DNA from: Rhodospirillaceae bacterium
GTDB taxonomy: Bacteria; Pseudomonadota; Alphaproteobacteria; Rhodospirillales; Rhodospirillaceae
Length of the DNA stretch: 64,000 bases
Assembly: GCA_002737725.1 (NCBI GenBank)
Contig: NSIP01000002.1
Span: 124,001-188,000, forward strand
Direction: 5' to 3'
Positions within the stretch are counted from its first letter, which is position 1, and each line of letters begins with the position of its first letter. The notes below the pieces were generated by a model. The model searched no databases and had not been told where the DNA came from. It worked only from the letters and a program-made list of their open reading frames with translations. Below are positions 1 through 64,000 of this stretch, in pieces. Made by a program: the position numbers and the translations under genes.

Positions 1-6
1 AAGCCG

Positions 7-468
7 CTAAAGCTTTAATTTGAAGCCTGTGTGTGATTTCGTGAAGCCGAGCTGATCGTAGAGTCTGTGGGCGTCAGTGCGCTTAACGTCCGAGGTGAGC
101 TGTACCAACGCGCATCCCCTGCTGCGCGCGCGATCAATCGCCCACTTTATCGCTACAGTGCCTAGGCCCTAGCCCCGGCGTTGCGAGGCAATGCGAACCG
201 CCTCGATCTCGCAGCGGGTCGACCCCTGTCGCGACAACCCCGGAATAAACGTAAGCTGAAAGCAACCAACGATTTCGTTTTGATCTTCCACGACCCACAG
301 TTCGTTATTCGGGTCGGCCTCAATGGCGGCGAACGCACGCAGGTATTGCTCACGCGCTAAGTCAAATGAACCATCGCGCGCTGCGCCGAGCGTGTCATCA
401 GCGTGCAATACCACAATATTCGCTAGATCAAGAACTGTGGCTTGCCGGAAGCTTGGTTTCACATTCAC
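7..468 (-). pseudogene. GNAT N-acetyltransferase interrupted by an in-frame TAG
   Basis: Reading from the ATG at 468 gives 153 codons in a single frame to a TAG at 7-9, with one internal TAG at 169-171. Upstream of it lie the GNAT beta strands (NELWVVEDQNEIVGCFQL) and the start of motif A (RIASQRRG). Downstream the same frame gives GLGTVAIKWAIDRAR and then the terminal DAHRLYDQLGFTKSH, so motif A is split exactly at RRG-stop-GLG. The family usually has Gln, Lys or Arg there, and CAG to TAG would be a single transition. The ATG overlaps the stop of the preceding nitrilase-like gene (ATGA at 465-468), so the gene was translationally coupled to it. A product ending at residue 99 would lack most of the acetyl-CoA site. 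It is probably inactive unless the amber codon is suppressed. Confidence 0.85.
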
Positions 469-1643
469 GCCCCTGGGGCCTTAATAATGCCGCGCGCCAG
501 CAGGTCTTCAATCACGCGCGCCTTGATCGGGTCGTAATCTTTCGCTGTCTGCAGAGGCGTCTTGGCAAGCGCATCAACCGGGAAGAATTTGGCTTGGTCG
601 TAACCGAGCTTGTGAACGGGCACTTGCAATTCTGCCAGCCAATTTTGTGAACTCGGCGTTGTGCGGGCTTTGCGCAAGGCATCGATATCGATAGTCGCGG
701 TCACAAATCCTTCGTCACCGTCAGCGGCCGTCGCCAGGGCTTTTCCTGTATAGTCGATGATCTCGGAAGGAATGCGCGCTTGTAACGGAGCGGCTTCATC
801 TTCGCCGACAGGACCCAAATTTGAGAGCAAGACATAGGACATATTCTCATAAGCGCGCACGCGGCGAATTTGCGTGCGAATGTCGGGTGGCTGAACACCA
901 GGAGGTGCTGGCGAAGCGGTTGGGTTCAGCAGGACCTCGGCACCATTAAACACGAAGTTGCGCGCCATCTCGGGCCAGTTCACGTCGAGTGCCACAATCG
1001 ATGCCAAGCGCCCAATCTCGGTATTGGCCACGGGGAAAACTGACTCAGGCCCCATTTTATCAAGCCACTCAGTCCATACATCGCTTGGTCGAGACTTCGT
1101 GGTGAGGTCATAAAGTTTACGGTAGTTCAAAACCACGTCGCCGGATGGCCCAAGGATCACGCCCGACAGGAAATAGCGATCTGGAAACTGAGGGATAATT
1201 TCGGTGGTGTTAAATCCGACAAACGCTTTTGCTTTTTGGGCAGCTTTGGAGATGCGGTCGGTTTCTTTGCCAGGCACACGTAGCGAGGCTTTCATCCAAT
1301 CTTTAACGCCAGGCCCACCTTCGGCGGCTTGCAGACAAAACTCAGAGAATGAATACAACTTTGCGCCAACTTCATCGGCACCGCGTTCGATAAACTTAAC
1401 AACGCGATCAAGATTTGCATTTAACGCATCGGCGCGAAACTTCCCGGATTTGTCGAATGTGGGGGTAACACGCGTTTGCACGCAGCTTGCTTTGTAAGGC
1501 TCAATCTTTTTGCCACTGGCACTCAGAGAATTTACTACGCGTGTCGTGCCGATCTCTTCGGCCTGGGCGCTGGAAATCAATGACGCGCCTGCCGTGAGGG
1601 TGGCGGTTGTCTTCAAAAGGTTGCGGCGCGTTGTATCGGTCAT
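465..1643 (-). CDS. Exported nitrilase-fold (carbon-nitrogen hydrolase) protein lacking the catalytic cysteine
   Basis: The 392 aa protein starts with a twin-arginine signal (TTRRNLLKT, residues 4-12, then a hydrophobic stretch ending near SAQA at 28), so it should be exported folded. The rest follows the nitrilase superfamily: Glu101 in YSFSEF and Lys176 in NYRKLYD match the Glu and Lys of the catalytic triad. At the nucleophile elbow, where the family has a Cys-Tyr-Asp motif, this protein has VALDVNWPE, so Ala218 replaces the cysteine. That argues against amidase or nitrilase chemistry and for a binding or regulatory role, or a changed reaction. It overlaps the upstream TRAP receptor gene by ATGA (1640-1643) and the downstream GNAT gene by ATGA. 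Fold assignment is firm; function is unknown. Confidence 0.88.
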   Translation of the reverse strand: MTDTTRRNLLKTTATLTAGASLISSAQAEEIGTTRVVNSLSASGKKIEPYKASCVQTRVTPTFDKSGKFRADALNANLDRVVKFIERGADEVGAKLYSFSEFCLQAAEGGPGVKDWMKASLRVPGKETDRISKAAQKAKAFVGFNTTEIIPQFPDRYFLSGVILGPSGDVVLNYRKLYDLTTKSRPSDVWTEWLDKMGPESVFPVANTEIGRLASIVALDVNWPEMARNFVFNGAEVLLNPTASPAPPGVQPPDIRTQIRRVRAYENMSYVLLSNLGPVGEDEAAPLQARIPSEIIDYTGKALATAADGDEGFVTATIDIDALRKARTTPSSQNWLAELQVPVHKLGYDQAKFFPVDALAKTPLQTAKDYDPIKARVIEDLLARGIIKAPGA

Positions 1644-2671
1644 GGCTTGGTCTCCGCTTTTAATGGTCGCTGCAAATAGGCGCGCTTTCCTTCGACCACG
1701 CGATCATAAAGCTCCTGTGCCCTACCGCCAGCCTGAGATATAAGTTCATGATAAACCTGAGCTGTGGCTGTCTTCCAACGCGCGCGAGCTTCGGGCGAGA
1801 GTTCTTGGCCGCGGACACTGCCAGCCGCCATAGCGGTTTTCATCTCGCGTACACTGTCGACTCGAATGCCGTTGCGAGCCTCACGTGTGGCGGGAAAGCC
1901 GGCGTCGACAATGCGCTGATGTTCTGGCGTCAGTGCATTCCACCATTTGGAGTTGGTAATGATGCCGAGCATTGACGTGGTGTGTCGAGTAAAGGTGTAA
2001 TTGGGGGCGTCTCGGTTCGTTCCTGTCATCAGGTAAATGAGGTCGTTGGTCTCGCCTGCGTCAATCAGGCCAGTTTGCAACGCGGTCACAATGTCTGTGA
2101 GTGGAATCTGAATCATATCTGCGCCCAAATCGCGTGCAATGATTTGCGAGGCCGGGTCGATCAGCGCGCGGAATCGCATATTTTTCATCTGCGGCGGCTC
2201 GGTGATTGGTGTGCGGCCATAAATGCCATGCCAAACTTGACCATAGTGTCGCAAGCCCACCATGCCGTGTTCGTGCAGTAGATCGTTCAGCAGTGGAATC
2301 AGGAAATTGTCGTATACAAAATCTACCTCGTCCCAGGTATCGAACAGGAACGGGGCATTCAGCAACGTAAATTCGGGGACCGCAGTAGCAATGGATGCAT
2401 AGCCCACGCCCACCAATTGAACGCGTTCGCGGCGCAGCGCGTTAAAGATGTTCTCGTCCGCCCCCAGTTCGCCTCGTGCCAGTACTTTGACATCGAAGGG
2501 CGCGCCCGGCGCATTCTTGAGCGCATCGCCCCAGCCATTGTAAAATTTATCCGACGACAGCTGCAGCATCGAGAAGGCTGCAATCGTAGCCGGAATTTTT
2601 TCACCCGCAACTGCGCTCGTGAGGGCCCCGAAGTAAAACGCAGTTACTGCCAGGGTGAGAAGCCTGAACAT
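1640..2671 (-). CDS. dctP: TRAP transporter solute receptor, DctP family
   Basis: A 343 aa periplasmic binding protein with a Sec signal peptide (residues 1 to about 22). Such receptors deliver carboxylate-type ligands to a DctQ-DctM permease. Diagnostic features are RGELGADEN near 66-74, NAPFLFDTWDEVDFV near 105-119, the ligand-arginine segment MRFRA (Arg168) and TDIVTALQTGLIDAGE at 192-207. No permease genes adjoin it; the only pair in the window is at 36239-38148. It lies between the fused hydrolase gene (12 bp away) and the nitrilase-like gene (overlapping), so its ligand is probably a substrate or product of this gene run. It resembles the receptors at 17805-18815 and 46057-47106. Confidence 0.93.
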   Translation of the reverse strand: MFRLLTLAVTAFYFGALTSAVAGEKIPATIAAFSMLQLSSDKFYNGWGDALKNAPGAPFDVKVLARGELGADENIFNALRRERVQLVGVGYASIATAVPEFTLLNAPFLFDTWDEVDFVYDNFLIPLLNDLLHEHGMVGLRHYGQVWHGIYGRTPITEPPQMKNMRFRALIDPASQIIARDLGADMIQIPLTDIVTALQTGLIDAGETNDLIYLMTGTNRDAPNYTFTRHTTSMLGIITNSKWWNALTPEHQRIVDAGFPATREARNGIRVDSVREMKTAMAAGSVRGQELSPEARARWKTATAQVYHELISQAGGRAQELYDRVVEGKRAYLQRPLKAETKP

Positions 2672-2683
2672 TGCAACGATCAG

Positions 2684-4387
2684 TTAGTCCAAAGCCGCAA
2701 GAAATGCGCTGGCACGATCTTCGACTTTGGGCGGACGTACGAGCGTTGCGCCCGATTTAAGTTTCTTGGCTGCGTGCTCGGCTTGGGCGTAGCGTGCATC
2801 CTCGCTGACGGTACAAACCATCGTGGGCGCAGTTACGGCTAGCAACAAGGCTGCCACATCAATCTCAAGCGCGGCCAGAATGGGCTCAGCGTAATGATCC
2901 CATTGTTTCAGGGTATCAACCACCCGACCATGCAATCGCGGCCCACCCATGCGCGGTTTTATTTTACGAATGGCTTGCGCGGCGCCATCGTACCAAGGCC
3001 ACTGTGCTTCTTGGTCCCGGATCATGTGGAAACATTTATGCAAATGTCCGCCCTCGCGCGAAGGGCGCAGATCGGGGCAATAGTTAATCCGCATTTCGGT
3101 GCGTTGATCGGCGTCGGCCACCATCACGGCATCAAGAATGAGTTTATTCACCAGTGCCGCGTGCGAGGCCGCAAAGCACACGGCATGGGCCGTGCTCATG
3201 CCCTCGGCAATCACGTCCACTTGACCCAAGCCCAATGATTCAACCACGCGCGCGATGGTGTCGGCGTAGGTTTGCGGCGTGGGTTGCGATAGCGGACTTG
3301 ATTCACAACATCCCGGCAGATCAATGCCATACACAGGGCGATCTTGCGCTAAGGCCAGCAAAAGATGTTCGTCTTGGCGGGCTGAGCCGGGGAGATCTGG
3401 CAAAAATATAATCGGGCGTTTGGATCCGCTACCCGCGCGTCGCACTAACACCTGGCCTTGCGGGAAGTTGACGTAGCTGTTGGTCGTGCGACCGATGAGG
3501 GCCGGTTGCTTTAAGGGATCGGGCGGCGTGAAGTTTGCCGCACCCTTGAAGTCGGCGTACTCGTTAAATATTTCGCGCAGCCGTGTTTTCCATTTGTCAC
3601 GATCAGGCGCCAGGCTTTCTTTTGTCACGCCGTCCGGCAGTGGATTGGGCAGTGCAGATAAATAGCTATGGAGAACGTCGTCTTGCCGCGCCATTACTAT
3701 AGTTCGCGCTTTCAAAGTTTTGATCACAGGTAGTGCCACATAGCGCATCGCGCCCGCATAGGCGTCGGAGAAGTGCGGCCCCGCCATGAACAAATCCAAG
3801 CTGTACTCGTGAAGCGCGCCCATGTCTTTGCCGTGGGTAGGCTGCCGCCCCTCCTTGGTTTTTGCAAACCACGGAAACCAGCGCTGGAAGTCGAGCACAC
3901 GGGTCCACTCTTCTGCCAAGTGCCCACCGGAATCACTCACAACAAAAGGCTTCATGTAACTGGCAATGAAAGCTGGGTCGGCACCGCCGGGGGGCAACGA
4001 CAACCCGTCTAAGATGGCAACGGCTACGCGTTCAGGGTGTTTAGCCGCAAACGCCAAAGTGATTTTGGAACTGGTGTGAAATCCATAAACAGGGCAGCGC
4101 TGAACGCCGAAAGCGCCAATCGTTTCAGCTAAGGCTGTACCGAAATCGGGGATTTCAAGTTGCCGACCATGATCGAGCGGTGTGGAATTACCGTACCCAG
4201 GTGTATCAATCGCGATCACGGTGAACTGATCAGCGAATTCTTTGAGCAGTGGGATATGCAACACCGAGGAGCGCGGCGAATCGTGCAGCAGAATGATCGG
4301 TGGTCCCGACCCCGCCATGCGGTAATGAACCTGACCGTTGCCGACGTTGACGAAGCCTTTTTTAATGGTCGCGTCCTTGGCTGCCAT
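2684..4387 (-). CDS. Fused tandem alpha/beta hydrolase (two domains, one with an atypical nucleophile)
   Basis: At 567 aa this is about twice the usual size of the family and contains two complete alpha/beta hydrolase modules. Module 1 (about 14-280) opens with VHYRMAGSGPPIILLHDSP and has the DTPGYGNS turn. Module 2 (about 305-567) opens with VLVRRAGSG and has the IDLPGCCES turn. At the nucleophile elbow module 2 has EGMSTAH with Ser398. Module 1 has YGFHTSSK, placing His104 where the family has serine. So module 2 may be catalytic while module 1 is atypical or structural. No signal peptide is seen, so it is probably cytoplasmic. It sits between the bicupin and TRAP receptor genes in the same orientation. 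The substrate is unknown. Confidence 0.88.
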   Translation of the reverse strand: MAAKDATIKKGFVNVGNGQVHYRMAGSGPPIILLHDSPRSSVLHIPLLKEFADQFTVIAIDTPGYGNSTPLDHGRQLEIPDFGTALAETIGAFGVQRCPVYGFHTSSKITLAFAAKHPERVAVAILDGLSLPPGGADPAFIASYMKPFVVSDSGGHLAEEWTRVLDFQRWFPWFAKTKEGRQPTHGKDMGALHEYSLDLFMAGPHFSDAYAGAMRYVALPVIKTLKARTIVMARQDDVLHSYLSALPNPLPDGVTKESLAPDRDKWKTRLREIFNEYADFKGAANFTPPDPLKQPALIGRTTNSYVNFPQGQVLVRRAGSGSKRPIIFLPDLPGSARQDEHLLLALAQDRPVYGIDLPGCCESSPLSQPTPQTYADTIARVVESLGLGQVDVIAEGMSTAHAVCFAASHAALVNKLILDAVMVADADQRTEMRINYCPDLRPSREGGHLHKCFHMIRDQEAQWPWYDGAAQAIRKIKPRMGGPRLHGRVVDTLKQWDHYAEPILAALEIDVAALLLAVTAPTMVCTVSEDARYAQAEHAAKKLKSGATLVRPPKVEDRASAFLAALD

Positions 4388-4463
4388 ACACCCTCCGAAA
4401 CAATATGATCGCGCGGTACCCTAGCGGGCGCGCATCGCTTTCGCGACTCTATAATCGGCTGGG

Positions 4464-5321
4464 CTAATAGGGCAAAGCCGTATCGTAAGGCGCGGTTGCC
4501 AAGGGCTGTAGCTGAGGGGGTAGAATGGGGTTATGGGCGGGGGCCCAATCAATCGGAGTCTCGGACTCTGACCAGACTGTTGTCAGCGGGCCACCTTTGC
4601 AGCGAAACAGGCCAAACAACCCTTTGAGCGTGCCCACGGGCCCATGTTCGATGTTCGCAGGACGCCAGAAATATGCGCCTGGCTTCAACGTGCCCATGGG
4701 CATGGAAATCTCGCCGTCTAACAGGAACACTTCTTCAACAACCGGGTGCGTTTCAGTGCGACCATGAGTCATCTTCTTGGGGTTATCAGGTCCAAATTGC
4801 AGCAACCAGGTGCGCTCGCCGGTCTTGGGGTCTTCGCGCAGCAGTTTTCGCCCGGCATTGTTGGCGATGGCCGCGACTACCGGATCGCTGGGTTGACCCC
4901 AGCTCATTTTTTCGCTCTCGATTTTGGCGATCAATCGCGCTGGGTCGTAAAGCCCTACAGGCGCGTCACCCAAAATGGTGCGATGTTCGCCCTCATGGAA
5001 CGTTATCACGCTGGCGCCCTTTGGGCTATTCATGCTTGGGCGTGGCATACCTGCAGGCAAGTGAGCATAGTCACCTTTGCAATATTCTACGCTGCCAACC
5101 CAGAGCGCGCCGTTGAGCACGTAGAGCTCTTCATCGCTATTGAGGTAATGGGACTCAGGCAGGCTCCAGCCTGGGGGATATTTCATAATGACACTGACGG
5201 CCTTGCTGTCGGCATCGTACGACAGCGCCTTTGCTAAAGCTCCCGGACGTGACGAGTCTTCACCGAGCGTTTTCCAGGGCAACACTTGTGTTTGAATAAA
5301 CTCAATGTGTGGGCGCGCCAT
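4464..5321 (-). CDS. Two-domain cupin protein
   Basis: A longer reading frame extends to 5387, but the ATG at 5321 (MARPHIEFIQTQVLPW) is one base after the stop of the preceding gene and is the likely start, giving 285 aa. Cupin module 1 lies around residues 35-110, with LPESHYLNSDEELYVLNG carrying the first metal motif (His and Glu) and LPAGMPRPS near the second. Module 2, about 165-260, has HPVVEEVFLLDGE and FWRPANIEHGPVG. The layout resembles ChrR-type or dioxygenase-like bicupins. It may be a metal-dependent dioxygenase or isomerase acting with the monooxygenase and VOC proteins upstream, but no substrate can be inferred. It ends with TAG. Confidence 0.85.
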   Translation of the reverse strand: MARPHIEFIQTQVLPWKTLGEDSSRPGALAKALSYDADSKAVSVIMKYPPGWSLPESHYLNSDEELYVLNGALWVGSVEYCKGDYAHLPAGMPRPSMNSPKGASVITFHEGEHRTILGDAPVGLYDPARLIAKIESEKMSWGQPSDPVVAAIANNAGRKLLREDPKTGERTWLLQFGPDNPKKMTHGRTETHPVVEEVFLLDGEISMPMGTLKPGAYFWRPANIEHGPVGTLKGLFGLFRCKGGPLTTVWSESETPIDWAPAHNPILPPQLQPLATAPYDTALPY

Positions 5322-5322
5322 C

Positions 5323-5877
5323 TTAGTTTTCTGCCACGGCGGGGTCAGGTTTGCGTCGCAGCGCCCATGCGGTTGCCAGCACGGCACCGGCGCCTGTCAT
5401 GATCGCCAGAATTTGAATAATGCGTTCAACAATCGGAATGGCGCCAATGAGGGCCAGCGCCAAAAAGCCCATCAGGGTCCAGCCCACGCCTTCTGGCAGC
5501 TTAGAAAGTCCGGCCGCATTGACGCTGCCGGCCAGGATGTCCATATCGCCCCGGACATTCATGTCGCTGCCAAGCCAAACTTCGCCGCCTGCAAGATCGC
5601 CGTCACCGGTCACTCCGATATCAAGTTCGATCCGTCCGGCCGCAATCTTCAATTCGCCCGCCGCTCCACCCAGCACACTCGCGTGCGAATCCTTCACGGC
5701 AATGCGGCCGCCAAAGCCGATGATGTCGCGCACATCCTTGGTTACGATTACCACATCCTTGGCGGCATCGACTGTTATTGCCGTTTGCGCGTAAGGGGTA
5801 TTCCCCACGTTATCTTGGGCGTGTGCGCTCGAAAGGGCGAAAGCCAGGCTCGCCAATATGCGAAAGATCAGTTTCAT
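5323..5877 (-). CDS. Exported glycine-rich beta-repeat protein with two C-terminal membrane segments, unknown function
   Basis: Unrecognised 184 aa protein. A signal peptide (1 to about 21, ending SSAHA) precedes a region of about 90 residues of short repeated strands rich in Gly, Asp and Val (GELKIAAGRIELDIGVTGDG, then VWLGSDMNVRGDMDILAGSV). This periodicity resembles bactofilin-like or adhesin-like beta-solenoids. Two hydrophobic helices follow (about 128-150 and 153-174), ending in a short basic tail (ALRRKPDP). It would present a small beta-solenoid in the periplasm, anchored by its C-terminus. It lies 4 bp after the 104 aa gene and 1 bp before the bicupin, so all are probably on one transcript. 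Confidence 0.7.
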   Translation of the reverse strand: MKLIFRILASLAFALSSAHAQDNVGNTPYAQTAITVDAAKDVVIVTKDVRDIIGFGGRIAVKDSHASVLGGAAGELKIAAGRIELDIGVTGDGDLAGGEVWLGSDMNVRGDMDILAGSVNAAGLSKLPEGVGWTLMGFLALALIGAIPIVERIIQILAIMTGAGAVLATAWALRRKPDPAVAEN

Positions 5878-5881
5878 CCCG

Positions 5882-6196
5882 TTACTCCTTTTCCAACTTC
5901 ACACGCGCCTCATGAGTTGAGCGGAACAATCGCCGGATGAGGGCGTCGCGCTTGGAGGCGCGGTCGTCTTCAGCATCTGTGTCGGGTTGCCATGATTCAA
6001 GATCGGTGCGGGTCAGCACGCCCTTGGCATTTAAGATTCGTTCCATCGCATCAAATCGGTCGAACAACACCGACACCTCTGTTGCCAAAGCTAAAATCAT
6101 GGCGTGCATTTGATCCATGTTGGGGTCTGCAAAATACTGCGGGCGTGTTCCTTGCGCCACGCGTGGCGTTTGAATTTGTGTGCGCGTCTTGGTCAC
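5882..6196 (-). CDS. Small coiled-coil protein, unknown function
   Basis: The likely start is the GTG at 6196, one base after the TAA of the methyltransferase gene. The open frame runs further upstream to an ATG at 6238, but that would overlap the methyltransferase by 40 bp. The product has 104 aa: a basic N-terminus (TKTRTQIQTPR), an amphipathic helix (MHAMILALATEVSVLFDRFD, MERIL) and a charged C-terminal helix ending KLEKE. It has no signal peptide or membrane segment. No family is recognised. Tight spacing on both sides supports it as a real gene in the run. Confidence 0.65.
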   Translation of the reverse strand: MTKTRTQIQTPRVAQGTRPQYFADPNMDQMHAMILALATEVSVLFDRFDAMERILNAKGVLTRTDLESWQPDTDAEDDRASKRDALIRRLFRSTHEARVKLEKE

Positions 6197-6197
6197 G

Positions 6198-7379
6198 TTA
6201 CTTCGATACGCCCGCGTACCAGGCCTGCCCGCCGCCACGGGTTGAGCCCATAAACTTCTTATTTTCGACTTCCACCGCGGAGGTTAGCGCATTGGCTTGG
6301 GCCACGCCCGGGCCGTTGCCTTCGAAATACTTGGTCGGATCGAAACCAGCAGCGACTGCGACATCTTTTAATTCAAGATCGTGGACGCCCCCCCAGAAGG
6401 GCTCATTATTATTGTATGTGTCCCAATCGCGAACAAATTGGTTCCAGGGGTCGACGCCTTTGTAAGGCGGTAATTCCGAGCAGAGAAATAACCCACCAGG
6501 TCTGAGCGCCCTGAAGGCTTCCTTGAAAATATTAAACGTGGCGTTGCGCGATGTCTCATGCAGCGTGGCCAAGCAACAGACGAGATCAAAGCTTTCGTCG
6601 GCAAAGCTCATGTGTTCAGCGTTCATTTGATGAAAATGGATCGGCAATCCCCAAGACTCGGCGCGCGCATGGGCGTAACGAAGCAAGGCGGCCCCCACAT
6701 CAATGCCGTGAAGGTCTGCTTCTGGGAACATTATTGCCAGGCCCCCCGTTGAACCGCCAGCGGTGCACCCAATCTCGAGAATTTTTTTCGGTTTCAAGTC
6801 AGGGCGCACGCGGCTCACCATCATGGCGGCGGCTTTGCCAATGCCATCCATGCGTGGGCCAAACAGGCCTTGGGTATAAATGAACGCGCCACGGTCATAG
6901 AGCGCGCCTGCCGTGACATCGCCGGGGAGTAAGTCAGCAGAATAGCCCCCAGGGGTTGCGTGATTATCGTTGTGCTTAATGTAGCCAGGCATCTCAAAGT
7001 TGGGGTCGAGCGTCAATGAGCCCGTTGTTTTTCCACGTGCAATGTTTTGGGCAACATCGATTAAGTCTGGCAGTTGTCGTTGAATGCTCTCATCGACAGC
7101 ATTCCACATCATTTCTTGAATGGTGCGCTGAAACGAACTGGTCATTTGATAATACGGCTGGCGAACCATTTCCTTGCGAATCTCATGCCGGTCGGCAGGC
7201 GCCCGCTCATGGGTTTGCTGAAACGCCGGCAGAACATGCTTGTCGTAGACAGCCTTATTGCCAGGCGTGATGTCATTCAAGACATGCTTACCCAGTTGAT
7301 TAATAAACGCCTGACGTGCCGCTTCATCCAGCGTTGCGCTGGGCAGGACGGCGTGGGGCATTTGCTTCAAAGCAACCAT
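6198..7379 (-). CDS. Class I SAM-dependent methyltransferase
   Basis: The 393 aa protein has a helical N-terminal half of about 190 residues that I do not recognise, then a Rossmann methyltransferase domain. Motif I is KKILEIGCTAGGSTGG (199-213). The acidic motif II is LHGIDVG (223-229), the motif IV region is ESFDLVCCLATLHE, and motif post-II is FRALRPGGLFLCSELPP. This resembles UbiE/COQ5-type enzymes acting on small molecules. The neighbouring monooxygenase, VOC protein and bicupin suggest methylation of an intermediate of a degradation route; that is inference from context only. Confidence 0.88.
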   Translation of the reverse strand: MVALKQMPHAVLPSATLDEAARQAFINQLGKHVLNDITPGNKAVYDKHVLPAFQQTHERAPADRHEIRKEMVRQPYYQMTSSFQRTIQEMMWNAVDESIQRQLPDLIDVAQNIARGKTTGSLTLDPNFEMPGYIKHNDNHATPGGYSADLLPGDVTAGALYDRGAFIYTQGLFGPRMDGIGKAAAMMVSRVRPDLKPKKILEIGCTAGGSTGGLAIMFPEADLHGIDVGAALLRYAHARAESWGLPIHFHQMNAEHMSFADESFDLVCCLATLHETSRNATFNIFKEAFRALRPGGLFLCSELPPYKGVDPWNQFVRDWDTYNNNEPFWGGVHDLELKDVAVAAGFDPTKYFEGNGPGVAQANALTSAVEVENKKFMGSTRGGGQAWYAGVSK

Positions 7380-7460
7380 GGCTGGCCTCTGAAGAGTTGC
7401 TGAAAACTGGCCAAATCGTATCGCTCAACGCCGGCTAGAACAAGGCGATGTTCGACTAAT

Positions 7461-8399
7461 TCAGGTCTCGATCAAATGATGAATAACGCCGTGTGGTGCG
7501 CGAATCGTCAAGGATTGCGCTTCGCCATAGGGTGACAGCGAGGTTGAGGCCACTGGGGCTAAAATCTCAGCACCAAAGGCCTTGGCTTCGCGGGCGTGGT
7601 CATGGATATGGTCGACGAACAACGTGCCACCCGCCAGGCCACGGTTAGGAAACACCGCCCGACTTTTGAGCGACGCATAGGCGCCCTTCGGCAAGCCATA
7701 GTGGATGATGCCGAAGTAGGGTTCGGACTTCTTCATACCGATGTTCTTGGCCCGGAGCTGTAATTTGTGCGGTGTGCCCACCAGCTTCGAGAAACTGGGG
7801 TCGTCGATGGCGTATTCATGCACGACAGATAAGCCCAGCACTTTTTCATAGAACTCGACGACCTTCGGTTGGTCTTCGACGGGGCTTGAAACACTCTGGG
7901 GTTCAGAAAACAAAGCGCCCGTCACTGTCGCAAAATCCTTAAAAAACTCCTTTGGCCCACTGATCAGCGCCGTCACAACTTCATCAGGCCCCCATAAATG
8001 GCCTTCGATGAATTTTCCGTTGGGCAGGTCGTACTCAGAAATATCATCTTTCAGCTTGAAGCCTTTGGATTGCAAGTGCGCGTTGGCAGCGGTGAAATCT
8101 GGGACGTAAAAATCGATCACCTTCAAGGCGTCGCAATCAAAGCCCGAGGTGCGGCTGCGGATCACGGTGGGCGAGATCGGATCAAATTGAACTAATCTCA
8201 CGCCGAAATGCGTTTTGGGCGTTTCCATCAGAACTGTTTGTGCCCCATGTCCCTCTAGGCCCCAAAGCGCCTTGACTTGTGTACGGTCCAGCTGCTGCTG
8301 GGCAACCACCTTCATGCCGAACACGCCCTCGAATAACGCGCGCTGAGCCGGAATGCTTTCGCACGAGATGATAGGGCCGTGAATAAAGCGAACACTCAT
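7461..8399 (-). CDS. Two-domain VOC (glyoxalase/dioxygenase-fold) protein
   Basis: The 312 aa protein holds two paired beta-alpha-beta-beta-beta modules of the vicinal oxygen chelate fold. Module 1 begins RFIHGPIISCESIPAQRALF and contains IDFYVPDFTAANAHLQSKGF. Module 2 contains KVVEFYEKVLGLSVVHEYA and ends with FVDHIHDHAREAKAFGAE and APHGVIHHLIE. Family members are metal-dependent extradiol dioxygenases, lyases, isomerases or resistance proteins; the metal ligands cannot be placed reliably by eye. It lies 15 bp downstream of the FAD monooxygenase gene, a pairing often seen where a hydroxylated ring is then cleaved. This is suggestive, not proof. Similar two-module genes lie at 13298-14185 and 18835-19872. 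Confidence 0.85.
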   Translation of the reverse strand: MSVRFIHGPIISCESIPAQRALFEGVFGMKVVAQQQLDRTQVKALWGLEGHGAQTVLMETPKTHFGVRLVQFDPISPTVIRSRTSGFDCDALKVIDFYVPDFTAANAHLQSKGFKLKDDISEYDLPNGKFIEGHLWGPDEVVTALISGPKEFFKDFATVTGALFSEPQSVSSPVEDQPKVVEFYEKVLGLSVVHEYAIDDPSFSKLVGTPHKLQLRAKNIGMKKSEPYFGIIHYGLPKGAYASLKSRAVFPNRGLAGGTLFVDHIHDHAREAKAFGAEILAPVASTSLSPYGEAQSLTIRAPHGVIHHLIET

Positions 8400-8414
8400 G
8401 AAACTATTCTTTCG

Positions 8415-9635
8415 TTAGGCGACGGCTTCTGATCGTCGATAAGAGTTGATCAGAGCGTTGTCCATCAAAAAGGCGCGGTGTTTGTCAGGATCAGCAATGA
8501 TAGCCTGCATGTCACGCAGTGCCTCGCGCCGCTTGGCGGGGTCGCTTTCGCGATGCCGACGGTAATTGGCATCCGAGGTCGAGTGAATATCATCAATGGC
8601 GGCACTTCGCCGTTGGCGGGTGTATCGGTCGAAGAGTGCTTCTGCGGGCGCACCCTCTGCGATGGCGATGAGCTTTGTTGTGAGATTAAAGACGTCTTGT
8701 ACCCCGCCGTTCATGCCGAAGCCTCCCGCCGGACTATTCAAATGAGCTGCGTCGCCCGCGAGTAAAATGCGCCCGATGTTAAATGTCTCGGCCACGCGTT
8801 TATGCACGCGATAGAGCCGTGCGGTCATTAGGGAGAACGGCGCACCGGCAGGGCAAATCTTGGCGAGTTTCGCTTGAACGATCCCATCGGACAGCGTGTC
8901 TTCATCGAGGCTGTCGGGCGGCGGTGACCAGCCAACGCGCCACATAAAGCGTGTATGAAACATGCTAAAGGGCCCAAAATCGGACCAGAAATAATTAACA
9001 CCCAGCATCGCGGGCATGTGCTCGTGGAAAGCAAAGGGGGTGCCCACCGTGAATGACACGGCGGGGTATGTTTCACCTTTAAATCCGACGCCAAGTTTTG
9101 TGCGAATGGCGGACGTTGCGCCGTCAGCAGCAATCAACCACGCGCCGGTGATGATTTCGGTTTTGTCATCACGAATAAACGTTGCACTGACGTTGTTTGT
9201 GGTTTGCGAAACCTCGCTCACATCGGCGCCGAAGATCAGCGACCCCGGCGCTTCTTTTTCAAGTGCTGCTGCGGCCAGCGTGACGAGATTGAATTGCTCG
9301 CATTGTAGCCGGTAGGGGTAGCGTGTTTGATCTGCAATCAAACCATAATCAAAAATCGCCGCCTCGCCGGTTTCATAGATGCGATACTGCCAAAGAGGTG
9401 ATGGTCGACCAAGTTCATGCAGGCGCGCGGTGAGACCCAGCGTGTCGAGAAGCTCCAGCGTTGGGGCATGGAAGGTTGAGGCCCGCGGTTCAGAGTGCAG
9501 GGCCTCGGCTTTTTCCAGCACGGTGACGGCGATGCCCGCGCGCGCCAGCCGCAAAGCGGCAACCAGGCCAACCGGCCCAGCGCCGACGATGAGAACGCGG
9601 TCTTTTTTCGGCGAGCCCACGCCCAGAGTTACCAT
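8415..9635 (-). CDS. FAD-dependent monooxygenase, aromatic-ring hydroxylase (PHBH) family
   Basis: The 406 aa flavoprotein has all three PHBH-family signatures: the dinucleotide-binding VLIVGAGPVGLVAALRLARAG (Gly18, 20, 23), the DG motif AADGATSAIRTKLG (Asp171), and the second FAD motif GRILLAGDAAHLNSPAGG (GDAAH at 294-298). These enzymes hydroxylate aromatic or related rings with NAD(P)H and oxygen in the cytoplasm. It is slightly shorter than multi-domain phenol hydroxylases and lacks their thioredoxin-like C-terminus. Its ATG lies inside the end of the SDR gene (overlap 9629-9635) and the VOC gene follows after 15 bp. It is the clearest pointer to a ring-oxidising role for the run. Confidence 0.92.
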   Translation of the reverse strand: MVTLGVGSPKKDRVLIVGAGPVGLVAALRLARAGIAVTVLEKAEALHSEPRASTFHAPTLELLDTLGLTARLHELGRPSPLWQYRIYETGEAAIFDYGLIADQTRYPYRLQCEQFNLVTLAAAALEKEAPGSLIFGADVSEVSQTTNNVSATFIRDDKTEIITGAWLIAADGATSAIRTKLGVGFKGETYPAVSFTVGTPFAFHEHMPAMLGVNYFWSDFGPFSMFHTRFMWRVGWSPPPDSLDEDTLSDGIVQAKLAKICPAGAPFSLMTARLYRVHKRVAETFNIGRILLAGDAAHLNSPAGGFGMNGGVQDVFNLTTKLIAIAEGAPAEALFDRYTRQRRSAAIDDIHSTSDANYRRHRESDPAKRREALRDMQAIIADPDKHRAFLMDNALINSYRRSEAVA

Positions 9636-10423
9636 GGCAGCGGCGCCCCATCAAAGTTGAAGAAGGTCGCTGTTTTCTCCACCGTCAAGGTTTCCATAAT
9701 GGCGCTGAGTTCCTTCACTGCCAGTTCCGTAGTGCGCAAGGGCATACGACCGCGGGCAGCGGCCATCATGTCAGTGTCCACAGGGCCGGGGTTGATCAGG
9801 GCAATGCTAATTCCCCTGTCCTTCAGGGCATAGGAAACGTTCTTCATCACCATGTTCACAGCGGCTTTGCTGCCACGGTAAAACGGCTGACGGTTCGACG
9901 TGACACCGGCGATGGAGCCTTCGCTTGATGTCACCACCATCACTTTTTTCTGTTTGCTCATGGCCAAATGCTCTGTGAAGGCTTCGGTTATCTTCAGCGG
10001 CCCGCGCACGTTGGTATTCATCACGTCATCAAAGCTTGCGTAATCGATGGTTCCAAATCGTTGCTTTTCGGGTGAGCCCGTGATGCCAGCATTGTTAATG
10101 AGAATGTCGATAGCTTGCCCTTTATATTTCGCAGCCAGCGCATCGATAGCTGCAAGATCAGTCACATCCAAGGCCTCAACCACAATATCTTTGTCGACTT
10201 TTGCCAGGGCATTCAGTTCAGTTGCTTCGGCAGGCTTGCGGGCTGTCGCGATCACTTTGTAACCCTTGGCAGCATATTGGCGCGCGAATTCCAGCCCAAT
10301 GCCACGGTTTGCGCCGGTGACCAGAACTGTGCCAGAATCGCCAGCTTGGCCGGTCGTTGCCATTAAGGCGCTTGCGGCTAACAATGCGCCACCAAGCGTG
10401 AGGCCTTTCAAAACTTTCAGCAT
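9629..10423 (-). CDS. Exported short-chain dehydrogenase/reductase
   Basis: An upstream frame reaches 10471, but a GGAG seven bases before the ATG at 10423 favours that start (264 aa). The N-terminus MLKVLKGLTLGGALLAASAL followed by ATTGQAGDSG looks like a Sec signal peptide, unusual for an SDR. Then come the cofactor motif VLVTGANRGIGLEFARQYA, NNAG, a catalytic serine (VVTSSEGS) and YRGSK (Tyr, Lys). Cofactor use outside the cytoplasm would be surprising, so the segment may be a membrane anchor facing inwards. The paralogue at 53903-54676 has the same layout and a matching C-terminus (FNFDGAPLPW versus LNYNGEAIPW). This is the first gene of the minus-strand run. Confidence 0.87.
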   Translation of the reverse strand: MLKVLKGLTLGGALLAASALMATTGQAGDSGTVLVTGANRGIGLEFARQYAAKGYKVIATARKPAEATELNALAKVDKDIVVEALDVTDLAAIDALAAKYKGQAIDILINNAGITGSPEKQRFGTIDYASFDDVMNTNVRGPLKITEAFTEHLAMSKQKKVMVVTSSEGSIAGVTSNRQPFYRGSKAAVNMVMKNVSYALKDRGISIALINPGPVDTDMMAAARGRMPLRTTELAVKELSAIMETLTVEKTATFFNFDGAPLPW

Positions 10424-10620
10424 GACACCCTCCATTATTTTAGATTTATGAGTCGTTAGCGCAATTAGCATGAGCTTGCCATCTTGCCCAGGTCCCGTTC
10501 ACTGAGTGGATTTGTTGCGCGTTGGCCTGACACCAGCACTCCCGCTGGCCAAAAGAATTCCTTATAGTAACCTTATCAATGAATTCGCATTTCGCGCGAC
10601 TCCGGGGGAGACCACGACCG
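10424..10620. promoter_or_regulatory. Divergent promoter region between the SDR-led run and the NTT-like transporter
   Basis: The 197 bp between two divergent starts must hold promoters for both directions. The only pattern I can point to is a spaced inverted repeat, TTGGCC at 10522-10527 and GGCCAA at 10547-10552, a possible operator. A purine-rich GGGGGAG ribosome site precedes the ATG at 10621. I could not assign -35 and -10 boxes with confidence. Confidence 0.35.
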
Positions 10621-11937
10621 ATGACCGCTCAGCCAACCTTTATTCAACGCCAACTTGCGCGCGTGTCCAAGGTCGAGCCGCAGGAAGCCGCCGCCGTGCT
10701 AGCGGCCTTCTTCCTGTTCTTTTTTGTGCTCGGCAGTTATTTCGCTGTCCGCCCCGTCCGTGAAACGATTGGTACACTTCTCGGTCGTGCTTATGTGGCC
10801 GATCTTTGGCTTTATACAGCCCTGTTCTCAATCGCAATTGTGCCCATTTATGGCTGGCTGGTAGGGCACGTCCGGCGCAGCATTCTCTTGCCGAGTGTTT
10901 ATGGTTTCGTGGCCGTGGTGATGGTGGGCATCGGCATATCTTTAAGTGCGGATGAGTCAAATCGCGCGACGGGCGCTTTTTTCTATGTCTTTATTAGTGT
11001 TCTCAACCTCATGCTCGTATCGGTCTTCTGGAGTTTCCTCTTGGAAATGTTCTCCAGCGAACAGACTAAGCGCTTGTTTGGATTTATCGCGGCTGGCGGA
11101 ACCTTAGGCGCGTTGATTGGGCCTTTGACCACGCGCCTCTTTGCTGAGGCTATCGGCACATCTGGTATTCTTTATATTGGCGCCGCGGGCTTTGTTGGTG
11201 CGATTCTTTGCCAACGCATTTTGCTGGGCATTTGGAAACCGCAGCAGGTCGTGGCGGCATCGGCTACCGCAGCAGGAGTTGCGCGTGGCACCGACAAAGC
11301 GGTCGGCGGCAACCCGTTTGCTGGAATCACAATTGTTTTGAAGTCTCCCTATCTTTTGGGGATCGCTTCATTTGTGGTCTTGTTATCGACGGCTAATACG
11401 ATTCTTTATTTTGAGCAATTACGCATCGTCGAGGAAACGTTTTCTGAAACCTCACGCCGTACGGAAGTCTTTGCCAATATCGACCTTATTGTTCAATCAC
11501 TCACCATCTTCACGCAGCTTTTTCTCACTGGTCGTATTGCTTCAAAACTAGGCGTGCGCGCCCTGCTGACGTTCTTACCGATTGCTATGGTTTTTGGGTT
11601 CTTGATGCTGGCTGCCTTTCACGCCTTTGCGGTGTTGGCCGTTGTGTTTGTGCTCCGCCGTTGGGGCGAGTACGCCTTCATTCGCCCGGGTCGTGAAATG
11701 TTGTTTAGCAAGCTCGATACCGAGGCAAAATATAAGGCCAAAAACTTCATCGACGTTCCGGTGTATCGCGCAGCTGATTATGTTGGGGCTCAGGCGAAGA
11801 CGGCGATTGATGCATTGACCATGTCCCCGACGGTTGCGGTCCTTATAGGTGCCGTTTTGGCGGGGATATGGGCATTCAATGGCTGGATGCTGGGCAAAAA
11901 ACACGATAGACCGGTTGAGCCCAAAACTCGTCACTAA
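10621..11937 (+). CDS. MFS-like transporter related to NTP/NDP exchange (AAA/NTT) carriers
   Basis: The start at 10621 is chosen for its GGGGGAG ribosome site. The 438 aa protein is very hydrophobic with about 12 membrane segments. The first loop after helix 1 reads GSYFAVRPVRETIGTLLG, close to the positively charged segment of ATP:ADP antiporter-like proteins, and a central loop of about 200-235 links two six-helix halves. In free-living bacteria this family is common and its substrate usually unknown, so nucleotide exchange should not be assumed. It is divergent from the SDR-led run and may export or import a compound of that route. The C-terminus is a short basic tail. Confidence 0.8.
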   Translation: MTAQPTFIQRQLARVSKVEPQEAAAVLAAFFLFFFVLGSYFAVRPVRETIGTLLGRAYVADLWLYTALFSIAIVPIYGWLVGHVRRSILLPSVYGFVAVVMVGIGISLSADESNRATGAFFYVFISVLNLMLVSVFWSFLLEMFSSEQTKRLFGFIAAGGTLGALIGPLTTRLFAEAIGTSGILYIGAAGFVGAILCQRILLGIWKPQQVVAASATAAGVARGTDKAVGGNPFAGITIVLKSPYLLGIASFVVLLSTANTILYFEQLRIVEETFSETSRRTEVFANIDLIVQSLTIFTQLFLTGRIASKLGVRALLTFLPIAMVFGFLMLAAFHAFAVLAVVFVLRRWGEYAFIRPGREMLFSKLDTEAKYKAKNFIDVPVYRAADYVGAQAKTAIDALTMSPTVAVLIGAVLAGIWAFNGWMLGKKHDRPVEPKTRH

Positions 11938-11978
11938 TCTGTGACGACTGGGCCTTTGGCCTCCTATAACTATTCTTG

Positions 11979-12012
11979 TCGAGGCGGTTATTGATCACAG
12001 TAATCGCCTCGA
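11979..12012. terminator. Imperfect hairpin downstream of the NTT-like transporter
   Basis: TCGAGGCG (11979-11986) is repeated inverted as CGCCTCGA (12005-12012) around an 18-base loop; three more pairs (TTA/TAA) are possible. It lies between the transporter stop and the start of the decayed NAD(P)-binding gene. There is no following T-run, so it may be a factor-dependent terminator or an operator for the downstream gene. Confidence 0.35.
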
Positions 12013-12051
12013 ATCATTCTACACCATTACTTCACGGGGAAGGGGCCACGC

Positions 12052-12870
12052 ATGTTCAACCGTCGTTCTCTCATTGCTACCGTTGCCATGTTCAGCTTCA
12101 TGGCCCATTGCGGCAACGTCACCATCAATAAAGCTGTGGCCCAAGAAGGTGCAGCCAAGCCCGCGCCGGTGCTGCCATCGATGAAGGGCGAGACGATTGT
12201 GGTCGCAGGCACGACAGGTCGCAGTGGCAAGGTGATCGTGGAGTTACTGAAGGCCGAGGGTGTCAAAGTGCGCGCCTTCTCGCGCAACATTGAAAAAGTA
12301 AAAACTGAGGTTCCGGGCGTCGAGTAGATTTCTGCCGACGTCAAAGACGCCAAGGGCATCAAGGGCATTGCCAAAGGCGCAGACCGTATGGTCATCGCGC
12401 TCGGCTCGAACAGTTTTAAAGATCCCTCCAACAAGCCCGAGCTCGTCGATAACAAAGGCGTGGCTTTGCTCACCGACGAGGCGAAGGCGGCGGGCGTAAA
12501 GCAGGTTGTGTTGATTTCATCGGCAGGTGTGACCAAAGCTAAGCCCGGCGAGGGAGATTTCGCAAAAATCATGTACAACGTGATGAGCAGCAAGCTTGAG
12601 GGCGAGAATTATCTGCGCAAAAGCGGCCTCAGCTAAACCATCTTGCGTCCTGTCGGCTTGTGGGACAAACCGGCTGGGCAGTTCGGCATCGCGTTCTTGC
12701 AGGGCGATGTGCCAGTTTCGGGCATGATCGTGCGCACCGATGTCGCCGCAGTCGCAGTCAATTCCCTGAATAACCCCGAGGCCAAGAATAAAACTTTTAC
12801 GTTGTTCAATGTGGCCCAGCCACAACTTGATGCTTGGAAATCTGCGCTCGGTGCGGTCGCGGCGGATTAA
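12052..12870 (+). pseudogene. Exported NAD(P)-binding atypical SDR, broken by in-frame TAG and TAA
   Basis: One frame of 273 codons covers the whole gene, with TAG at 12325-12327 and TAA at 12634-12636. Before the first stop are a signal-like N-terminus (NRRSLIATVAMFSFMAHCGN) and the NAD(P)-binding segment IVVAGTTGRSGKVIVELL. Between the stops are ADRMVIALGSNSF and KQVVLISSAGVTKA. After the second is TILRPVGLWDKPAGQFGIAF, the usual motif following the catalytic region of NmrA/atypical SDR proteins, where SGL-x-YTILRP is normally read through. The second stop replaces a residue near that tyrosine. A GGGAAGGGG ribosome site still precedes the ATG. Two separate stops make a sequencing slip unlikely; the gene is decaying. 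It converges on the broken GNAT gene. Confidence 0.85.
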
Positions 12871-12871
12871 A

Positions 12872-13301
12872 CTATCCGTTCAGCCGTTTCTTGAAGCTGA
12901 CCATGGTGTAGAAAAGCTTGCGATGGAGCGTGAGACTTTTTACGCGCCACCCGCGCCCCTTGTCGGCCCAGCGCCCTTTCTGCGTGGCTTAAGGTTACCG
13001 CGCCCACGCCCGCGCCACGATGTGTTTGCGCCATCCAAAGGTCGGTAATCTTGTCGAAGAATATACTGCCTTTGGGCGTGTATGCAGTCACACCAATCAG
13101 CTCACCGTTCTTGAATGCGCCGAGGGTTCCGCCAATGGGCTATGCCGCTTTCAGGGCCTTACGGTTTTTCCACTGAAAGAGACGTTAGAGTTGAGGGATG
13201 TCGGGTATGAAAGCATCGACCAAGGCTGCGCGTTTAAGAGCCGTTGCCTGTCGAAAGTCAGATTTCCGCAATTGACGGACCTCGAACTGAAGCGAGATCA
13301 C
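12872..13301 (-). pseudogene. Second decayed GNAT acetyltransferase
   Basis: From a GTG at 13301 that overlaps the VOC gene stop (GTGA) the frame reads FEVRQLRKSDFRQATALKRA, meets a TAA near 13188 and a TAG near 13140, then gives GAFKNGELIGVTAYTP and TDLWMAQTHRGAGVGA, which is the core strand and the acetyl-CoA loop of GNAT enzymes. After RQGARV the expected C-terminus (RVKSLTLHRKLFYTMVSFKK) continues in another frame to a TAG at 12872-12874, so one frameshift is also present. Two stops plus a frameshift show a dead gene. It was once coupled to the VOC gene upstream, like the GNAT gene at 7-468. Confidence 0.8.
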
Positions 13302-14185
13302 ACCGGCGTGCTTTCATCAACAAAAAGCAACACTGCACCGCACGCCTGTTCAGGCTTTAGCCACACACTTTTTTCGCCTGAAACCTGAAACGGGATATGT
13401 TTGCTCGTCAGAAATGCGCGCGTTGCTGTGATGTCTTTCACTTTGATGGCAAAAGATGCAAAGCAGGGTGGGGCAGGCAGTTTTGCGCCAGGGCAAATGG
13501 CGGTCATTCCTTTTGGTGTCATGGCCACGAAACGCTGCTGCTTCAGGGTGATGAAGTGGCCCATAGGGAAAGAGCGCACGGTTGCCCCCGGCAGGCGCTT
13601 ATAGCGCGCAACGGCATCATCAATGTCGTTCACCAGCGCGCCCACGCCCCGCAATCCGGACGCGCCATTGGCATGGTTTGTCATGGTGGGAATGAAAACT
13701 AACTCGGGCGTTTGGTGCTCAACGACGCAGGCAAAGCCCTCGCTGGCAATTGATTCGGGGATTTGGAACCATTCAAAGTCGGCCACACCGCGCACACCGC
13801 CAGCATTCACCTCGCGTGAGGCATGCCGAATGGGTGGCATGACAACGCCGAATTTGGCCATGTCATCCCAGCTGGCTTGCGCACTATCAGCACGGAACGC
13901 CAGAATATGCAGCCCTTCGTGTTTCGCGATCCAGCTGTCGAGATGGTTTCCTTGGCCTGGGCGGTCGACGGCGGTCAGTTCCAAGTAGGTGTCAGGAAAG
14001 ATGACATGGGCCGATTTCTGGCCCAGCGGAACCGGGTTCCCGTCGGGGTCGGGCTGAGTCAGCGGCACTGGTTCGGTTACGGCAAAGCCGAGCGCCCTGA
14101 ATGTGGCGACCATCTTTTGAATGTCGCTTCCCACCAGACCGATATGGTCGATCGTTGTTTCGCTTGCCTGAATACGTGTTGTCAT
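13298..14185 (-). CDS. VOC / glyoxalase-like protein
   Basis: The start at 14185 (MTTRIQASETTIDHIGLVGS) is preferred; the frame continues to 14275 but that stretch is not family-like and would overlap the divergent transporter start. The 295 aa protein has an N-terminal module of the glyoxalase-like type (IDHIGLVGSDIQKMVATFRA, then HVIFPDTYLELTAV) and a weaker second module ending KDITATRAFLTSKHIPFQVS. The substrate is unknown. The stop overlaps the start of the dead GNAT gene by four bases. Confidence 0.82.
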   Translation of the reverse strand: MTTRIQASETTIDHIGLVGSDIQKMVATFRALGFAVTEPVPLTQPDPDGNPVPLGQKSAHVIFPDTYLELTAVDRPGQGNHLDSWIAKHEGLHILAFRADSAQASWDDMAKFGVVMPPIRHASREVNAGGVRGVADFEWFQIPESIASEGFACVVEHQTPELVFIPTMTNHANGASGLRGVGALVNDIDDAVARYKRLPGATVRSFPMGHFITLKQQRFVAMTPKGMTAICPGAKLPAPPCFASFAIKVKDITATRAFLTSKHIPFQVSGEKSVWLKPEQACGAVLLFVDESTPV

Positions 14186-14235
14186 GCCCAATTCATGCCA
14201 GATTTGTGGCTTGGGGGCCAAGGGGGACCAGAACA

Positions 14236-15573
14236 GTGTCGAACGTTTCACAAGATCAAGCCGCCGGCACCTCAACCGAGGATTATCCCAGCGAAACCTA
14301 CGCCTGGTACGTGGTGGCGGTTTTGGTGTTCGCGTACACGGTCTCCTATGTTGATCGCACCATCCTGACCTTGATGGTCAAGCCCATCCGCGAAACGTTG
14401 GGCATCAGTGATGTGCAAATCAGCCTGCTGCACGGGTTGGCCTTCGCTATTTTTTATACGGTGCTAGGGGTGCCGCTGGGGTGGTTGGCTGATCGTGGTA
14501 ATCGCACCAAAATCATTGCCGGCGGCATTTTTGTCTGGAGCATGATGACGGCCCTGTGCGGCCTGGCGCGCTCCTTTAGCCAAATGTTCTTGGCGCGCGT
14601 TGGGGTTGGTGTCGGCGAAGCAGCGCTGTCGCCAGCGGCTTATTCGATGATCAACGACTATTTCCGACCACAACGGCGCACCTTGGCCATCAGTATCTAT
14701 GCCACGGGCGTTTACATTGGTTCTGGCCTGGCTTTGATTGTCGGCGGTAGCGTGATCGCCATTACGCCCTCGTTGGAACTGCTAGTCGTGGGCCACCTCG
14801 AGCCTTGGCAAGTCGTCTTTCTCGCCGTTGGCCTACCGGGCCTTTTGGTTGCCGCGCTGATGCTCACGGTCAAAGAGCCCAAACGACGCGGGTTGATGAA
14901 GGGAGGGCAACCGACGATTAAAGAAACGTTGGCCTTTATGCGTGCGCGCTTCGCGATTTATGGATTTCACTTTCTGGGCTTCTCAATGCTAACGATGTTG
15001 TGGAGCGGCTGTGCGGCCTGGATCCCGACATTCTTTGCACGGACCTTCGAATGGACCCCTGCCCAAATGGGCCCGATCTTTGGCACAATTGTTGCCATCT
15101 TCGGAACGATTGGTCTCATATCCGGCGGCGCCTTTGCCGAAAAGCTCAAGCACAGCGGCAAGACCGATGGCAATATCCGTGTGGGTGTCATCTCCGCCGT
15201 TGTCCTGTTGCCATTGGGCGTTTTGGCACCGCTCATGCCCTCCGCTGAACTGGCAATGACGGTCTATGCTGCTTTTGTCTTTTTTTCGAGCCTGCCCTTT
15301 GGCGCGGCGGCTGCGGCCTTGCAAGAGATTACGCCCAACCAAATGCGTGGTCAGGTTTCAGCCTTGTATTTGTTTGTGGTTAATCTCACGGGCATTGGTA
15401 TCGGCCCCACGATTGTGGCCTCGATCACGCAGTATGGATTTGGTGATGATTTGGCGTTGAAATATTCACTGTCGATCACTGCGGGCATTGCGGCTGTTCT
15501 GGCGGCTGTCTTGCTGACATTGTGCTTAAAGCCTTATCGTGAAAGTGTTGCCATGGCACGCGACTGGATCTAA
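14236..15573 (+). CDS. MFS transporter, Spinster (Spns)-like
   Basis: The GTG at 14236 has an AAGGGGGA ribosome site and gives a 445 aa protein; the longer frame back to 14101 overlaps the divergent gene. About 12 membrane segments are present. Family hallmarks are YVDRTILTLMVKPIRETLGI in helix 1 and its loop, PLGWLADRGNRTKII between helices 2 and 3, and GVGEAALSPAAYSMINDYF in helix 4. Bacterial relatives are proton-driven carriers of mostly unknown organic substrates, often beside catabolic genes. It is divergent from the VOC gene with about 50 bp between starts. Confidence 0.88.
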   Translation: MSNVSQDQAAGTSTEDYPSETYAWYVVAVLVFAYTVSYVDRTILTLMVKPIRETLGISDVQISLLHGLAFAIFYTVLGVPLGWLADRGNRTKIIAGGIFVWSMMTALCGLARSFSQMFLARVGVGVGEAALSPAAYSMINDYFRPQRRTLAISIYATGVYIGSGLALIVGGSVIAITPSLELLVVGHLEPWQVVFLAVGLPGLLVAALMLTVKEPKRRGLMKGGQPTIKETLAFMRARFAIYGFHFLGFSMLTMLWSGCAAWIPTFFARTFEWTPAQMGPIFGTIVAIFGTIGLISGGAFAEKLKHSGKTDGNIRVGVISAVVLLPLGVLAPLMPSAELAMTVYAAFVFFSSLPFGAAAAALQEITPNQMRGQVSALYLFVVNLTGIGIGPTIVASITQYGFGDDLALKYSLSITAGIAAVLAAVLLTLCLKPYRESVAMARDWI

Positions 15574-15595
15574 CCAAAATGCAGGAGTCAAGGTC

Positions 15596-15845
15596 ATGAA
15601 GTTCAGGACTATTGTTATCTCAGCGTGTTGTGCGGTTATGGCCACAGGTGCGCTGGCGGTTGAGCGTCGTGGCGGTCTCAATCCCGAAGGATAAAAATAA
15701 GCCAGCCTCGGACATCAGCGATGGACGCTACATCGCACTGTTGGGAAAAATAGCACAGGGTTGGAAGGTCCTGCTTGATATTGATAATGGAGCGGTTGGG
15801 GCGGCGCCGGATCTGGCCGCTAAGCTCAAGAAAGAAATCGGGTAA
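15596..15845 (+). pseudogene. Remnant of a small secreted protein, frameshifted
   Basis: An ATG at 15596 opens a clear signal peptide (MKFRTIVISACCAVMATGAL) and stops at a TAA after GGLNPEG, near 15692. In another frame the sequence continues KDKNKPASDISDGRYIALLG and ends KLKKEIG with TAA at 15843-15845. A single frameshift near 15655-15690 would join them into a protein of about 80 residues. I do not recognise the family. It might instead be two unrelated chance frames, so confidence is low. Confidence 0.4.
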
Positions 15846-15860
15846 TAGGGAGCGGCGTCG

Positions 15861-16469
15861 ATGAAGGAAAATGTGAAATATCCGGGCTATATTGGAATTT
15901 CTGACGTTTCCACCACATCCTTCGAGCAGATGCGGGTAGAGGCCTATTTTGAAGGCCAGCCCTCCATCATGTTCGATGAGCCCGATGGCTTTGATATCGG
16001 TGACCCACCTGAGTTGCAGGGCCGCTCACGCGGCTGGTCGCCGGTTCACGCGCAGCTGGCGGCCCTTGCAGGGTGCACGTCGATCACGTGCGCGGTCGTT
16101 GCACGCGATATGAAGTTCAAATACAAAAGCATGAAAACGAAAATTCGGTCATTGATCGACATTCGCGGGTTTTTCTTCGATCTGCATTTGCAGCCGCAAT
16201 ACGAGCAGATCAACTTCGATCTTGTTTTTGACACCAAAGAATCGCCGAAGCGTATGAAAGCATTTGCCAATGAGGTTGATCGTCGTTGCCCGCAAATCGG
16301 CCTTTTTCATAAAGCCAAAATGCCGCTGGTTATGAGCTGGTATCGCGAAGGCCTAGCTAAACCGCTCCACGAGGATAGCTTTGATCTGCCCAAGGGCCCG
16401 ACGCCCGAGGAGAAGCTGATTGCTCAGGAAAAAGCAGCTGCTAAAATAAAAGCTAAAAAGAAGATATAA
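15861..16469 (+). CDS. OsmC-family protein
   Basis: The 202 aa protein shows the OsmC/Ohr layout: a beta-rich N-terminus, then the helix with the first redox cysteine in HAQLAALAGCTSITCAVVAR (Cys72), and a second cysteine in DRRCPQIGLFHKA (Cys143). Family members reduce organic or lipid hydroperoxides in the cytoplasm using these two thiols. The C-terminal 30 residues are an unusual Lys/Ala-rich tail (EKAAAKIKAKKKI) absent from classical OsmC. The crotonase gene follows after 11 bp, so the two are probably co-transcribed. Confidence 0.82.
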   Translation: MKENVKYPGYIGISDVSTTSFEQMRVEAYFEGQPSIMFDEPDGFDIGDPPELQGRSRGWSPVHAQLAALAGCTSITCAVVARDMKFKYKSMKTKIRSLIDIRGFFFDLHLQPQYEQINFDLVFDTKESPKRMKAFANEVDRRCPQIGLFHKAKMPLVMSWYREGLAKPLHEDSFDLPKGPTPEEKLIAQEKAAAKIKAKKKI

Positions 16470-16480
16470 ATCGGTCGACG

Positions 16481-17260
16481 ATGTCCAAGCCCACTGTCTA
16501 CCTTGATCAAGAAGGCTCTGTTGCGACAATTCACCTGAATCGTCCCGACAAGCGCAATGCCTTGTCCATCGTGATGTGGCAGCAATTACTTGACGCTGTG
16601 GCGCAGGCCGACGTTGACCCGTCAGTGAAAGTGGTGATCATCACAGGCGAGGGGCAGGCTTTTGCGGCGGGCGCTGACATCGACGAATTTAAGCAGGTCT
16701 TCACCGACCCCAAGGTCGGGCAGGCGGTGGCTGACATTACGTACCGCTCGCAGATGCGACTGCAACGAAATGCAAAGCCCACCATCGCTAAAATTCGCGG
16801 GTCGTGTATCGGCGGGGGGTGTGGCATCGCCTTGTGCTGCGACATGCGATTTGCCGACGACTCTGCCAAGCTTGGCATCACGCCCGGCAAGCTAGGCCTG
16901 ATCTATACCCTGGCCGATACGAAGCGGCTGGTGGATGTGGTTGGCCCTGCAAAAGCCAAGGATATTCTTTATACCGGACGCATTCTGGGGGCCGAGGAAG
17001 CGCTGAGCATTGGATTGATTGATCGGTTAGTCGCGCCTGGCGATCTGGACAAAGCGGTGGTGGACTATGCCGCCGAGATTTGTGCGGCCTCGCAGTTCTC
17101 CGCGCGCGGCACCAAACAGATCATTCAGCAGATTCTTGATGGGGCCAGCGATGATACCCCCGCCACCCGCCGATTGTTCATCGATGCGTTTGCTGGCCCT
17201 GACTTCAAGGAAGGTTTTGCAGCGTTCGCTGAAAAGCGAAAACCGAAGTTTACGGCGTGA
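16481..17260 (+). CDS. Enoyl-CoA hydratase/isomerase (crotonase) family protein
   Basis: The 259 aa crotonase-fold protein has the oxyanion-hole motifs GQAFAAGADIDEF (58-70) and GSCIGGGCGIALCCD (107-121), which bind and polarise an acyl-CoA thioester. The two acid-base glutamates of classical hydratases are not conserved: by alignment Pro135 and Asp157 occupy those places. Simple hydratase activity is therefore doubtful; other crotonase reactions such as isomerisation, hydrolysis or decarboxylation are possible. It follows the OsmC gene by 11 bp and precedes the TfoX-like gene. Confidence 0.88.
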   Translation: MSKPTVYLDQEGSVATIHLNRPDKRNALSIVMWQQLLDAVAQADVDPSVKVVIITGEGQAFAAGADIDEFKQVFTDPKVGQAVADITYRSQMRLQRNAKPTIAKIRGSCIGGGCGIALCCDMRFADDSAKLGITPGKLGLIYTLADTKRLVDVVGPAKAKDILYTGRILGAEEALSIGLIDRLVAPGDLDKAVVDYAAEICAASQFSARGTKQIIQQILDGASDDTPATRRLFIDAFAGPDFKEGFAAFAEKRKPKFTA

Positions 17261-17283
17261 ACAACTTCGCGTAATTTCTAGCC

Positions 17284-17667
17284 ATGCTCGATGCATCCTT
17301 TAAAGATTATGTGATCGACCAGCTCCGCGATGTCGGCGGGGCAGGGGCACGCGCCATGTTCGGCGGCTTTGGCATCTATAAGGGCGGCGTCATGTTTGGC
17401 TTGATTGCCGATGACGAGTTGTATTTTAAAGTCGATGACAGCAACCGACCCGACTTCGAGGCCCGTAAATCAAAACCGTTTGTCTATGAGGGCAAGGGCA
17501 AGCCCATCGCTATGTCCTATTGGCGTGTCCCCGATGATGTTTTGGAAGATACGGACCAGTTGAGGGCCTGGGCCCTGAAGGCCCATGAGGTTGCGTTTAA
17601 GAAGCGCACAACGCCCGCGGCCCAGCCGCGCCGTCGTTTCCGCGCGACCACCCGCGCCCGGCGCTAG
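17284..17667 (+). CDS. TfoX N-terminal domain protein
   Basis: The 127 aa protein matches the TfoX N-terminal domain: DQLRDVGGAGARAMFGGFGI (12-31), VMFGLIADDELYFKVDD and MSYWRVPDDVLED. In Haemophilus and Vibrio TfoX (Sxy) activates competence genes, but stand-alone N-domain proteins in other bacteria have unproven roles. There is no C-terminal TfoX domain; instead there is a basic tail (QPRRRFRATTRARR) that could bind nucleic acid. It ends with TAG. Confidence 0.85.
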   Translation: MLDASFKDYVIDQLRDVGGAGARAMFGGFGIYKGGVMFGLIADDELYFKVDDSNRPDFEARKSKPFVYEGKGKPIAMSYWRVPDDVLEDTDQLRAWALKAHEVAFKKRTTPAAQPRRRFRATTRARR

Positions 17668-17804
17668 TCGCTATCCGTTCCAGTGGTTCACCGCACGACC
17701 GATGTGATCGCCTCAGCCATCGACGCGCTGAAAACAATCGCTAAGCATGCAATTCTGGTGAATATCCGCATTGGTCCCTCCGCAGGGTGGTTGCGAGCGA
17801 ACAG
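17668..17804. other. Convergent intergenic segment, nothing recognised
   Basis: The 137 bp between the TfoX-like gene and the end of the TRAP receptor gene show no clear hairpin, repeat or reading frame of note. Confidence 0.4.
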
Positions 17805-18815
17805 TTACTTGATCTTCTGCGCAGCGTAGGCTTTTTTACCCTCTTGGGCGATATCCCATATGCGTTGTGCGTCGCCACCAATCTTATCAATCAGCTGCTT
17901 GGTCACGTTGCTCGTGGCCTGTCGCCATAGGGCGCGTTGTTCGGGCGTAATGGTGTGCACGGTAAACCCACGCTCTTTGGCTTGAGTCAAATCACCGGCG
18001 ACCTCGTCCCGGGTCCATTGCCGCGATGTTGCCATGGGAATCCACGACTCAGTCATCACCTTTCGTTCCTCGGCGGGCAGGCCCTCGACCCAACTTTTTT
18101 TCATCACAATAACAGACGTAGCAAAGTTGTGATCGGTCATCGTAATGTGCCGGGCGTCGTTAAGAATACCGGTGCGGACATACATCACCGCGCCGGTTTC
18201 GCCCGCTTCAATCAGACCCGTTTGTAACGAAGACACGATATCGGTGAATGCCATGGGAATGACATCGGCCTTCAATGCTTGCGCAAATAATTGTGCAGCG
18301 TCGCTTGACGCCACGCGAAACCGCCGTCCCTTGGCATCTTCTGGCACGATGATTGGTGTTTTTGACCAGACTTGGCCAAAGCCGATTTCGTCCCAGTTCA
18401 TAAAATAGATATCTTTGGCAGCGAACAGTTTGCTATAAGCCGGGAACAAATAGTTATCCATGACGAAGTCTGCTTCGGCGTAATCGTCGAACAAGTAAGG
18501 CGCATACAGCAGCGCCAGCTCGGGAACGGTGGTGCTGGCTACAGCGCCCGACCAGTTAGACACCTGCACGCGGCCCCGGCGGATGCCGGCAACCAAGTTC
18601 TCTTCGCCACCCAACTCGCCATAAACAAGCAACTTCATCGTGATCTTGCCGCCAGACGTTTTTTCAACGACGTCGCGATAGGTTTGCCACTTCTGGTCGC
18701 CACGACTATTACGAAAGCCTGTGCCGCCTGCGGTCACTTCCAAAGCGTGCGTCATATCTGCTGCGCCAAAAATCAGCGCTACCGCCATCAACAAACCGCG
18801 AACAATCATTGTCAT
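17805..18815 (-). CDS. dctP: TRAP transporter solute receptor, DctP family
   Basis: A 336 aa secreted binding protein (signal peptide 1 to about 25, ending MTHA). Family marks are YGELGGEENLVAGIRRG, YAPYLFDDYAEADFVMDN, GRRFRVASSDAA with the ligand arginine, and TDIVSSLQTGLIEAGE. As at 1640-2671 there is no permease beside it. It lies 19 bp downstream of the VOC gene on the same strand, so the pair may be co-expressed and its ligand related to the VOC substrate. Confidence 0.93.
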   Translation of the reverse strand: MTMIVRGLLMAVALIFGAADMTHALEVTAGGTGFRNSRGDQKWQTYRDVVEKTSGGKITMKLLVYGELGGEENLVAGIRRGRVQVSNWSGAVASTTVPELALLYAPYLFDDYAEADFVMDNYLFPAYSKLFAAKDIYFMNWDEIGFGQVWSKTPIIVPEDAKGRRFRVASSDAAQLFAQALKADVIPMAFTDIVSSLQTGLIEAGETGAVMYVRTGILNDARHITMTDHNFATSVIVMKKSWVEGLPAEERKVMTESWIPMATSRQWTRDEVAGDLTQAKERGFTVHTITPEQRALWRQATSNVTKQLIDKIGGDAQRIWDIAQEGKKAYAAQKIK

Positions 18816-18834
18816 GCCTTTACTGTTAAGTTAC

Positions 18835-19872
18835 TCAGGCTTGCAAAGCCACCCAAGCATAGCCGTCGGGGGCTGTGAACGAAAAGGCCGCTGTGCCAAA
18901 TTCGTCGGGTCGAATTTCAGTAATGTCTGTGGCTCCGCCATGTTTTCGGTAGTTTGCAACATCTGAGTGCGCGGCCTGAAGATCGCGCAGGCGCACCGTA
19001 TACATGCAGTAACCCAAATGCCCAGGGCGTGAATGTGGCCGCAAGTCAGTCTGTGAGCGCGCGTTTTGAATTAGGAATGCGCGTAGTCGCCCGGGCAATT
19101 GGGTATCAAGCGTATCGCCACTCTCGGGGTCCTCGAAGTCGCATTCGGTGAAATGTTCGCCTGGAGTGAGGTCAAAGTATTCCGATGGCGTGTAACCGAG
19201 CTCATATTCGACATGCACTTTTTTGCCCACCCTGAACCCCAGAACCGCTGAATAAAAATCGAAGATGCCAAAGTCTTCGCCCGCAACCACAAGACCCATA
19301 TGGCAACCCTCGCTGGTGCGAAGCAACGACTCGGTCGCAAGCGTGCCATAGCGCGTCATGGACACGCAAAACCGCTGCATCGCCACCACGCGGGCTTCGG
19401 GGAACGTCATCTGAAAGTTGTGCGAGGCGCGAATCGGTGCTGCAAAAGGCCGTTGCTCATAACCCCGCGATGGCGAACGCACATTGATCAGCGGGCCTTT
19501 TAGTTGAATGTCCTGGCCCTGTTGCCGCGCGGTTTCGGCATGGTTGAAAACATTCATTACATCGTCCGTGCGATGCACCGACCATCGCGACCCGGTACAC
19601 CGAAGCGGAGCGTGCCCCAATCCAGGGCCCTGTGGGTTTTGCCACGCCAAGAGCCGAATCAAACCACCTGTCGCCGACTGATGGGCCAGTCGGACGCTGG
19701 TGAGATTCCCTGCGACACCATAAAGTTGATGGGCTTGGTCAGATGACAAGCTGCCGTGTGGCCCAGGTGCATAGCCAAAGGCCTGCCAGAAGGAGATTGC
19801 AGCCTCGAGATCGCTCACGCCAACCCCAATTTCGTAAAGACCTCCCACCAAACTCGACTTAGCGCTGGCCAT
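18835..19872 (-). CDS. Two-domain VOC protein
   Basis: The 345 aa protein has two VOC modules. Module 1 begins GGLYEIGVGVSDLEAAISFW and module 2 has FGIFDFYSAVLGFRVGKKVH with EHFTECDFEDPESG. The last strand is AAFSFTAPDGYAWVALQA. The order matches extradiol-dioxygenase-like and glyoxalase-like proteins, but metal ligands are uncertain. It is upstream of a TRAP receptor gene and divergent from the kinase gene at 19965. Confidence 0.82.
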   Translation of the reverse strand: MASAKSSLVGGLYEIGVGVSDLEAAISFWQAFGYAPGPHGSLSSDQAHQLYGVAGNLTSVRLAHQSATGGLIRLLAWQNPQGPGLGHAPLRCTGSRWSVHRTDDVMNVFNHAETARQQGQDIQLKGPLINVRSPSRGYEQRPFAAPIRASHNFQMTFPEARVVAMQRFCVSMTRYGTLATESLLRTSEGCHMGLVVAGEDFGIFDFYSAVLGFRVGKKVHVEYELGYTPSEYFDLTPGEHFTECDFEDPESGDTLDTQLPGRLRAFLIQNARSQTDLRPHSRPGHLGYCMYTVRLRDLQAAHSDVANYRKHGGATDITEIRPDEFGTAAFSFTAPDGYAWVALQA

Positions 19873-19964
19873 TTTTTAAAGCCCCGGTTAAACGACAAGT
19901 CGTATTTCACAGTCCTGGCACCCCAAACGCAAGGCTTGTCTTTCTGGGGGCAGGTGGAGATTGG

Positions 19965-20945
19965 TTGGTTGTGACATTTCCGGTTCTTCAATCCGTTTTA
20001 GATGCCGACGCGCTCGCCACTGAGCTTGCACGCCGTTATGCGCTGATAGGCGTCGTGCGCTGTCGACTCATTAGTCGGGGTATGAACGACATCTATGAGG
20101 TGAGAAACGGCACACAACGCTATGCGCTCAAAGCCGCGCGTGCTGGAAAATGCACCGACGCTGAATACGGCTATGAGCAGGATCTTGTCCTGCATCTTGC
20201 TCGCGCGGGGTTTGTCGTTCCAGCGCCTGTGCCGCTCAAGGATGGGACCTCGTTCTTCACGCTCGATGCACCCGAGGGCCCTCGCCAGGTTGTTTTGATG
20301 CGCTGGCTCGATGGTGTGCCATGTACCAAGAACATGACGATTGATGATGCGCGCCGTCTGGGTGTCTTCCTGGCGCGCCTTCACGAAGCCTCCGACAAAT
20401 TTAATCATCCTGTTGCGCGCTCGCCGAATGGCGAAGCTAAAATTTGCGAACGGTTACCCATACTGCTTGAGATGGTGGGTGATGACCGCGACATGATCTC
20501 ATTCCTGCAACGCGCGGCTGCGGCTACTTATGCGCGCATCGAAGCACTCGATCATCGCATTTTGCCGCGCGGTACCACGCACGGCGATTTTCAATACGCC
20601 AACATCATGACCCAAGCTGATGGTGGTTTGGCCGTATTCGATTTCAGCGATTGCGGCGAAGACTTTATCGCGCGCGATTTGGCTACGTTCTTCTGGCGCG
20701 CAGATTTCGATGGCGTGGGCGAAAAACTCAACGGGCCGTTCGTCGCGGGGTACGAATCACGCCGACCGTTAGGCCCTGTCGAGCGAGCAGCATTGCCGTT
20801 GTTTCGCGCCTCACGCCATTTGCTGATCACAGCCAGCTTCGCGCACTATGTGAACCGCATCGGGCCCATTCCTGGCTTCGATGGCAGCCTGCGGTATTAT
20901 CTTAGCATGATCCGCCTGCATTGCGCCCAGGCGGGCTTGGCTTAG
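19965..20945 (+). CDS. Aminoglycoside phosphotransferase / homoserine kinase-like kinase
   Basis: The 326 aa protein has the eukaryotic-kinase-like fold of small-molecule kinases: NDIYEVRNGTQRYALKAARA with the ATP-binding lysine, the hinge VVLMRWLDGVPC, the catalytic loop HGDFQYANIM (His-Gly-Asp and Asn), and the metal-binding VFDFSDCGEDF. It resembles phosphotransferase enzymes acting on small molecules such as homoserine, choline or antibiotics; the acceptor cannot be told. The start is TTG at 19965 or GTG at 19971; a GGTGGAG at 19953-19959 could serve either. Confidence 0.85.
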   Translation: MVVTFPVLQSVLDADALATELARRYALIGVVRCRLISRGMNDIYEVRNGTQRYALKAARAGKCTDAEYGYEQDLVLHLARAGFVVPAPVPLKDGTSFFTLDAPEGPRQVVLMRWLDGVPCTKNMTIDDARRLGVFLARLHEASDKFNHPVARSPNGEAKICERLPILLEMVGDDRDMISFLQRAAAATYARIEALDHRILPRGTTHGDFQYANIMTQADGGLAVFDFSDCGEDFIARDLATFFWRADFDGVGEKLNGPFVAGYESRRPLGPVERAALPLFRASRHLLITASFAHYVNRIGPIPGFDGSLRYYLSMIRLHCAQAGLA

Positions 20946-21000
20946 GAGCATTTCCCCGACAAGTGAACCGGTTGGCGTGGGATATGCGACCAGCAAAAAT
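20946..21000 (+). repeat. Intergenic element resembling a rhizobial dispersed repeat
   Basis: Between two convergent stops lies GAGCATTTCC, then AAGTGAACCGGTTGGCGTG and an A-rich end. From memory this matches the layout of a short repeat common in Rhizobiales intergenic regions (GAGCATTTTCGAG, GTGGATACCGGTTCGCGTG, AAAAC). It begins directly after a TAG stop codon. Only one copy is seen here and the match is from recollection, so it needs a search. Confidence 0.45.
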
Positions 21001-21737
21001 TAAAGCTGATCGCTCAGCTCAACCAGCTCATAGGCAGTCATCATATAGCCGCCAACAGTGCCTTTCAAAAACGTATAGTTGCCGTCGGCTGTAACCCACA
21101 CGTCGTAGATCGGATGCTCCACTGGTAGCCCATGCACTTCACCGAAGCAAAAGTGCAAGGCATCGAATTTACCAGCTTTCACGATCACTTTTTCGCGGGC
21201 GACCAGTGAGATCGTCGCTGAGGCCAAAGCAATACTTGGGCCCGTGGCACCGCGATGATCGGTTGATGACACCACGAAGCGGGGCAAGGTTTGCGTTTGA
21301 GGTCCGTTGAGATCGAACAACTTCACGCACCACCCGTCATTGGCGATGGCATGACCACCAAACATTAGCGTGGGCCCACTCAGGGGCCAGCGCTGACTCA
21401 AGCGGCCTTCGACGGACGTGAATGTTTCGCATTCGGCTTCGGTCTCGGTGAATCGGAACCAGCCTGTCCCGCACAATTTGTCGCCCACACTGATGCGGAT
21501 AAAGGCGTCGGTGGGGCGCCAGTGTGGGTCGAGGCTCAGTTGCTCGAACCGCAACACGCTGGGCCGGTCGTCGATTTCGGCATGGGCCATCAGCGAACGA
21601 CGACCATCGTTATGCACCACAACCGTGAACACCTCGCGGCCGCGTTCCTGGCCCAAGCGGTCGGGCTTGTTGGATGTATACGCAATGCGCCCACGGATGA
21701 TCTTGTGATCGCGTTGAATGTGGTCGGGCAGGGTCAT
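21000..21737 (-). CDS. Conserved protein of unknown function, tandem paralogue A
   Basis: The 245 aa protein is clearly homologous over its full length to the 255 aa product at 21748-22515, only 10 bp upstream. Shared landmarks are HIQRDHKIIRGRIAYTSNKP, the DDRPSVLR segment, AECETFTSVEGRLSQRW, SSTDHRGATGP and the end VWVTADGNYTFLKGTVGGYM. No signal peptide or membrane helix is visible. The C-terminal strands look like a beta-barrel ligand-binding fold, possibly DUF3108-like, but I do not recognise the family. The pair probably arose by tandem duplication and is co-transcribed. Confidence 0.75.
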   Translation of the reverse strand: MTLPDHIQRDHKIIRGRIAYTSNKPDRLGQERGREVFTVVVHNDGRRSLMAHAEIDDRPSVLRFEQLSLDPHWRPTDAFIRISVGDKLCGTGWFRFTETEAECETFTSVEGRLSQRWPLSGPTLMFGGHAIANDGWCVKLFDLNGPQTQTLPRFVVSSTDHRGATGPSIALASATISLVAREKVIVKAGKFDALHFCFGEVHGLPVEHPIYDVWVTADGNYTFLKGTVGGYMMTAYELVELSDQL

Positions 21738-21747
21738 CGATGCCGAC

Positions 21748-22515
21748 TCAAACTTTTGGCGGGGTTACATCTTTGAAATCGATCAGTTCGTAATACGTTT
21801 GCATGTACCCAGCGACGCCGCCCTTGAGGAACGTGAACTCCCCGTCAGCCGTTGTCCAAATTTCATAGGGGGGGTGTTCAGTGAGCAGTTCTTTGGTGCC
21901 CGGGAATTGGAAGTGATAGGCATCAAAAGTACCGGCCTTCACCGTCACCTTTTCTTTTCCTACGTAACCCAACTGCATCGAGATAGCATAGAAGAGGGGG
22001 CCCGTTGCGCCGCGATGATCGGGCGAAGACAGTAAAATCTGGCCGATGTTTTGAATGCCGCCTTTGGCAATGTCGTAGTGTTTGAAGTGCCAGCTATCGC
22101 AAGCGATGGCGTGGTTCTGGAAGGTTTTGAGCGGCGCTTTCAACGCATACCTTTGCGATACGCGACCTTCAGTGGCGGTAAATGTCTCGCATTCGGCATA
22201 GGTATCGTAGAATTTCATCCAGCCTGTGCCCATGAATTTGTCCCCCACCGTCAGGCGCATCATGCAGTCGAGTGGCATCCAATCTTTATCAAGCGCGTAA
22301 ATGGCATCGCGGTGAACGCTGGGCCTGTCGTCAATTTCTGTATGGACTGTGATGGTGCGTGAGCCATCGCCATGGACGACCAGCGTATACATTTCACGGC
22401 CACGCTCTTGGCCTTTGCGCTCGGGCTTGTGCGAGATGTACGAGATCACGCCGGTATAAACCTTGTGATCGCGTTGCATAATGGATTGGCCTGCGGCCGG
22501 TGCGGCGGTGCTCAT
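21748..22515 (-). CDS. Conserved protein of unknown function, tandem paralogue B
   Basis: The 255 aa protein is the upstream copy of the duplicated pair. It has the same motifs as its neighbour: IMQRDHKVYTGVISYISHKP, then KGQERGREMYTLVVHGDGS, YAECETFTATEGRVSQRYA, SSPDHRGATGP and TADGEFTFLKGGVAGYMQTY. A strict share of aromatic and acidic residues suggests an enclosed ligand pocket. Its role is unknown; it may be tied to the amidase/CoA-ligase set just upstream, about 90 bp away on the same strand. Confidence 0.75.
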   Translation of the reverse strand: MSTAAPAAGQSIMQRDHKVYTGVISYISHKPERKGQERGREMYTLVVHGDGSRTITVHTEIDDRPSVHRDAIYALDKDWMPLDCMMRLTVGDKFMGTGWMKFYDTYAECETFTATEGRVSQRYALKAPLKTFQNHAIACDSWHFKHYDIAKGGIQNIGQILLSSPDHRGATGPLFYAISMQLGYVGKEKVTVKAGTFDAYHFQFPGTKELLTEHPPYEIWTTADGEFTFLKGGVAGYMQTYYELIDFKDVTPPKV

Positions 22516-22604
22516 CGTTTATCTCCTACTATTCGTCTTTTTGATATTTTTTGATTTGTCAGGGCGCATCATAAGTACTGGCGCGATAGAGGCAACGGCC
22601 ACCA

Positions 22605-24017
22605 TTACCTCATGACGGGCTGTAAAGCATGATTTGTCGTACTCTCGTAAGCTGCTGCAATATTCAGCGCTGTGGCGTCGGCCCAAGGCCGCGCCATGAT
22701 CTGCAAGCCCATCGGCAATGTGTCATTCGTCAGCCCCATGGGCACGGACACGGCTGGCGCTCCGACGTAATTAGCAAAGGCTGTGAAGGCTGTCAGCGTT
22801 TTGGGCATCGTTTCTTTGAAACCGAAGGCGGGGCAGGGCGTCGTGGGGGTTGCGAGTGCGTCAACTTCGGCAAACAAAGTGATGGCAATGGGCCGCACGG
22901 ATCGAATCATTTCAAACGCTGCGGCCAGTTTTGGTGCAGTTTGTTGCTGACCGAACGCAATCCCCTCTTGGAATATTTGCGTAAAGCCCAGCGGGTTTTG
23001 CTCCAGAGCTTTGGCATAAAACACCGCTAAGTCTGCTTCAATCACCAGCATGGCTTTCGGGCGAATGGCGTTGTGCTGATAACCTGCGAGCGCAACGTCG
23101 ATGATGGTTGCTCCCAACGCCGCTAATTGCGTTAGCGCTCGCTCATATGCAGAGGTGATGTCCGGGTGAACGGTATCGGCAGCAAATGCATTCAAATCGC
23201 GCAACCTTCCGATCCGCAAACCACGCAGCGATGGTGGTGTGTGAAATGATGCTTGGGCGTGCTGCGGAACAACACGGCTGAAAGAATCAGCAGCATCGGG
23301 TCCGGCCAAGACCTCGAGCAATAATCCTAAATCCGCAACTGAACGCGCCATGGGCCCGACGTGATCAAGCGTCCAAGATAAGGGGACGACGCCGTGCGTA
23401 CTCACCAGTCCCTGTGTTGGCTTCAAGCCAGCGATGCCGCAGAAAGAAGCGGGAATGCGGATTGAGCCCAGCGTGTCTGTGCCGAGCGCGCCTGCGCACA
23501 ATCCGGCCGCCAACGCAGCGCCCGACCCGCCCGACGATCCGCCCGGCGTGAAGCCAACGCGGTGCGGATTGTGACAAAACCCATAGGCCTCGTTCGCGGT
23601 TGTCGCGCCGTGTGCCGCTTCGTGCATGTTGAGCTTGCCGAGTATGACCGCGCCCGCAGACCTGAGTTTTGTGATGATTGTTGCATCTCTTACGGCCACG
23701 ACGTTACGTCGGGCTTCAATTCCGGCTGTGGTCGCGACGCCTGCAACGTCGATGTTGTCTTTGATTGCAATCGGGATGCCATCGAGCGCCCCGCGCTCAA
23801 GGCCGGAGCGACGACGCTGATCTGCGGCATCGGCAGCGGCTAGCGCCTGTTCGGTCAGAACAGTCAAGTATACATTGAGCTTAGGGTTATGTTGCGCGAT
23901 GCGCTGCAGATAAAGTCCGGTCAATCCGCGCGAGGTGATAGAACCCGATGACAACAGCTTGCCCAGGCTTGCGATGCTTTGGAACGCCAGCTCGGCTGTG
24001 TGCGTGTCCGCGTTCAT
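22605..24017 (-). CDS. Amidase (amidase-signature family)
   Basis: The 470 aa serine amidase has the Ser-cisSer-Lys triad context: the lysine in GIPIAIKDNIDVAG, the cis-serine in the signature TPGGSSGGSGAALAAG, and the nucleophile in TDTLGSIRIPASFCG. Members hydrolyse amides in the cytoplasm; relatives include GatA, indoleacetamide hydrolase and AtzF. No GatB or GatC lies near, so a catabolic amide is more likely than tRNA amidation. The gene overlaps the CoA ligase by ATGA at 24014-24017, suggesting that the freed acid is passed to CoA activation; that link is inferred. Confidence 0.92.
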   Translation of the reverse strand: MNADTHTAELAFQSIASLGKLLSSGSITSRGLTGLYLQRIAQHNPKLNVYLTVLTEQALAAADAADQRRRSGLERGALDGIPIAIKDNIDVAGVATTAGIEARRNVVAVRDATIITKLRSAGAVILGKLNMHEAAHGATTANEAYGFCHNPHRVGFTPGGSSGGSGAALAAGLCAGALGTDTLGSIRIPASFCGIAGLKPTQGLVSTHGVVPLSWTLDHVGPMARSVADLGLLLEVLAGPDAADSFSRVVPQHAQASFHTPPSLRGLRIGRLRDLNAFAADTVHPDITSAYERALTQLAALGATIIDVALAGYQHNAIRPKAMLVIEADLAVFYAKALEQNPLGFTQIFQEGIAFGQQQTAPKLAAAFEMIRSVRPIAITLFAEVDALATPTTPCPAFGFKETMPKTLTAFTAFANYVGAPAVSVPMGLTNDTLPMGLQIMARPWADATALNIAAAYESTTNHALQPVMR

Positions 24018-25414
24018 GCTTTTTTGAAACGCTCGTCTAAAAGTCGTTTGGGTTTCTGGCGCTTGTCCACTTCCGTTAAATCCGCCAGCGCGCCGGGCTG
24101 ATGCAACTCGACATTCATTTCAACGCCGATCCGGGTTTTGAGCAAGGTCTGAAATACGCGCCTCAACTCTTCGCTGGGCGAGGCGTCAACCTCGATCTTA
24201 ACCGTCATTTCATCACGGCCCGTTGAATCGCGCATCGCGTGGCAAAAGAACTCGCCTTTGAATTCCGGGCGCGCATTCAAAACGCCGCCGATGCCATGCG
24301 GGAAAACGTTAATACCGCGCAGTTTCACCATATTATCAGAGCGTCCGAAAATGCCCTGCAGGCGCTTGAAATTCAACACCGTTCCCGCGTTGTCGGCATA
24401 AAACGCTGACACGTCATGGGTGTTGAAGCGGATCATGGGGTAAATGTCGTCTTTAAAGAGTACCGTAGTTACGATGTCGCCGGACTCGCCATCCTTCACA
24501 GACTTGCCGGTATCAACGTCGAGGATTTCCACGTAGTGGGCATCTTCCCACACATACATTCCGTTGTGATCGGGGCCTTCGCTGGAAATGATACCGGTGT
24601 CGCCCACGCCATACCAATCAAAGCATTCAGCGCCCCCCCACATCTCGGAGATTTCTTTGATGTTTTCGCGACCGAAGTGACCCGAGATCATGCGTATTTT
24701 GATGTCACGGCCTGGCACTAAGCCTTCTTCGCGCGCCACTTGGGCCAAGCGCTTCACGTAATCGATGAAGCCAACAATCACTGTGGTCCCGAATCGCTTC
24801 ATCAGTTGAACCTGCTGGACTGAGCGGGTTTCGACGCCGGTTCCAGCAGATATAAACACAGCGTTGGTAAAATGCAGAACAGCCTCGCGCATATAATGCC
24901 CAGCGTTGACCATGCCATGCCCATAGACTGAATGGACGACGTCCGCGCCGGTCATGCCTTGCCAAATGTAGGCGCGTGCGACCAGCAAATTTTGGATCTC
25001 GCGTGTCTTCGGCCCAAACAGCAGAACTTGTGGCGTGCCCGTCGTGCCCGATGTGGTGTGCATCACTACGGGGGCGTGATCGGGGTCGGCGAAGTCGAGC
25101 CCGCCAAAATCACCGAAGGGTGGTTTTTCGCCTAGGCTGTCCATGACGTCGGACTTCGAGAACACGGGCAGTTTCTCGATGTCATCAAGCGAAGTGATGT
25201 CGCCGGGCTTAGCACCCGCGTTGCCCCATAACCGCTGATAGAATGGAATCTGCCACGCGCGCCGCACGCAATTCATGAACAAGAGGTTTTGCTGAGCTTT
25301 AAGTTCATCGCGACTGATTTTGGAGAATCGCGCCACAAAGTCCTCACCGATCGGGTGATCTGTCAGCATTTGGTTCAAATCAAGCGCTGCGAAATAGGGT
25401 GGGATCTTCGGCAT
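24014..25414 (-). CDS. Phenylacetate-CoA ligase (PaaK)-like acyl-CoA ligase
   Basis: The ATG at 25414 (MPKIPPYFAALDLNQ), one base after the stop of the dehydrogenase gene, is taken as start (466 aa); a TTG at 25438 is an alternative. The adenylate-forming core has the P-loop HTTSGTTGTPQVLLFGP and the adenosine site DWYGVGDTGIISSEGPDHNG; the hinge and C-terminal lid follow (FGRSDNMVKLRGINVFP). Family members activate aryl or aryl-acetic acids with ATP and CoA. The tight linkage to amidase and acyl-CoA dehydrogenase genes suggests an acid released from an amide, activated, then oxidised. Confidence 0.9.
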   Translation of the reverse strand: MPKIPPYFAALDLNQMLTDHPIGEDFVARFSKISRDELKAQQNLLFMNCVRRAWQIPFYQRLWGNAGAKPGDITSLDDIEKLPVFSKSDVMDSLGEKPPFGDFGGLDFADPDHAPVVMHTTSGTTGTPQVLLFGPKTREIQNLLVARAYIWQGMTGADVVHSVYGHGMVNAGHYMREAVLHFTNAVFISAGTGVETRSVQQVQLMKRFGTTVIVGFIDYVKRLAQVAREEGLVPGRDIKIRMISGHFGRENIKEISEMWGGAECFDWYGVGDTGIISSEGPDHNGMYVWEDAHYVEILDVDTGKSVKDGESGDIVTTVLFKDDIYPMIRFNTHDVSAFYADNAGTVLNFKRLQGIFGRSDNMVKLRGINVFPHGIGGVLNARPEFKGEFFCHAMRDSTGRDEMTVKIEVDASPSEELRRVFQTLLKTRIGVEMNVELHQPGALADLTEVDKRQKPKRLLDERFKKA

Positions 25415-25415
25415 T

Positions 25416-26579
25416 TTAGTAAGAGCGCGGTAGGCCAAGAATATTCTGGCCGATATATGCCAAGATCAAGTTGGTTGAAATCGGTGCCACTTGGTACAGT
25501 CGCGTTTCGCGGAATTTGCGTTCGATATCGAATTCCTCGGCAAAGGCAAACCCGCCGTGCACTTGCACGCAAATCTCAGCTGCAGCCCAACTGGCTTCAG
25601 AGGCCAACATTTTTCCGATATTGGCTTCCTCACCAATAGCCTCACCGGCATCAAACTTTTCTGCGGCACGTTCAACCATCAGAGCGGCGGCCTTGTATTG
25701 TGCGTAGGCGCGTGCAATGGGGAATTGGATCCCCTGGTTCTGACCGATGGCCCGCCCAAAGACTTTGCGGTCGTTGGCGTAGTCCACGGATTTTTTGATA
25801 AACCACTGTGCATCACCCAAACATTCCGACGCAATCAACGTGCGTTCGGCATTCATACCATCGAGAATATACTTAAACCCTTTGCCTTCCTCACCGATCA
25901 GATTGGCCGCTGGCACAGGCACATTGTCGAAAAAAACTTCGGTCGTCGCATGGTTCATCATCGTGCGGATGGGGCGAATGGTAAGACCCGCCTTTAAAGC
26001 CTCGCGCATATCAAGCATAAAGACACTTAGGCCCTCGCCCTTTTTCTGAACTTGGCCCTTGGGCGTGGTGCGCGCTAGCAGAACCATAAAGTCCGAATGT
26101 TCCGCGCGACTGGTCCAAATTTTCTGGCCATTGATGACGTAGTGGTCACCTTTTTTTACAGCGGTGGTTTGCAAGGCCAAGGTATCAGAGCCAGATGTGG
26201 GCTCGGTCACGCCAAAAGCCTGAAGCCGAATGTCGCCCTTGGAAATTTTGGGTAACCAATCTTTCTTCTGGGCAGGGCTGCCGTGCTTTAAGACTGTCCC
26301 CATGGTGTACATCTGGGCATGAATGGCCCCGGCGTTGCAGCCGCTTTTGTGGGTTTCTTCCAAGATCGCGCACGCGGCCTGCAGCCCTAAGCCTGACCCG
26401 CCGAACTCTTCGGGGATTAACGCCGCCAAAAACCCTGCCTTTGTCATGGCATCGACAAACTTCGTTGGGTAGGCGCGCTCGCGGTCCGTCTCGCGCCAGT
26501 ACTCATTGGGAAACTCGGCACACAGCGCGCGCACGGAGTCGCGAATGGCGTCAAGTTCAGCAGCGGTCATGATGGTCAT
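25416..26579 (-). CDS. Acyl-CoA dehydrogenase
   Basis: A 387 aa FAD enzyme from the ATG at 26579 (a TTG at 26585 is also possible). It has the family signatures AFGVTEPTSGSDTLALQTTA, GQKIWTSRAEHSDFMVLLAR and, near the C-terminus, VQVHGGFAFAEEFDIERKFR. The segment before the end reads YQVAPISTNLILAYIG in place of the usual GTSEI-type motif, as in a subgroup of these enzymes. It introduces a double bond into an acyl-CoA, electrons passing to ETF. The next gene downstream is the CoA ligase, one base away. Confidence 0.92.
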   Translation of the reverse strand: MTIMTAAELDAIRDSVRALCAEFPNEYWRETDRERAYPTKFVDAMTKAGFLAALIPEEFGGSGLGLQAACAILEETHKSGCNAGAIHAQMYTMGTVLKHGSPAQKKDWLPKISKGDIRLQAFGVTEPTSGSDTLALQTTAVKKGDHYVINGQKIWTSRAEHSDFMVLLARTTPKGQVQKKGEGLSVFMLDMREALKAGLTIRPIRTMMNHATTEVFFDNVPVPAANLIGEEGKGFKYILDGMNAERTLIASECLGDAQWFIKKSVDYANDRKVFGRAIGQNQGIQFPIARAYAQYKAAALMVERAAEKFDAGEAIGEEANIGKMLASEASWAAAEICVQVHGGFAFAEEFDIERKFRETRLYQVAPISTNLILAYIGQNILGLPRSY

Positions 26580-26699
26580 GGGCAACTCAGTTGATGGCTT
26601 AAGCGAGGGGGTAATCTAAACGTCTTGGCTCAAGCTTCAATAACCCGAGTGTCATCGCTCTCGACCAAGCCCGCAATGTCCGATATGCGGACGTCGAGC

Positions 26700-27026
26700 T
26701 TAAAAGGGTGGGAAGGGGCTGACGCCAATCATCCATTCATGGGCCATCAGCAAGATGACGTAAGCGACTAAAGCGATCACGGAATGCCATGACAGCATGG
26801 CCCGCCAGGGCATGGGGGCCCGGCCACAGCTCCACAGCCGGTGCGCGCAAAGCGGCAATAATCAGCCAGGTCGTGACGGCCAGACTGATGACCGAGTACA
26901 CCAAAAAAACCCACGGTCGCCCAAAATACTCACCAAGGACGACCTTGCACCACGAACCGACGGCAAGCTGTGCGATACGAAAAAGATGGCCAACCCGGCC
27001 CAAAGTTCGGCGAACGTTCCGCTCAC
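26700..27026 (-). pseudogene. NnrU-like membrane protein broken by two frameshifts
   Basis: Three frames joined in order give one membrane protein. A GTG at 27026 (overlapping the YciI-gene stop as GTGA) opens WAGLAIFFVSHSLPSVRGAR and LVSILGDRG. A shift at a run of seven A on the plus strand (26903-26909) leads to FLVYSVISLAVTTWLIIAAL. A second shift near a C-run around 26820 leads to MLSWHSVIALVAYVILLMAH and the TAA at 26700-26702. The pattern of helices and the HSLPSVRGARSSLV loop match NnrU/isoprenoid-associated family proteins. Both shifts fall at homopolymers, so assembly error is a real alternative to gene decay. Confidence 0.65.
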
Positions 27027-27883
27027 TTTGAAGTCTTCTTGGCGTCTTGACGGCGCTTCATCTCGGCTTCGAACCATCCGGGCGCGCGGTTGTATGAACC
27101 ATCCAACTTGTACATGTCGACTTCTTCAATCTCGACGCTGGAAAACATCCCTTGGATGGTGAAGGGGTCATCATTCACATAGCGCTCGATCGCAGCACGG
27201 TCGTTAGTGTCGCTGATGGAAATCCCACCAATACGATTGTTCACGTCATCCAAAATGGCCGCCGAGACAACCGTGGATGAATATTTCAGCAAATGTTTGT
27301 TGTGGTCTGTGTCATAAGCTTTGCGAATCTCTTCAACGTCACGATCAGTCGCATAAAGACGGCGAACCAAGAACATAGTTTTGGCGCGGACATCGCTGGT
27401 CGGCATCACCGGCACGTTGTATCCAGCAGCTTGTTGCCGACGTTGTAGTTCGGGCGAAAACCAAGCTGGCGCGCGGTTATAGCTGCCGTCTATTTTGTAC
27501 AAATCCACCGGATTGATTGTTATTGAGACGTAAATACCAGCCTTGGTGAAGGGATCGTCGTAGATATAACGTTCAACATCGGCGCGTGTGTTTATGTCGC
27601 TGATGGACACGCTTCCGACGCGTTTGCGGTCTTTGTCGATGATCGCCGAGGCGACGACACTTTGTCCGTATTTCAGCAAGTGCTTTTGGTGCGCGGACTC
27701 TTGTGGCGCACGCAGGGCGTTGATGTCTTTGTCCGTCGCATAGGTGCGTCGAACCATGAACATCAATTTGCCGCCTAGCAAAGGCGTGGTATTCATCTTC
27801 TTGTCTTCAGCCATGACGGGCGTTGCGAAGCTCATCGAAAATGCACCAGCCGTCAGCAGTGCCGAACGTCGCGCGCATGTCAT
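27023..27883 (-). CDS. Exported protein with two fused YciI-like domains
   Basis: The ATG at 27883 has a GGAG seven bases upstream; the frame back to 27910 is probably not used. The 286 aa product begins with a Tat- or Sec-like signal (TCARRSALLTAGAFSMSFAT). Two homologous modules of about 110 residues follow: KLMFMVRRTYATDKDINALR through YIYDDPFTKAGIY, then MFLVRRLYATDRDVEEIR through YVNDDPFTIQGMF. HKHLLKY and DDPF are the marks of the YciI/YCII-related fold. YciI-like proteins are small dimers; this fusion makes a built-in dimer and sends it out of the cytoplasm. Function unknown. Confidence 0.82.
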   Translation of the reverse strand: MTCARRSALLTAGAFSMSFATPVMAEDKKMNTTPLLGGKLMFMVRRTYATDKDINALRAPQESAHQKHLLKYGQSVVASAIIDKDRKRVGSVSISDINTRADVERYIYDDPFTKAGIYVSITINPVDLYKIDGSYNRAPAWFSPELQRRQQAAGYNVPVMPTSDVRAKTMFLVRRLYATDRDVEEIRKAYDTDHNKHLLKYSSTVVSAAILDDVNNRIGGISISDTNDRAAIERYVNDDPFTIQGMFSSVEIEEVDMYKLDGSYNRAPGWFEAEMKRRQDAKKTSK

Positions 27884-27906
27884 GGCATACTCCGTGTGAG
27901 TTGATC

Positions 27907-28425
27907 TCAATACCCAGCTTTGGCCTCGACATCGTTATCTCGACCCATGACTAAGATTGTCCGGAAATAGGAGCACACCACTTGCCCGCGTTGATTCTTG
28001 GCCGTGGTTTTGAATTTCACGATTCCTTGCCCTGGGCGGCTTTTCGAGGGGCGTTTTTCCAGTACTTCCGATTCCGCATAAATCGTATCGCCTGCGAATA
28101 CGGGGCTGGGCAGCATAATGTCGGTCCAGCCTAAGTTGGCGATGGCCTTCTGGCTCATGTCCGACACGCTCATGCCGGTGACGATAGATACTGTGAGCGT
28201 TGAGACCACCAGCCGTTGCCCAAACTCGGTGTGCTTGGCGTATTCGGCGTCGTAATGAATCGGGTGCGTGTTGTTGGTCAGCAACGTGAACCACGTATTG
28301 TCGGTTTCAGTGATGGTGCGCCCTGGGCGATGTTCATATGTCGCCCCGAGCTCGAAATCCTCGTAGTATCGTCCGCCGCGTTCCCGGTAACGTTTCTCGC
28401 CAACCTTAACTGATTCCGCGACCAT
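27907..28425 (-). CDS. MaoC-family dehydratase
   Basis: The 172 aa hot-dog-fold protein starts with YYEDFELGATYEHRPGRTIT and has the hydratase motif TNNTHPIHYDAEYAKHTEFG, with the Asn-x-x-x-His pattern of R-specific enoyl-CoA hydratases; TVSIVTGMSVSD and FAGDTIYAESEVLEKRPSKS follow. It probably hydrates or dehydrates an acyl-CoA intermediate. It is in line with the acyl-CoA dehydrogenase, CoA ligase and SDR of the same strand, which fits a beta-oxidation-like set. Confidence 0.9.
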   Translation of the reverse strand: MVAESVKVGEKRYRERGGRYYEDFELGATYEHRPGRTITETDNTWFTLLTNNTHPIHYDAEYAKHTEFGQRLVVSTLTVSIVTGMSVSDMSQKAIANLGWTDIMLPSPVFAGDTIYAESEVLEKRPSKSRPGQGIVKFKTTAKNQRGQVVCSYFRTILVMGRDNDVEAKAGY

Positions 28426-28439
28426 GTTTGTATCTCCTG

Positions 28440-29297
28440 CTATTTCGGGGCTTTGACTTGTGCCGCAAACGTGTCGGCAATGTCTTTGCGTGTTGCAAAC
28501 CAGACGCCGGGCTTGCTTTGGGCATGCGTGATGAAACGGCGGAGCTGACCAATGCGGCCAGGCCTGCCAATGATGCGCAAGTGGACGCCCACCGACATCA
28601 TCTTGGGCGAAGCGGCACTCTCAGCATAAAGTTCGTCGAACGTGTCGCACACATATTTTAACCACTGATCGGGTGTGTAGGCTGGAGCCATCCACATCTT
28701 CATGTCGTTGGTGTCTAACGCATAAGGCACGATGACGATGGGCTTAGCGCCAGCGGTATCCCAAAACGGAACATCGTCGGAGTAATCGTCCATGTGGTAC
28801 GTGAAGCCTTGCTCGATCAGCAGATTGCGCGTGTTGCCTGTAATGAGATAGCGCGCCAACCATCCTGCGGGGCGAGTGCCACAGGTTTTTTCGATGCTTG
28901 CGACTGCCTTCGCAATGAACTCGCGCTCGGCCGCTTCGTCAAAGCGGTGCTGTGCAGTCCAACGATAGCCGTGCGCGCACACCTCGTGCCCGCCGCTCAC
29001 AATGGCCTTGGCGATATGTGGTGCGCGTTCCAGCGCCTGGGCTGCAGCTGTAAATGTGGCTTTGATTTTGCTTTGTTCGATGAGTTTCAGGACGCGGGGT
29101 GCGGCGGCTTTAATGCCGTACTGATAGTTTGTTTCATTGCCGTAATTGCGGATCGGCTTGCCCAGTGCGACTTGAAACTCGTCAACTGGCTCGGGTCCAC
29201 GATCGCCATCGAGGATGTTTTCCTCTGCACCCTCTTCAACATTCACCACCAGTGAGACGGCTAAACGTGCGCCGCCTGGCCAGGAAAACAAACTCAT
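28440..29297 (-). CDS. Polysaccharide deacetylase-family protein, PuuE (allantoinase)-like
   Basis: The 285 aa NodB-fold protein has the N-terminal VNVEEGAEENILDGD typical of the PuuE branch, GIKAAAPRVLKLIEQSKIKA, and the metal-site loop GGHEVCAHGYRWTAQH. The arginine motif TCGTRPAGWLARY and the aspartates of HMDDYSDDVPFWD follow. PuuE-type enzymes hydrolyse cyclic amides or ureide-type bonds rather than sugars, so a C-N hydrolase role beside the amidase is plausible. It is 14 bp upstream of the MaoC gene. Confidence 0.85.
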   Translation of the reverse strand: MSLFSWPGGARLAVSLVVNVEEGAEENILDGDRGPEPVDEFQVALGKPIRNYGNETNYQYGIKAAAPRVLKLIEQSKIKATFTAAAQALERAPHIAKAIVSGGHEVCAHGYRWTAQHRFDEAAEREFIAKAVASIEKTCGTRPAGWLARYLITGNTRNLLIEQGFTYHMDDYSDDVPFWDTAGAKPIVIVPYALDTNDMKMWMAPAYTPDQWLKYVCDTFDELYAESAASPKMMSVGVHLRIIGRPGRIGQLRRFITHAQSKPGVWFATRKDIADTFAAQVKAPK

Positions 29298-29306
29298 GGA
29301 ATTCTC

Positions 29307-30143
29307 CTAATGATATTCTTCGCCGCCTGAGACATTCATGGCCTCGGCGGTGATATAATCGGCTTGGTCCGAGCACAAGAACGCACAAGCTTTGGCAATA
29401 TCGTCCACCAACCCTGGACGTCCCATGGGAATGCGCGCGCGCATATCGGCTAAATACGCATCGACACTTTTGTTTTGCGACTTACTCATAAAATCGTTTT
29501 GCCATGCGCCTAGTCCGGTCGTGACATGGTTGGGGCAAATGGCGTTGACGGTAATTTTGTGGGCGGCCAGTTCCAGGGCTGCCGCACGCGTCAAGCCAAT
29601 CAGGCCGTGCTTGGAGGCCGAGTAAGCCGCAGCTTGCGCAAAGCCCGATTTGGCAGCTTGGCTGGCAATGTTGATAATGCGCCCACCTTGTCCTTGTTTG
29701 ATCATCTGCTGGGCCGCGTATTTGATGCCGAAGAAGCAGCCGCGTAAATTCACACCCAGAACGGCGTCCCAGTGCTCTTGGGTCATGTCGACCAGCGGGC
29801 CAAACAAATAGCCGATGCCGGCGTTATTCACGAGGATATCGACCCGCCCAAATGTTGTGACGGCAAAGTCCACCAGGGCCGCGACGTCTTTTTCGATCAG
29901 CATGTCGCCGGCAAAGCCTGCAGCCGCACCTCCGCTAGAAATAATTTCATCGACGATTTGGTCGAGCTCAGCCTTTTGACCGACGCCGTGAGACGGCGCG
30001 ATATCGCCCTTCACTACGCCGATGTCATGCACAACCACCTTGGCACCATCGGCGGCCAGTCTTTTGGCCATAGCCTCGCCCAAGCCTTTGTTACGGCCCG
30101 CGCCGGTCACAATTGCGACTTTACCTTGCAGCCCAGACATCAT
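29307..30143 (-). CDS. Short-chain dehydrogenase/reductase
   Basis: The start is taken at the double ATG 30143/30140, just after GGAGGG; the frame reaches 30200 but lacks support. The 278 aa cytoplasmic SDR has GKVAIVTGAGRNKGLGEAMA with a slightly expanded glycine loop, NNAGIGYLFGP, the serine in IINIASQAAKSG and YSASKHGLIGLTRAAALE. It is the first gene of the minus-strand catabolic run and, with MaoC and the dehydrogenase, could act as a hydroxyacyl-CoA dehydrogenase. Confidence 0.9.
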   Translation of the reverse strand: MMSGLQGKVAIVTGAGRNKGLGEAMAKRLAADGAKVVVHDIGVVKGDIAPSHGVGQKAELDQIVDEIISSGGAAAGFAGDMLIEKDVAALVDFAVTTFGRVDILVNNAGIGYLFGPLVDMTQEHWDAVLGVNLRGCFFGIKYAAQQMIKQGQGGRIINIASQAAKSGFAQAAAYSASKHGLIGLTRAAALELAAHKITVNAICPNHVTTGLGAWQNDFMSKSQNKSVDAYLADMRARIPMGRPGLVDDIAKACAFLCSDQADYITAEAMNVSGGEEYH

Positions 30144-30280
30144 CCCTCCGCTCTGCTCTTCGCTCAGCTCCGCATTAGGCCGTGGGGCAGGCCAAATCAA
30201 CTATGAATCTGTGCGCGTTCACCCGGGCAACAGCATTGAACAATTGGACATTTTGTAACTCTTGTACTAGGCCTCAGAAG

Positions 30281-31516
30281 ATGACGGCTCAGTCCGGTGC
30301 CACATCGACGCAATTACATGTACAGCCGGCCTTGTCGCGCTGGCAGCTGGCCGCCAGCAGTGCGTTGTCGCCGTTTGCGTTGGTGGTGGTTTCACCCCTT
30401 CTGCCCGAACTTCGCCGCATCTACCAAGCCCCTGAGTCCGAGATCGCCTATGTGCTCTCGGCGTATCTTATCGGTCTCGGCGTTGCCCAGCTTTTGCTCG
30501 GTGCGCTGTCAGATCGGCATGGTCGGCGACCTGTGCTGCTCATCTCGTTGGCGGTTTATGCCATCATGTCCGTGGTCTGTGCTTATGCACCGACTCTAGA
30601 GTGGTTGATCGCTGCGCGGTTTTTGCAGGCTTTTGGTGCGGCAGGAACCGCAGCTATTTGTCGCGCCAGCGTACATGACGTCCATCATGGCGACACTGCA
30701 GCTTATTACATGTCCTACATTGCCGCTGCTCATTCTCTAGCTCACACAATGGCGCCTGTCGTTGGTGGTTATGCTGGCGATCTCTTCGGATTCAGCGGTG
30801 TGTTCCTCGGGTTAAGCATGCTCGGCGTGGCCATGGGGGCATGGTCATGGCGCGCCATGCCTGAAACGCGCCCGCGCGCCACGGACGGCCAGGCCTTCGG
30901 CTTATTGCATCTCTTGGCGGTGAATGGACGCTTGCTGAAATCGCCGGTCTTTGTGTGTTACGCCATGATTTATGGTCTCACGGGCGCGCCCTTTTTTGCT
31001 TTTTTGGCGGCAGCTCCGGCATACTTTGCCGATCATTTTTCAATCCAAGGCGGCGCGTTTGGCATGTATTGGTCGTTTATGTCTGTGGCGTTTTTGATGG
31101 GGGCCATGGGCAGTGCGCGGCTGGTCAAACGCCTCGGTCGCAAAAACTTGTTGGCATTGATGGTAGGTGGCTCTGGCGCGATAGGGGCAAGTTATCCCTT
31201 CTTTGTGTTGCTTCTGGATGCAACGCCCCTCACGCTGATCGCACCGCTGGTGTTGCTCTCGCTCTTCTTAGGGTTCATCACGCCACTCACGCTCTCGGGC
31301 GCGATTACCACACATCCTACAATGGCTGGAACGGCCTCGGGGCTCTGTGGCGCCCTCACCATGGCCGCCTCGGCGCTGCTCACCATCGCTGCGGGCGCGT
31401 TCTACGATGGCACGGGATTGGGCCTGACCTGGTCCATGTCTGGCAGCATGGTCTCAATGTTGGGGTTCTATCTGACGCTGCGCGTCTTCGAGCGACGCAC
31501 AAAAACTGCACTCTAG
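30281..31516 (+). CDS. MFS drug/solute transporter, Bcr/CflA type
   Basis: The start at 30281 (MTAQSGATSTQLHV) is preferred; the upstream frame overlaps the divergent SDR. The 411 aa protein has 12 membrane segments; LLGALSDRHGRRPVLLISL is the loop 2-3 motif A of 12-helix DHA1 drug-proton antiporters and FLQAFGAAGTAAICRASVHD the motif typical of Bcr/CflA carriers. It would export a toxic or metabolic compound by proton antiport. It is divergent from the SDR-led catabolic run. Confidence 0.88.
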   Translation: MTAQSGATSTQLHVQPALSRWQLAASSALSPFALVVVSPLLPELRRIYQAPESEIAYVLSAYLIGLGVAQLLLGALSDRHGRRPVLLISLAVYAIMSVVCAYAPTLEWLIAARFLQAFGAAGTAAICRASVHDVHHGDTAAYYMSYIAAAHSLAHTMAPVVGGYAGDLFGFSGVFLGLSMLGVAMGAWSWRAMPETRPRATDGQAFGLLHLLAVNGRLLKSPVFVCYAMIYGLTGAPFFAFLAAAPAYFADHFSIQGGAFGMYWSFMSVAFLMGAMGSARLVKRLGRKNLLALMVGGSGAIGASYPFFVLLLDATPLTLIAPLVLLSLFLGFITPLTLSGAITTHPTMAGTASGLCGALTMAASALLTIAAGAFYDGTGLGLTWSMSGSMVSMLGFYLTLRVFERRTKTAL

Positions 31517-31665
31517 AACGGCTTCGATCATCTCAAAGCCTTTTATGAATAAGCGTACCAAAACACCGCACCTCATGATGCCCGCCGTGTTGACGCGTAG
31601 CGTTGTTGCGGTTGACTCAGATGCCCATATACCATGGGGTCCGAGCTCTTCAGGTCGACTGAACC

Positions 31666-32187
31666 ATGAATGCCGTGATCACAGACTGCGACAAACTTGC
31701 GGCCAATCCGCCCGACCCAGACCGGATTATGCCAGGCGTGCCCCGCGAATAGATCGACCTCCCGCGTGCGATTGAGGCCTGTCGAGCTGCGGTAGCCGAG
31801 CACCCTGATGTCGGACGACTCGCTTATCAATTGGGGCGATGCTTCTTCTATGCCGGGCAAACTGCTGAAGCGCTTGCCAGTTTTCGTCAGGCGGCATCAC
31901 TGGGGTATCGGCAGGCGCACTTTATCCATGGCCTTGTCATGATGCGCCACTCCGAGGTTGTCAGCTTTGATCTTAAACAGATCGAGGGCCATTGGCGTGA
32001 CGCTGCTAGGCTTGATCATGCCAATGCCCAGGTTAGCTATGTGCGCGAAACGCTGAGGGGCACGTTTGAAGGCATCGCGGGACGTCCGGAGCGCGCTGAA
32101 TTGAAAAGATTCCTGGAGCATGCCTGGCCCAAAGTCGACTATCTTGGCGGACTGCTCATCGACGACTTGATGGCTGCGCTGGTTTAG
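31666..32187 (+). pseudogene. Sel1/TPR-like protein, copy 1 of 3, with in-frame TAG
   Basis: From ATG 31666 the frame gives CDKLAANPPDPDRIMPGVPR and then TAG at 31750-31752. The same frame continues IDLPRAIEACRAAVAEHPDV, YQLGRCFFYAGQTAEALASF and on to a normal end. The intact neighbour at 32210-32812 has the matching CDRLASHGSDPDKIAPAVSE and CEAAVAKDPNNRRLRYQLGR, so the TAG lies inside the ancestral coding region, at a place where CAG (Gln) would fit. This copy also lacks the signal peptide of its neighbour. A restart after the stop could still make about 118 residues. Confidence 0.82.
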
Positions 32188-32209
32188 GCGCAATGCACCT
32201 GGGGAGGGG

Positions 32210-32812
32210 ATGATGAAAAAACTATTGCTCGGATTAACAGCGCTGACGTTGTGGACAGCGCCCGCAATCTCTGCTCAAGAAATCACCGAGTGCGACAGGC
32301 TGGCTTCGCACGGATCGGACCCCGACAAAATCGCGCCGGCGGTTTCGGAAAGCGGAATGAACAAAGCCGCCGCACAAGCCGCCTGCGAAGCAGCCGTTGC
32401 CAAAGATCCCAACAATCGTCGTCTACGTTATCAATTGGGTCGGGCATATTTCTATGATGGCAAGTTCGACAAGGCCCTGCCGCATTTGGAGTTCGCGGCC
32501 AGTGCGGGCGGACAACAAGCACAATTTGTCTTGGGCTACATTATCGATGGCGGCCAAGGCGGCGTGAAGAAAGATCTGTGCAAAGTCGAGGACCTGTGGG
32601 TCAAGTCCGCCCGCCAGGGTCGCTTTGCAGCTCAAACTAGCTATCCGCATCATGTTGTGCGCGGCATGTTCAAAGGCTGCAGACAACAAGCTGACAATGC
32701 CGAGGCTCAAGTGTTCCTGGATGCGGCTAAGAAACAGGCTGGCGATTATTACCAGAAGTTGTTGGTCTCGATGCTGATGGAAGAATTCGCCACTTACAAA
32801 GCCAAGAAATAA
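32210..32812 (+). CDS. Exported Sel1/TPR-like repeat protein, intact copy 2 of 3
   Basis: The 200 aa protein has a signal peptide (MMKKLLLGLTALTLWTAPAI), the Cys-containing ECDRLASHGSDPDKIAP, and helical repeats: RYQLGRAYFYDGKFDKALPH, AASAGGQQAQFVLGYI and LCKVEDLWVKSARQG. Such alpha-alpha repeats mediate protein contacts in the periplasm. GGGAGGGG precedes the ATG. It is flanked by a copy with a TAG and a copy lacking its N-terminus, so it is the only complete member of the array. Function unknown. Confidence 0.82.
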   Translation: MMKKLLLGLTALTLWTAPAISAQEITECDRLASHGSDPDKIAPAVSESGMNKAAAQAACEAAVAKDPNNRRLRYQLGRAYFYDGKFDKALPHLEFAASAGGQQAQFVLGYIIDGGQGGVKKDLCKVEDLWVKSARQGRFAAQTSYPHHVVRGMFKGCRQQADNAEAQVFLDAAKKQAGDYYQKLLVSMLMEEFATYKAKK

Positions 32813-32821
32813 GGAAACGCA

Positions 32822-33208
32822 CGATTGCATTAACTGCTGGGGCGATTATTATTTTATGACAAACAGAACGAGCGTGCCGTGCAAGAGGTGCGGATATCGG
32901 CAGACAAAGGATACCAGCAAGCTCAATTTGTGTTCGGTGCTTTTATCAACAATCAGCGGCCCTTCGCACCCACCGATATTTGCCTGGTGGAACAATATTG
33001 GTTGAAGTCTGTCCAAGCGGGCCGCCAAGCGGCGCGCCTGAGTTATGTGCGCCATGTGGTGAAGGGAAAATTCTCTGGTTGCAAGATTCAAGCTACGACA
33101 GCAGACATGCGGGGTCTGCTCGACACAGCGGCCAAAGATTCTCCTGGCTATTACGAACGGCTCTTAATCGAAGACCTCACTGAACAGCTGAAAATTTATA
33201 AGGGTTAG
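32822..33208 (+). pseudogene. Sel1/TPR-like protein, truncated copy 3 of 3
   Basis: Homology starts abruptly 10 bp after the stop of copy 2, with the first 70 or so residues missing. The frame reads RLH, TAA (32831-32833), LLGRLLFYDKQNERAVQEVR, ADKGYQQAQFVFGAFI and VEQYWLKSVQAGRQAARLSY. This aligns with RLRYQLGRAYFYDGKFDKAL of copy 2, the TAA standing at the tyrosine. The rest to 33208 is open. A GTG at 32879 could start a 109-residue fragment. The structure fits an incomplete tandem duplication followed by decay. Confidence 0.78.
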
Positions 33209-33220
33209 AAGTTACACGCG

Positions 33221-34243
33221 ATGCACAACATACAAGTTCAACTGGCGAAACAGCCCGACGGTAATCCCAAGGCGTCTGATTTTCAGGTCGTAAAAACTGA
33301 TATCCCGAAGGTGGCCGACGGGCAATTTTTGGCACGCAATATTTACCTTTCCCTCGATCCTTACATGCGCGGCGCGATCGCCGGGCGGCATATGGGCCAT
33401 CAGCGCTTGAATCAAGGTGATGTGATTTATGGGCGGTGTGTTGCCGAGGTCATGGAGTCCAAACACAAAGACTACAAAGCTGGTGATCATGTGGTGCTCG
33501 AGGCGGGCTGGCAGCAGTTCTATGTCTCAGGGGGCGAAGCGGCTGACGAGATTCGTAAAATTGATGCCAGCATCGCTCCGCTGTCAGCTAACATCGGCGC
33601 GCTCGGCATGCCGGGGCTCACCGGCTGGGCGGGTGTCGAGAAGCTCGCTAATCCAGCTTTGGGATCGACATTTGTTGTCAGCGCCGCTGCTGGCCCGGTG
33701 GGCGGCACGGCGGGGCAAATCGCCAAAGCCAAAGGGTGTCGCGCTGTGGGCATCGCAGGCTCGGATGAAAAATGCCGGATTGTGGTGAACGAGTACGGCT
33801 TCGATGCCTGCGTGAACTACAAGAATAAAAACTGGGCCGATGAGCTGAAGGCGGCCTGCCCCAACGGTGTCGATACCTACTTTGACAATGTCGGCGGCCC
33901 GATGCTCGACACGATCACCCAACAGCTCAATCTTTACGGCAAGATTATCATGTGCGGGTTGGTGTCGCAGTATAACCGCGCCACGGATGGCGCATTTCAT
34001 GGCCACAATATGGGACCCTTCGTTGGCAAACGCGCGCAGTTGCTGGGTCTTGTGGTCTATGACTACTACGCCAAGATGAATGAATTTATGAAAGCCGCCG
34101 TGCCATTGGTGAATGCGGGAAAACTGAAATTTCACGAAGACCGTGCGGAGGGTATCGAGAAGGCGCCCGATCATTTCGTCAAACTGATGAACGGGCAGAA
34201 CAACGGTAAAGCGTTGGTGATTATCGCGCCGGAGAAGGCTTAA
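33221..34243 (+). CDS. NADP-dependent medium-chain reductase, copy 1
   Basis: The 340 aa zinc-independent MDR protein resembles curcumin/prostaglandin-type reductases. Marks are the ARNIYLSLDPYMRGAIAGR segment, LGMPGLTGWAGVEKLA, the nucleotide loop VSAAAGPVGGTAGQIAKAKG and YFDNVGGPMLDTITQQL. These enzymes reduce alkenal or enone double bonds with NADPH. It is 10 bp upstream of a close paralogue, with which it shares most motifs, so the two arose by tandem duplication and are probably co-transcribed. Confidence 0.92.
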   Translation: MHNIQVQLAKQPDGNPKASDFQVVKTDIPKVADGQFLARNIYLSLDPYMRGAIAGRHMGHQRLNQGDVIYGRCVAEVMESKHKDYKAGDHVVLEAGWQQFYVSGGEAADEIRKIDASIAPLSANIGALGMPGLTGWAGVEKLANPALGSTFVVSAAAGPVGGTAGQIAKAKGCRAVGIAGSDEKCRIVVNEYGFDACVNYKNKNWADELKAACPNGVDTYFDNVGGPMLDTITQQLNLYGKIIMCGLVSQYNRATDGAFHGHNMGPFVGKRAQLLGLVVYDYYAKMNEFMKAAVPLVNAGKLKFHEDRAEGIEKAPDHFVKLMNGQNNGKALVIIAPEKA

Positions 34244-34253
34244 GGAGTTTGGC

Positions 34254-35273
34254 TTGAATCTACCCAATCGCAACGCTCAGGTTCGATTGCGTCGCCAACG
34301 CGATGGCTTGCCCGACGCTGGAGATTTTCAAATGGGCGACGGCCCCGTGCCCGAGCCGGGCGACGGTGAGTTTTTAGTTCGCACGATTTATCTGTCGCTT
34401 GATCCCTATATTCGCAAAGCGATTCGTGGCGATCATCCAGGACACGCGGTGCTCAGTGCTGGCGATGTGATCTATGGCCGTGCTGTCGCACGCGTTGTGA
34501 AAAGCCGTCATGCCGGTGTCAAACAGGGCGACTACATGGTTGCTGAAACCGGCTGGCAAAGTTATGCGGTTCTCACGCCCAAAAAAATTGTTCAGCGCAT
34601 CGACCCCGCGATGGGCCCGCTCTCAACCGCCATCGGCGTGCTGGGTATGCCGGGGCTCACAGCGTGGGGCAGCATAGCCCATCTCGCGCCGCCGACAGTG
34701 GGTGACACGTATGTTGTGTCTGCCGCGGCTGGCCCTGTGGGCGGCACGGTTGGGCAGTTGGCCAAGATCGCGGGCGCGCGTGTTGTCGGCATCGCCGGCG
34801 GGAAAGAGAAATGCGACGTCGCTTTGCGTACCTATGGGTTTGACGCTTGCATTGACTATAAAAAAGACGGCTGGGAACAGGCACTCCAACTGGCGTGCCC
34901 GAATGGCATCGATATTTATCACGACAACGTCGGCGCACCGTTACTGATGAAGCTGGTGGCCTACTTTAATCTCTATGCCAAAGTGGTCATGTGTGGACGG
35001 CCTGGTGATTATCACTCGGGTGAGTTCGGTGGTTTAAGCCCGGGGCCCTTCATCGGCAAGCGCGCGCAACTGCGTGGCCTTGTGGTGTATGACTATGAAA
35101 AGGATTTACCCAGGTACCTGCGTGTCGCCTCTACGCTACTGCGCGAAGGTCGCCTACGGTTTAAAGAAGATCATGCCGATGGCATCGAGGACACGCCTGG
35201 GCATTTTCTAAAACTGATGCGCGGCGAGAATGTCGGCAAGGCGATTGTCGCCGTGGGCCCTGAGAAGGGGTAG
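34254..35273 (+). CDS. NADP-dependent medium-chain reductase, copy 2
   Basis: The 339 aa paralogue of the previous gene starts at TTG 34254, supported by an AAGGAG six bases upstream. Motifs are VRTIYLSLDPYIRKAIRGDH, LGMPGLTAWGSIAHLA, VSAAAGPVGGTVGQLAKIAG and YHDNVGAPLLMKLVAYF. Function as for copy 1, with probable change of substrate range. Its stop codon TAG (35271-35273) is formed by the first three bases of a palindromic repeat element that follows. Confidence 0.92.
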   Translation: MNLPNRNAQVRLRRQRDGLPDAGDFQMGDGPVPEPGDGEFLVRTIYLSLDPYIRKAIRGDHPGHAVLSAGDVIYGRAVARVVKSRHAGVKQGDYMVAETGWQSYAVLTPKKIVQRIDPAMGPLSTAIGVLGMPGLTAWGSIAHLAPPTVGDTYVVSAAAGPVGGTVGQLAKIAGARVVGIAGGKEKCDVALRTYGFDACIDYKKDGWEQALQLACPNGIDIYHDNVGAPLLMKLVAYFNLYAKVVMCGRPGDYHSGEFGGLSPGPFIGKRAQLRGLVVYDYEKDLPRYLRVASTLLREGRLRFKEDHADGIEDTPGHFLKLMRGENVGKAIVAVGPEKG

Positions 35274-35349
35274 TAGAGCAGATTTGAGATTCGCCACTCT
35301 TATCGCGGCTGATCTGAGTAGCGATTGTCAAATCCAAAGTTCCACTACA
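35271..35349. repeat. Palindromic repeat element, copy A
   Basis: A 77 bp core beginning TAGTAGAGCAGATTTGAGAT and ending AAATCCAAAGTTCCACTA aligns without gaps to the element at 44976-45052 at about 61 of 77 positions. Its ends are inverted repeats of each other (TAGTGGA-type termini, then GGATCTGACATTCGC-type inner arms). The first three bases are the stop codon of the reductase gene. It lies 18 bp from copy C. Confidence 0.72.
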
Positions 35350-35366
35350 AACCTACATTTGCTTGT

Positions 35367-35437
35367 AGTCATCATGATTCTAACATTCGCAAGTTCGCAG
35401 TCCGAAATGGGATGCGAATGTTAGAATTGGACCACTA
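35367..35437. repeat. Palindromic repeat element, diverged copy C
   Basis: Starts TAGTCATCATGATTCTAAC and ends with GCGAATGTTAGAATTGGACC followed by ACTA. A perfect 15 bp inverted repeat (35378-35392 with 35413-35427) forms the stem. The arms share ACATTCGC and the terminal CCACTA with copies A and B. Its last three bases, read on the minus strand, are the TAG stop codon of the 66 aa gene. Confidence 0.65.
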
Positions 35438-35635
35438 GGGCCTCCCATCATCCCGCAGCAAATCCTGAATATAGCGCGCCATAGCCTCGCGCATATCAGG
35501 GTCATCGATGGCTTTGCTAAATTTTTTACGCAAGGCTTTGACTTTCTTTACGCCGCGTTCCACGTCGATGTCATCAAGTGAGCGCAAAGGTTGTTCGGGT
35601 GTTGGTTTTTGCGCTGGCGGTATTGGCTTGGCCAC
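35435..35635 (-). CDS. Small charged protein, unknown function
   Basis: A 66 aa product from the GTG at 35635, eight bases after the stop of the DedA-like gene. It has a proline-rich start (AKPIPPAQKPTPEQP) and a helical charged C-terminal part (VERGVKKVKALRKKFSKAID, MREAMARYIQDLLRDD). No family is recognised and there is no membrane segment. Its TAG stop is supplied by repeat copy C. Close spacing to the upstream gene supports translation. Confidence 0.55.
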   Translation of the reverse strand: MAKPIPPAQKPTPEQPLRSLDDIDVERGVKKVKALRKKFSKAIDDPDMREAMARYIQDLLRDDGRP

Positions 35636-35643
35636 GGCTGGGT

Positions 35644-36222
35644 TTAGATGAGCGTCACGGCTGCGATGCCGCCGATCACAAGAGCTAAGAATGACCAACT
35701 GACCAGATCCAAGCGCTTTTCGATGAAGGCTTGCACCGGCTCGCCATAAACGCGCAGCAAGGCTGCAATGGCAAAAAACCGCACGCCGCGCGTGACGACT
35801 GAGGCCAATATAAAAGCCAAAAAATTGAAATGCGCTGCACCACTGGCAATGGTCACAAGCTTGTAGGGGATGGGCGTCAGCCCTTTGATCAGAATGACCG
35901 CCGTGCCCCACTCGGTATACCAAGTTTGAAATTCTTGCGCACCTTTTTGCAAGCCATAGGCACCGATCAGCCATTGTCCCAGCGTGTCGTACAGGAAGTA
36001 ACCGATGGCATAGCCGAACATCCCGCCGATCACGGATGCAACAGTGCATACCGTCGCAATCGTAAAGGCACGGTCGCGGCGCGCTAACACCATGGGAATA
36101 ACCATGGCATCGGGCGGGATTGGAAAAAAAGAGCTTTCCGCAAACGAGACTGCAGCCAGGGCATGCAGTGATTTGGGGTGGGCCGAAAGGCGGATGAGAA
36201 AATCGTAGAGCGGACGGAACAT
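35644..36222 (-). CDS. DedA/YqaA-like (SNARE-associated) membrane protein
   Basis: The 192 aa protein has four to five membrane segments. The family motif is FAESSFFPIPPDAMVIPMVL (29-48), with GYAIGYFLYDTLGQWLIGAY and KGLTPIPYKLVTIASGAAHF later. YqaA/DedA proteins are lipid or proton-linked scaffold transporters affecting envelope homeostasis. The gene is 16 bp downstream of dctM on the same strand but has no known functional link to it. Confidence 0.88.
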   Translation of the reverse strand: MFRPLYDFLIRLSAHPKSLHALAAVSFAESSFFPIPPDAMVIPMVLARRDRAFTIATVCTVASVIGGMFGYAIGYFLYDTLGQWLIGAYGLQKGAQEFQTWYTEWGTAVILIKGLTPIPYKLVTIASGAAHFNFLAFILASVVTRGVRFFAIAALLRVYGEPVQAFIEKRLDLVSWSFLALVIGGIAAVTLI

Positions 36223-36238
36223 GGGCTGTGGTGGGCTC

Positions 36239-37567
36239 TTACTTTATAAGGAACAAACTCAGCGGCGGATAGAACGCGACAATCCACAGCACGATAATCA
36301 TGAGAATCAGAAACGGCCACACGCCCTTGATGATGGTCACAAAATCTTCGCGGAAGGCGCCCATCGCCACAATGATGTTGAGCCCCATCGGCGGTGTGAG
36401 GTAACCAATCTCAAGGTTTACAGTCATCATGATGCCGAAGTGAACCAAATCCATACCGTAGCTTTGCGCCATGGGCGGCAGCAGCGGCGAGAGAATTAGG
36501 ATCGCAGAACCTGAATCAAGGAAGCATCCCACCACCAGCAAGAAAAGGTTGACCAGCAAGATGAACATGAATTTAGAGTCGATATAGCCCGTCAGCCACT
36601 CGACAAGTTGGTTGGGCACTTGCTGGTACGTCAAGAATACATTGAGCGACAACGCCAGCGCCAAGATGGGAAACAAGCTGCCCATCATGGTCGATGTTTC
36701 GCCGACCGTGCGCCAAATGAGGCGGCCCATTTCCGAAATCGATCCATTGAAATTTTTGATGTCGCCCCGCACCAAATACATAAACCCGTGTTTATGGACC
36801 AGCGACTCAACCAAAATTGCAGTGAGCACTGCCACGGCTGCCGACTCTGTGGGCGTGAAGTAGCCAGAGTAAATGCCGCCGAGAATGATCACGGGCGTCA
36901 GCAGCGCACCAATCGATTGAATGAAGCTTGAGAGAATTTCATTTGCTGACCACCACTGGCCGCGATCACGCGTCCAATTCACGGCCATCGAGTAAATGAT
37001 AAAGACGCCCAGCAAGACTAGCCCCGGTCCAATACCGGCAATGAACAGGTCGGCGATGGAGGCTTGGGTCATGATCCCATAAAGGATCAGGGGTATGCTG
37101 GGGGGAATAATAATGCCCAAGGTGCCGCCCGCACACAGCATACCAATCGAAAACGTGCGCTGGTATCCGGCGGCGATCAGTGCCGGGTACATGATGGAAC
37201 CAACAGCCAGCAGCGTGACAATTGATGAGCCGGAAATGGCCGCGAAAATTCCACAGGCCAGGAGGGCAGCGACGGCAAGACCGCCCGGCACGGGGCGCAT
37301 GAGCGCCCGCATGAGATTAATCAATCGTTCCGCGATGGAGCCTTGCGACATAATCGCACCGGCGAGGATATACAGCGGCACCGACAGCAGGACCTCGCGG
37401 TTAGAGGCATCCCACATGTCGTAGATGACATTCATCAACTCGCCGTCGCCCCAAAAATAATAGGCTGCGAACGTGGCGACGCCGATAATCACAACAATAT
37501 TCTGGCGCGCAATCAACAGCGCGATCAGAACCACAGGCAGCGCGAACCCGGCAATGGTGGCGCTCAT
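36239..37567 (-). CDS. dctM: TRAP transporter large permease subunit DctM
   Basis: The 442 aa protein has about 12 membrane segments. It has FAAISGSSIVTLLAVGSIMY and CAGGTLGIIIPPSIPLILYG, the conserved DctM pore motifs, and LVVGCFLDSGSAILILSPLL near the C-terminus. It imports organic acids driven by the sodium or proton gradient, with DctQ and a receptor. It overlaps dctQ by ATGA (37564-37567). No receptor gene adjoins; three receptors lie elsewhere in the window. Confidence 0.94.
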   Translation of the reverse strand: MSATIAGFALPVVLIALLIARQNIVVIIGVATFAAYYFWGDGELMNVIYDMWDASNREVLLSVPLYILAGAIMSQGSIAERLINLMRALMRPVPGGLAVAALLACGIFAAISGSSIVTLLAVGSIMYPALIAAGYQRTFSIGMLCAGGTLGIIIPPSIPLILYGIMTQASIADLFIAGIGPGLVLLGVFIIYSMAVNWTRDRGQWWSANEILSSFIQSIGALLTPVIILGGIYSGYFTPTESAAVAVLTAILVESLVHKHGFMYLVRGDIKNFNGSISEMGRLIWRTVGETSTMMGSLFPILALALSLNVFLTYQQVPNQLVEWLTGYIDSKFMFILLVNLFLLVVGCFLDSGSAILILSPLLPPMAQSYGMDLVHFGIMMTVNLEIGYLTPPMGLNIIVAMGAFREDFVTIIKGVWPFLILMIIVLWIVAFYPPLSLFLIK

Positions 37568-38148
37568 GGGCGCTCTCCTTTGGCCGCGCGCTCGTGATCA
37601 AATGAATCGTGTCCGTATAGAATTTCCTTTACCTGCTCGTCTGATGGAACTTCGGCGCTGCCGCCACTCGCGGGCCTGATTTCGGGGTAAAGGCCATAGA
37701 GAAAATGACGGATGGCGACGAAGCCAAAACCGATTGCAATTGTCATTTGCACCGGCCAGATCGGGTTGCGTAGCACCGGTGCCACGTCTTTTAGATCGTA
37801 GCTTTCCAAGCTGACTTTGACTGCGACGGCGCACATGAATGCGCAGAACATAGCGAACCCAAACTCGCTGATTCGTTCCATTAATTTTTCGTGCTTAGCC
37901 GAGAACATCTTGTCGGCAAAATGGGGGCGATAATGGCTGCCTGCAGCCGAAGCCAATCCGATACCGATATACGAGACAACAATCATTCCGATCACGGCCA
38001 GCTGGGGTGCACCAAAAGCACCCGAACCGGTGATCTCGCGCTTTAACACGTCGTAAATCAACGCTCCCGCTATGACCAGAAACGCTATGAAACACAAGAA
38101 CTGCTCGAAGATTCTCAGGCGGTTCAAGAACGTTTTCGCAAAATTCAT
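37564..38148 (-). CDS. dctQ: TRAP transporter small permease subunit DctQ
   Basis: The ATG at 38148 after GGGGGA is taken as the start (194 aa); the frame continues upstream to 38217. Four membrane segments are seen, beginning IFEQFLCFIAFLVIAGALIY. ASAAGSHYRPHFADKMFSAK matches the loop of DctQ where the family has a short charged motif. It forms the complex with DctM and carries an extended acidic C-terminus. It is unusual in lacking an adjacent dctP. Confidence 0.88.
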   Translation of the reverse strand: MNFAKTFLNRLRIFEQFLCFIAFLVIAGALIYDVLKREITGSGAFGAPQLAVIGMIVVSYIGIGLASAAGSHYRPHFADKMFSAKHEKLMERISEFGFAMFCAFMCAVAVKVSLESYDLKDVAPVLRNPIWPVQMTIAIGFGFVAIRHFLYGLYPEIRPASGGSAEVPSDEQVKEILYGHDSFDHERAAKGERP

Positions 38149-38394
38149 CAATCCCCCACCCCAGGCCCTCCGCCCAGATTGCCAGGCATCATAAGGGTTC
38201 ACTTGGCCGTGTCTCAAACAGAATCTCTAAAATTTCATACATATGGCTTTCGGGCGAACGTGTGGGTGGCCTTTTGAACAACTCAAGCCTCGAGGGTTGA
38301 GGTGGAGCAGTGTCTGCCTCAGGATTTCATTGATACAGGTCTGGATTAGAAATCTTCTCTCGTTAGAGTGCGAATCTGAAACAATGAGGATGTG

Positions 38395-39627
38395 ATGGCT
38401 GGTTCCCTAGACCATATCAAAGTCCTGGATTTATCGCGGGTATTGGCGGGGCCATGGGCCACCCAGATCCTGGGCGATCTTGGCGCCGAGGTGATCAAGA
38501 TCGAGCGCCCCATCACGGGCGATGACACGCGTGGTTGGGGCCCGCCTTACATTAAAGACGCCCAAGGCCACGATGCGGCGGCGGCGTACTACGTCATGAC
38601 CAATCGCAACAAAAAATCCATTGCCATTGATATTGCAATGCCTGAGGGCCAAGACATTGTGCGCAATCTCATTGCTCAGTCAGATGTTGTCGTTGAGAAC
38701 TACAAAGCAGATGGTCTGAAAAAATACGGTCTCGATTACGACTCGATCAAGAAACTCCATCCGGGCATCGTCTATTGCTCCATCACTGGGTTTGGGCAAA
38801 CCGGCCCATACGCTCACAAGCCCGGGTACGACCTCATCGCCCAGGCCATGGCTGGGCTCATGAGTGTCACGGGCAATCCACCTGGTACACCTGGCGATGA
38901 CCCCATGAAGGTCGGCGTCGGCGTGTCAGACTTATTCACCGGCCTCTATGCCACGGTTGGAATTTTGGCAGCCTTGCGTCACAAGGAAAAAACCGGTGAA
39001 GGCCAGCACATTGATGTGGCGTTGTTGGATACCACCATCGCCATGATGACCAACATGGCGCAGAATTTTTTAGTTTCGGGACAAGTTCCCACGCGCATTG
39101 GCAGTGCTCACGTTAATATTGTTCCCTTTGGCACATTTGAAGTTCAAGACGGCCACATCATTGTGACGGTGGGCAACGACACACAGTTTCGACGTTTGTG
39201 TCAGGTTTTGGGTGCGCCGCATTTGGCCGACGACTCTCGTTTTCACACCAATTCGGCCCGCGTCACGCACCGTGCTAAGACCAATGCAGCACTAAAACCC
39301 TTATTTATGCAGCACAAACAACTCGAGCTGATTGCAGCGCTTGAAGCTGCGCTCGTCCCTGTGGGCCCGATTTACACTGTTGATCAGGTCTTTGAAGATC
39401 CACAAGTCAAAGCGCGTAACATCGTCAAACACACAGATGCGGGAGGCGGCATTCAAGCGCAGATTGTCCGCAACCCGTTGGTGATGTCGGGCACGCCGAT
39501 CGAGCGCATTCAAGCGCCGCCCATGTTGGGCGAGCACACCACGGATATCCTCTCGCGGCTTCTCAGCCTCTCGCCAGAAGCGATTGCAGATTTAACCGCG
39601 CGCGGTATCGTGGGCGATAAAACATAA
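38395..39627 (+). CDS. CaiB/BaiF family CoA-transferase
   Basis: The ATG at 38395 has GAGGA six bases upstream (a GTG at 38392 is also possible); 410 aa. Class III CoA-transferase signatures are VLDLSRVLAGPWATQILGDL at the N-terminus, YYVMTNRNKKSIAIDI, and GEGQHIDVALLDTTIAM with the aspartate expected to form the acyl anhydride. The C-terminal part has GPIYTVDQVFEDPQVKARN. It transfers CoA between organic acids in catabolism. The CpeT-like gene follows after 10 bp. Confidence 0.93.
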   Translation: MAGSLDHIKVLDLSRVLAGPWATQILGDLGAEVIKIERPITGDDTRGWGPPYIKDAQGHDAAAAYYVMTNRNKKSIAIDIAMPEGQDIVRNLIAQSDVVVENYKADGLKKYGLDYDSIKKLHPGIVYCSITGFGQTGPYAHKPGYDLIAQAMAGLMSVTGNPPGTPGDDPMKVGVGVSDLFTGLYATVGILAALRHKEKTGEGQHIDVALLDTTIAMMTNMAQNFLVSGQVPTRIGSAHVNIVPFGTFEVQDGHIIVTVGNDTQFRRLCQVLGAPHLADDSRFHTNSARVTHRAKTNAALKPLFMQHKQLELIAALEAALVPVGPIYTVDQVFEDPQVKARNIVKHTDAGGGIQAQIVRNPLVMSGTPIERIQAPPMLGEHTTDILSRLLSLSPEAIADLTARGIVGDKT

Positions 39628-39637
39628 GAGGTCGATT

Positions 39638-40312
39638 ATGCTCACACGTATCGTTGTTTTTCTGGTTGGTATTGCGGGCGTCGCGCACGCCGCGACATTG
39701 GCTGAAAACCTTACTGCCGAGCGCGTGACATTATTGAATTGGGTACAGGGGTCATTCAGTAACGCTCGCCAAACACGTGAAGGAACCAATGCTTTGGCTG
39801 ACAAGCCAGCTGCTGCAGATGCCGCGCCTGATCTGCTGTTTCCAATCTTCAAAAAAATCGATGTTCCGGCATTGGGCGCGCATGTGGTGTATTTGCAATG
39901 GCCCATGGGTTCGCCCGAGGGCAAGCTACAGCGCCAGCGCATTTGGGTTTTTGCTGATGATCCAGCACGCAACGCGATCATGATGAAGTTCTATACGTTG
40001 AAAGAACCGCAGAAATGGCTCAATGCGCACCTTGAGCCCGGCAAAGTCAGGGCCATGGCCGCCGCCGATGTCATTCCTTATCCGCCGGCGTGCGATTTGC
40101 CATTTCGACGTCATGGCGATGTGTTCTTGGGCGAAATCCCCAGGGGCGATTGTAAAATCGTGTCGCAGGAGACGAAAACGTCGATGACTATCAATGGGCG
40201 CATCATCGTCAGCAAAAATCAGGTTTGGTATAATGAATCGGGAACTCGCGACAATGGCGCGGTGGTGTTTCAAGTTCCCCGCTCTGGCGCCTACGAATTC
40301 GACCGTCGCTAA
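39638..40312 (+). CDS. Exported CpeT/CpcT-like protein
   Basis: The 224 aa protein has a signal peptide (1 to about 18). It shows the layout of the CpeT/CpcT family: LLNWVQGSFSNARQTREG at the start, YLQWPMGSPEGKLQRQRIWV with the conserved RQR, and CDLPFRRHGDVFLGEIPRGDCK. In cyanobacteria these proteins attach bilins to phycobiliproteins; no phycobiliprotein or bilin gene is seen here, so a lipocalin-like ligand-binding role is more likely. An AGAGGT ribosome site precedes the ATG. Confidence 0.78.
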   Translation: MLTRIVVFLVGIAGVAHAATLAENLTAERVTLLNWVQGSFSNARQTREGTNALADKPAAADAAPDLLFPIFKKIDVPALGAHVVYLQWPMGSPEGKLQRQRIWVFADDPARNAIMMKFYTLKEPQKWLNAHLEPGKVRAMAAADVIPYPPACDLPFRRHGDVFLGEIPRGDCKIVSQETKTSMTINGRIIVSKNQVWYNESGTRDNGAVVFQVPRSGAYEFDRR

Positions 40313-40315
40313 ACG

Positions 40316-40573
40316 TTACTGTTGATTCCACTCTTCCGTGGTTCGCTCGCTCACGGGCTCGGCGTAGGGGCCGCGGTATGGCCGCACGTTCGACACGACA
40401 ATACAAAAAAACACATGGCTGATGGTAAAGCACGCCACCACCGGCCACGGCGGCAGACCATCAAATATCGTAAACATTAGCCAGCCCAGCACAATAAAAA
40501 CCCCGACCGTCATCCAAACGATCACGCGCTTAGTGTTCATGGTGGGGCCAGCGCTGCGAGATAATGTGGGCAT
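40316..40573 (-). CDS. Small membrane protein, unknown function
   Basis: Start is uncertain: ATG at 40573 (85 aa) or at 40540 (MNTKRVIVWMTVG, 74 aa); neither has a clear ribosome site. Two membrane helices (VIVWMTVGVFIVLGWLMF, then VVACFTISHVFFCIVVSNV) are followed by a soluble tail ending RTTEEWNQQ. No family is recognised. It lies between the convergent end of the CpeT-like gene and the chromate transporter gene. Confidence 0.6.
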   Translation of the reverse strand: MPTLSRSAGPTMNTKRVIVWMTVGVFIVLGWLMFTIFDGLPPWPVVACFTISHVFFCIVVSNVRPYRGPYAEPVSERTTEEWNQQ

Positions 40574-40618
40574 GTCTGAATGATACGCCAAGCCCCACAA
40601 GAGTCCAAGATCGCGATG

Positions 40619-41992
40619 TCAGCCCGCCAGCATTTTCCAGCCAAATCCAATAGCCGCCGCTCCCACTAACGTCGAGCCGACGCCCATATGAAAGCGCAAG
40701 ATGGCCAGCATGCTGGCCACCGAGATGAACAGGGCCGCGATATCAATAGTGGCCCAATCCGGGATGCTGAGGTGCAAGGCCCCGATGGTGCGATCCTCAA
40801 CCACGGCAAACAGCACGTGAATGGCAAACCACACTGACAAATTCAAAATGACGCCGACAACCGCAGCGGTGATGCACGACAACGCCGCATGTAGCCAGCG
40901 CCGACCCAACAGTGCTTCCACATAGGGCGCGCCCACAAAGATCCACATAAAACTTGGCGCAAACGTCACCCATACCGTCAGCGTGGACCCCATGACGCCC
41001 GCCATCAATGGCGACATTCCCAAATCAGCGCGAAAGGCAGCTAAATAGCCGACGAATTGTAGCACCATGATCAGGGGGCCTGGCGTGGTTTCCGCCATCG
41101 CCAGCCCATCAAGCATCTCGCGCGGGCTCAGCCAGCCATAGACATCCACGGCTTGCTGCGCCACGTAGGCCAGCACCGAATAGGCACCTCCAAACGTGAC
41201 CACCGCAGCTTGACTAAAGAATGTGCCAAGAGCGGTCAAAACATGGCCTGGTCCCAGCCATGCCCAACAGGCCGCTACGGGCACCAGCCAGATCGTCAGC
41301 CATAGGATTGCGGTTGTTATGGCGGACTGTGTGTTTGGTGTGATGTGCGGCATGCGTCCATCAAGAATCGCGCGGTCAATAACGGCTAGTGTTGCATCAG
41401 CGCTTTGAGGAACTTGGGAACTTGGGATCAGGTGTTTGTTCCAAAAATTTGCAGCGATGCCAAAGAGGGCTGCGAGCGCGATGATCGCCGGGAAGGGCAC
41501 CGCGAATAAGAAGATGGCGATGAATGCACTCACAGCCACGGCGATCATCACGTTATTTTTCAGGGCGCGCTTGCCAATGCGCACGACCGCCTCCACCACA
41601 ACGGCAAGAATGGCCGCTTTCAGGCCGAAGAACACAGCAGTGACCCATGCCAGATGGCCATAACCCGCATAGAGAATACTCAGTGCCATGATGACCACAA
41701 AGCCCGGCGCGATGAATAGCAAGCCTGCCATCAATCCACCCGACGTTCGATGTATCAGCCAGCCAATGTAAGTGGCCAGTTGCTGGGCCTCGGGCCCTGG
41801 CAGCAAAATGCAATAGTTCAGGGCGTGCAAAAAGCGCGCCTCGCTGATCCACTTTTTCTCGTCGACCAGAATGCGATGCATCACGGCGATCTGGCTAGCG
41901 GGTCCGCCAAAACTCAGTGCTGCCACCCGCAGCCATACATTTAAGGCGTCGCTGCGTGAGATAGAGTCGCGAGCGTTGTCTAGGTTTTGCAT
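40619..41992 (-). CDS. chrA: Chromate transporter ChrA
   Basis: The start is set at 41992 (MQNLDNARDSISRSD); the open frame continues to 42433 but runs antisense through the GST gene and is not family-like. The 457 aa protein contains two CHR domains of about six helices each: LRVAALSFGGPASQIAVMHR with LLPGPEAQQLATYIGW, and FSQAAVVTFGGAYSVLAYVA with AETTPGPLIMVLQFVGYLA. It exports chromate, in the long two-domain form. It is divergent from the GST gene, a frequent partner in detoxification. Confidence 0.92.
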   Translation of the reverse strand: MQNLDNARDSISRSDALNVWLRVAALSFGGPASQIAVMHRILVDEKKWISEARFLHALNYCILLPGPEAQQLATYIGWLIHRTSGGLMAGLLFIAPGFVVIMALSILYAGYGHLAWVTAVFFGLKAAILAVVVEAVVRIGKRALKNNVMIAVAVSAFIAIFLFAVPFPAIIALAALFGIAANFWNKHLIPSSQVPQSADATLAVIDRAILDGRMPHITPNTQSAITTAILWLTIWLVPVAACWAWLGPGHVLTALGTFFSQAAVVTFGGAYSVLAYVAQQAVDVYGWLSPREMLDGLAMAETTPGPLIMVLQFVGYLAAFRADLGMSPLMAGVMGSTLTVWVTFAPSFMWIFVGAPYVEALLGRRWLHAALSCITAAVVGVILNLSVWFAIHVLFAVVEDRTIGALHLSIPDWATIDIAALFISVASMLAILRFHMGVGSTLVGAAAIGFGWKMLAG

Positions 41993-42055
41993 GAAAGGCC
42001 CAATTTGCAGTACAGTGGGCTGTGCAATTTTCCCACCATTAAATATGGACCACAG

Positions 42056-42742
42056 ATGATCGACCTTTACTACTGGCCCACACCTAACGGCCACAAGATT
42101 CCGATTATGCTGGAAGAGTGCGGGCTCGCGTACAAAACCCATCCGATCAATATGCTGAAGGGCGACCAGTTCGACCCGGCGTATTTGGCGCTCAATCCCA
42201 ACAATAAAATTCCAACAATTGTTGATCAGGATGGACCGGGCGGGAAGCCCTACAAGGTGTTCGAATCTGGCGCGATCCTGATGTACCTCGCTGAAAAGAC
42301 CGGCATGTTCATGCCGCGCGAGATGGCCGCGCGCTTTGAAGTTCTTCAATGGACTATTTTTCAAGTGGCCAACGTCGGGCCGATGTTCGGCCAATGTGGG
42401 CACTTCATGCAGTACGCGCCCAAGAAAATTCAATACGGCATTGATCGTTATCAGAACGAAACTAAACGCCTCTACCGGGTTATGGATAAACGTCTCAGCA
42501 TCGTTCCGTATTTAGCGGGCGATTATTCCATTGCCGATATGGCGACCTACCCGTGGGTGAAGATCAACCATTTCCACGACATCAACATTGACGAGTACCC
42601 CCATGTGAAACGCTGGCGCGAAGCCGTCGGGTCGCGCCCCGCCGTTATCAAAGGCTGCGCGTTGTTGGAAGATGTGATGAAACTCGGCAACCCCGACAAA
42701 GAGGCGTTTGATAACTTGTTCAACAAGCAAAAGACGGTGTAA
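42056..42742 (+). CDS. Glutathione S-transferase, YghU/YfcG (Nu) type
   Basis: The start at 42056 (MIDLYYWPTPNGHKI) gives 228 aa. The N-terminal thioredoxin-like domain carries LNPNNKIPTIVDQDGPGG and FESGAILMYLAEKTG (glutathione-binding Glu-Ser). The helical C-terminal domain has PMFGQCGHFMQYAPKKIQYG and YLAGDYSIADMATYPWV. YghU/YfcG enzymes are disulfide-bond reductases using glutathione in the cytoplasm. It is divergent from chrA, and glutathione chemistry is known to act on chromate. Confidence 0.92.
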   Translation: MIDLYYWPTPNGHKIPIMLEECGLAYKTHPINMLKGDQFDPAYLALNPNNKIPTIVDQDGPGGKPYKVFESGAILMYLAEKTGMFMPREMAARFEVLQWTIFQVANVGPMFGQCGHFMQYAPKKIQYGIDRYQNETKRLYRVMDKRLSIVPYLAGDYSIADMATYPWVKINHFHDINIDEYPHVKRWREAVGSRPAVIKGCALLEDVMKLGNPDKEAFDNLFNKQKTV

Positions 42743-42775
42743 CCCCAAACGCCATCGAGGATGGCGGCGTGGGTG

Positions 42776-44002
42776 TTACGGCTCATTGGGGTCGCGGATA
42801 CTCAGTTTAAATCCGGACATTCGGATTCTATCCATCACCTGCTTGGCATGGTCCTCGTCGCGGGTTTCCAGCGTAATGCCCAGCCGAGCCGAGCTGGCTG
42901 ACAAATCCATGGCAAAGCGCGAGTGAATCACTTCCATCACATTCGCGCCCTCTTCGGCGCAAATACCGCTGACGGCGTGCAGTTGGCCTGGCTTGTCGGG
43001 CATTTCGATATTCAAGGTCAGCACTTTTTTCTCGCGGACCAGGTCGCGCATCAACACCGACGACAACATGCGCGCATCGACGTTAGCGCCTGAAATCACC
43101 AAGCCCACAGTCTTGCCCTCGAACATGTCGCGATATTCCAGTAGCGCCGCCAAGGGTGCCGCGCCAGCACCTTCTGTCACGGTTTTGCCGCGTGTGGCCA
43201 GCATGGCGACCGCACGCTCGATGCTAGTTTCGCTCACGGTCACCACGCTGCGTACATGAGCGCGCACGATGGGCGCTGACACCGCGCCAGCCGTCACCAC
43301 GGCAATGCCTTCGGCCATGGTTGAACCACCGCAGGGAAGTTTGCGGCCCTGAACCGCATTACTCATGGACGGGTAAAGCTCAGGCTCCACGCCGATAATG
43401 TCGATGGTGGGCTTCACAGCTTTGGCGGCCAACGCAATCCCGGCAATCATGCCGCCGCCGCCGATGGGAACGACGATGGTATCCAACTCGGGCACGGCGT
43501 CCAGCATCTCAAAACCAATCGTGCCTTGGCCCGCAATCACGTCGGGATCATTGTAGAGGTGAATGAACGTGATGCCGCGCTCGGTGGCCAACTTCTCGGC
43601 AAAGGCCGAGGCTTCGACCAGGGACTCGCCTTCCAGCAGCACCGTTGCGCCGTAATCACGCGTCTTGCGAATTTTCATGAAGGGCGTGCCCTTGGGCATG
43701 ACGATGGTGGCCGGAATTCCCAGCCGCCCAGCGTGATAGGCCACGCCTTGCGCGTGGTTGCCCGCCGACATGGCAATCACGCCGGCTTTTTTTTGCGCAT
43801 CATTCAGCGTGGTGATTTTTGCCAGCGCCCCGCGCACCTTGAAGGCGCCGGTATGCTGTAGGTTCTCAAGCTTGAGGTAAACGTGCGCACCGGTGGCTTG
43901 GCTCAGCGCCTGACTAAAAACCGTGGGCGTGACGATGATGTGTCCTGCGATACGCTCGCGCGCGGCGCGGACGGACTGGGCAGTCAATGGTGATGGAGAC
44001 AT
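42776..44002 (-). CDS. ilvA: Threonine ammonia-lyase (threonine dehydratase)
   Basis: The start at 44002 (MSPSPLTAQSVRAARER) gives 408 aa. PLP-dependent fold type II: the Schiff-base lysine is Lys55 in HTGAFKVRGAL, the phosphate-binding loop is VPIGGGGMIAGIAL, and MSAGNHAQGVAYHAGRLGIP holds the substrate. A C-terminal ACT domain of about 80 residues (KVLTLNIEMPDKPGQLHAVS) suggests allosteric control. It converts threonine to 2-oxobutanoate and ammonia. The length and single ACT domain fit the shorter form; whether it is biosynthetic or catabolic cannot be told. Confidence 0.93.
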   Translation of the reverse strand: MSPSPLTAQSVRAARERIAGHIIVTPTVFSQALSQATGAHVYLKLENLQHTGAFKVRGALAKITTLNDAQKKAGVIAMSAGNHAQGVAYHAGRLGIPATIVMPKGTPFMKIRKTRDYGATVLLEGESLVEASAFAEKLATERGITFIHLYNDPDVIAGQGTIGFEMLDAVPELDTIVVPIGGGGMIAGIALAAKAVKPTIDIIGVEPELYPSMSNAVQGRKLPCGGSTMAEGIAVVTAGAVSAPIVRAHVRSVVTVSETSIERAVAMLATRGKTVTEGAGAAPLAALLEYRDMFEGKTVGLVISGANVDARMLSSVLMRDLVREKKVLTLNIEMPDKPGQLHAVSGICAEEGANVMEVIHSRFAMDLSASSARLGITLETRDEDHAKQVMDRIRMSGFKLSIRDPNEP

Positions 44003-44056
44003 AACGACGGCATCCTGTAAGAAAAAGGAGATAAGCAAAACGCAAATAATCGCAGG

Positions 44057-44080
44057 CCGATTCTCAGGCTAGAGAATCGG
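44057..44080. promoter_or_regulatory. Perfect 9 bp inverted repeat upstream of ilvA
   Basis: CCGATTCTC (44057-44065) and GAGAATCGG (44072-44080) flank the loop AGGCTA. There is no T-run on either strand, so this is more likely an operator or a weak terminator of the FkbM gene than an intrinsic terminator. It lies 55 bp upstream of the ilvA start on the minus strand. Confidence 0.45.
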
Positions 44081-44183
44081 GGCGGTAATTCGGATGCTCA
44101 TCATTCGCCGTGTCATGCTTAGGGATTTAGCAGGTTATCCACAGGTGAGCAAGACTCGTGGTCTGATTCTCACATACGCTCCA

Positions 44184-44948
44184 CTAGGCGCGTGGCTTAA
44201 ATATAAAATTCTGTACATAGCCTGGTTGCCCGCGTCGCGCACGATGGTCGGACTCGGGGTCGAACTCGGCAATAGGGCGCAAGGCGCCGTCGCGCACAAA
44301 AAACACATCGGCATTCAAAACGCCCATCTCCGCCAAGCATTCTTCAATGGGTCGCTTGCGATGCCATTCTTCAATTTCAATCATCAGTGTCGGCTTTTCA
44401 CGGCGCACGGTTTCTAACATGCCGCGCACTGCGGAAGCTTCAAAGCCCTCCACATCCATCTTGATAAACCCGACGTTTATAAAATTGTAGAAGTCGAGCG
44501 TGTGCGCCGCGATGGGCACAGTCGTAAAACCGAATGGCGCGGTCTTTTTATTTTGATCTAACGAGGCGCCTTGGTTTGTGAACCCCGCTTTGTTGTAACT
44601 CGGAATTACCAATTCCGCTGTGCCATTGGAATCTGAAACCGCCACGTTGTAGGCCTTCGCGTTTGCGGGCAGCGCGCGGGTGAGCAGCGGAAACATTTTG
44701 GGGTGGGGCTCAAAGGCATGAACCTCAGGGCACAACTTCGCCAACGAATGGGTGTACACGCCCTTGTTTGCGCCGATGTCGATGGCGATTTTGGTTCGGT
44801 CGACCAACTGGGGCAGAATATTAAATTCGCTTTCGCCGCGTCGGGCGTAGCGACGCAATAATCGCCACATATAAAGTTGGGGCGGAATCAAATTGTATTT
44901 GATCCACTCTTCCCATGAGTACTGTGATTTGTAGGCGGGCGATGTCAT
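44184..44948 (-). CDS. FkbM-family methyltransferase
   Basis: The 254 aa protein has the SAM-binding IAIDIGANKGVYTHSLAKL, the acidic VHAFEPHPKMFPLLTRAL, and the FkbM-typical FIKMDVEGFEASAVRGML with EKPTLMIEIEEWH. FkbM enzymes O-methylate sugars, lipids or secondary metabolites. A surface polysaccharide target is possible given the operon at 58302-64000, but that lies 13 kb away. The N-terminus is basic with aromatic residues and not a signal peptide. Confidence 0.9.
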   Translation of the reverse strand: MTSPAYKSQYSWEEWIKYNLIPPQLYMWRLLRRYARRGESEFNILPQLVDRTKIAIDIGANKGVYTHSLAKLCPEVHAFEPHPKMFPLLTRALPANAKAYNVAVSDSNGTAELVIPSYNKAGFTNQGASLDQNKKTAPFGFTTVPIAAHTLDFYNFINVGFIKMDVEGFEASAVRGMLETVRREKPTLMIEIEEWHRKRPIEECLAEMGVLNADVFFVRDGALRPIAEFDPESDHRARRGQPGYVQNFIFKPRA

Positions 44949-44975
44949 TTAGTTTGATATCACGATTGATTGGGC

Positions 44976-45052
44976 TAGTGGAGCGGATCTGATATTCACT
45001 ATCCTAGTCGCGGCGGAACTGATAAGCGAATGTCAGATCCAAAGTTCCACTA
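44976..45052. repeat. Palindromic repeat element, copy B
   Basis: A 77 bp element starting TAGTGGAGCGGATCTGATAT and ending CAGATCCAAAGTTCCACTA. The ends are inverted (TAGTGGA with TCCACTA, GGATCTGATATTCAC against the complement of GCGAATGTCAGATCC). It aligns gap-free with copy A. It lies in the divergent intergenic region between the FkbM and EamA genes and would fold as a long imperfect hairpin. Confidence 0.72.
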
Positions 45053-45162
45053 AACATTTTAAGTCTCGTGTGGTTTTTTGATTAGAATTTCCTATAAGTG
45101 CGCGCAGCGAAATCCTAGGAACTTCAAATCCACCACATGAGTGAAACACCGCACAAAGCGCC

Positions 45163-46065
45163 ATGTCTGCTTCCCCATCCTTCCACCGCGACAACCGCCC
45201 CCTGGGTGTGGCCTTGATGCTTCTGGGGGCCTTGGTCATGACGGCGACCGACGCGGGAGGTAAATGGGTCATGGTCCAAGATTATCATGTGGCGCAACTC
45301 AATTTCGTGCGCGGGTTTTTTGCGCTGCTCATCCTCGCCCCCACGGCGCTGAGTGAGGGCGGTTTTGCCGCCTTGCGGACCAAACGTCCCATCGCGCACG
45401 GTTTGCGATCGGTGCTGCTCGTTTGCTTGGCTTACACGTGGTTCTTTGGACTAACGACTTTGCCGTTGTCTGAGGCGACCGCCATCGCCCTGTGCGCGCC
45501 CTTGTGCATGACAGCACTGTCGGTTGTGTTGCTGGGTGACAAAGTGGGATTGATAGGCTGGGGCGCGGTGTTGCTGGGCTTTGTTGGGATGCTGTTTATC
45601 ATCAGGCCAGGCACGACGATGTTCGAGCCAATGTTTCTGCTGCCTGCCTTTGCCGCCGTTGGTTACGCAACGTACATGGTGACCAATCGCATGCTCAGTG
45701 CCACCGAGTCCGTTACGTCGATTACTCTTTATCCGCAATTGGGCATATTGTTTGTATCGGCGGTGTGGGCACCGTTAGTATGGCAAGATCTGACGTGGCC
45801 GGCCTTCTTGGGAATGGCATTCACAGGCACGGCGGCGGGGATCGGCCATTTGTTGCTGACCTATGCATTCCGATATGCTTCGCCGTCCGTTCTGGCCCCG
45901 CTCGATTACACCGCGCTCGTGTGGGCCACGATCTTTGGGTATGTGCTCTTTGCGCAATTGCCCGATGTGACGGCATGGGCAGGCATGGCGCTGATTGTCG
46001 CCGCAGGACTGATCGTGATCTATCGCGAAGCCATGGCCCCGCGTGTGAAGGCTGCCTCAGTGTGA
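45163..46065 (+). CDS. EamA/DMT-family transporter
   Basis: The 300 aa protein has ten membrane segments in two EamA repeats: MLLGALVMTATDAGGKWVMV at the start of repeat 1 and MFLLPAFAAVGYATYMVTNR at repeat 2, with APLDYTALVWATIFGYVLFA in helix 9. The family exports amino acids or other metabolites by proton-coupled transport. It converges on the TRAP receptor gene with a 9 bp overlap of the coding ends. Confidence 0.9.
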   Translation: MSASPSFHRDNRPLGVALMLLGALVMTATDAGGKWVMVQDYHVAQLNFVRGFFALLILAPTALSEGGFAALRTKRPIAHGLRSVLLVCLAYTWFFGLTTLPLSEATAIALCAPLCMTALSVVLLGDKVGLIGWGAVLLGFVGMLFIIRPGTTMFEPMFLLPAFAAVGYATYMVTNRMLSATESVTSITLYPQLGILFVSAVWAPLVWQDLTWPAFLGMAFTGTAAGIGHLLLTYAFRYASPSVLAPLDYTALVWATIFGYVLFAQLPDVTAWAGMALIVAAGLIVIYREAMAPRVKAASV

Positions 46066-47106
46066 GGCCGCAAAGGCGCGTTTGCCCTCAAGAATCAGGT
46101 CATAAAACTCCTGAGCACGGCCGCCGATGTGTTCAATCAATTTGGCGGTGTTGAGTTTCGTTGCCTCGCGCCATTTTGCGCGCTGTTCAGGCGTTAACAC
46201 ATGAACTGTTACTCCAATTGTGGCCAGCCGCGACATTTCCTGGTCGTACAGCTTCGCTGCTTCAGCGCGCTGCTCCGCTAACGTCTGATAACTGGTCAGC
46301 ACAATCTCGCGCTGGTCGTCCGGTAATTTATCGAGCCACGCTTTGTTGAAAACGCTCGAGCCCGAGGCGCGGCTGTGCTCGGTGAGCGTGAAGTGCGGCG
46401 CATAGTGGGTTTCGCCGCCGCGCGCATAAAGCACTAGAGGCGTCTCGCCGCCCTCGACCAATCCGGTTTGCAAGCTGGTGACCAGCTCGGTGCGTTGCAT
46501 GTGAATCACATCAGCCCCCACGGCCTCCAGAAACATTTGCGATGTTTCAGAGGGTAAGGCGCGCATACGGTAATTTTTTGTGTCGGCCGGGCTTAGCAGC
46601 GGCTTCTTGCCGTAGATGTTGGTCCAGCCCACGTCCTGAAATTCGTGCAACACCACGCCCTTTTGGGCGGTCATCTCGACCAGTGGTTTTTTCAAGAAGT
46701 TGTCCAACACAAAATGGGCTTCAGCCTCTGAGTCGAACAGATAAGGCGCGGCCATCAGCGCATATTCGGGCACGAGGCGCGACATACTGGCTTCACCGAA
46801 GCTCGAGATTTGAATGCGGTTGCGCAGCAGCGCGTTCATCATGCCGTCTTCGCCACCGGTCTCGCCGCGAATCAACAGTTTGATGCCAATTTTGCCGCCG
46901 CTTTTGGCGGCTATCGTTTTGCCGTAGCCGTTCCAAATCAGATCACCAATATCCCCAGGCGCCGAAGCCGCACCCGCCGTGCCGATAATCACAGCGCCTT
47001 TGGGCGGCTCGAATGGAGTCTGCGAATGGCTTTCGCTGGGGACTGATAGAATCACCAAGATCAGCACGGCCAGTGCGGCGATAAAGTACCAACCAAGGGA
47101 CGGCAT
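46057..47106 (-). CDS. dctP: TRAP transporter solute receptor, DctP family
   Basis: The 349 aa receptor has an N-terminal hydrophobic signal or anchor (WYFIAALAVLILVILSVPSE). Marks are IRGETGGEDGMMNALLRNRI, AAPYLFDSEAEAHFVLDNFL, NYRMRALPSETSQ with the ligand arginine, and TSLQTGLVEGGE. It has no permease beside it, as with the other two receptors. It is divergent from the alcohol dehydrogenase gene at 47219, so its ligand may feed that operon. Confidence 0.92.
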   Translation of the reverse strand: MPSLGWYFIAALAVLILVILSVPSESHSQTPFEPPKGAVIIGTAGAASAPGDIGDLIWNGYGKTIAAKSGGKIGIKLLIRGETGGEDGMMNALLRNRIQISSFGEASMSRLVPEYALMAAPYLFDSEAEAHFVLDNFLKKPLVEMTAQKGVVLHEFQDVGWTNIYGKKPLLSPADTKNYRMRALPSETSQMFLEAVGADVIHMQRTELVTSLQTGLVEGGETPLVLYARGGETHYAPHFTLTEHSRASGSSVFNKAWLDKLPDDQREIVLTSYQTLAEQRAEAAKLYDQEMSRLATIGVTVHVLTPEQRAKWREATKLNTAKLIEHIGGRAQEFYDLILEGKRAFAASH

Positions 47107-47218
47107 TGGGGAGGGTCCTCACAAATCAAAACGCCCGCAGTGTGTACACGTTTTTCCGACGCCTTGGCAGCGGCTGGTGAACCTTTAAGATGAGAAATCT
47201 CAGAGAAGGGGTTTTGCC

Positions 47219-48346
47219 ATGCGGATTCGTGCTGCCGTTTTACATCAGATGGGTGCTCTGCCGCCTTACGCACAGTCTCAGCCGCTGAAGATTGAAGAAC
47301 TGGAACTAGACGCGCCCGGCGAGGGCGAGGTTTTGGTGAAGATCAAAGCCGCCGGTCTGTGTCACTCCGATCTTTCAGTCATTGAAGGCACGCGCCCGCG
47401 CCCCACGCCCATGGCCTTGGGCCACGAGGCCGCAGGCATCGTCGCGGGGCTTGGCGCAGGGGTGAAAGAATTTGCGATCGGCGATCATGTGGTGCTGGTG
47501 TTCGTGCCCAGTTGCGGGCATTGCATTCCGTGCGCCGAAGGGCGCCCCGCTTTGTGCGAACCCGCAGTCGTGACCAATACGGCAGGCACGCTGGCTTCGG
47601 GGGCGCGCCGCCTCAGCAAAAACGGCACGCCGATTCACCATCATCTCGGTGTGTCAGGGTTTGCCGATCATGCCGTCGTCAGCCGCCATTCACTGGTGAA
47701 GGTGGACAAGTCACTTCCCTTTGATGAAGCCGCACTCTTCGGTTGCGCTGTCATTACGGGCGTGGGGGCTGTGTTGAATACCTCGCGTGTCAAAGCTGGC
47801 GCGCGGGTTGCGGTGATCGGTCTTGGCGGTGTCGGACTTAACAGCCTACTTGGTGCGCAGGTGGCCGGTGCACGCCAGATTGTCGCGATTGATTTGCGCG
47901 AAGATAAGCTTGCCCTCGCCAAACAATTGGGGGCGACACATACGTTTAATGCCTCCGATCCAGACGTGGTCAATTTGGTCAAAGCGGCCACCAACGGCGG
48001 TGTCGATTACGCCTTCGAAATGGCGGGCTCGATCCCGGCGTTGGAACTGGCCTGGAAAATCACGCGTCGTGGCGGCGAAACCGTGACCGCAGGGTTGCCG
48101 CATCCACAAAAAACCATGTCTTTTGCGCCTGTTCAACTGGTCGGTGAGGAGCGCACACTCAAAGGCTCGTATTTGGGCAGTTGTGTGCCGGTGCGCGACA
48201 TTCCCATCTACATTGACCTTTATCGCGCCGGCAAGCTGCCCGTCGACCGCCTGATGAGTGACCGGATTAAACTCGACGACATCAACGCCGCCTTCGATAA
48301 GCTGGCCTCAGGGGCCACGGTGCGACAAGTGGTGATGTTCGACTAG
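47219..48346 (+). CDS. Zinc-dependent alcohol dehydrogenase
   Basis: The 375 aa MDR-family enzyme has the catalytic zinc ligands Cys48 (AAGLCHSDLSV) and His69-Glu70 (ALGHEAAGIV), and the structural zinc site with Cys99, Cys102, Cys105 and Cys113 (SCGHCIPCAEGRPALC). The NAD-binding loop is AVIGLGGVGLNSLLG. It oxidises an alcohol to an aldehyde, or the reverse. The M24 hydrolase follows after 18 bp and the ThDP enzymes after that, suggesting one catabolic unit. Confidence 0.92.
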   Translation: MRIRAAVLHQMGALPPYAQSQPLKIEELELDAPGEGEVLVKIKAAGLCHSDLSVIEGTRPRPTPMALGHEAAGIVAGLGAGVKEFAIGDHVVLVFVPSCGHCIPCAEGRPALCEPAVVTNTAGTLASGARRLSKNGTPIHHHLGVSGFADHAVVSRHSLVKVDKSLPFDEAALFGCAVITGVGAVLNTSRVKAGARVAVIGLGGVGLNSLLGAQVAGARQIVAIDLREDKLALAKQLGATHTFNASDPDVVNLVKAATNGGVDYAFEMAGSIPALELAWKITRRGGETVTAGLPHPQKTMSFAPVQLVGEERTLKGSYLGSCVPVRDIPIYIDLYRAGKLPVDRLMSDRIKLDDINAAFDKLASGATVRQVVMFD

Positions 48347-48364
48347 GTTTCAGGTGGTGTAAGC

Positions 48365-49642
48365 ATGTTAATCAATAAGCCGCGCGCCTATGAGATTCTG
48401 GATAAGCACAAGCTCGATGGGCTGATCGCTGCCAATGCAGTGAACGTGTACTACCTCACCGATTATTGGGGCCCGTTCATGAACATGCTACGGCCCTTCT
48501 ATAATTACGCCATGTTTCCGCGCCGCGAGAATGCGCCGGCCGCGCTGATCGGCTCAGCGGTCGAGTTTCAACGTTTACACGAAACGCCTGACGCGACCTG
48601 GGTTGAAAATGTGTGCGCGTATTCACACCCAACAACGTTTGATCGGCGTGATTTTGATCCGGACACTGAAGACCCCGAAGCCGTGCAAGAAGGCCTGAAG
48701 TGGCCTGTGCGCGAAAGCACGTTGACTGAGGCTGATCATGTTTTCATCGCGCGCATGGAAACCTATCGGGGCAGATACTCCGTCAATGCAATCTATGGGC
48801 TGAAGAAGGCAATCAAAGACGCAGGCCTCGAGAACGGCACCTTCGCCGTGGATGATCCGCGCGTGATCACGTGGCTGCACGAGATCGGCCTGAAGCACGT
48901 CAAGGGCGTCGAAGGAACACAAATTTTCCGCGACATTCGGATGATCAAGTCCGAGATTGAACTTACGATCATTCGCAAGGCCGCCGAGATGAACGAGATC
49001 GCTGTCAATGCGGCCATCGCCTCCTTGTATGTTGGTCAACCCCAAGACGAACTCGAGATTATTTTTAATACGGAGTTGGCCAAGCGTGGCGGCAAGGGGC
49101 GCTATTTATCCACGGGCACGCGCGGCCAACGCAAGTCGCGCATTCAAAAAGATCAACTCGTCACGTTCGACGGCCTGGCCGAATACAAGCACTACTGCGC
49201 CGACATGGGTCGCACGGCCATTTGCGGAACGCCAACCGATGAAATGCTGCTGCGCAATCAAGCCATGAAGGTCGGTTGCGACATCGCTTATGGCATGATC
49301 AAGCCGGGCGTGACGGGTCGCGCAGTGACGGAAGCGGTGATTGACGGCATGAAGAAAGCGGGCTTTCCGGGGTTTGTGATTTGCACACCCCATAGCGTGG
49401 GGCTGGAGCATACAGATCATCCATTGCCCATTGGCCCGCAGTTGCCCGGGAGCCAAGGTGCATTTGTGTTTTTAGAGAACATGGTGTTCACCATCGACAT
49501 GCCCTATTACGAAATCGGCTGGGGCAATATGCATTTGGAGGATCTTATTCGCGTCACCGCAACGGGCATTGAACCGCTGAACAGTTGTGATGTGAGCTTG
49601 CGGATTGTTCCCGACAAGGGCCTGCCGCGCGCAGCAGAATAA
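48365..49642 (+). CDS. M24-family (Xaa-Pro peptidase-like) metallohydrolase
   Basis: A 425 aa protein with an N-terminal creatinase-type domain (DKHKLDGLIAANAVNVYYLT) and the pita-bread catalytic domain. The dinuclear metal site is largely kept: Asp269 and Asp280 (FDGLAEYKHYCADMGRT), His343 (TPHSVGLEHTD) and Glu392 (NMHLED). Asp378 (MVFTIDMPYY) stands where the family has a glutamate. Such proteins may be prolidases, creatinases or unusual lyases. Its place between an alcohol dehydrogenase and ThDP lyase-like enzymes hints at a non-peptide substrate. Confidence 0.88.
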   Translation: MLINKPRAYEILDKHKLDGLIAANAVNVYYLTDYWGPFMNMLRPFYNYAMFPRRENAPAALIGSAVEFQRLHETPDATWVENVCAYSHPTTFDRRDFDPDTEDPEAVQEGLKWPVRESTLTEADHVFIARMETYRGRYSVNAIYGLKKAIKDAGLENGTFAVDDPRVITWLHEIGLKHVKGVEGTQIFRDIRMIKSEIELTIIRKAAEMNEIAVNAAIASLYVGQPQDELEIIFNTELAKRGGKGRYLSTGTRGQRKSRIQKDQLVTFDGLAEYKHYCADMGRTAICGTPTDEMLLRNQAMKVGCDIAYGMIKPGVTGRAVTEAVIDGMKKAGFPGFVICTPHSVGLEHTDHPLPIGPQLPGSQGAFVFLENMVFTIDMPYYEIGWGNMHLEDLIRVTATGIEPLNSCDVSLRIVPDKGLPRAAE

Positions 49643-49646
49643 CCCC

Positions 49647-51413
49647 ATGACCAATCCCTCTGCGCCGTCGTCTACGACCCCAAGCAATCGTCTCAATGGC
49701 GGGAAGGTGATCGCGCGCACGCTCGCGCATACCGGCGTCCGCACGGCATTTTGTTTGGCAGGAACGGCCCATACGCAGCTTTTGTTTGGCTTACAGGATG
49801 AAAAATTTCGCATCGTCTCGGGCCGTCATGAAACTTGTACCGTCGCCAGTGCCGATGGTTATGCGCGCGTCTCGGGCAAAATGGGCATCGCCCTGATCAA
49901 AGCCGACCAGGGCCTCCCCAATGCGATCACCGGCATTATCACCGCGCAACTGGCGTGTTCCCCGGTTGTGGTTCTCGCCTCGCTCACACCCGCCAACACC
50001 TTGGAAGCTGAAGGCGAGGATGAGAACGACATTCTTGATTTGGTCAAAGGCCAGTGCAAATGGGCCAAGACGGTGCCATCGCCTGATCGTCTGGCTGAGT
50101 TTGTCGAAGCTGCGATTCATCAGGCTACGAGTGGGCGGCCTGGCGTAGCGGTGTTGGGCGTGCCTCAACATTTTGAAGCGGCTGCCATGGAGTATATTGA
50201 ACGCGCCAGACCACAAATCGCGAGTCGAAATGCGCCTGTAGCTGATGTCTCGTCAATCGATGAGGCGGCGCGGCTGCTCGCTCAGGCGCAGCACCCCATG
50301 ATCATTGTCGGCAGTGGTGCGGCCTTGTCACAGGCTGGCGCAGCTTTGCGCCAATTGGCGCGCACGTTCAAAATCCCGGTCCTTGGCAGCAATCTGGGGC
50401 GTGGGCTCGTCCCCGAAGACATGAAACTGGGATTTGCCTGGCCTTTAGCACAGGTGGCGGCGCGCGACGCCGATGTGGTGCTGATTGTGGGACTGCGCAT
50501 GGGTCAGCGCATGGGCTATGGCCTAGCACCAAGATTTTCTGCAGATGCGAAGTTCATCCAAATCGATGTTCACGCCGAGGAGATTGGGCGTAACCGACCT
50601 GTCGATGTTCCCATCGTTGCCGATGCCAAAACGGCGTTGGAACAGCTACACACTGCGCTCGCGGCGAAAAAGGATGCAGTCACCGCCGATCCGCTCTGGG
50701 TGAATAACGCGCTTAAAATTCGTTTGGCACGCATCGACGAATTGGGCCGCGACGAAAAAGCACCCATCCATCCCTACCGCATGGCGCGGGACTTGATGGC
50801 GCAGATGCCCGAGAATGCCATATACGTCGGAGACGGCGCAGATATTCAAAACTGGATGCACGCGATTTTGCGAATCAAATCTGAACGAGCGTTTATGGAT
50901 CACTATCCGCTTGGCTCGATGGGCATTGGCACGCCTTTGGCTTTGGGGGCAGCTGCTGCTGCACGTGAAATGGCGGAAGAAACCGGTGACATGGAACGCC
51001 CTGTGGTGCTGGTCACGGGCGATGGCTCGTTTGGTTTTTATTGCAGCGAATTGAATGGCGCAGCTTTGGCAGGTTTAAAAATCGTCTGCCTCATTTCAAA
51101 TGATGGCGCCTGGGGTACCGAAAAGCACGGCCAAATGAACGCGCTGGGAAAATCGGTGAACTGCGAGCTGGGCCAGTGGGACTATCAGATGATCGCCCAT
51201 GCCTATGGGCTGAATGGCGAGCGCATCGAAAAACCCGAAGACATAGCGCCCGCGTTACGCCGCGCCTTTGCCGCCGATAAAACAACAGTGCTCAATGTCA
51301 TCACCGATCCCGCCGCCGGGCTTATGCGCAAACAAGACCCGCGCGTTCAGACTGTCGCGTTTGAAGATTTGGTGTCCAGCCAGAAAAAGCACTACACGCC
51401 AGCGATTGCTTAA
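49647..51413 (+). CDS. ThDP-dependent enzyme, acetolactate-synthase-like, copy 1
   Basis: The start at 49647 (MTNPSAPSSTTPSNRLN) gives 588 aa. Three-domain ThDP fold: the N-terminal pyrimidine domain with the cofactor-activating glutamate in SGRHETCTVASADGYARVSG (Glu62), a central domain (AEIGRNRPVDVPIVADAKTA), and the C-terminal diphosphate domain with VTGDGSFGFYCSELNGAALA followed by ISND for magnesium. It lacks a small subunit gene such as ilvN, so it is not a standard acetolactate synthase; decarboxylase or lyase activity on a 2-oxo acid is more likely. Its paralogue follows after 139 bp. Confidence 0.92.
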   Translation: MTNPSAPSSTTPSNRLNGGKVIARTLAHTGVRTAFCLAGTAHTQLLFGLQDEKFRIVSGRHETCTVASADGYARVSGKMGIALIKADQGLPNAITGIITAQLACSPVVVLASLTPANTLEAEGEDENDILDLVKGQCKWAKTVPSPDRLAEFVEAAIHQATSGRPGVAVLGVPQHFEAAAMEYIERARPQIASRNAPVADVSSIDEAARLLAQAQHPMIIVGSGAALSQAGAALRQLARTFKIPVLGSNLGRGLVPEDMKLGFAWPLAQVAARDADVVLIVGLRMGQRMGYGLAPRFSADAKFIQIDVHAEEIGRNRPVDVPIVADAKTALEQLHTALAAKKDAVTADPLWVNNALKIRLARIDELGRDEKAPIHPYRMARDLMAQMPENAIYVGDGADIQNWMHAILRIKSERAFMDHYPLGSMGIGTPLALGAAAAAREMAEETGDMERPVVLVTGDGSFGFYCSELNGAALAGLKIVCLISNDGAWGTEKHGQMNALGKSVNCELGQWDYQMIAHAYGLNGERIEKPEDIAPALRRAFAADKTTVLNVITDPAAGLMRKQDPRVQTVAFEDLVSSQKKHYTPAIA

Positions 51414-51552
51414 GCCAGTTACGAGCAACTTCGTATTTGTCCTGCTTTGATATAGAAAAATTTTCCTCTTCGTTCGTATTCCCTCTATCAGGAAGGGAAG
51501 AGTAGGGTGAGCTTCGATTCCGCCTTTTGATATTGTCGCTGTCGAGGTTTCC
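51414..51552. other. Intergenic segment between the two ThDP genes
   Basis: The 139 bp gap is AT-richer than the flanks. It contains CCTCTATCAGGAAGGGAAGAG but no clear terminator hairpin; it could hold a promoter for copy 2. Nothing more can be said. Confidence 0.3.
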
Positions 51553-53316
51553 ATGACCACCACGCCCAAGCGCCCGAACACCCTCACCGGGGGTGAAGTC
51601 ATTAACCACGCGCTGTCGCGCTATGGTGTGAATACCACCTTTGCCCTGGCGGGCACCGCGCATGCGCATCTGCTGTGGGCTATGGAGCAAGATAAAGCGC
51701 GCCATCCGTGGACGATTATCTCAGGCCGTCATGAAACGGGCACCGTAGGCGCGGCGGATGGCTATGCGCGCGCCACAGGCAAATTGGGCATTGCCATGAT
51801 CAACGCCGAACATGGCCTCGCTAACGCTATGACGGGTATTGTGGTGGCGCAGGCAGCGTGTTCGCCGGTGCTGGTGCTCACAACGTTGGGCATACCATCG
51901 CAAACCGAAGCGATCTCCGAGCGCGGCAACGACCTCATGGATATGGCCAAGCCGTTCGTGAAATGGGCCAAGGCCGTGCCTGACCCCTCGCGACTGGAAG
52001 AATATGTGCACGCTGCGGCCAAGCAAGCCATGACCGGTCGGCCGGGCGTGGCGATGTTGGGCATTCCCAATGGCTGGGAGTCAAAAGCCGTCGAGATGTC
52101 AGAACGCGGCGAGATGGCGCTGACCACACCACGCCATCCTGGCCCATCCGATGAAGCGCTGAAAACCGCTACGGCGTTATTGGCCAACGCCAAACGCCCG
52201 CTGATTTTGGTTGGGGCTGGGGCGATGCTGTCGGGGGCCTCGCCTGCGCTGCGCCGCTTGGCCGAGACGTTCCGGTTCCCCGTGTTGGGCAACAGCATGG
52301 GGCGTGGCATCGTCGCGGAAGATTTAAAAATTGGCTTTCCCTGGCCGCTGGCGCAAGTGGCCGCCAAACAAGCTGATGTTGTGTTGGTACTGGGCGCACG
52401 ATTGACGCAACGCATGGGCTTTGGGCTGGCGCCGCGGTTTGCCCAAAACGCTAAATTCATCCAAGTCGATGTTCATGCCGAAGAGCTGAACCGTAATCGC
52501 GTCATTGATGTGCCCATTGTCGCCGACGTTCGCCTCACTGTCGAAGCGCTGCAAACCGAACTGACGCGCATTGGCTTTAAAAATAGCGTCGATCCCACCT
52601 GGATCAACGAGGCCATGACTGCTCGTGTGGCGCGCATTGAAGAATTGGGCTTGGACGAGAGCGCACCCATTCATCCCTACCGTATGGCGCGCGAGTTGAT
52701 GAAAGTGATGCCCGATGATTCGATTTATGTGGGCGACGGCGCTGACATTCAAAATTGGATGCACGCGATTTTGCGCATCAAGCACCCCCGCGCCTTTATG
52801 GATCACTATCCTTACGGATCCATGGGCACAGGCACGCCGCTGGCCATTGGTGCGGCCTCAGCCATGAAAGAAGAAGCGCTGAAGGCGGGCACTACGCCGC
52901 GCCCAACGGTGTTGGTGACGGGCGATGGCGCGTTCGGCTTTTATTGCAGCGAATTCAATGGCGCCGTTATGGCGGGGTTACGCTTGATTTGTCTGATCTC
53001 GAACGATGCAGGCTGGGGCACCGAACGCCATGGCCAACTCAAAGCGCTCGGCGGGCAAGTGAACTGCGATTTGGGTCACTGCGATTATCATTTGATTGGC
53101 GAGGCCTATGGGGCCATCGGTCGGCGCATCGAGAAACCGGCAGATATTGCGCCTGCACTGAAAATGGCCTTTGCAGCGGATCGTCCGGTGGTGCTGAATG
53201 TGATCACCGACCCCATGGCAGGTTTGCTGCGCAAAGAAGACCCGCGCGTGCAATGCATCGCGTTTGAAGATTTAGTCTCAAGCCAGAAGACGCAATACAC
53301 GCCGGAGATTGCATAA
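51553..53316 (+). CDS. ThDP-dependent enzyme, acetolactate-synthase-like, copy 2
   Basis: The 587 aa tandem paralogue of the previous gene is alike over the whole length: ISGRHETGTVGAADGYARAT (Glu61), the shared IYVGDGADIQNWMHAILRIK and DHYPYGSMGTGTPLA, and VTGDGAFGFYCSEFNGAVMA with ISND. The two may form hetero-oligomers or have split substrate ranges. A long shared segment ending HPYRMARELM shows the duplication is not very recent, as nucleotide identity is only moderate. Confidence 0.92.
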   Translation: MTTTPKRPNTLTGGEVINHALSRYGVNTTFALAGTAHAHLLWAMEQDKARHPWTIISGRHETGTVGAADGYARATGKLGIAMINAEHGLANAMTGIVVAQAACSPVLVLTTLGIPSQTEAISERGNDLMDMAKPFVKWAKAVPDPSRLEEYVHAAAKQAMTGRPGVAMLGIPNGWESKAVEMSERGEMALTTPRHPGPSDEALKTATALLANAKRPLILVGAGAMLSGASPALRRLAETFRFPVLGNSMGRGIVAEDLKIGFPWPLAQVAAKQADVVLVLGARLTQRMGFGLAPRFAQNAKFIQVDVHAEELNRNRVIDVPIVADVRLTVEALQTELTRIGFKNSVDPTWINEAMTARVARIEELGLDESAPIHPYRMARELMKVMPDDSIYVGDGADIQNWMHAILRIKHPRAFMDHYPYGSMGTGTPLAIGAASAMKEEALKAGTTPRPTVLVTGDGAFGFYCSEFNGAVMAGLRLICLISNDAGWGTERHGQLKALGGQVNCDLGHCDYHLIGEAYGAIGRRIEKPADIAPALKMAFAADRPVVLNVITDPMAGLLRKEDPRVQCIAFEDLVSSQKTQYTPEIA

Positions 53317-53467
53317 AGAAAACCCGGCCATCGACAAAACCGGCAAGCGGCTCGCTATGGGCTCCACAACAGGATCGTTATGGACAACCGATAACAGTGG
53401 CGGGTCGTAGAAGCTGATCAGCGCCCACTTGCCGCCGATTTACGCCGTGCGGTTTGGTTAAGCCGAG

Positions 53468-53764
53468 CTAGAAATTAACGTCGCTGATAATGTAATTCTT
53501 CACGGCGGGGACGAAGTCGCCCTTGATCACTTTGACGTGGTGGGCGTCTTTTTCATACGTTTGGCGATCATCGTCATTGGCGAAGTCTGCCACCAGCAAC
53601 CACTCATAGGGGGCCTTATCGCCTGCGGGCAGTTTGTTCTTTTCCAGCATGTATCCTTTGACAGTTGAGATCGTGCGCAGTGTTTGCATCGAGTCGATGA
53701 CGCGCTTTTTCTCGGCCTCACTCAGTTCATCTTTCAAGTTAAATAATACCGTATGGCGATGCAT
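53468..53764 (-). CDS. Dabb (stress-responsive A/B barrel) domain protein
   Basis: The ATG at 53764 has AAGGA seven bases upstream, giving 98 aa; the frame to 53890 is not used. The sequence HRHTVLFNLKDELSEAEKKR, then GYMLEKNKLP, EWLLVADFANDDDRQTYEKD and HHVKVIKGDFVP matches the Dabb domain, a ferredoxin-like dimeric barrel. Relatives bind or cyclise small hydrophobic compounds or act in stress response. The role is unknown. Confidence 0.85.
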   Translation of the reverse strand: MHRHTVLFNLKDELSEAEKKRVIDSMQTLRTISTVKGYMLEKNKLPAGDKAPYEWLLVADFANDDDRQTYEKDAHHVKVIKGDFVPAVKNYIISDVNF

Positions 53765-53902
53765 GGGGCTGTCCTTCAATCTTAATGATGCAAAAGCTTC
53801 TGGACCTATCCTAGCGGTGCGACCAAGATGCGGTCTACCACAGATTTGCGCATTGGCCTGAGCGTTATGTTGTTTAGTCTGCGGCATCACTTTAGGAGCA
53901 TC

Positions 53903-54676
53903 ATGATGTCTCGTCTCCCTATCGCCGTTCTCGCTGCCTTAGGCCTGCTCATCTCCTCCGCTCAAGCCTTTACTGTGCTGATCACGGGTACCAATCGCGG
54001 CATCGGGCTGGAACTGATCAAGCAATACGCTGAAAAGGGGTGGGATGTTGTCGCCACCGCGCGCAACCCCGAGAAAGCCCATGAGCTTCAGGCGTTAGCC
54101 AAAAAGCACAAAAAGGTCACAGTCGAAAAATTAGATGTCAGTGACGTGAAGGCCATCGAAGCCTTAGCGGCAAAATACAAAGGTAAACCCGTCGATGTGC
54201 TGATTAACAATGCAGGCACTTTGGGCGATGTGTCGAAACAAACCATTGGCGCATTGGATCAAACTGAATTTGTGAGCGTGCTCAACGCCAACACCTTCGG
54301 GGCATTGAAAGTCACCGAAGCCTTCAAATCTAATCTGGCTGCGAGCCAAATGAAAAAAGCCTTCGCCATGACCAGCGGCTTGGGCTCGTCGGAACTCACC
54401 GCGCGGCGCGGCGGCTTTTACGCCTATCGCATGAGCAAAGCGGCACTCAACATCGGCTTTCGCGCGTTAGCGGCTGACTGGAAGGCCGAGGGTATTATGG
54501 TGGGCATTATCGCACCCGGCATGGTGGAAACGGATTTGCTTCGAGCATCTAATTTTCCTGGCAAAGGTATCAGCACGCAGGAAAGTGTGACCGGAATGAT
54601 GAAGGTCATCGATGGCATGACATTGGAGAGTAACGCCAAAGCGCTGAATTACAACGGCGAAGCGATTCCGTGGTAA
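53903..54676 (+). CDS. Exported short-chain dehydrogenase/reductase
   Basis: Start at the ATG pair 53903/53906 after AGGAG (257 aa). A short hydrophobic signal (LPIAVLAALGLLISSAQA) leads straight into VLITGTNRGIGLELIKQYAE; then NNAGTLGD, SGLGSSEL and YRMSKAALNIG carry the catalytic residues. It is a paralogue of the exported SDR at 9629-10423 and shares its C-terminal end. An intrinsic terminator follows. The signal directly abutting the Rossmann strand argues that, if cleaved, cleavage lies near SAQA. Confidence 0.87.
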   Translation: MMSRLPIAVLAALGLLISSAQAFTVLITGTNRGIGLELIKQYAEKGWDVVATARNPEKAHELQALAKKHKKVTVEKLDVSDVKAIEALAAKYKGKPVDVLINNAGTLGDVSKQTIGALDQTEFVSVLNANTFGALKVTEAFKSNLAASQMKKAFAMTSGLGSSELTARRGGFYAYRMSKAALNIGFRALAADWKAEGIMVGIIAPGMVETDLLRASNFPGKGISTQESVTGMMKVIDGMTLESNAKALNYNGEAIPW

Positions 54677-54696
54677 CGCATCGAAAAAACGAGATC

Positions 54697-54726
54697 AAAA
54701 GGGGCCGTTTGATGCGGCCCTTTTTT
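54697..54726. terminator. Rho-independent terminator, probably bidirectional
   Basis: GGGCCG (54702-54707) pairs with CGGCCC (54715-54720) around a 7-base loop, with four A before and six T after the stem. It ends the exported SDR transcript and, read on the other strand, the VOC transcript that stops at 54725-54727. Confidence 0.88.
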
Positions 54727-55204
54727 ATGGCGTCTTGATGTTTGAGTTGTGATGGCGGGGCGCGAAGCCGAGAATGTTATTCTCGGGGTCGGCGATGTAA
54801 TAGATCGACACTGGGCGATCAGACGCCGTCCATTTTTCCACTAAAGTTGCCCCTGCGGCTTTGGCCCGCGCTATCACAGCCTCTTGATCTGTGGTTTCAA
54901 AAATCGCCACCACGCCTTGCTGCGTGCGCGAAGTTTTTGCCGGCCCTGGTTTGGTATTGGGGTCCATCTTCACAACTTCTAGAGACCCCACTTGCCCGTC
55001 GAGATGGAAGATCACGCCGCCGTTGGCCGAGACCCGCACTTTCTGGAACCCGAGTGCGATATAAAATTCCGACAACTTAGCAGGGTCGGGCGAGCGCACC
55101 AAAATCGTGGGCGCTGCGGTGAACAGAGGCGCTTTGTCTTGAGCCGTTGCAATGCTCGAAAGTGCGAAGGTTATCGCGAGTGAAACGGCAAGAATGGTTT
55201 TCAT
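54725..55204 (-). CDS. Exported VOC-fold protein
   Basis: A 159 aa single-module VOC protein with a signal peptide (MKTILAVSLAITFALSSIAT, then AQ). The fold is seen in PTILVRSPDPAKLSEFYIAL, VIFHLDGQVGSLEVV and SIYYIADPENNILGF. Single modules act as dimers in glyoxalases and resistance proteins. Export of this fold is uncommon and adds to the set of exported cytoplasmic-type enzymes in the window. It converges on the exported SDR, sharing its terminator. Confidence 0.85.
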   Translation of the reverse strand: MKTILAVSLAITFALSSIATAQDKAPLFTAAPTILVRSPDPAKLSEFYIALGFQKVRVSANGGVIFHLDGQVGSLEVVKMDPNTKPGPAKTSRTQQGVVAIFETTDQEAVIARAKAAGATLVEKWTASDRPVSIYYIADPENNILGFAPRHHNSNIKTP

Positions 55205-55235
55205 TTTGGCCTCCCTTTTTTCGACAGCATAGCCA

Positions 55236-55871
55236 TCAAGCCGGACAACTCACACCTGTTCCGCCCAGGCCGCAATAACCGTCAGGGTTTTTGGCCAGGT
55301 ACTGCTGATGATAGTCCTCGGCGTAATAAAACTCGGGTGCATTTATAATTTCTGTGGTCACAGCACCAAATCCGCTTTTACCTAATGCTTGCTCATATGC
55401 AGCCTTATAGGCCTCGGCCAATTTACTCTGGGTATCGGAGTACACATAAACACCCGAACGATACTGCGTACCCACATCATTGCCCTGACGCATGCCTTGC
55501 GTGGGATTGTGTCCTTCCCAAAACTTCTTCAGCAAAGTGTCAAATGAAACTTTCTTCGGGTCGAACACCACACGGACAACTTCATTGTGCCCTGTCATTC
55601 CGCTGCAAACTTCTTTGTAAGTGGCGTTAGGTGTGTGGCCTGCTGCATAGCCCACGTGGCTGGAGTATACACCAGGGATTTGCCAGAACAGTTTCTCTGC
55701 CCCCCAGAAACATCCCAAGCCGCACATCGCCATCTCCAGCCCTTCGGGGAAAGGCGGTACGATTCGATTACCGTTCACAAAGTGTGTCTCGGGCACGGGC
55801 ATCTTGGTCGAGCGGCCCGGCAAAGCTTCGGCCTTTGAGGGCATGGCGGGTTTGCTGCGCGTAAAGAACAT
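55236..55871 (-). CDS. msrA: Peptide methionine sulfoxide reductase MsrA
   Basis: The ATG at 55871 has GGAG six bases upstream (211 aa). The active site is [10 protein letters not shown] (Cys54), with the family segments [51 protein letters not shown] and a C-terminal [11 protein letters not shown] holding a possible resolving cysteine. It reduces methionine-S-sulfoxide. The N-terminal extension and length resemble the E. coli enzyme. There is no MsrB gene near. Confidence 0.95.
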
Positions 55872-56039
55872 CAACGACTCCATTCTTGGGGTATCCCCAC
55901 GCATGGGATGTTACCACATCACATAATGTTCGTTAGCGTCGCCGGAAAGGCCTGCGGCAATCAAGAGTGCGTGTTGGCTTGGGGGCGTAATTTGGGTCAT
56001 TATGTAACCAAGACCAATTCTAGATCGGGGTAAGAACTG

Positions 56040-57011
56040 ATGAAACACCGTGTCTTTTTGGCTTTGTCTGCGCTGATGGTAGGGGTTTGCGGTACCGCTA
56101 TGGCGGCCGATTTACCCAAGCCAGGCAGCACGTTTAAAGACTGTGCCGATTGCCCCGAGATGGTGGTGATTCCACCAGGTCAATTCGTGATGGGGTCTAC
56201 GGCCGATGAGACCACACGCGAGGGCACGCCGGATCGTGACGCCGCCAATGAAAAGCCACAGCATCAAGTGAATATTTCTTACAGCTTCGCGGTGATGAAG
56301 TTTGAAGTCACACGCAAAGATTTTGCTTCGTTTGTGACTGCCACTCAACGCGAGATGGCCGAGGGCTGCAAGATTTGGGACAAAGAGGCCAACGCCTGGG
56401 GCATCATGGACGCCGATGCCAATTGGAAAAATCCCGGTTTCGCGCAAGCCGATAATCACCCTGTGGTCTGCGTGCAATGGGCCGATGCAACGGCTTATGC
56501 CGATTGGATATCCAAAAAGTCGGGCAAAAAATATCGGTTGCTGACAGATGCCGAGTTTGAATGGATCTTACGAGGGACGTCCTCTGGAAAGGCCAATCAA
56601 ACTGTGCGGTGGTGGGGTGATGACCGCGAGCAGGCGTGCCTATTTGCCAATGTGTCCGACCTCACCAAAGCTGCGATCCAAAAGCTTCCGCCTGATCCTG
56701 CGACCACATTTCAATGCAAAGACGGTTACACCTACACCGCACCGGCTGGTTCGTTCAAAGCCAATCCGCTGGGCGTGCACGATGCTTTTGGGAACGCATG
56801 GGAGTGGGTACAAGATTGCTTTGCTGAAAGCTACGTGGGCGCGCCAGCCAACGGTGATGCGCGCGAAGATGGTGATTGTTCCGAGCGCGTCATTCGCGGT
56901 GGCGCATGGCACGCCGACCCCTGGTATCTCCGTTCGGCCAAGCACGATTGGGCGCCACCCGAACTGAATACCGCGCGCGTGGGCATTCGTATCGCGCGGG
57001 ATCTCAATTAA
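56040..57011 (+). CDS. Exported FGE/SUMF1-like (formylglycine-generating enzyme family) protein
   Basis: The 323 aa protein has a signal peptide (MKHRVFLALSALMVGVCGTA). The FGE-sulfatase domain starts EMVVIPPGQFVMGS and has YSFAVMKFEVTRKDFASFV, VCVQWADATAYADWISKKSG, YRLLTDAEFEWILRG, GNAWEWVQDCF and the end RVIRGGAWHADPWYLRSA. Most members without a sulfatase partner are not true formylglycine formers but are found in many exported enzymes. No sulfatase lies near. It converges with the serine hydrolase gene, one base between stops. Confidence 0.9.
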   Translation: MKHRVFLALSALMVGVCGTAMAADLPKPGSTFKDCADCPEMVVIPPGQFVMGSTADETTREGTPDRDAANEKPQHQVNISYSFAVMKFEVTRKDFASFVTATQREMAEGCKIWDKEANAWGIMDADANWKNPGFAQADNHPVVCVQWADATAYADWISKKSGKKYRLLTDAEFEWILRGTSSGKANQTVRWWGDDREQACLFANVSDLTKAAIQKLPPDPATTFQCKDGYTYTAPAGSFKANPLGVHDAFGNAWEWVQDCFAESYVGAPANGDAREDGDCSERVIRGGAWHADPWYLRSAKHDWAPPELNTARVGIRIARDLN

Positions 57012-57012
57012 C

Positions 57013-58218
57013 TTATTTTACTGGCGCGCTCGGCAGTGGTTCTTGCGGTTTTGCAGCCCGCAAAACCCGGATCACAGCGTTTGGCAAACTTGAATCATCC
57101 CAATCTATGCGGGCTTTGCCTTGGCGCACGATCACCAGATTCTCTGCCCGGCTGATATAAACACGCTGCCCTCCAAAACCGTCGAAGAAGAAAATATCAG
57201 GATCAATCCATTCTTCTGCCGCTGGAACAGAGGCCCCTTGCTTGGCGACATTATAGAAGCGTTGCTTGATGTATGGGTTTGCACGCCAGACTTGAAGGCC
57301 ATAATTCGGGTTGGGCGTCGACGCCGCAATCATCAGCTCGACCCATGCGGTAGGCACCACTTGCTTGCCATCGAACTGCCCGCCGTCTTTCAGCAGTATG
57401 CCGACTCTCATCCAATCTTCGGTGCGCGCCATGAGGGTTCCCGCGGTGCGCGGCATGCCACCGGCTTTATCAAGCCATACATAGGCGTCTTTGGCACCGA
57501 TGGGTTTCCAGATCTTTTCGGATAAATAATCTGCATAGCGGCGTTTAGTTGCCGCCTCGATAATCATCCCGCCCAACTGGCTGTTGGGATTGCGATAATC
57601 GAAAACAGTCCCAGGCTCGGCAATCAAGGGACGGCTAAGCGTGAGCTGGCGCATGAACAAGCCCTGCTGAAAGCGAGAGTTCGCGCTAAGCACCCCGCCG
57701 TCCATCGACAACGGCGCTAACCCAGTCGCCATGTTCAGGACGTTATGGATCGTTATTTTTCCACGCGGATCATTGGCCCACTCGGGGATGTATTTGCCGA
57801 TCGGGTCTTCGAGGTTGCCAACCAAACCGTCTGCAATCGCCGCCCCCATGAGCGTCGACATCACGCTTTTATGCATCGAGGCGGACTCTGCACGGGCATC
57901 AGCGCTCCCGCCCGCAAAGTATTTTTCAAGAATTACCTCACCGCCCTGCCAGATCATGAGTGAGTAACCATCGAATTTTTCGTTGAGGGCAATGGCCTCG
58001 CTGAAATCCAATTCAGGCCGATTGCCGACGGGCAGGGGGCGGTAGTCGCCTGCGACCTTCTCAATGGGCTCGCGCAATGCTGTCACATCGGGTGGCGATG
58101 AGGGCGGCGGTCCATAGGCCGCGTTAAAAGCTAGTTTGGGCCATGGCCAGGTGAGTAGAGCAAAGCCACCGATACCTAAAATGAGAACAAGACCCATCGC
58201 TCCCAGCGCTTTTTTCAT
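57013..58218 (-). CDS. Serine beta-lactamase-fold hydrolase (class C/esterase type), membrane-anchored
   Basis: Start at 58218 with AGGAAG upstream (401 aa). An N-terminal hydrophobic segment (ALGAMGLVLILGIGGFALLT) is a signal or anchor. The active-site Ser114-x-x-Lys117 is in SASMHKSVMSTLM; the Tyr-x-Asn motif is FDYRNPNSQLGG. The third motif is not obvious. Relatives include esterases, penicillin-binding peptidases and 6-aminohexanoate hydrolases. It is divergent from the glycosyltransferase of the polysaccharide operon. Confidence 0.88.
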   Translation of the reverse strand: MKKALGAMGLVLILGIGGFALLTWPWPKLAFNAAYGPPPSSPPDVTALREPIEKVAGDYRPLPVGNRPELDFSEAIALNEKFDGYSLMIWQGGEVILEKYFAGGSADARAESASMHKSVMSTLMGAAIADGLVGNLEDPIGKYIPEWANDPRGKITIHNVLNMATGLAPLSMDGGVLSANSRFQQGLFMRQLTLSRPLIAEPGTVFDYRNPNSQLGGMIIEAATKRRYADYLSEKIWKPIGAKDAYVWLDKAGGMPRTAGTLMARTEDWMRVGILLKDGGQFDGKQVVPTAWVELMIAASTPNPNYGLQVWRANPYIKQRFYNVAKQGASVPAAEEWIDPDIFFFDGFGGQRVYISRAENLVIVRQGKARIDWDDSSLPNAVIRVLRAAKPQEPLPSAPVK

Positions 58219-58301
58219 GATGCCACTTCCTATATGAGCCGTTGCGTCGCAATGCTTGGCTTTTATACTGCGGCCCATATTGTACCCATTCAACCATTAT
58301 C

Positions 58302-59240
58302 ATGACATTCTCAGCGCAGGCCCCCACCGTCGCGATCCTCCTCTGTACGAGGAATGGCGAGCGTTTTTTGCCCGCGCAGCTCGACTCTATTCAAGCGCAG
58401 ACCCATAGCAACTGGACCGTCTGGGCGTCGGACGACGGCTCGACCGACGCCACCCGTGAGATTTTACAGACGTACCGCGCGGCTTGGGGAACTGAAAAAA
58501 TGATGATTTTGAATGGCCCGGGCACTGGATCATCAGCCAATTTTCTCTCGCTGGCCTGCAATGGCGCAATCATTGCTGATTATTTTTCCTTTGCCGACCA
58601 GGACGACATTTGGGAGATCACAAAATTAGCCCGTGCGCTCACACATCTGGCGTCCGTTCCCCCAACAACGCCTGGGCTCTATCTTTCACGCACCTCTCTA
58701 ATCGACGAAGAGGATCGCGAGTTGGGGCTTTCGCGATTGTTCACCAAGCCCCCGAGCTTCAGAAACGCCCTGGTCCAGAATATTGGTGGCGGCAATACAA
58801 TGGTTTTTGATGCGGCCGCTCGTGATATTTTGCTGAGCGCAGGCCCCAAGATTAAAGTCGTAGTCCACGATTGGTGGACCTATATGGCCGTGGCGGGCTG
58901 CGGTGGCATAGTGTTCAATGATGCCGTGCCGTCTTTGAAGTATCGCCAGCACAGCGACAATCAGATTGGATCGAACCAGGGCTTAGCGGCGCGTGTTTTT
59001 CGGGCCGGTCAGCTGCTTGAGGGTCGATACCGCGACTGGGCCGATATCAATCTGAGGGCATTGCAGGTCATTGAAGCGCGCCTCACCCCTGAGAATCTTG
59101 AGACTTTGCGCGCTTTTCGTGTCGCCAGGACCTTACCTCTGATCCCACGGTTGATTGGGTTGTCCAGGTCTGGCATCACCCGCCAATCTTTCATCGACAA
59201 CCTCGGCCTTTACCTGGCCGCTGCATTCAATAGGCTTTGA
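58302..59240 (+). CDS. GT2-family glycosyltransferase
   Basis: Start at 58302 (MTFSAQAPTVAILLCTRN) gives 312 aa. A GT-A fold: AILLCTRNGERFLPAQLDSI, then the nucleotide-sugar aspartates in VWASDDGSTDATREIL (Asp44, Asp45), and FADQDDIWE holding the DxD-like metal motif. It resembles bacterial rhamnosyltransferases, fitting the dTDP-rhamnose genes downstream (rmlB 4 bp away). It probably adds a rhamnose in O-antigen or rhamnan assembly at the inner membrane. Confidence 0.9.
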   Translation: MTFSAQAPTVAILLCTRNGERFLPAQLDSIQAQTHSNWTVWASDDGSTDATREILQTYRAAWGTEKMMILNGPGTGSSANFLSLACNGAIIADYFSFADQDDIWEITKLARALTHLASVPPTTPGLYLSRTSLIDEEDRELGLSRLFTKPPSFRNALVQNIGGGNTMVFDAAARDILLSAGPKIKVVVHDWWTYMAVAGCGGIVFNDAVPSLKYRQHSDNQIGSNQGLAARVFRAGQLLEGRYRDWADINLRALQVIEARLTPENLETLRAFRVARTLPLIPRLIGLSRSGITRQSFIDNLGLYLAAAFNRL

Positions 59241-59244
59241 GCAG

Positions 59245-60303
59245 ATGACCATTTTTGTGACTGGCGGTGCTGGATTCATTGGCGCCAATTTCGTGATCGA
59301 CTGGTTGGCGGCAGGTCACGAGCCCGTCGTGAACCTCGATAAGCTCACTTATGCGGGCAATCTTGAGAACTTGGTTTCACTCAAGGGCAATAAAAAACAT
59401 GTATTTGTGCAGGGCGACATCTGCGATCAGGGCTTGGTCGAGAAACTGCTCGCCGAACACCAGCCGCGGGCAGTGATTAACTTCGCTGCCGAGTCCCATG
59501 TTGATCGCTCCATTCACGCGCCCGAAGATTTCATTCAGACGAATATTGTGGGCACGTTTCGGCTGCTCGAAGCCGTGCGCGCGCAGTTCGCGAAGATGAA
59601 TGATGCGCAGAAGTCAGCGTTCCGCTTTCTCCATGTCTCGACAGACGAAGTCTATGGTTCACTATCGCTGACTGACCCTGCATTCGCAGAAACAAAACGC
59701 TACGAACCCAACAGCCCTTACTCGGCGTCGAAGGCGGCGTCCGATCATTTAGTGCGGGCGTATCATCATACCTATGGGCTGCCGGTTGTAACGACAAACT
59801 GTTCGAATAATTACGGCCCCTATCAGTTCCCTGAAAAGCTCATCCCGCTGATCATTCATAACGCGCTCGTGGGAAAGCCCTTGCCGATCTATGGCGATGG
59901 GCAGCAGATCCGTGACTGGCTCTATGTGGGTGATCATTGCAGCGCCATCCGTGCGGTGCTGGAGCGTGGTCGGCTGGGCGAGGTCTACAATATTGGTGGC
60001 GATAACGAACGCGCCAATCTCGATACAGTCAAAGCGCTGTGCGCGATCTTGGACATCGCAAGGCCGCGCAGCGATTGCAAGGCATACGCCGACCAAATGA
60101 CCTTCGTGAATGATCGCCCCGGCCATGATCGACGCTATGCGATCGATGCACGTAAGATCATCGCAGAGGTGGGCTGGCGGCCTGCTGAAACACCCGAGAG
60201 TGGTTTCCACAAGACCGTGAAGTGGTACTTAGACAACGATGCCTGGGTTAAAAACGTCACGAGCGGAACCTATCGCAACTGGGTCGCGCAGCAATATCAG
60301 TGA
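59245..60303 (+). CDS. rfbB: dTDP-glucose 4,6-dehydratase
   Basis: The 352 aa extended SDR starts at 59245 (MTIFVTGGAGFIGANFV) with NAD-binding GGAGFIG. It has NFAAESHVDRSIHAPEDFI, VSTDEVYGSL, the catalytic YSASKAASDHLVRAYHHTYG and the dehydratase acid pair DE. Second step of dTDP-L-rhamnose synthesis. It is 10 bp upstream of rfbD in one operon. Confidence 0.96.
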   Translation: MTIFVTGGAGFIGANFVIDWLAAGHEPVVNLDKLTYAGNLENLVSLKGNKKHVFVQGDICDQGLVEKLLAEHQPRAVINFAAESHVDRSIHAPEDFIQTNIVGTFRLLEAVRAQFAKMNDAQKSAFRFLHVSTDEVYGSLSLTDPAFAETKRYEPNSPYSASKAASDHLVRAYHHTYGLPVVTTNCSNNYGPYQFPEKLIPLIIHNALVGKPLPIYGDGQQIRDWLYVGDHCSAIRAVLERGRLGEVYNIGGDNERANLDTVKALCAILDIARPRSDCKAYADQMTFVNDRPGHDRRYAIDARKIIAEVGWRPAETPESGFHKTVKWYLDNDAWVKNVTSGTYRNWVAQQYQ

Positions 60304-60313
60304 AAGTTCTGCG

Positions 60314-61195
60314 ATGAAGATTCTTCTGCTGGGTGCCAAAGGCCAAGTCGGTTGGGAACTGCGCCGCGCCCTGTCATCAAAAGGCGACGTGATGGCGTGT
60401 GGTCGGTCTGAAGCCGATCTGTCGAAGCCCGATGATCTGCGCAGTATTTTAAAAACTGCAAAAGCCAATATTATTGTCAACGCTGCCGCATATACAGCCG
60501 TCGATAAAGCGGAAACCGAACACGACCTCGCCGAATGCATCAATCATGAGGCCGTGGCTATTTTGGCGGCCCACGCCAAGCAGTCTGATGCGCTCCTCAT
60601 TCACTACTCTACTGATTACGTCTTCGATGGCACAAAATCTGCGCCCTATGTCGAAACTGATCCGACAAACCCAATCAGCGTTTATGGCGCGACGAAGTTG
60701 CGCGGCGAAGAGGCAGTCAGCGTCAGTGGGTGCAATCACATTATTTTCCGCACGGGCTGGGTCTATGCGCCGCGCGGGCAAAACTTTGTTAAAACGATGC
60801 TGCGACTCGCTCAGGAGCGCGAGGAGTTGAGTGTGGTTGCTGACCAAATCGGCGCACCAACCAGCGCAGCCTTAATCGCGGAGGTCACGGCTCAGACTTT
60901 AAGTATGCCGGTGTTGTCAGGGATCTACCACCTCACCGCCTCGGGCGAAACCAGCTGGCATCGCTTTGCTCAGGTCATCCTGGCAGAGGCACAAAAGCGC
61001 GGCCTATTGCTAAAAGCCGGGCCTGCCCATGTTAAAGCCATTGAGACGTCAGCCTACCCCACACCGGCCAAACGTCCTGCCAATTCCCGTTTGAATACAG
61101 ATAAGCTAAGAACAGCCCTACGGCTGGCTTTGCCCGCCTGGGAAGAGCATGTACAGCGTGTCGTCGCGGCGCTGGTAACTGAGAGCAAGAAGTAA
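60314..61195 (+). CDS. rfbD: dTDP-4-dehydrorhamnose reductase
   Basis: The 293 aa protein begins MKILLLGAKGQVGWELRRAL. NAAAYTAVDKAE, HYSTDYVFDG and the catalytic YGATKLRGEE are present, followed by FRTGWVYAPRGQNFVKTML and SGIYHLTASGETSWHRFA. It performs the last, NADPH-dependent step of dTDP-rhamnose synthesis. The gene order B-D-A-C is the same as in many rml operons. Confidence 0.95.
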   Translation: MKILLLGAKGQVGWELRRALSSKGDVMACGRSEADLSKPDDLRSILKTAKANIIVNAAAYTAVDKAETEHDLAECINHEAVAILAAHAKQSDALLIHYSTDYVFDGTKSAPYVETDPTNPISVYGATKLRGEEAVSVSGCNHIIFRTGWVYAPRGQNFVKTMLRLAQEREELSVVADQIGAPTSAALIAEVTAQTLSMPVLSGIYHLTASGETSWHRFAQVILAEAQKRGLLLKAGPAHVKAIETSAYPTPAKRPANSRLNTDKLRTALRLALPAWEEHVQRVVAALVTESKK

Positions 61196-61198
61196 CCT

Positions 61199-62080
61199 AT
61201 GGTACGTAAAGGCATTATACTGGCGGGTGGCGCGGGAACGCGACTGCATCCGGCAACGTTGGCGGTCTCCAAGCAGTTGCTGCCTGTGTTCGATAAGCCG
61301 ATGATCTATTATCCGCTTTCAACCTTGATGCTGGCAGGCATCCGCGAAGTGTTGATTATCTCGACGCCCCAAGACACCCCAAGGTTTGAACAATTGCTCG
61401 GTACGGGTGCGCAATGGGGAATGAGTTTCACCTATGCCGTTCAACCTTCGCCCGATGGCTTGGCGCAGGCCTTTCTGATCGGTGAAAATTTTATTGGGAA
61501 TGACCTGTCGGCACTCATCCTCGGCGACAACATCTACTACGGCCATCAACTTCCCGAATTGCTGGATTCCGCTAACGCTCGCCAAGCTGGTTCCACGGTT
61601 TTCGCCTATCACGTGAATGACCCAGAGCGGTATGGCGTTGTCGAGTTTGATAGGGGCGGCAAAGCCATCAGTATTGAAGAAAAGCCACAAGCGCCCAAAT
61701 CCAATTACGCGGTCACCGGGTTGTATTTCTACGACAAAGATGTCGTGAAGTTGGCCAAGCAACTCAAGCCGTCCAAGCGCGGGGAGTTAGAGATCACGGA
61801 TCTCAATCGCCTCTATATGACCCAAGGCTCTTTGTCGGTTGAGATTATGGGGCGTGGGTATGCGTGGCTCGACACCGGAACGCATGAATCTTTGCTTGAG
61901 GCAGGCCAGTTCATCGCCACGCTCGAGCGCCGCCAGGGGCTCAAGGTTGCATGCCCCGAAGAAATCGCCTTTCGAAACCACTGGATCGACGCGGGCCAGT
62001 TGGAAAAACTCGGTCGGTCCTTGGTCAAAAATGAGTACGGTCAGTACTTGTTACGCCTGTTGGATGAGCGCTTGTTTTGA
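61199..62080 (+). CDS. rfbA: Glucose-1-phosphate thymidylyltransferase
   Basis: The 293 aa nucleotidyltransferase has the signature [20 protein letters not shown] and [20 protein letters not shown]. Further marks are [13 protein letters not shown] and [20 protein letters not shown]. First step of dTDP-rhamnose synthesis, from glucose 1-phosphate and dTTP; end-product inhibited in known members. Its stop overlaps the rfbC start (TGATG). Confidence 0.96.
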
Positions 62081-62625
62081 TGAACGTCACGCCATTTCAT
62101 ATTCCTGACGTGATGGTTCTTGAGCCAAAGGTTTTTGGTGATGAGCGAGGCCTTTTTTTCGAGAGCTTCAACCAAAGAACATTCTCTCACATCGTTGGAA
62201 TACCCTCGGTTTTCGTTCAAGACAATCATTCCAAATCAGTCAAGGGCGTTTTACGCGGTCTGCATTATCAGATCAAACAGCCGCAGGGAAAATTGGTGCG
62301 CGTTGTCGCGGGCGAGATTTTTGATGTTGCTGTCGATATCCGCAAAAGTTCGCCGACTTTTGGAAGGTGGGTCGCCGAGTGCTTGTCGGCCGAGAACAAA
62401 AAGCAAATGTGGGTGCCGGCCGGGTTTGCGCACGGTTTCTTAGTCACATCAGAGATCGCCGAGGTGCTTTATAAAACGACAGATTACTACGCTCCGGAGC
62501 ACGAACGCTGCATCGCTTGGAATGACGCTGAGTTAGCAATCACCTGGCCCGACATCAAAGACATTTCACTGTCAGCAAAAGATAAGCAAGGTTTAGCCTT
62601 CAAGCTCGCCGAGGTTTTCGGCTGA
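62080..62625 (+). CDS. rfbC: dTDP-4-dehydrorhamnose 3,5-epimerase
   Basis: The 181 aa cupin-fold epimerase starts at the ATG 62080 in a TGATG overlap. Catalytic marks are KGVLRGLHYQIKQPQGKLVR (His), DVAVDIRKSSPTFG, and FAHGFLVTSEIAEVLYKTTD with the tyrosine. Third step of dTDP-rhamnose synthesis. It overlaps the ABC permease start by one base. Confidence 0.95.
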   Translation: MNVTPFHIPDVMVLEPKVFGDERGLFFESFNQRTFSHIVGIPSVFVQDNHSKSVKGVLRGLHYQIKQPQGKLVRVVAGEIFDVAVDIRKSSPTFGRWVAECLSAENKKQMWVPAGFAHGFLVTSEIAEVLYKTTDYYAPEHERCIAWNDAELAITWPDIKDISLSAKDKQGLAFKLAEVFG

Positions 62626-63443
62626 TGGCTCATTTTTCCATCTCGCCGGTAGAAATGGTAGGAAGCCTGTGGCGCAACCGCGGCTTGGTGTCTCTCCTCA
62701 TCGCTCGCGAGATTGCGGGGCGTTATCGCGGCTCGTTCTTGGGGCTGGTGTGGTCTTTTTTTCATCCACTCTTGATGCTCGCAGTCTACACGTTTGTCTT
62801 TAGCGTCGTTTTTCGGGCCCGCTGGGGCGGGGTCGAGGAGACGAGATTTGAATTCGCCCTCGTCTTGTTCGCGGGGCTGATGGTGTATTCGTTGTTTGCC
62901 GAATGCCTCAATCGTGCGCCGAACTTGATTCTTAATAACATTAACTACGTCAAGAGGGTGGTGTTCCCGCTTGAAGTATTGCCATGGGTTGCGATGGGCG
63001 CCTCGCTGTTTCACATGGCTATTAGTTTTTTTGTTTGGTTTCTTGCCTACACGACTTTGTTTGGCGTGCCGCCTCTGACCGTCTTCTTGTTTCCTGTCGT
63101 TCTGATTCCACTCATCTTACTCACCCTGGGCCTCTCGTGGCTGTTGGCCTCGCTCGGGGTTTATCTCCGCGATGTTACGCAAGTGGTTGGCGTGTTGACA
63201 TCGGTTTTGATGTTCTTGACGCCGATCTTTTATCCCCTCACGAGTCTTCCCCCAGAATTTCAATACTGGCTGTCATACAATCCGTTGACACCTTTAGTCG
63301 GTTTGGTGCGTGACGCGCTCATGTGGGGTCGGGCTCCGGATTGGCAATCATTTGGATTTTTCACGCTGGGGGCTTTGGCGGCGGCTTGGCTGGGCTTCGC
63401 CTGGTTTCAGAAGACGCGAAAAGGTTTCGCCGATGTCCTCTGA
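62625..63443 (+). CDS. wzm: ABC-type polysaccharide export permease (Wzm-like)
   Basis: The 272 aa protein has six membrane segments and an ABC-2 family layout: AREIAGRYRGSFLGLVWSFF at the N-terminus and LASLGVYLRDVTQVVGVLTS with FLTPIFYPLTSLPPEF. It exports lipid-linked O-antigen or rhamnan from the cytoplasm with the next gene product. The end overlaps the ATPase gene by 10 bp. Confidence 0.93.
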   Translation: MAHFSISPVEMVGSLWRNRGLVSLLIAREIAGRYRGSFLGLVWSFFHPLLMLAVYTFVFSVVFRARWGGVEETRFEFALVLFAGLMVYSLFAECLNRAPNLILNNINYVKRVVFPLEVLPWVAMGASLFHMAISFFVWFLAYTTLFGVPPLTVFLFPVVLIPLILLTLGLSWLLASLGVYLRDVTQVVGVLTSVLMFLTPIFYPLTSLPPEFQYWLSYNPLTPLVGLVRDALMWGRAPDWQSFGFFTLGALAAAWLGFAWFQKTRKGFADVL

Positions 63444-64000
63444 GATTGCCATTCAAGTTTCCAACATTTCGAAGTGCTACCAAATTTATGGCAAGCCGCA
63501 TCATCGTTTGTTGCAATCCATTTTTCGTGGCTTTCGCAAATACTACAGAGACTTCTGGGCGCTGAAGGATGTGTCGCTTGAGGTCAGGCGCGGCGAGGTC
63601 TTGGGTATCATCGGCCGAAACGGTGCAGGAAAATCGACGCTCCTCCAAATCATTTGTGGAACCGTCACGCCGACGTCAGGAACAATTGCGGTCAATGGTC
63701 GTGTCGCTGCGTTGTTAGAACTGGGAGCGGGATTTAATCCGGAATTCACCGGCCGAGAGAACGTCTACCTTAATGCCTCGATCATGGGGATGACGACCTC
63801 TGAGACCAATGCTGTCTTCGACGACATCGTCGCATTTTCTGAACTCGCAGATTTCATCAACGAGCCCGTTAAAACATACTCCAGCGGTATGTTTGTTCGG
63901 CTTGCGTTTGCGGTCGCCATTCACACATCGCCGGACGTTTTAATTGTCGACGAAGCGCTGAGCGTGGGCGATGTCGCGTTTCGTAATAAGTGCATCAAGC
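63434..64000 (+). CDS. wzt: ABC-type polysaccharide export ATPase (Wzt-like), partial at the window end
   Basis: The ATG at 63434 lies inside the permease end. The 189 visible codons remain open to base 64000. They contain Walker A (GIIGRNGAGKSTLLQI), the Q-loop region AALLELGAGFNPEFTGRENV typical of polysaccharide exporters, signature YSSGMFVRLAFAVAI and Walker B VLIVDEALSVGDVAF. Whether a C-terminal carbohydrate-binding domain follows, which decides chain-length-coupled export, lies beyond the window. Confidence 0.94.

Follow-up and report, generated by a model that had tools for sequence, protein, structure and literature searches.

How can one repeat stand in the stop codons of two genes at once? 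In the window analysed here, a 64,000-nucleotide stretch of a Rhodospirillaceae bacterium genome, a zinc-type oxidoreductase (reductase) gene on the plus strand (34254-35273; Pfam ADH_N_2 and ADH_zinc_N) and a 66-amino-acid gene on the minus strand (35435-35635; no match in a Pfam search) converge on a palindromic repeat, and each ends in one of its terminal feet. The stops are where an earlier note, made from the sequence alone, had placed them: TAG at 35271-35273 for the reductase frame, and a TAG whose complement is 35435-35437 for the small one. That note proposed a family of 77-bp REP- or MITE-like palindromes that inserts at or next to stop codons, or that has replaced the original gene ends. 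The reductase gene adjoins a paralogous oxidoreductase gene (33221-34243; 53% identity), and the two stand side by side in all four congeners.

The repeats at this site are two halves of a single element. The palindrome beside the small gene (copy C) had been taken for a diverged copy of the one beside the reductase (copy A). A-type and C-type halves instead adjoin in the same order at 17 aligned places in the genome, about 20 nt apart in the earlier coordinates, so 35271-35438 is one element. On the plus strand, it consists of a first, A-type hairpin (35271-35347), a 14-nt linker (35348-35361) and a second, C-type hairpin (35362-35438), with flanking target bases included; the second hairpin carries the perfect 15-bp stem (35377-35391 paired with 35413-35427) and the CCACTA end already described for it. 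This copy, C12:159271-159438 in the genome, is one of 17 from which we built a covariance model, and it matches the model over positions 1-168 with 172.6 bits.

The window holds a second full element at 44976-45141 (plus strand, 108.2 bits over model positions 1-168), which is absent from its site in four congeners. Its A-type hairpin (44976-45052) is the note's copy B, and the reported match to copy A is real: 79% identity over 77 bp (E 7.6e-13), the same 79% as the 61 of 77 positions first counted. Copy B is not a 77-bp repeat on its own, however; as read from the sequence, a 12-nt spacer and a diverged second hairpin at about 45065-45141 complete the element. This second hairpin differs in sequence type from the window's other second hairpin and resembles, by eye, one half of a divergent element (L104) in congener G002; modules seem to have been mixed. 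When six strands of copies A, B and C were folded, each gave a better fold than any of 200 shuffles (z −4.4 to −6.6).

These elements belong to a multicopy mobile family that reaches well past the window, as the note had supposed. By covariance model, the genome carries 18 full-length copies (the 17 model copies and copy B) plus fragments and hybrids; with both strands counted, the A half as query returns 27 matches and the C half 51. A pattern scan of GTDB genomes that demanded a perfect first-hairpin core found at least 119 stretches, with 80 loci among the matches listed. From the matches listed we delimited 81 elements and retained the 69 that passed our filters; these are 164-170 bp long under a length selection that allowed 160-172 bp.

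The family is nearly constant in length. Each unit of about 167-168 bp comprises an A-type hairpin, a linker of 12-14 nt and a C-type hairpin, and among the 69 listed elements the linker measures 13 nt in 48 and 12-14 nt in 68. Within each hairpin an outer arm pairs with an inner arm, which faces the linker and has extra bases between foot and stem. This inner-arm bulge spans 1-5 nt in the best one-sided fits to the 83 first hairpins listed (3 or 4 nt in 71), and a bulge-free fit was permitted but never best; the fitting scheme did not provide for bulges on both sides at once, and a few of the fits are poor. The same extra inner-arm bases are seen in the alignment of the second hairpin. In three copies from our genome (L008, L017 and L020) the second hairpin's outer arm has been rewritten to the inner-arm sequence, a pattern that copying of one arm from its partner would leave. 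A 133-bp variant with tiny loops (L348) shows that the loops can shrink. The divergent element L104 (G002:C6:45054-45221) is a full two-hairpin element with the same inner-arm bulge in a quite different sequence, which suggests deeper subfamilies.

Congeners without the element reveal where the genes ended before it arrived. The reductase ends in GPEKG in our genome and in all four congeners, none of which has the element at this site. In congener G004, whose reductase protein is 86% identical to ours, the empty site reads GGCTAGTTC: the stops of the reductase and the small gene overlap in one CTAG, and the homologous small protein encoded there ends at the residue matching the 66-amino-acid gene. 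By eye, the small gene of G002 also has the matching end residue, with a stop apart from that of the reductase; in G001 the small gene is shorter, and in G003 the sequence at this place is a different one. An M24 peptidase gene beside copy L060 ends at the same residue in all four congeners, which lack the element there, and an MFS gene beside copy L069 ends at the same position in three of the four and one residue earlier in G003. For the gene beside copy L059, no match was found in the congeners. Judged from these alignments, the stops of all three genes (reductase, M24 peptidase and MFS) are older than the element, since congeners without it end the same genes at the same residue.

Four site comparisons are compatible with insertion at the TA of a YTAR target, mostly CTAG, with TA left at both ends. 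Besides the reductase site, the peptidase site reads TTCTAG-TT-ATG in G004 and TTCTAG[element]CTAG-CC-ATG in our genome. At the MFS site, G004 has TTAG where our genome has TTAG[element]CTAA, with equal spacing on both flanks; the MFS stop is TAA in G004 and TAG in our genome. A uracil-DNA glycosylase gene has copy L057 immediately behind its start codon; the copy's joined flanks are in frame and, with TA counted once, the distance to a conserved LKGP equals that in G004, on which this site leans because the length of the glycosylase N-terminus differs in G003 and perhaps in G002. Across the copies at large the evidence is weaker and in part speaks against a duplicated TA: only 9 of the 17 own copies compared have identical end dinucleotides, and as direct repeats the two ends agree barely more than shuffles do.

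The family is probably a non-autonomous, MITE-like element in which a 12-14 nt linker connects two imperfect hairpins, and which inserts at the TA of YTAR and carries TA at both ends. The window element would have landed in a CTAG where the stops of two convergent genes overlapped, as they still do in G004. One target TA would then be 35271-35272, the first two bases of the reductase's TAG, and the other 35436-35437, the first two bases, on the minus strand, of the small gene's TAG. Going by the relatives' empty sites, the element proper would be the 163 bp from 35273 to 35435 (plus strand), beginning with G and ending with C. Each junction would thereby re-form TAG from the target's TA and the element's terminal base, so that both genes kept their stops, and both stops would stay at their ancestral positions. 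Duplication of TA would be the mechanism of insertion, and the arms of a hairpin could stay complementary through correction of one against its partner.

The apparent preference for stop codons looks like a by-product of the CTAG/YTAR target. Elements often do sit exactly on stops, as the note had claimed: the stop ends at the foot's fourth base at 12 of 53 flanking gene 3′ ends at the loci among the matches listed, and a stop lies in a foot at 5 of 17 gene 3′ ends in our genome (or of 18 when a gene lying 1.2 kb away from copy L065 is included). No preference for stops is needed to explain this, because CTAG is rare in genes and common at stops. Outside elements, the window contains 44 CTAG against about 245 expected from base composition. 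In the 80 loci among the matches listed, 238 CTAG lie outside elements: 99 inside genes, 40 on stops and 99 elsewhere. Stop codons thus make up 40 of the 139 sites outside gene interiors, and about 29% of insertions by a CTAG-targeting element barred from gene interiors would be expected to fall on a stop. Among the matches listed, with edge cases dropped, no more than 12 of 59 elements (20%) bear the 12 gene ends.

Both hairpins covary strongly. Under a hand-drawn four-helix structure on the alignment of the 69 listed elements, 97.0% of cells are paired (88.1 in shuffles), both sides change at 31 of 49 pairs (17.6 in shuffles) and double changes fill 275 cells (54.6 in shuffles); with the partner shifted by 1-3 columns, 23-42% of cells pair. 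Helix 2 is perfect by construction, owing to the perfect first-hairpin core that the scan demanded, and the foot helices took part in selecting 69 of the 81 elements. Helix 4, which is free of selection, has double changes at 12 of 14 pairs.

The feet follow the hairpins to which they belong. At each of the four arm ends the foot is most often CTAG (46, 45, 47 and 51 of the 69 listed elements), and the G at the fourth position of the left foot and the C at the first position of the right end are nearly fixed and look like element bases. Each hairpin's feet agree with their own inner arm at 251 of 276 letters, against 217.5 and 222.7 after shuffling, a level that 0 of 2000 shuffles reach. Compared as direct repeats, the left foot and right end agree only slightly beyond the shuffles, at 227 of 276 letters against 220.6, which 31 of 2000 shuffles reach. 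Feet other than CTAG are mirrored exactly in the inner arm in 10 of 23 cases for the first hairpin and 6 of 18 for the second. It follows that variants such as CTCG...CGAG originate inside single hairpins and that the TAG is not maintained for use as a stop.

Other explanations account for parts of this evidence. If the element had shortened abutting genes or given them new 3′ ends, the latter being the note's alternative, the foot TAG would be the stop of many such genes, which it is. We nevertheless consider this highly improbable: the end residue is the same in 11 of 12 gene-by-congener comparisons at three genes (reductase four of four, M24 peptidase four of four, MFS three of four), the twelfth being one residue shorter, and the congeners compared lack the element there. 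It is also improbable that the element is kept for a function in RNA, as a two-sided terminator or a stabiliser of mRNA 3′ ends between genes. The strong stem covariation would suit such a role, and 5 of the 18 own copies are called between convergent genes, or 4 if L065, where our home-made gene caller set aside a downstream plus-strand gene, is corrected. But 8 own copies are called between tandem and 5 between divergent genes, and listed elements elsewhere are mostly tandem (41 of 69, with 9 divergent, 6 convergent, 1 inside a gene, 2 unresolved and 10 too near the locus edge). One-sided changes that keep a pair fill only 42 cells (table sum) against the 275 with double changes, a contrast that a DNA palindrome with arms corrected together would fit better than an RNA constraint. 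The window has no Rfam match at gathering level, and sub-threshold miRNA matches to one copy were taken as chance. A third candidate is an IS5- or IS701-like DDE transposase that duplicates the whole 4-bp YTAR. These groups prefer YTAR targets; CTAG is whole at both ends of the peptidase site, and it is the commonest outer foot (46 and 51 of the 69 listed). The MFS site, however, has TTAG on the left and CTAA on the right, which is no 4-bp direct repeat, and the near-fixed G and C look like element rather than target bases. DDE_Tnp_1 occurs in only three of the six carriers among the 61 genomes searched, and the single match in our own genome is a remnant with no element arms around it and no matching ends, so we regard this reading as unlikely. 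The remnant, a broken gene at about 4119-4748 of locus L369, lies near a sequence that looks by eye like a tRNA.

The note had suggested looking for a RayT/TnpA-REP transposase with matching hairpins, and a REP- or BIME-type element moved as single-stranded DNA by a hairpin-recognising RAYT (Y1 transposase) would account for hairpins that come in inverted pairs and are bulged on one side. In its favour, too, no target duplication is seen beyond the feet (no direct repeat in excess for k of 1-6 in the 69 listed elements), and Y1_Tnp is present in four of the six carriers among the 61 genomes. Yet Y1_Tnp has no match in our own genome, which has the most element matches (38) in the relatives search, and none in G004. 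A stem scan of 15 of the 30 Y1 loci, including all five in carriers, found other stems or none, and the foot is a paired CTAG rather than an unpaired GTAG tag. This makes a RAYT origin quite unlikely. In G002, a Y1 gene lies 5 kb from the divergent element and has no A-type core beside it (L370), the cores being found only at the element.

For the MITE-like element that we favour, the mobilising enzyme may be an IS630/Tc1-like DDE transposase acting in trans, a suggestion that we make with low confidence. We lean towards it because IS630-family elements duplicate a 2-bp TA, according to passages of the ISY100 paper (PMC2170065), and because the title of Tenzen and Ohtsubo (1991), as cited there, reports a preference of IS630 for the TA in 5′-CTAG-3′. 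The present element would share this target and the family's TA duplication; IS630 itself differs in being an autonomous insertion sequence, and DDE_3, the IS630-type domain, has no match in any of the six element-bearing genomes among the 61, our own included. No autonomous copy with a gene between the hairpins was seen in the 83 first hairpins listed. No family of open reading frames beside the hairpins recurs in more than 5 of the 80 loci among the matches listed; none is transposase-like, and the most recurrent look by eye like host genes.

Among described repeats, the family most resembles a known alphaproteobacterial class. The Caulobacter CcrM-associated intergenic repeats (CIR; Chen and Shapiro 2003) are presented, in the section of a review that treats them, as a pair of long inverted repeats with a linker between them, about 110 bp in total, with TA termini, GANTC at or in the terminal loop and intergenic positions in Caulobacter and Brucella (Delihas 2007, PMC2229807); part of PMC10969869 describes them as well. 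The same section of the 2007 review called the mechanism of their mobility open (PMC2229807). Our family likewise has two stem-loops joined by a linker, has TA at its termini (CTAG being the commonest foot) and is intergenic and repeated in Alphaproteobacteria. It differs in length, at about 167 bp (164-170 among the matches listed), and in the place of GANTC, which lies in the stem of the second hairpin rather than in the terminal loop: the 69 listed elements have 54 occurrences in the inner arm and 50 in the outer arm, and only 7 have one in or at the loop, against 9.7 for shuffled loops. Compared by description rather than with CIR sequences, the family appears to be a CIR-like variant and not a proven CIR. 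Six 15-mers of the element had no occurrence in the literature searched, the scope of which excludes the 2003 CIR paper.

Two other groups of repeats share some of these traits. RUP (linked to IS630-Spn1) and Correia/NEMIS appear in passages of the same review as small TA-terminal repeats that fold into stems, and other such elements there form one stem-loop by pairing of their 5′ and 3′ ends (PMC2229807). Like these TA-inserting MITEs, the present family is small, repeated, TA-terminal and stem-forming; unlike them, it has a hairpin of its own at each end, and no insertion sequence with matching ends was found for it. REP sequences with RAYT (GTAG) and the alphaproteobacterial CGTC repeats are, in the relevant portion of PMC3733652, units 20-40 bp long whose GTAG or CGTC motifs are unpaired, the CGTC repeats being given there as without an associated transposase. 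Our elements share with them the form of extragenic palindromes in paired units, but the units measure about 77 bp, the CTAG foot is paired and the two-unit length is nearly fixed.

A bolder reading, which we hold to be doubtful, casts the elements as a class-wide alphaproteobacterial family of two-hairpin units, almost fixed in length, whose feet change together with their own inner arms and not with the opposite end, and whose ends are read as DNA hairpins, perhaps by an enzyme as yet unlinked to MITEs, with CTAG resealed so exactly that overlapping convergent stops survive. The favoured MITE-like reading supplies a concrete target-site model for repeats of a CIR-like class, namely a YTAR target, TA at either end and an element running from G to C, and it makes clear how such elements may stand on stop codons without having evolved to do so. 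The compensatory feet are also natural material for studying hairpin-templated correction of DNA, and the motifs could guide a search for the missing transposase in multi-copy genomes, such as the Bradyrhizobium and Afipia records listed.

The family occurs in many groups of Alphaproteobacteria. Five of 60 relatives carry it (three of the four congeners and two others). In a class-wide sample of 387 genomes, at least 22, our own included, have a match at E ≤ 1e-10, a lower bound with seven candidates scored per genome; the search of the 60 relatives used stricter filters. Titles assign 77 of the 80 loci among the matches listed to Alphaproteobacteria, with carriers in Bradyrhizobium, Afipia, Xanthobacteraceae, Rhodoplanes, Caulobacteraceae, Phenylobacterium, Sphingobium, Rhodospirillaceae and others; the remaining three come from metagenome-assembled genomes labelled Acidobacteria, Marinimicrobia and Betaproteobacteria. 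Three plasmid records have partial or full matches at 71-79%. Two partial copies in our own genome (L019 and L023) resemble each other in the flanking sequence on either side, which hints at duplication of a larger segment. In two Xanthobacteraceae records (L184 and L185), the first hairpin and linker lead to the CTAG of the second foot, after which both records continue with an identical foreign start, GGCCGTGTTGAC..., suggesting entry of another insertion sequence at that point.
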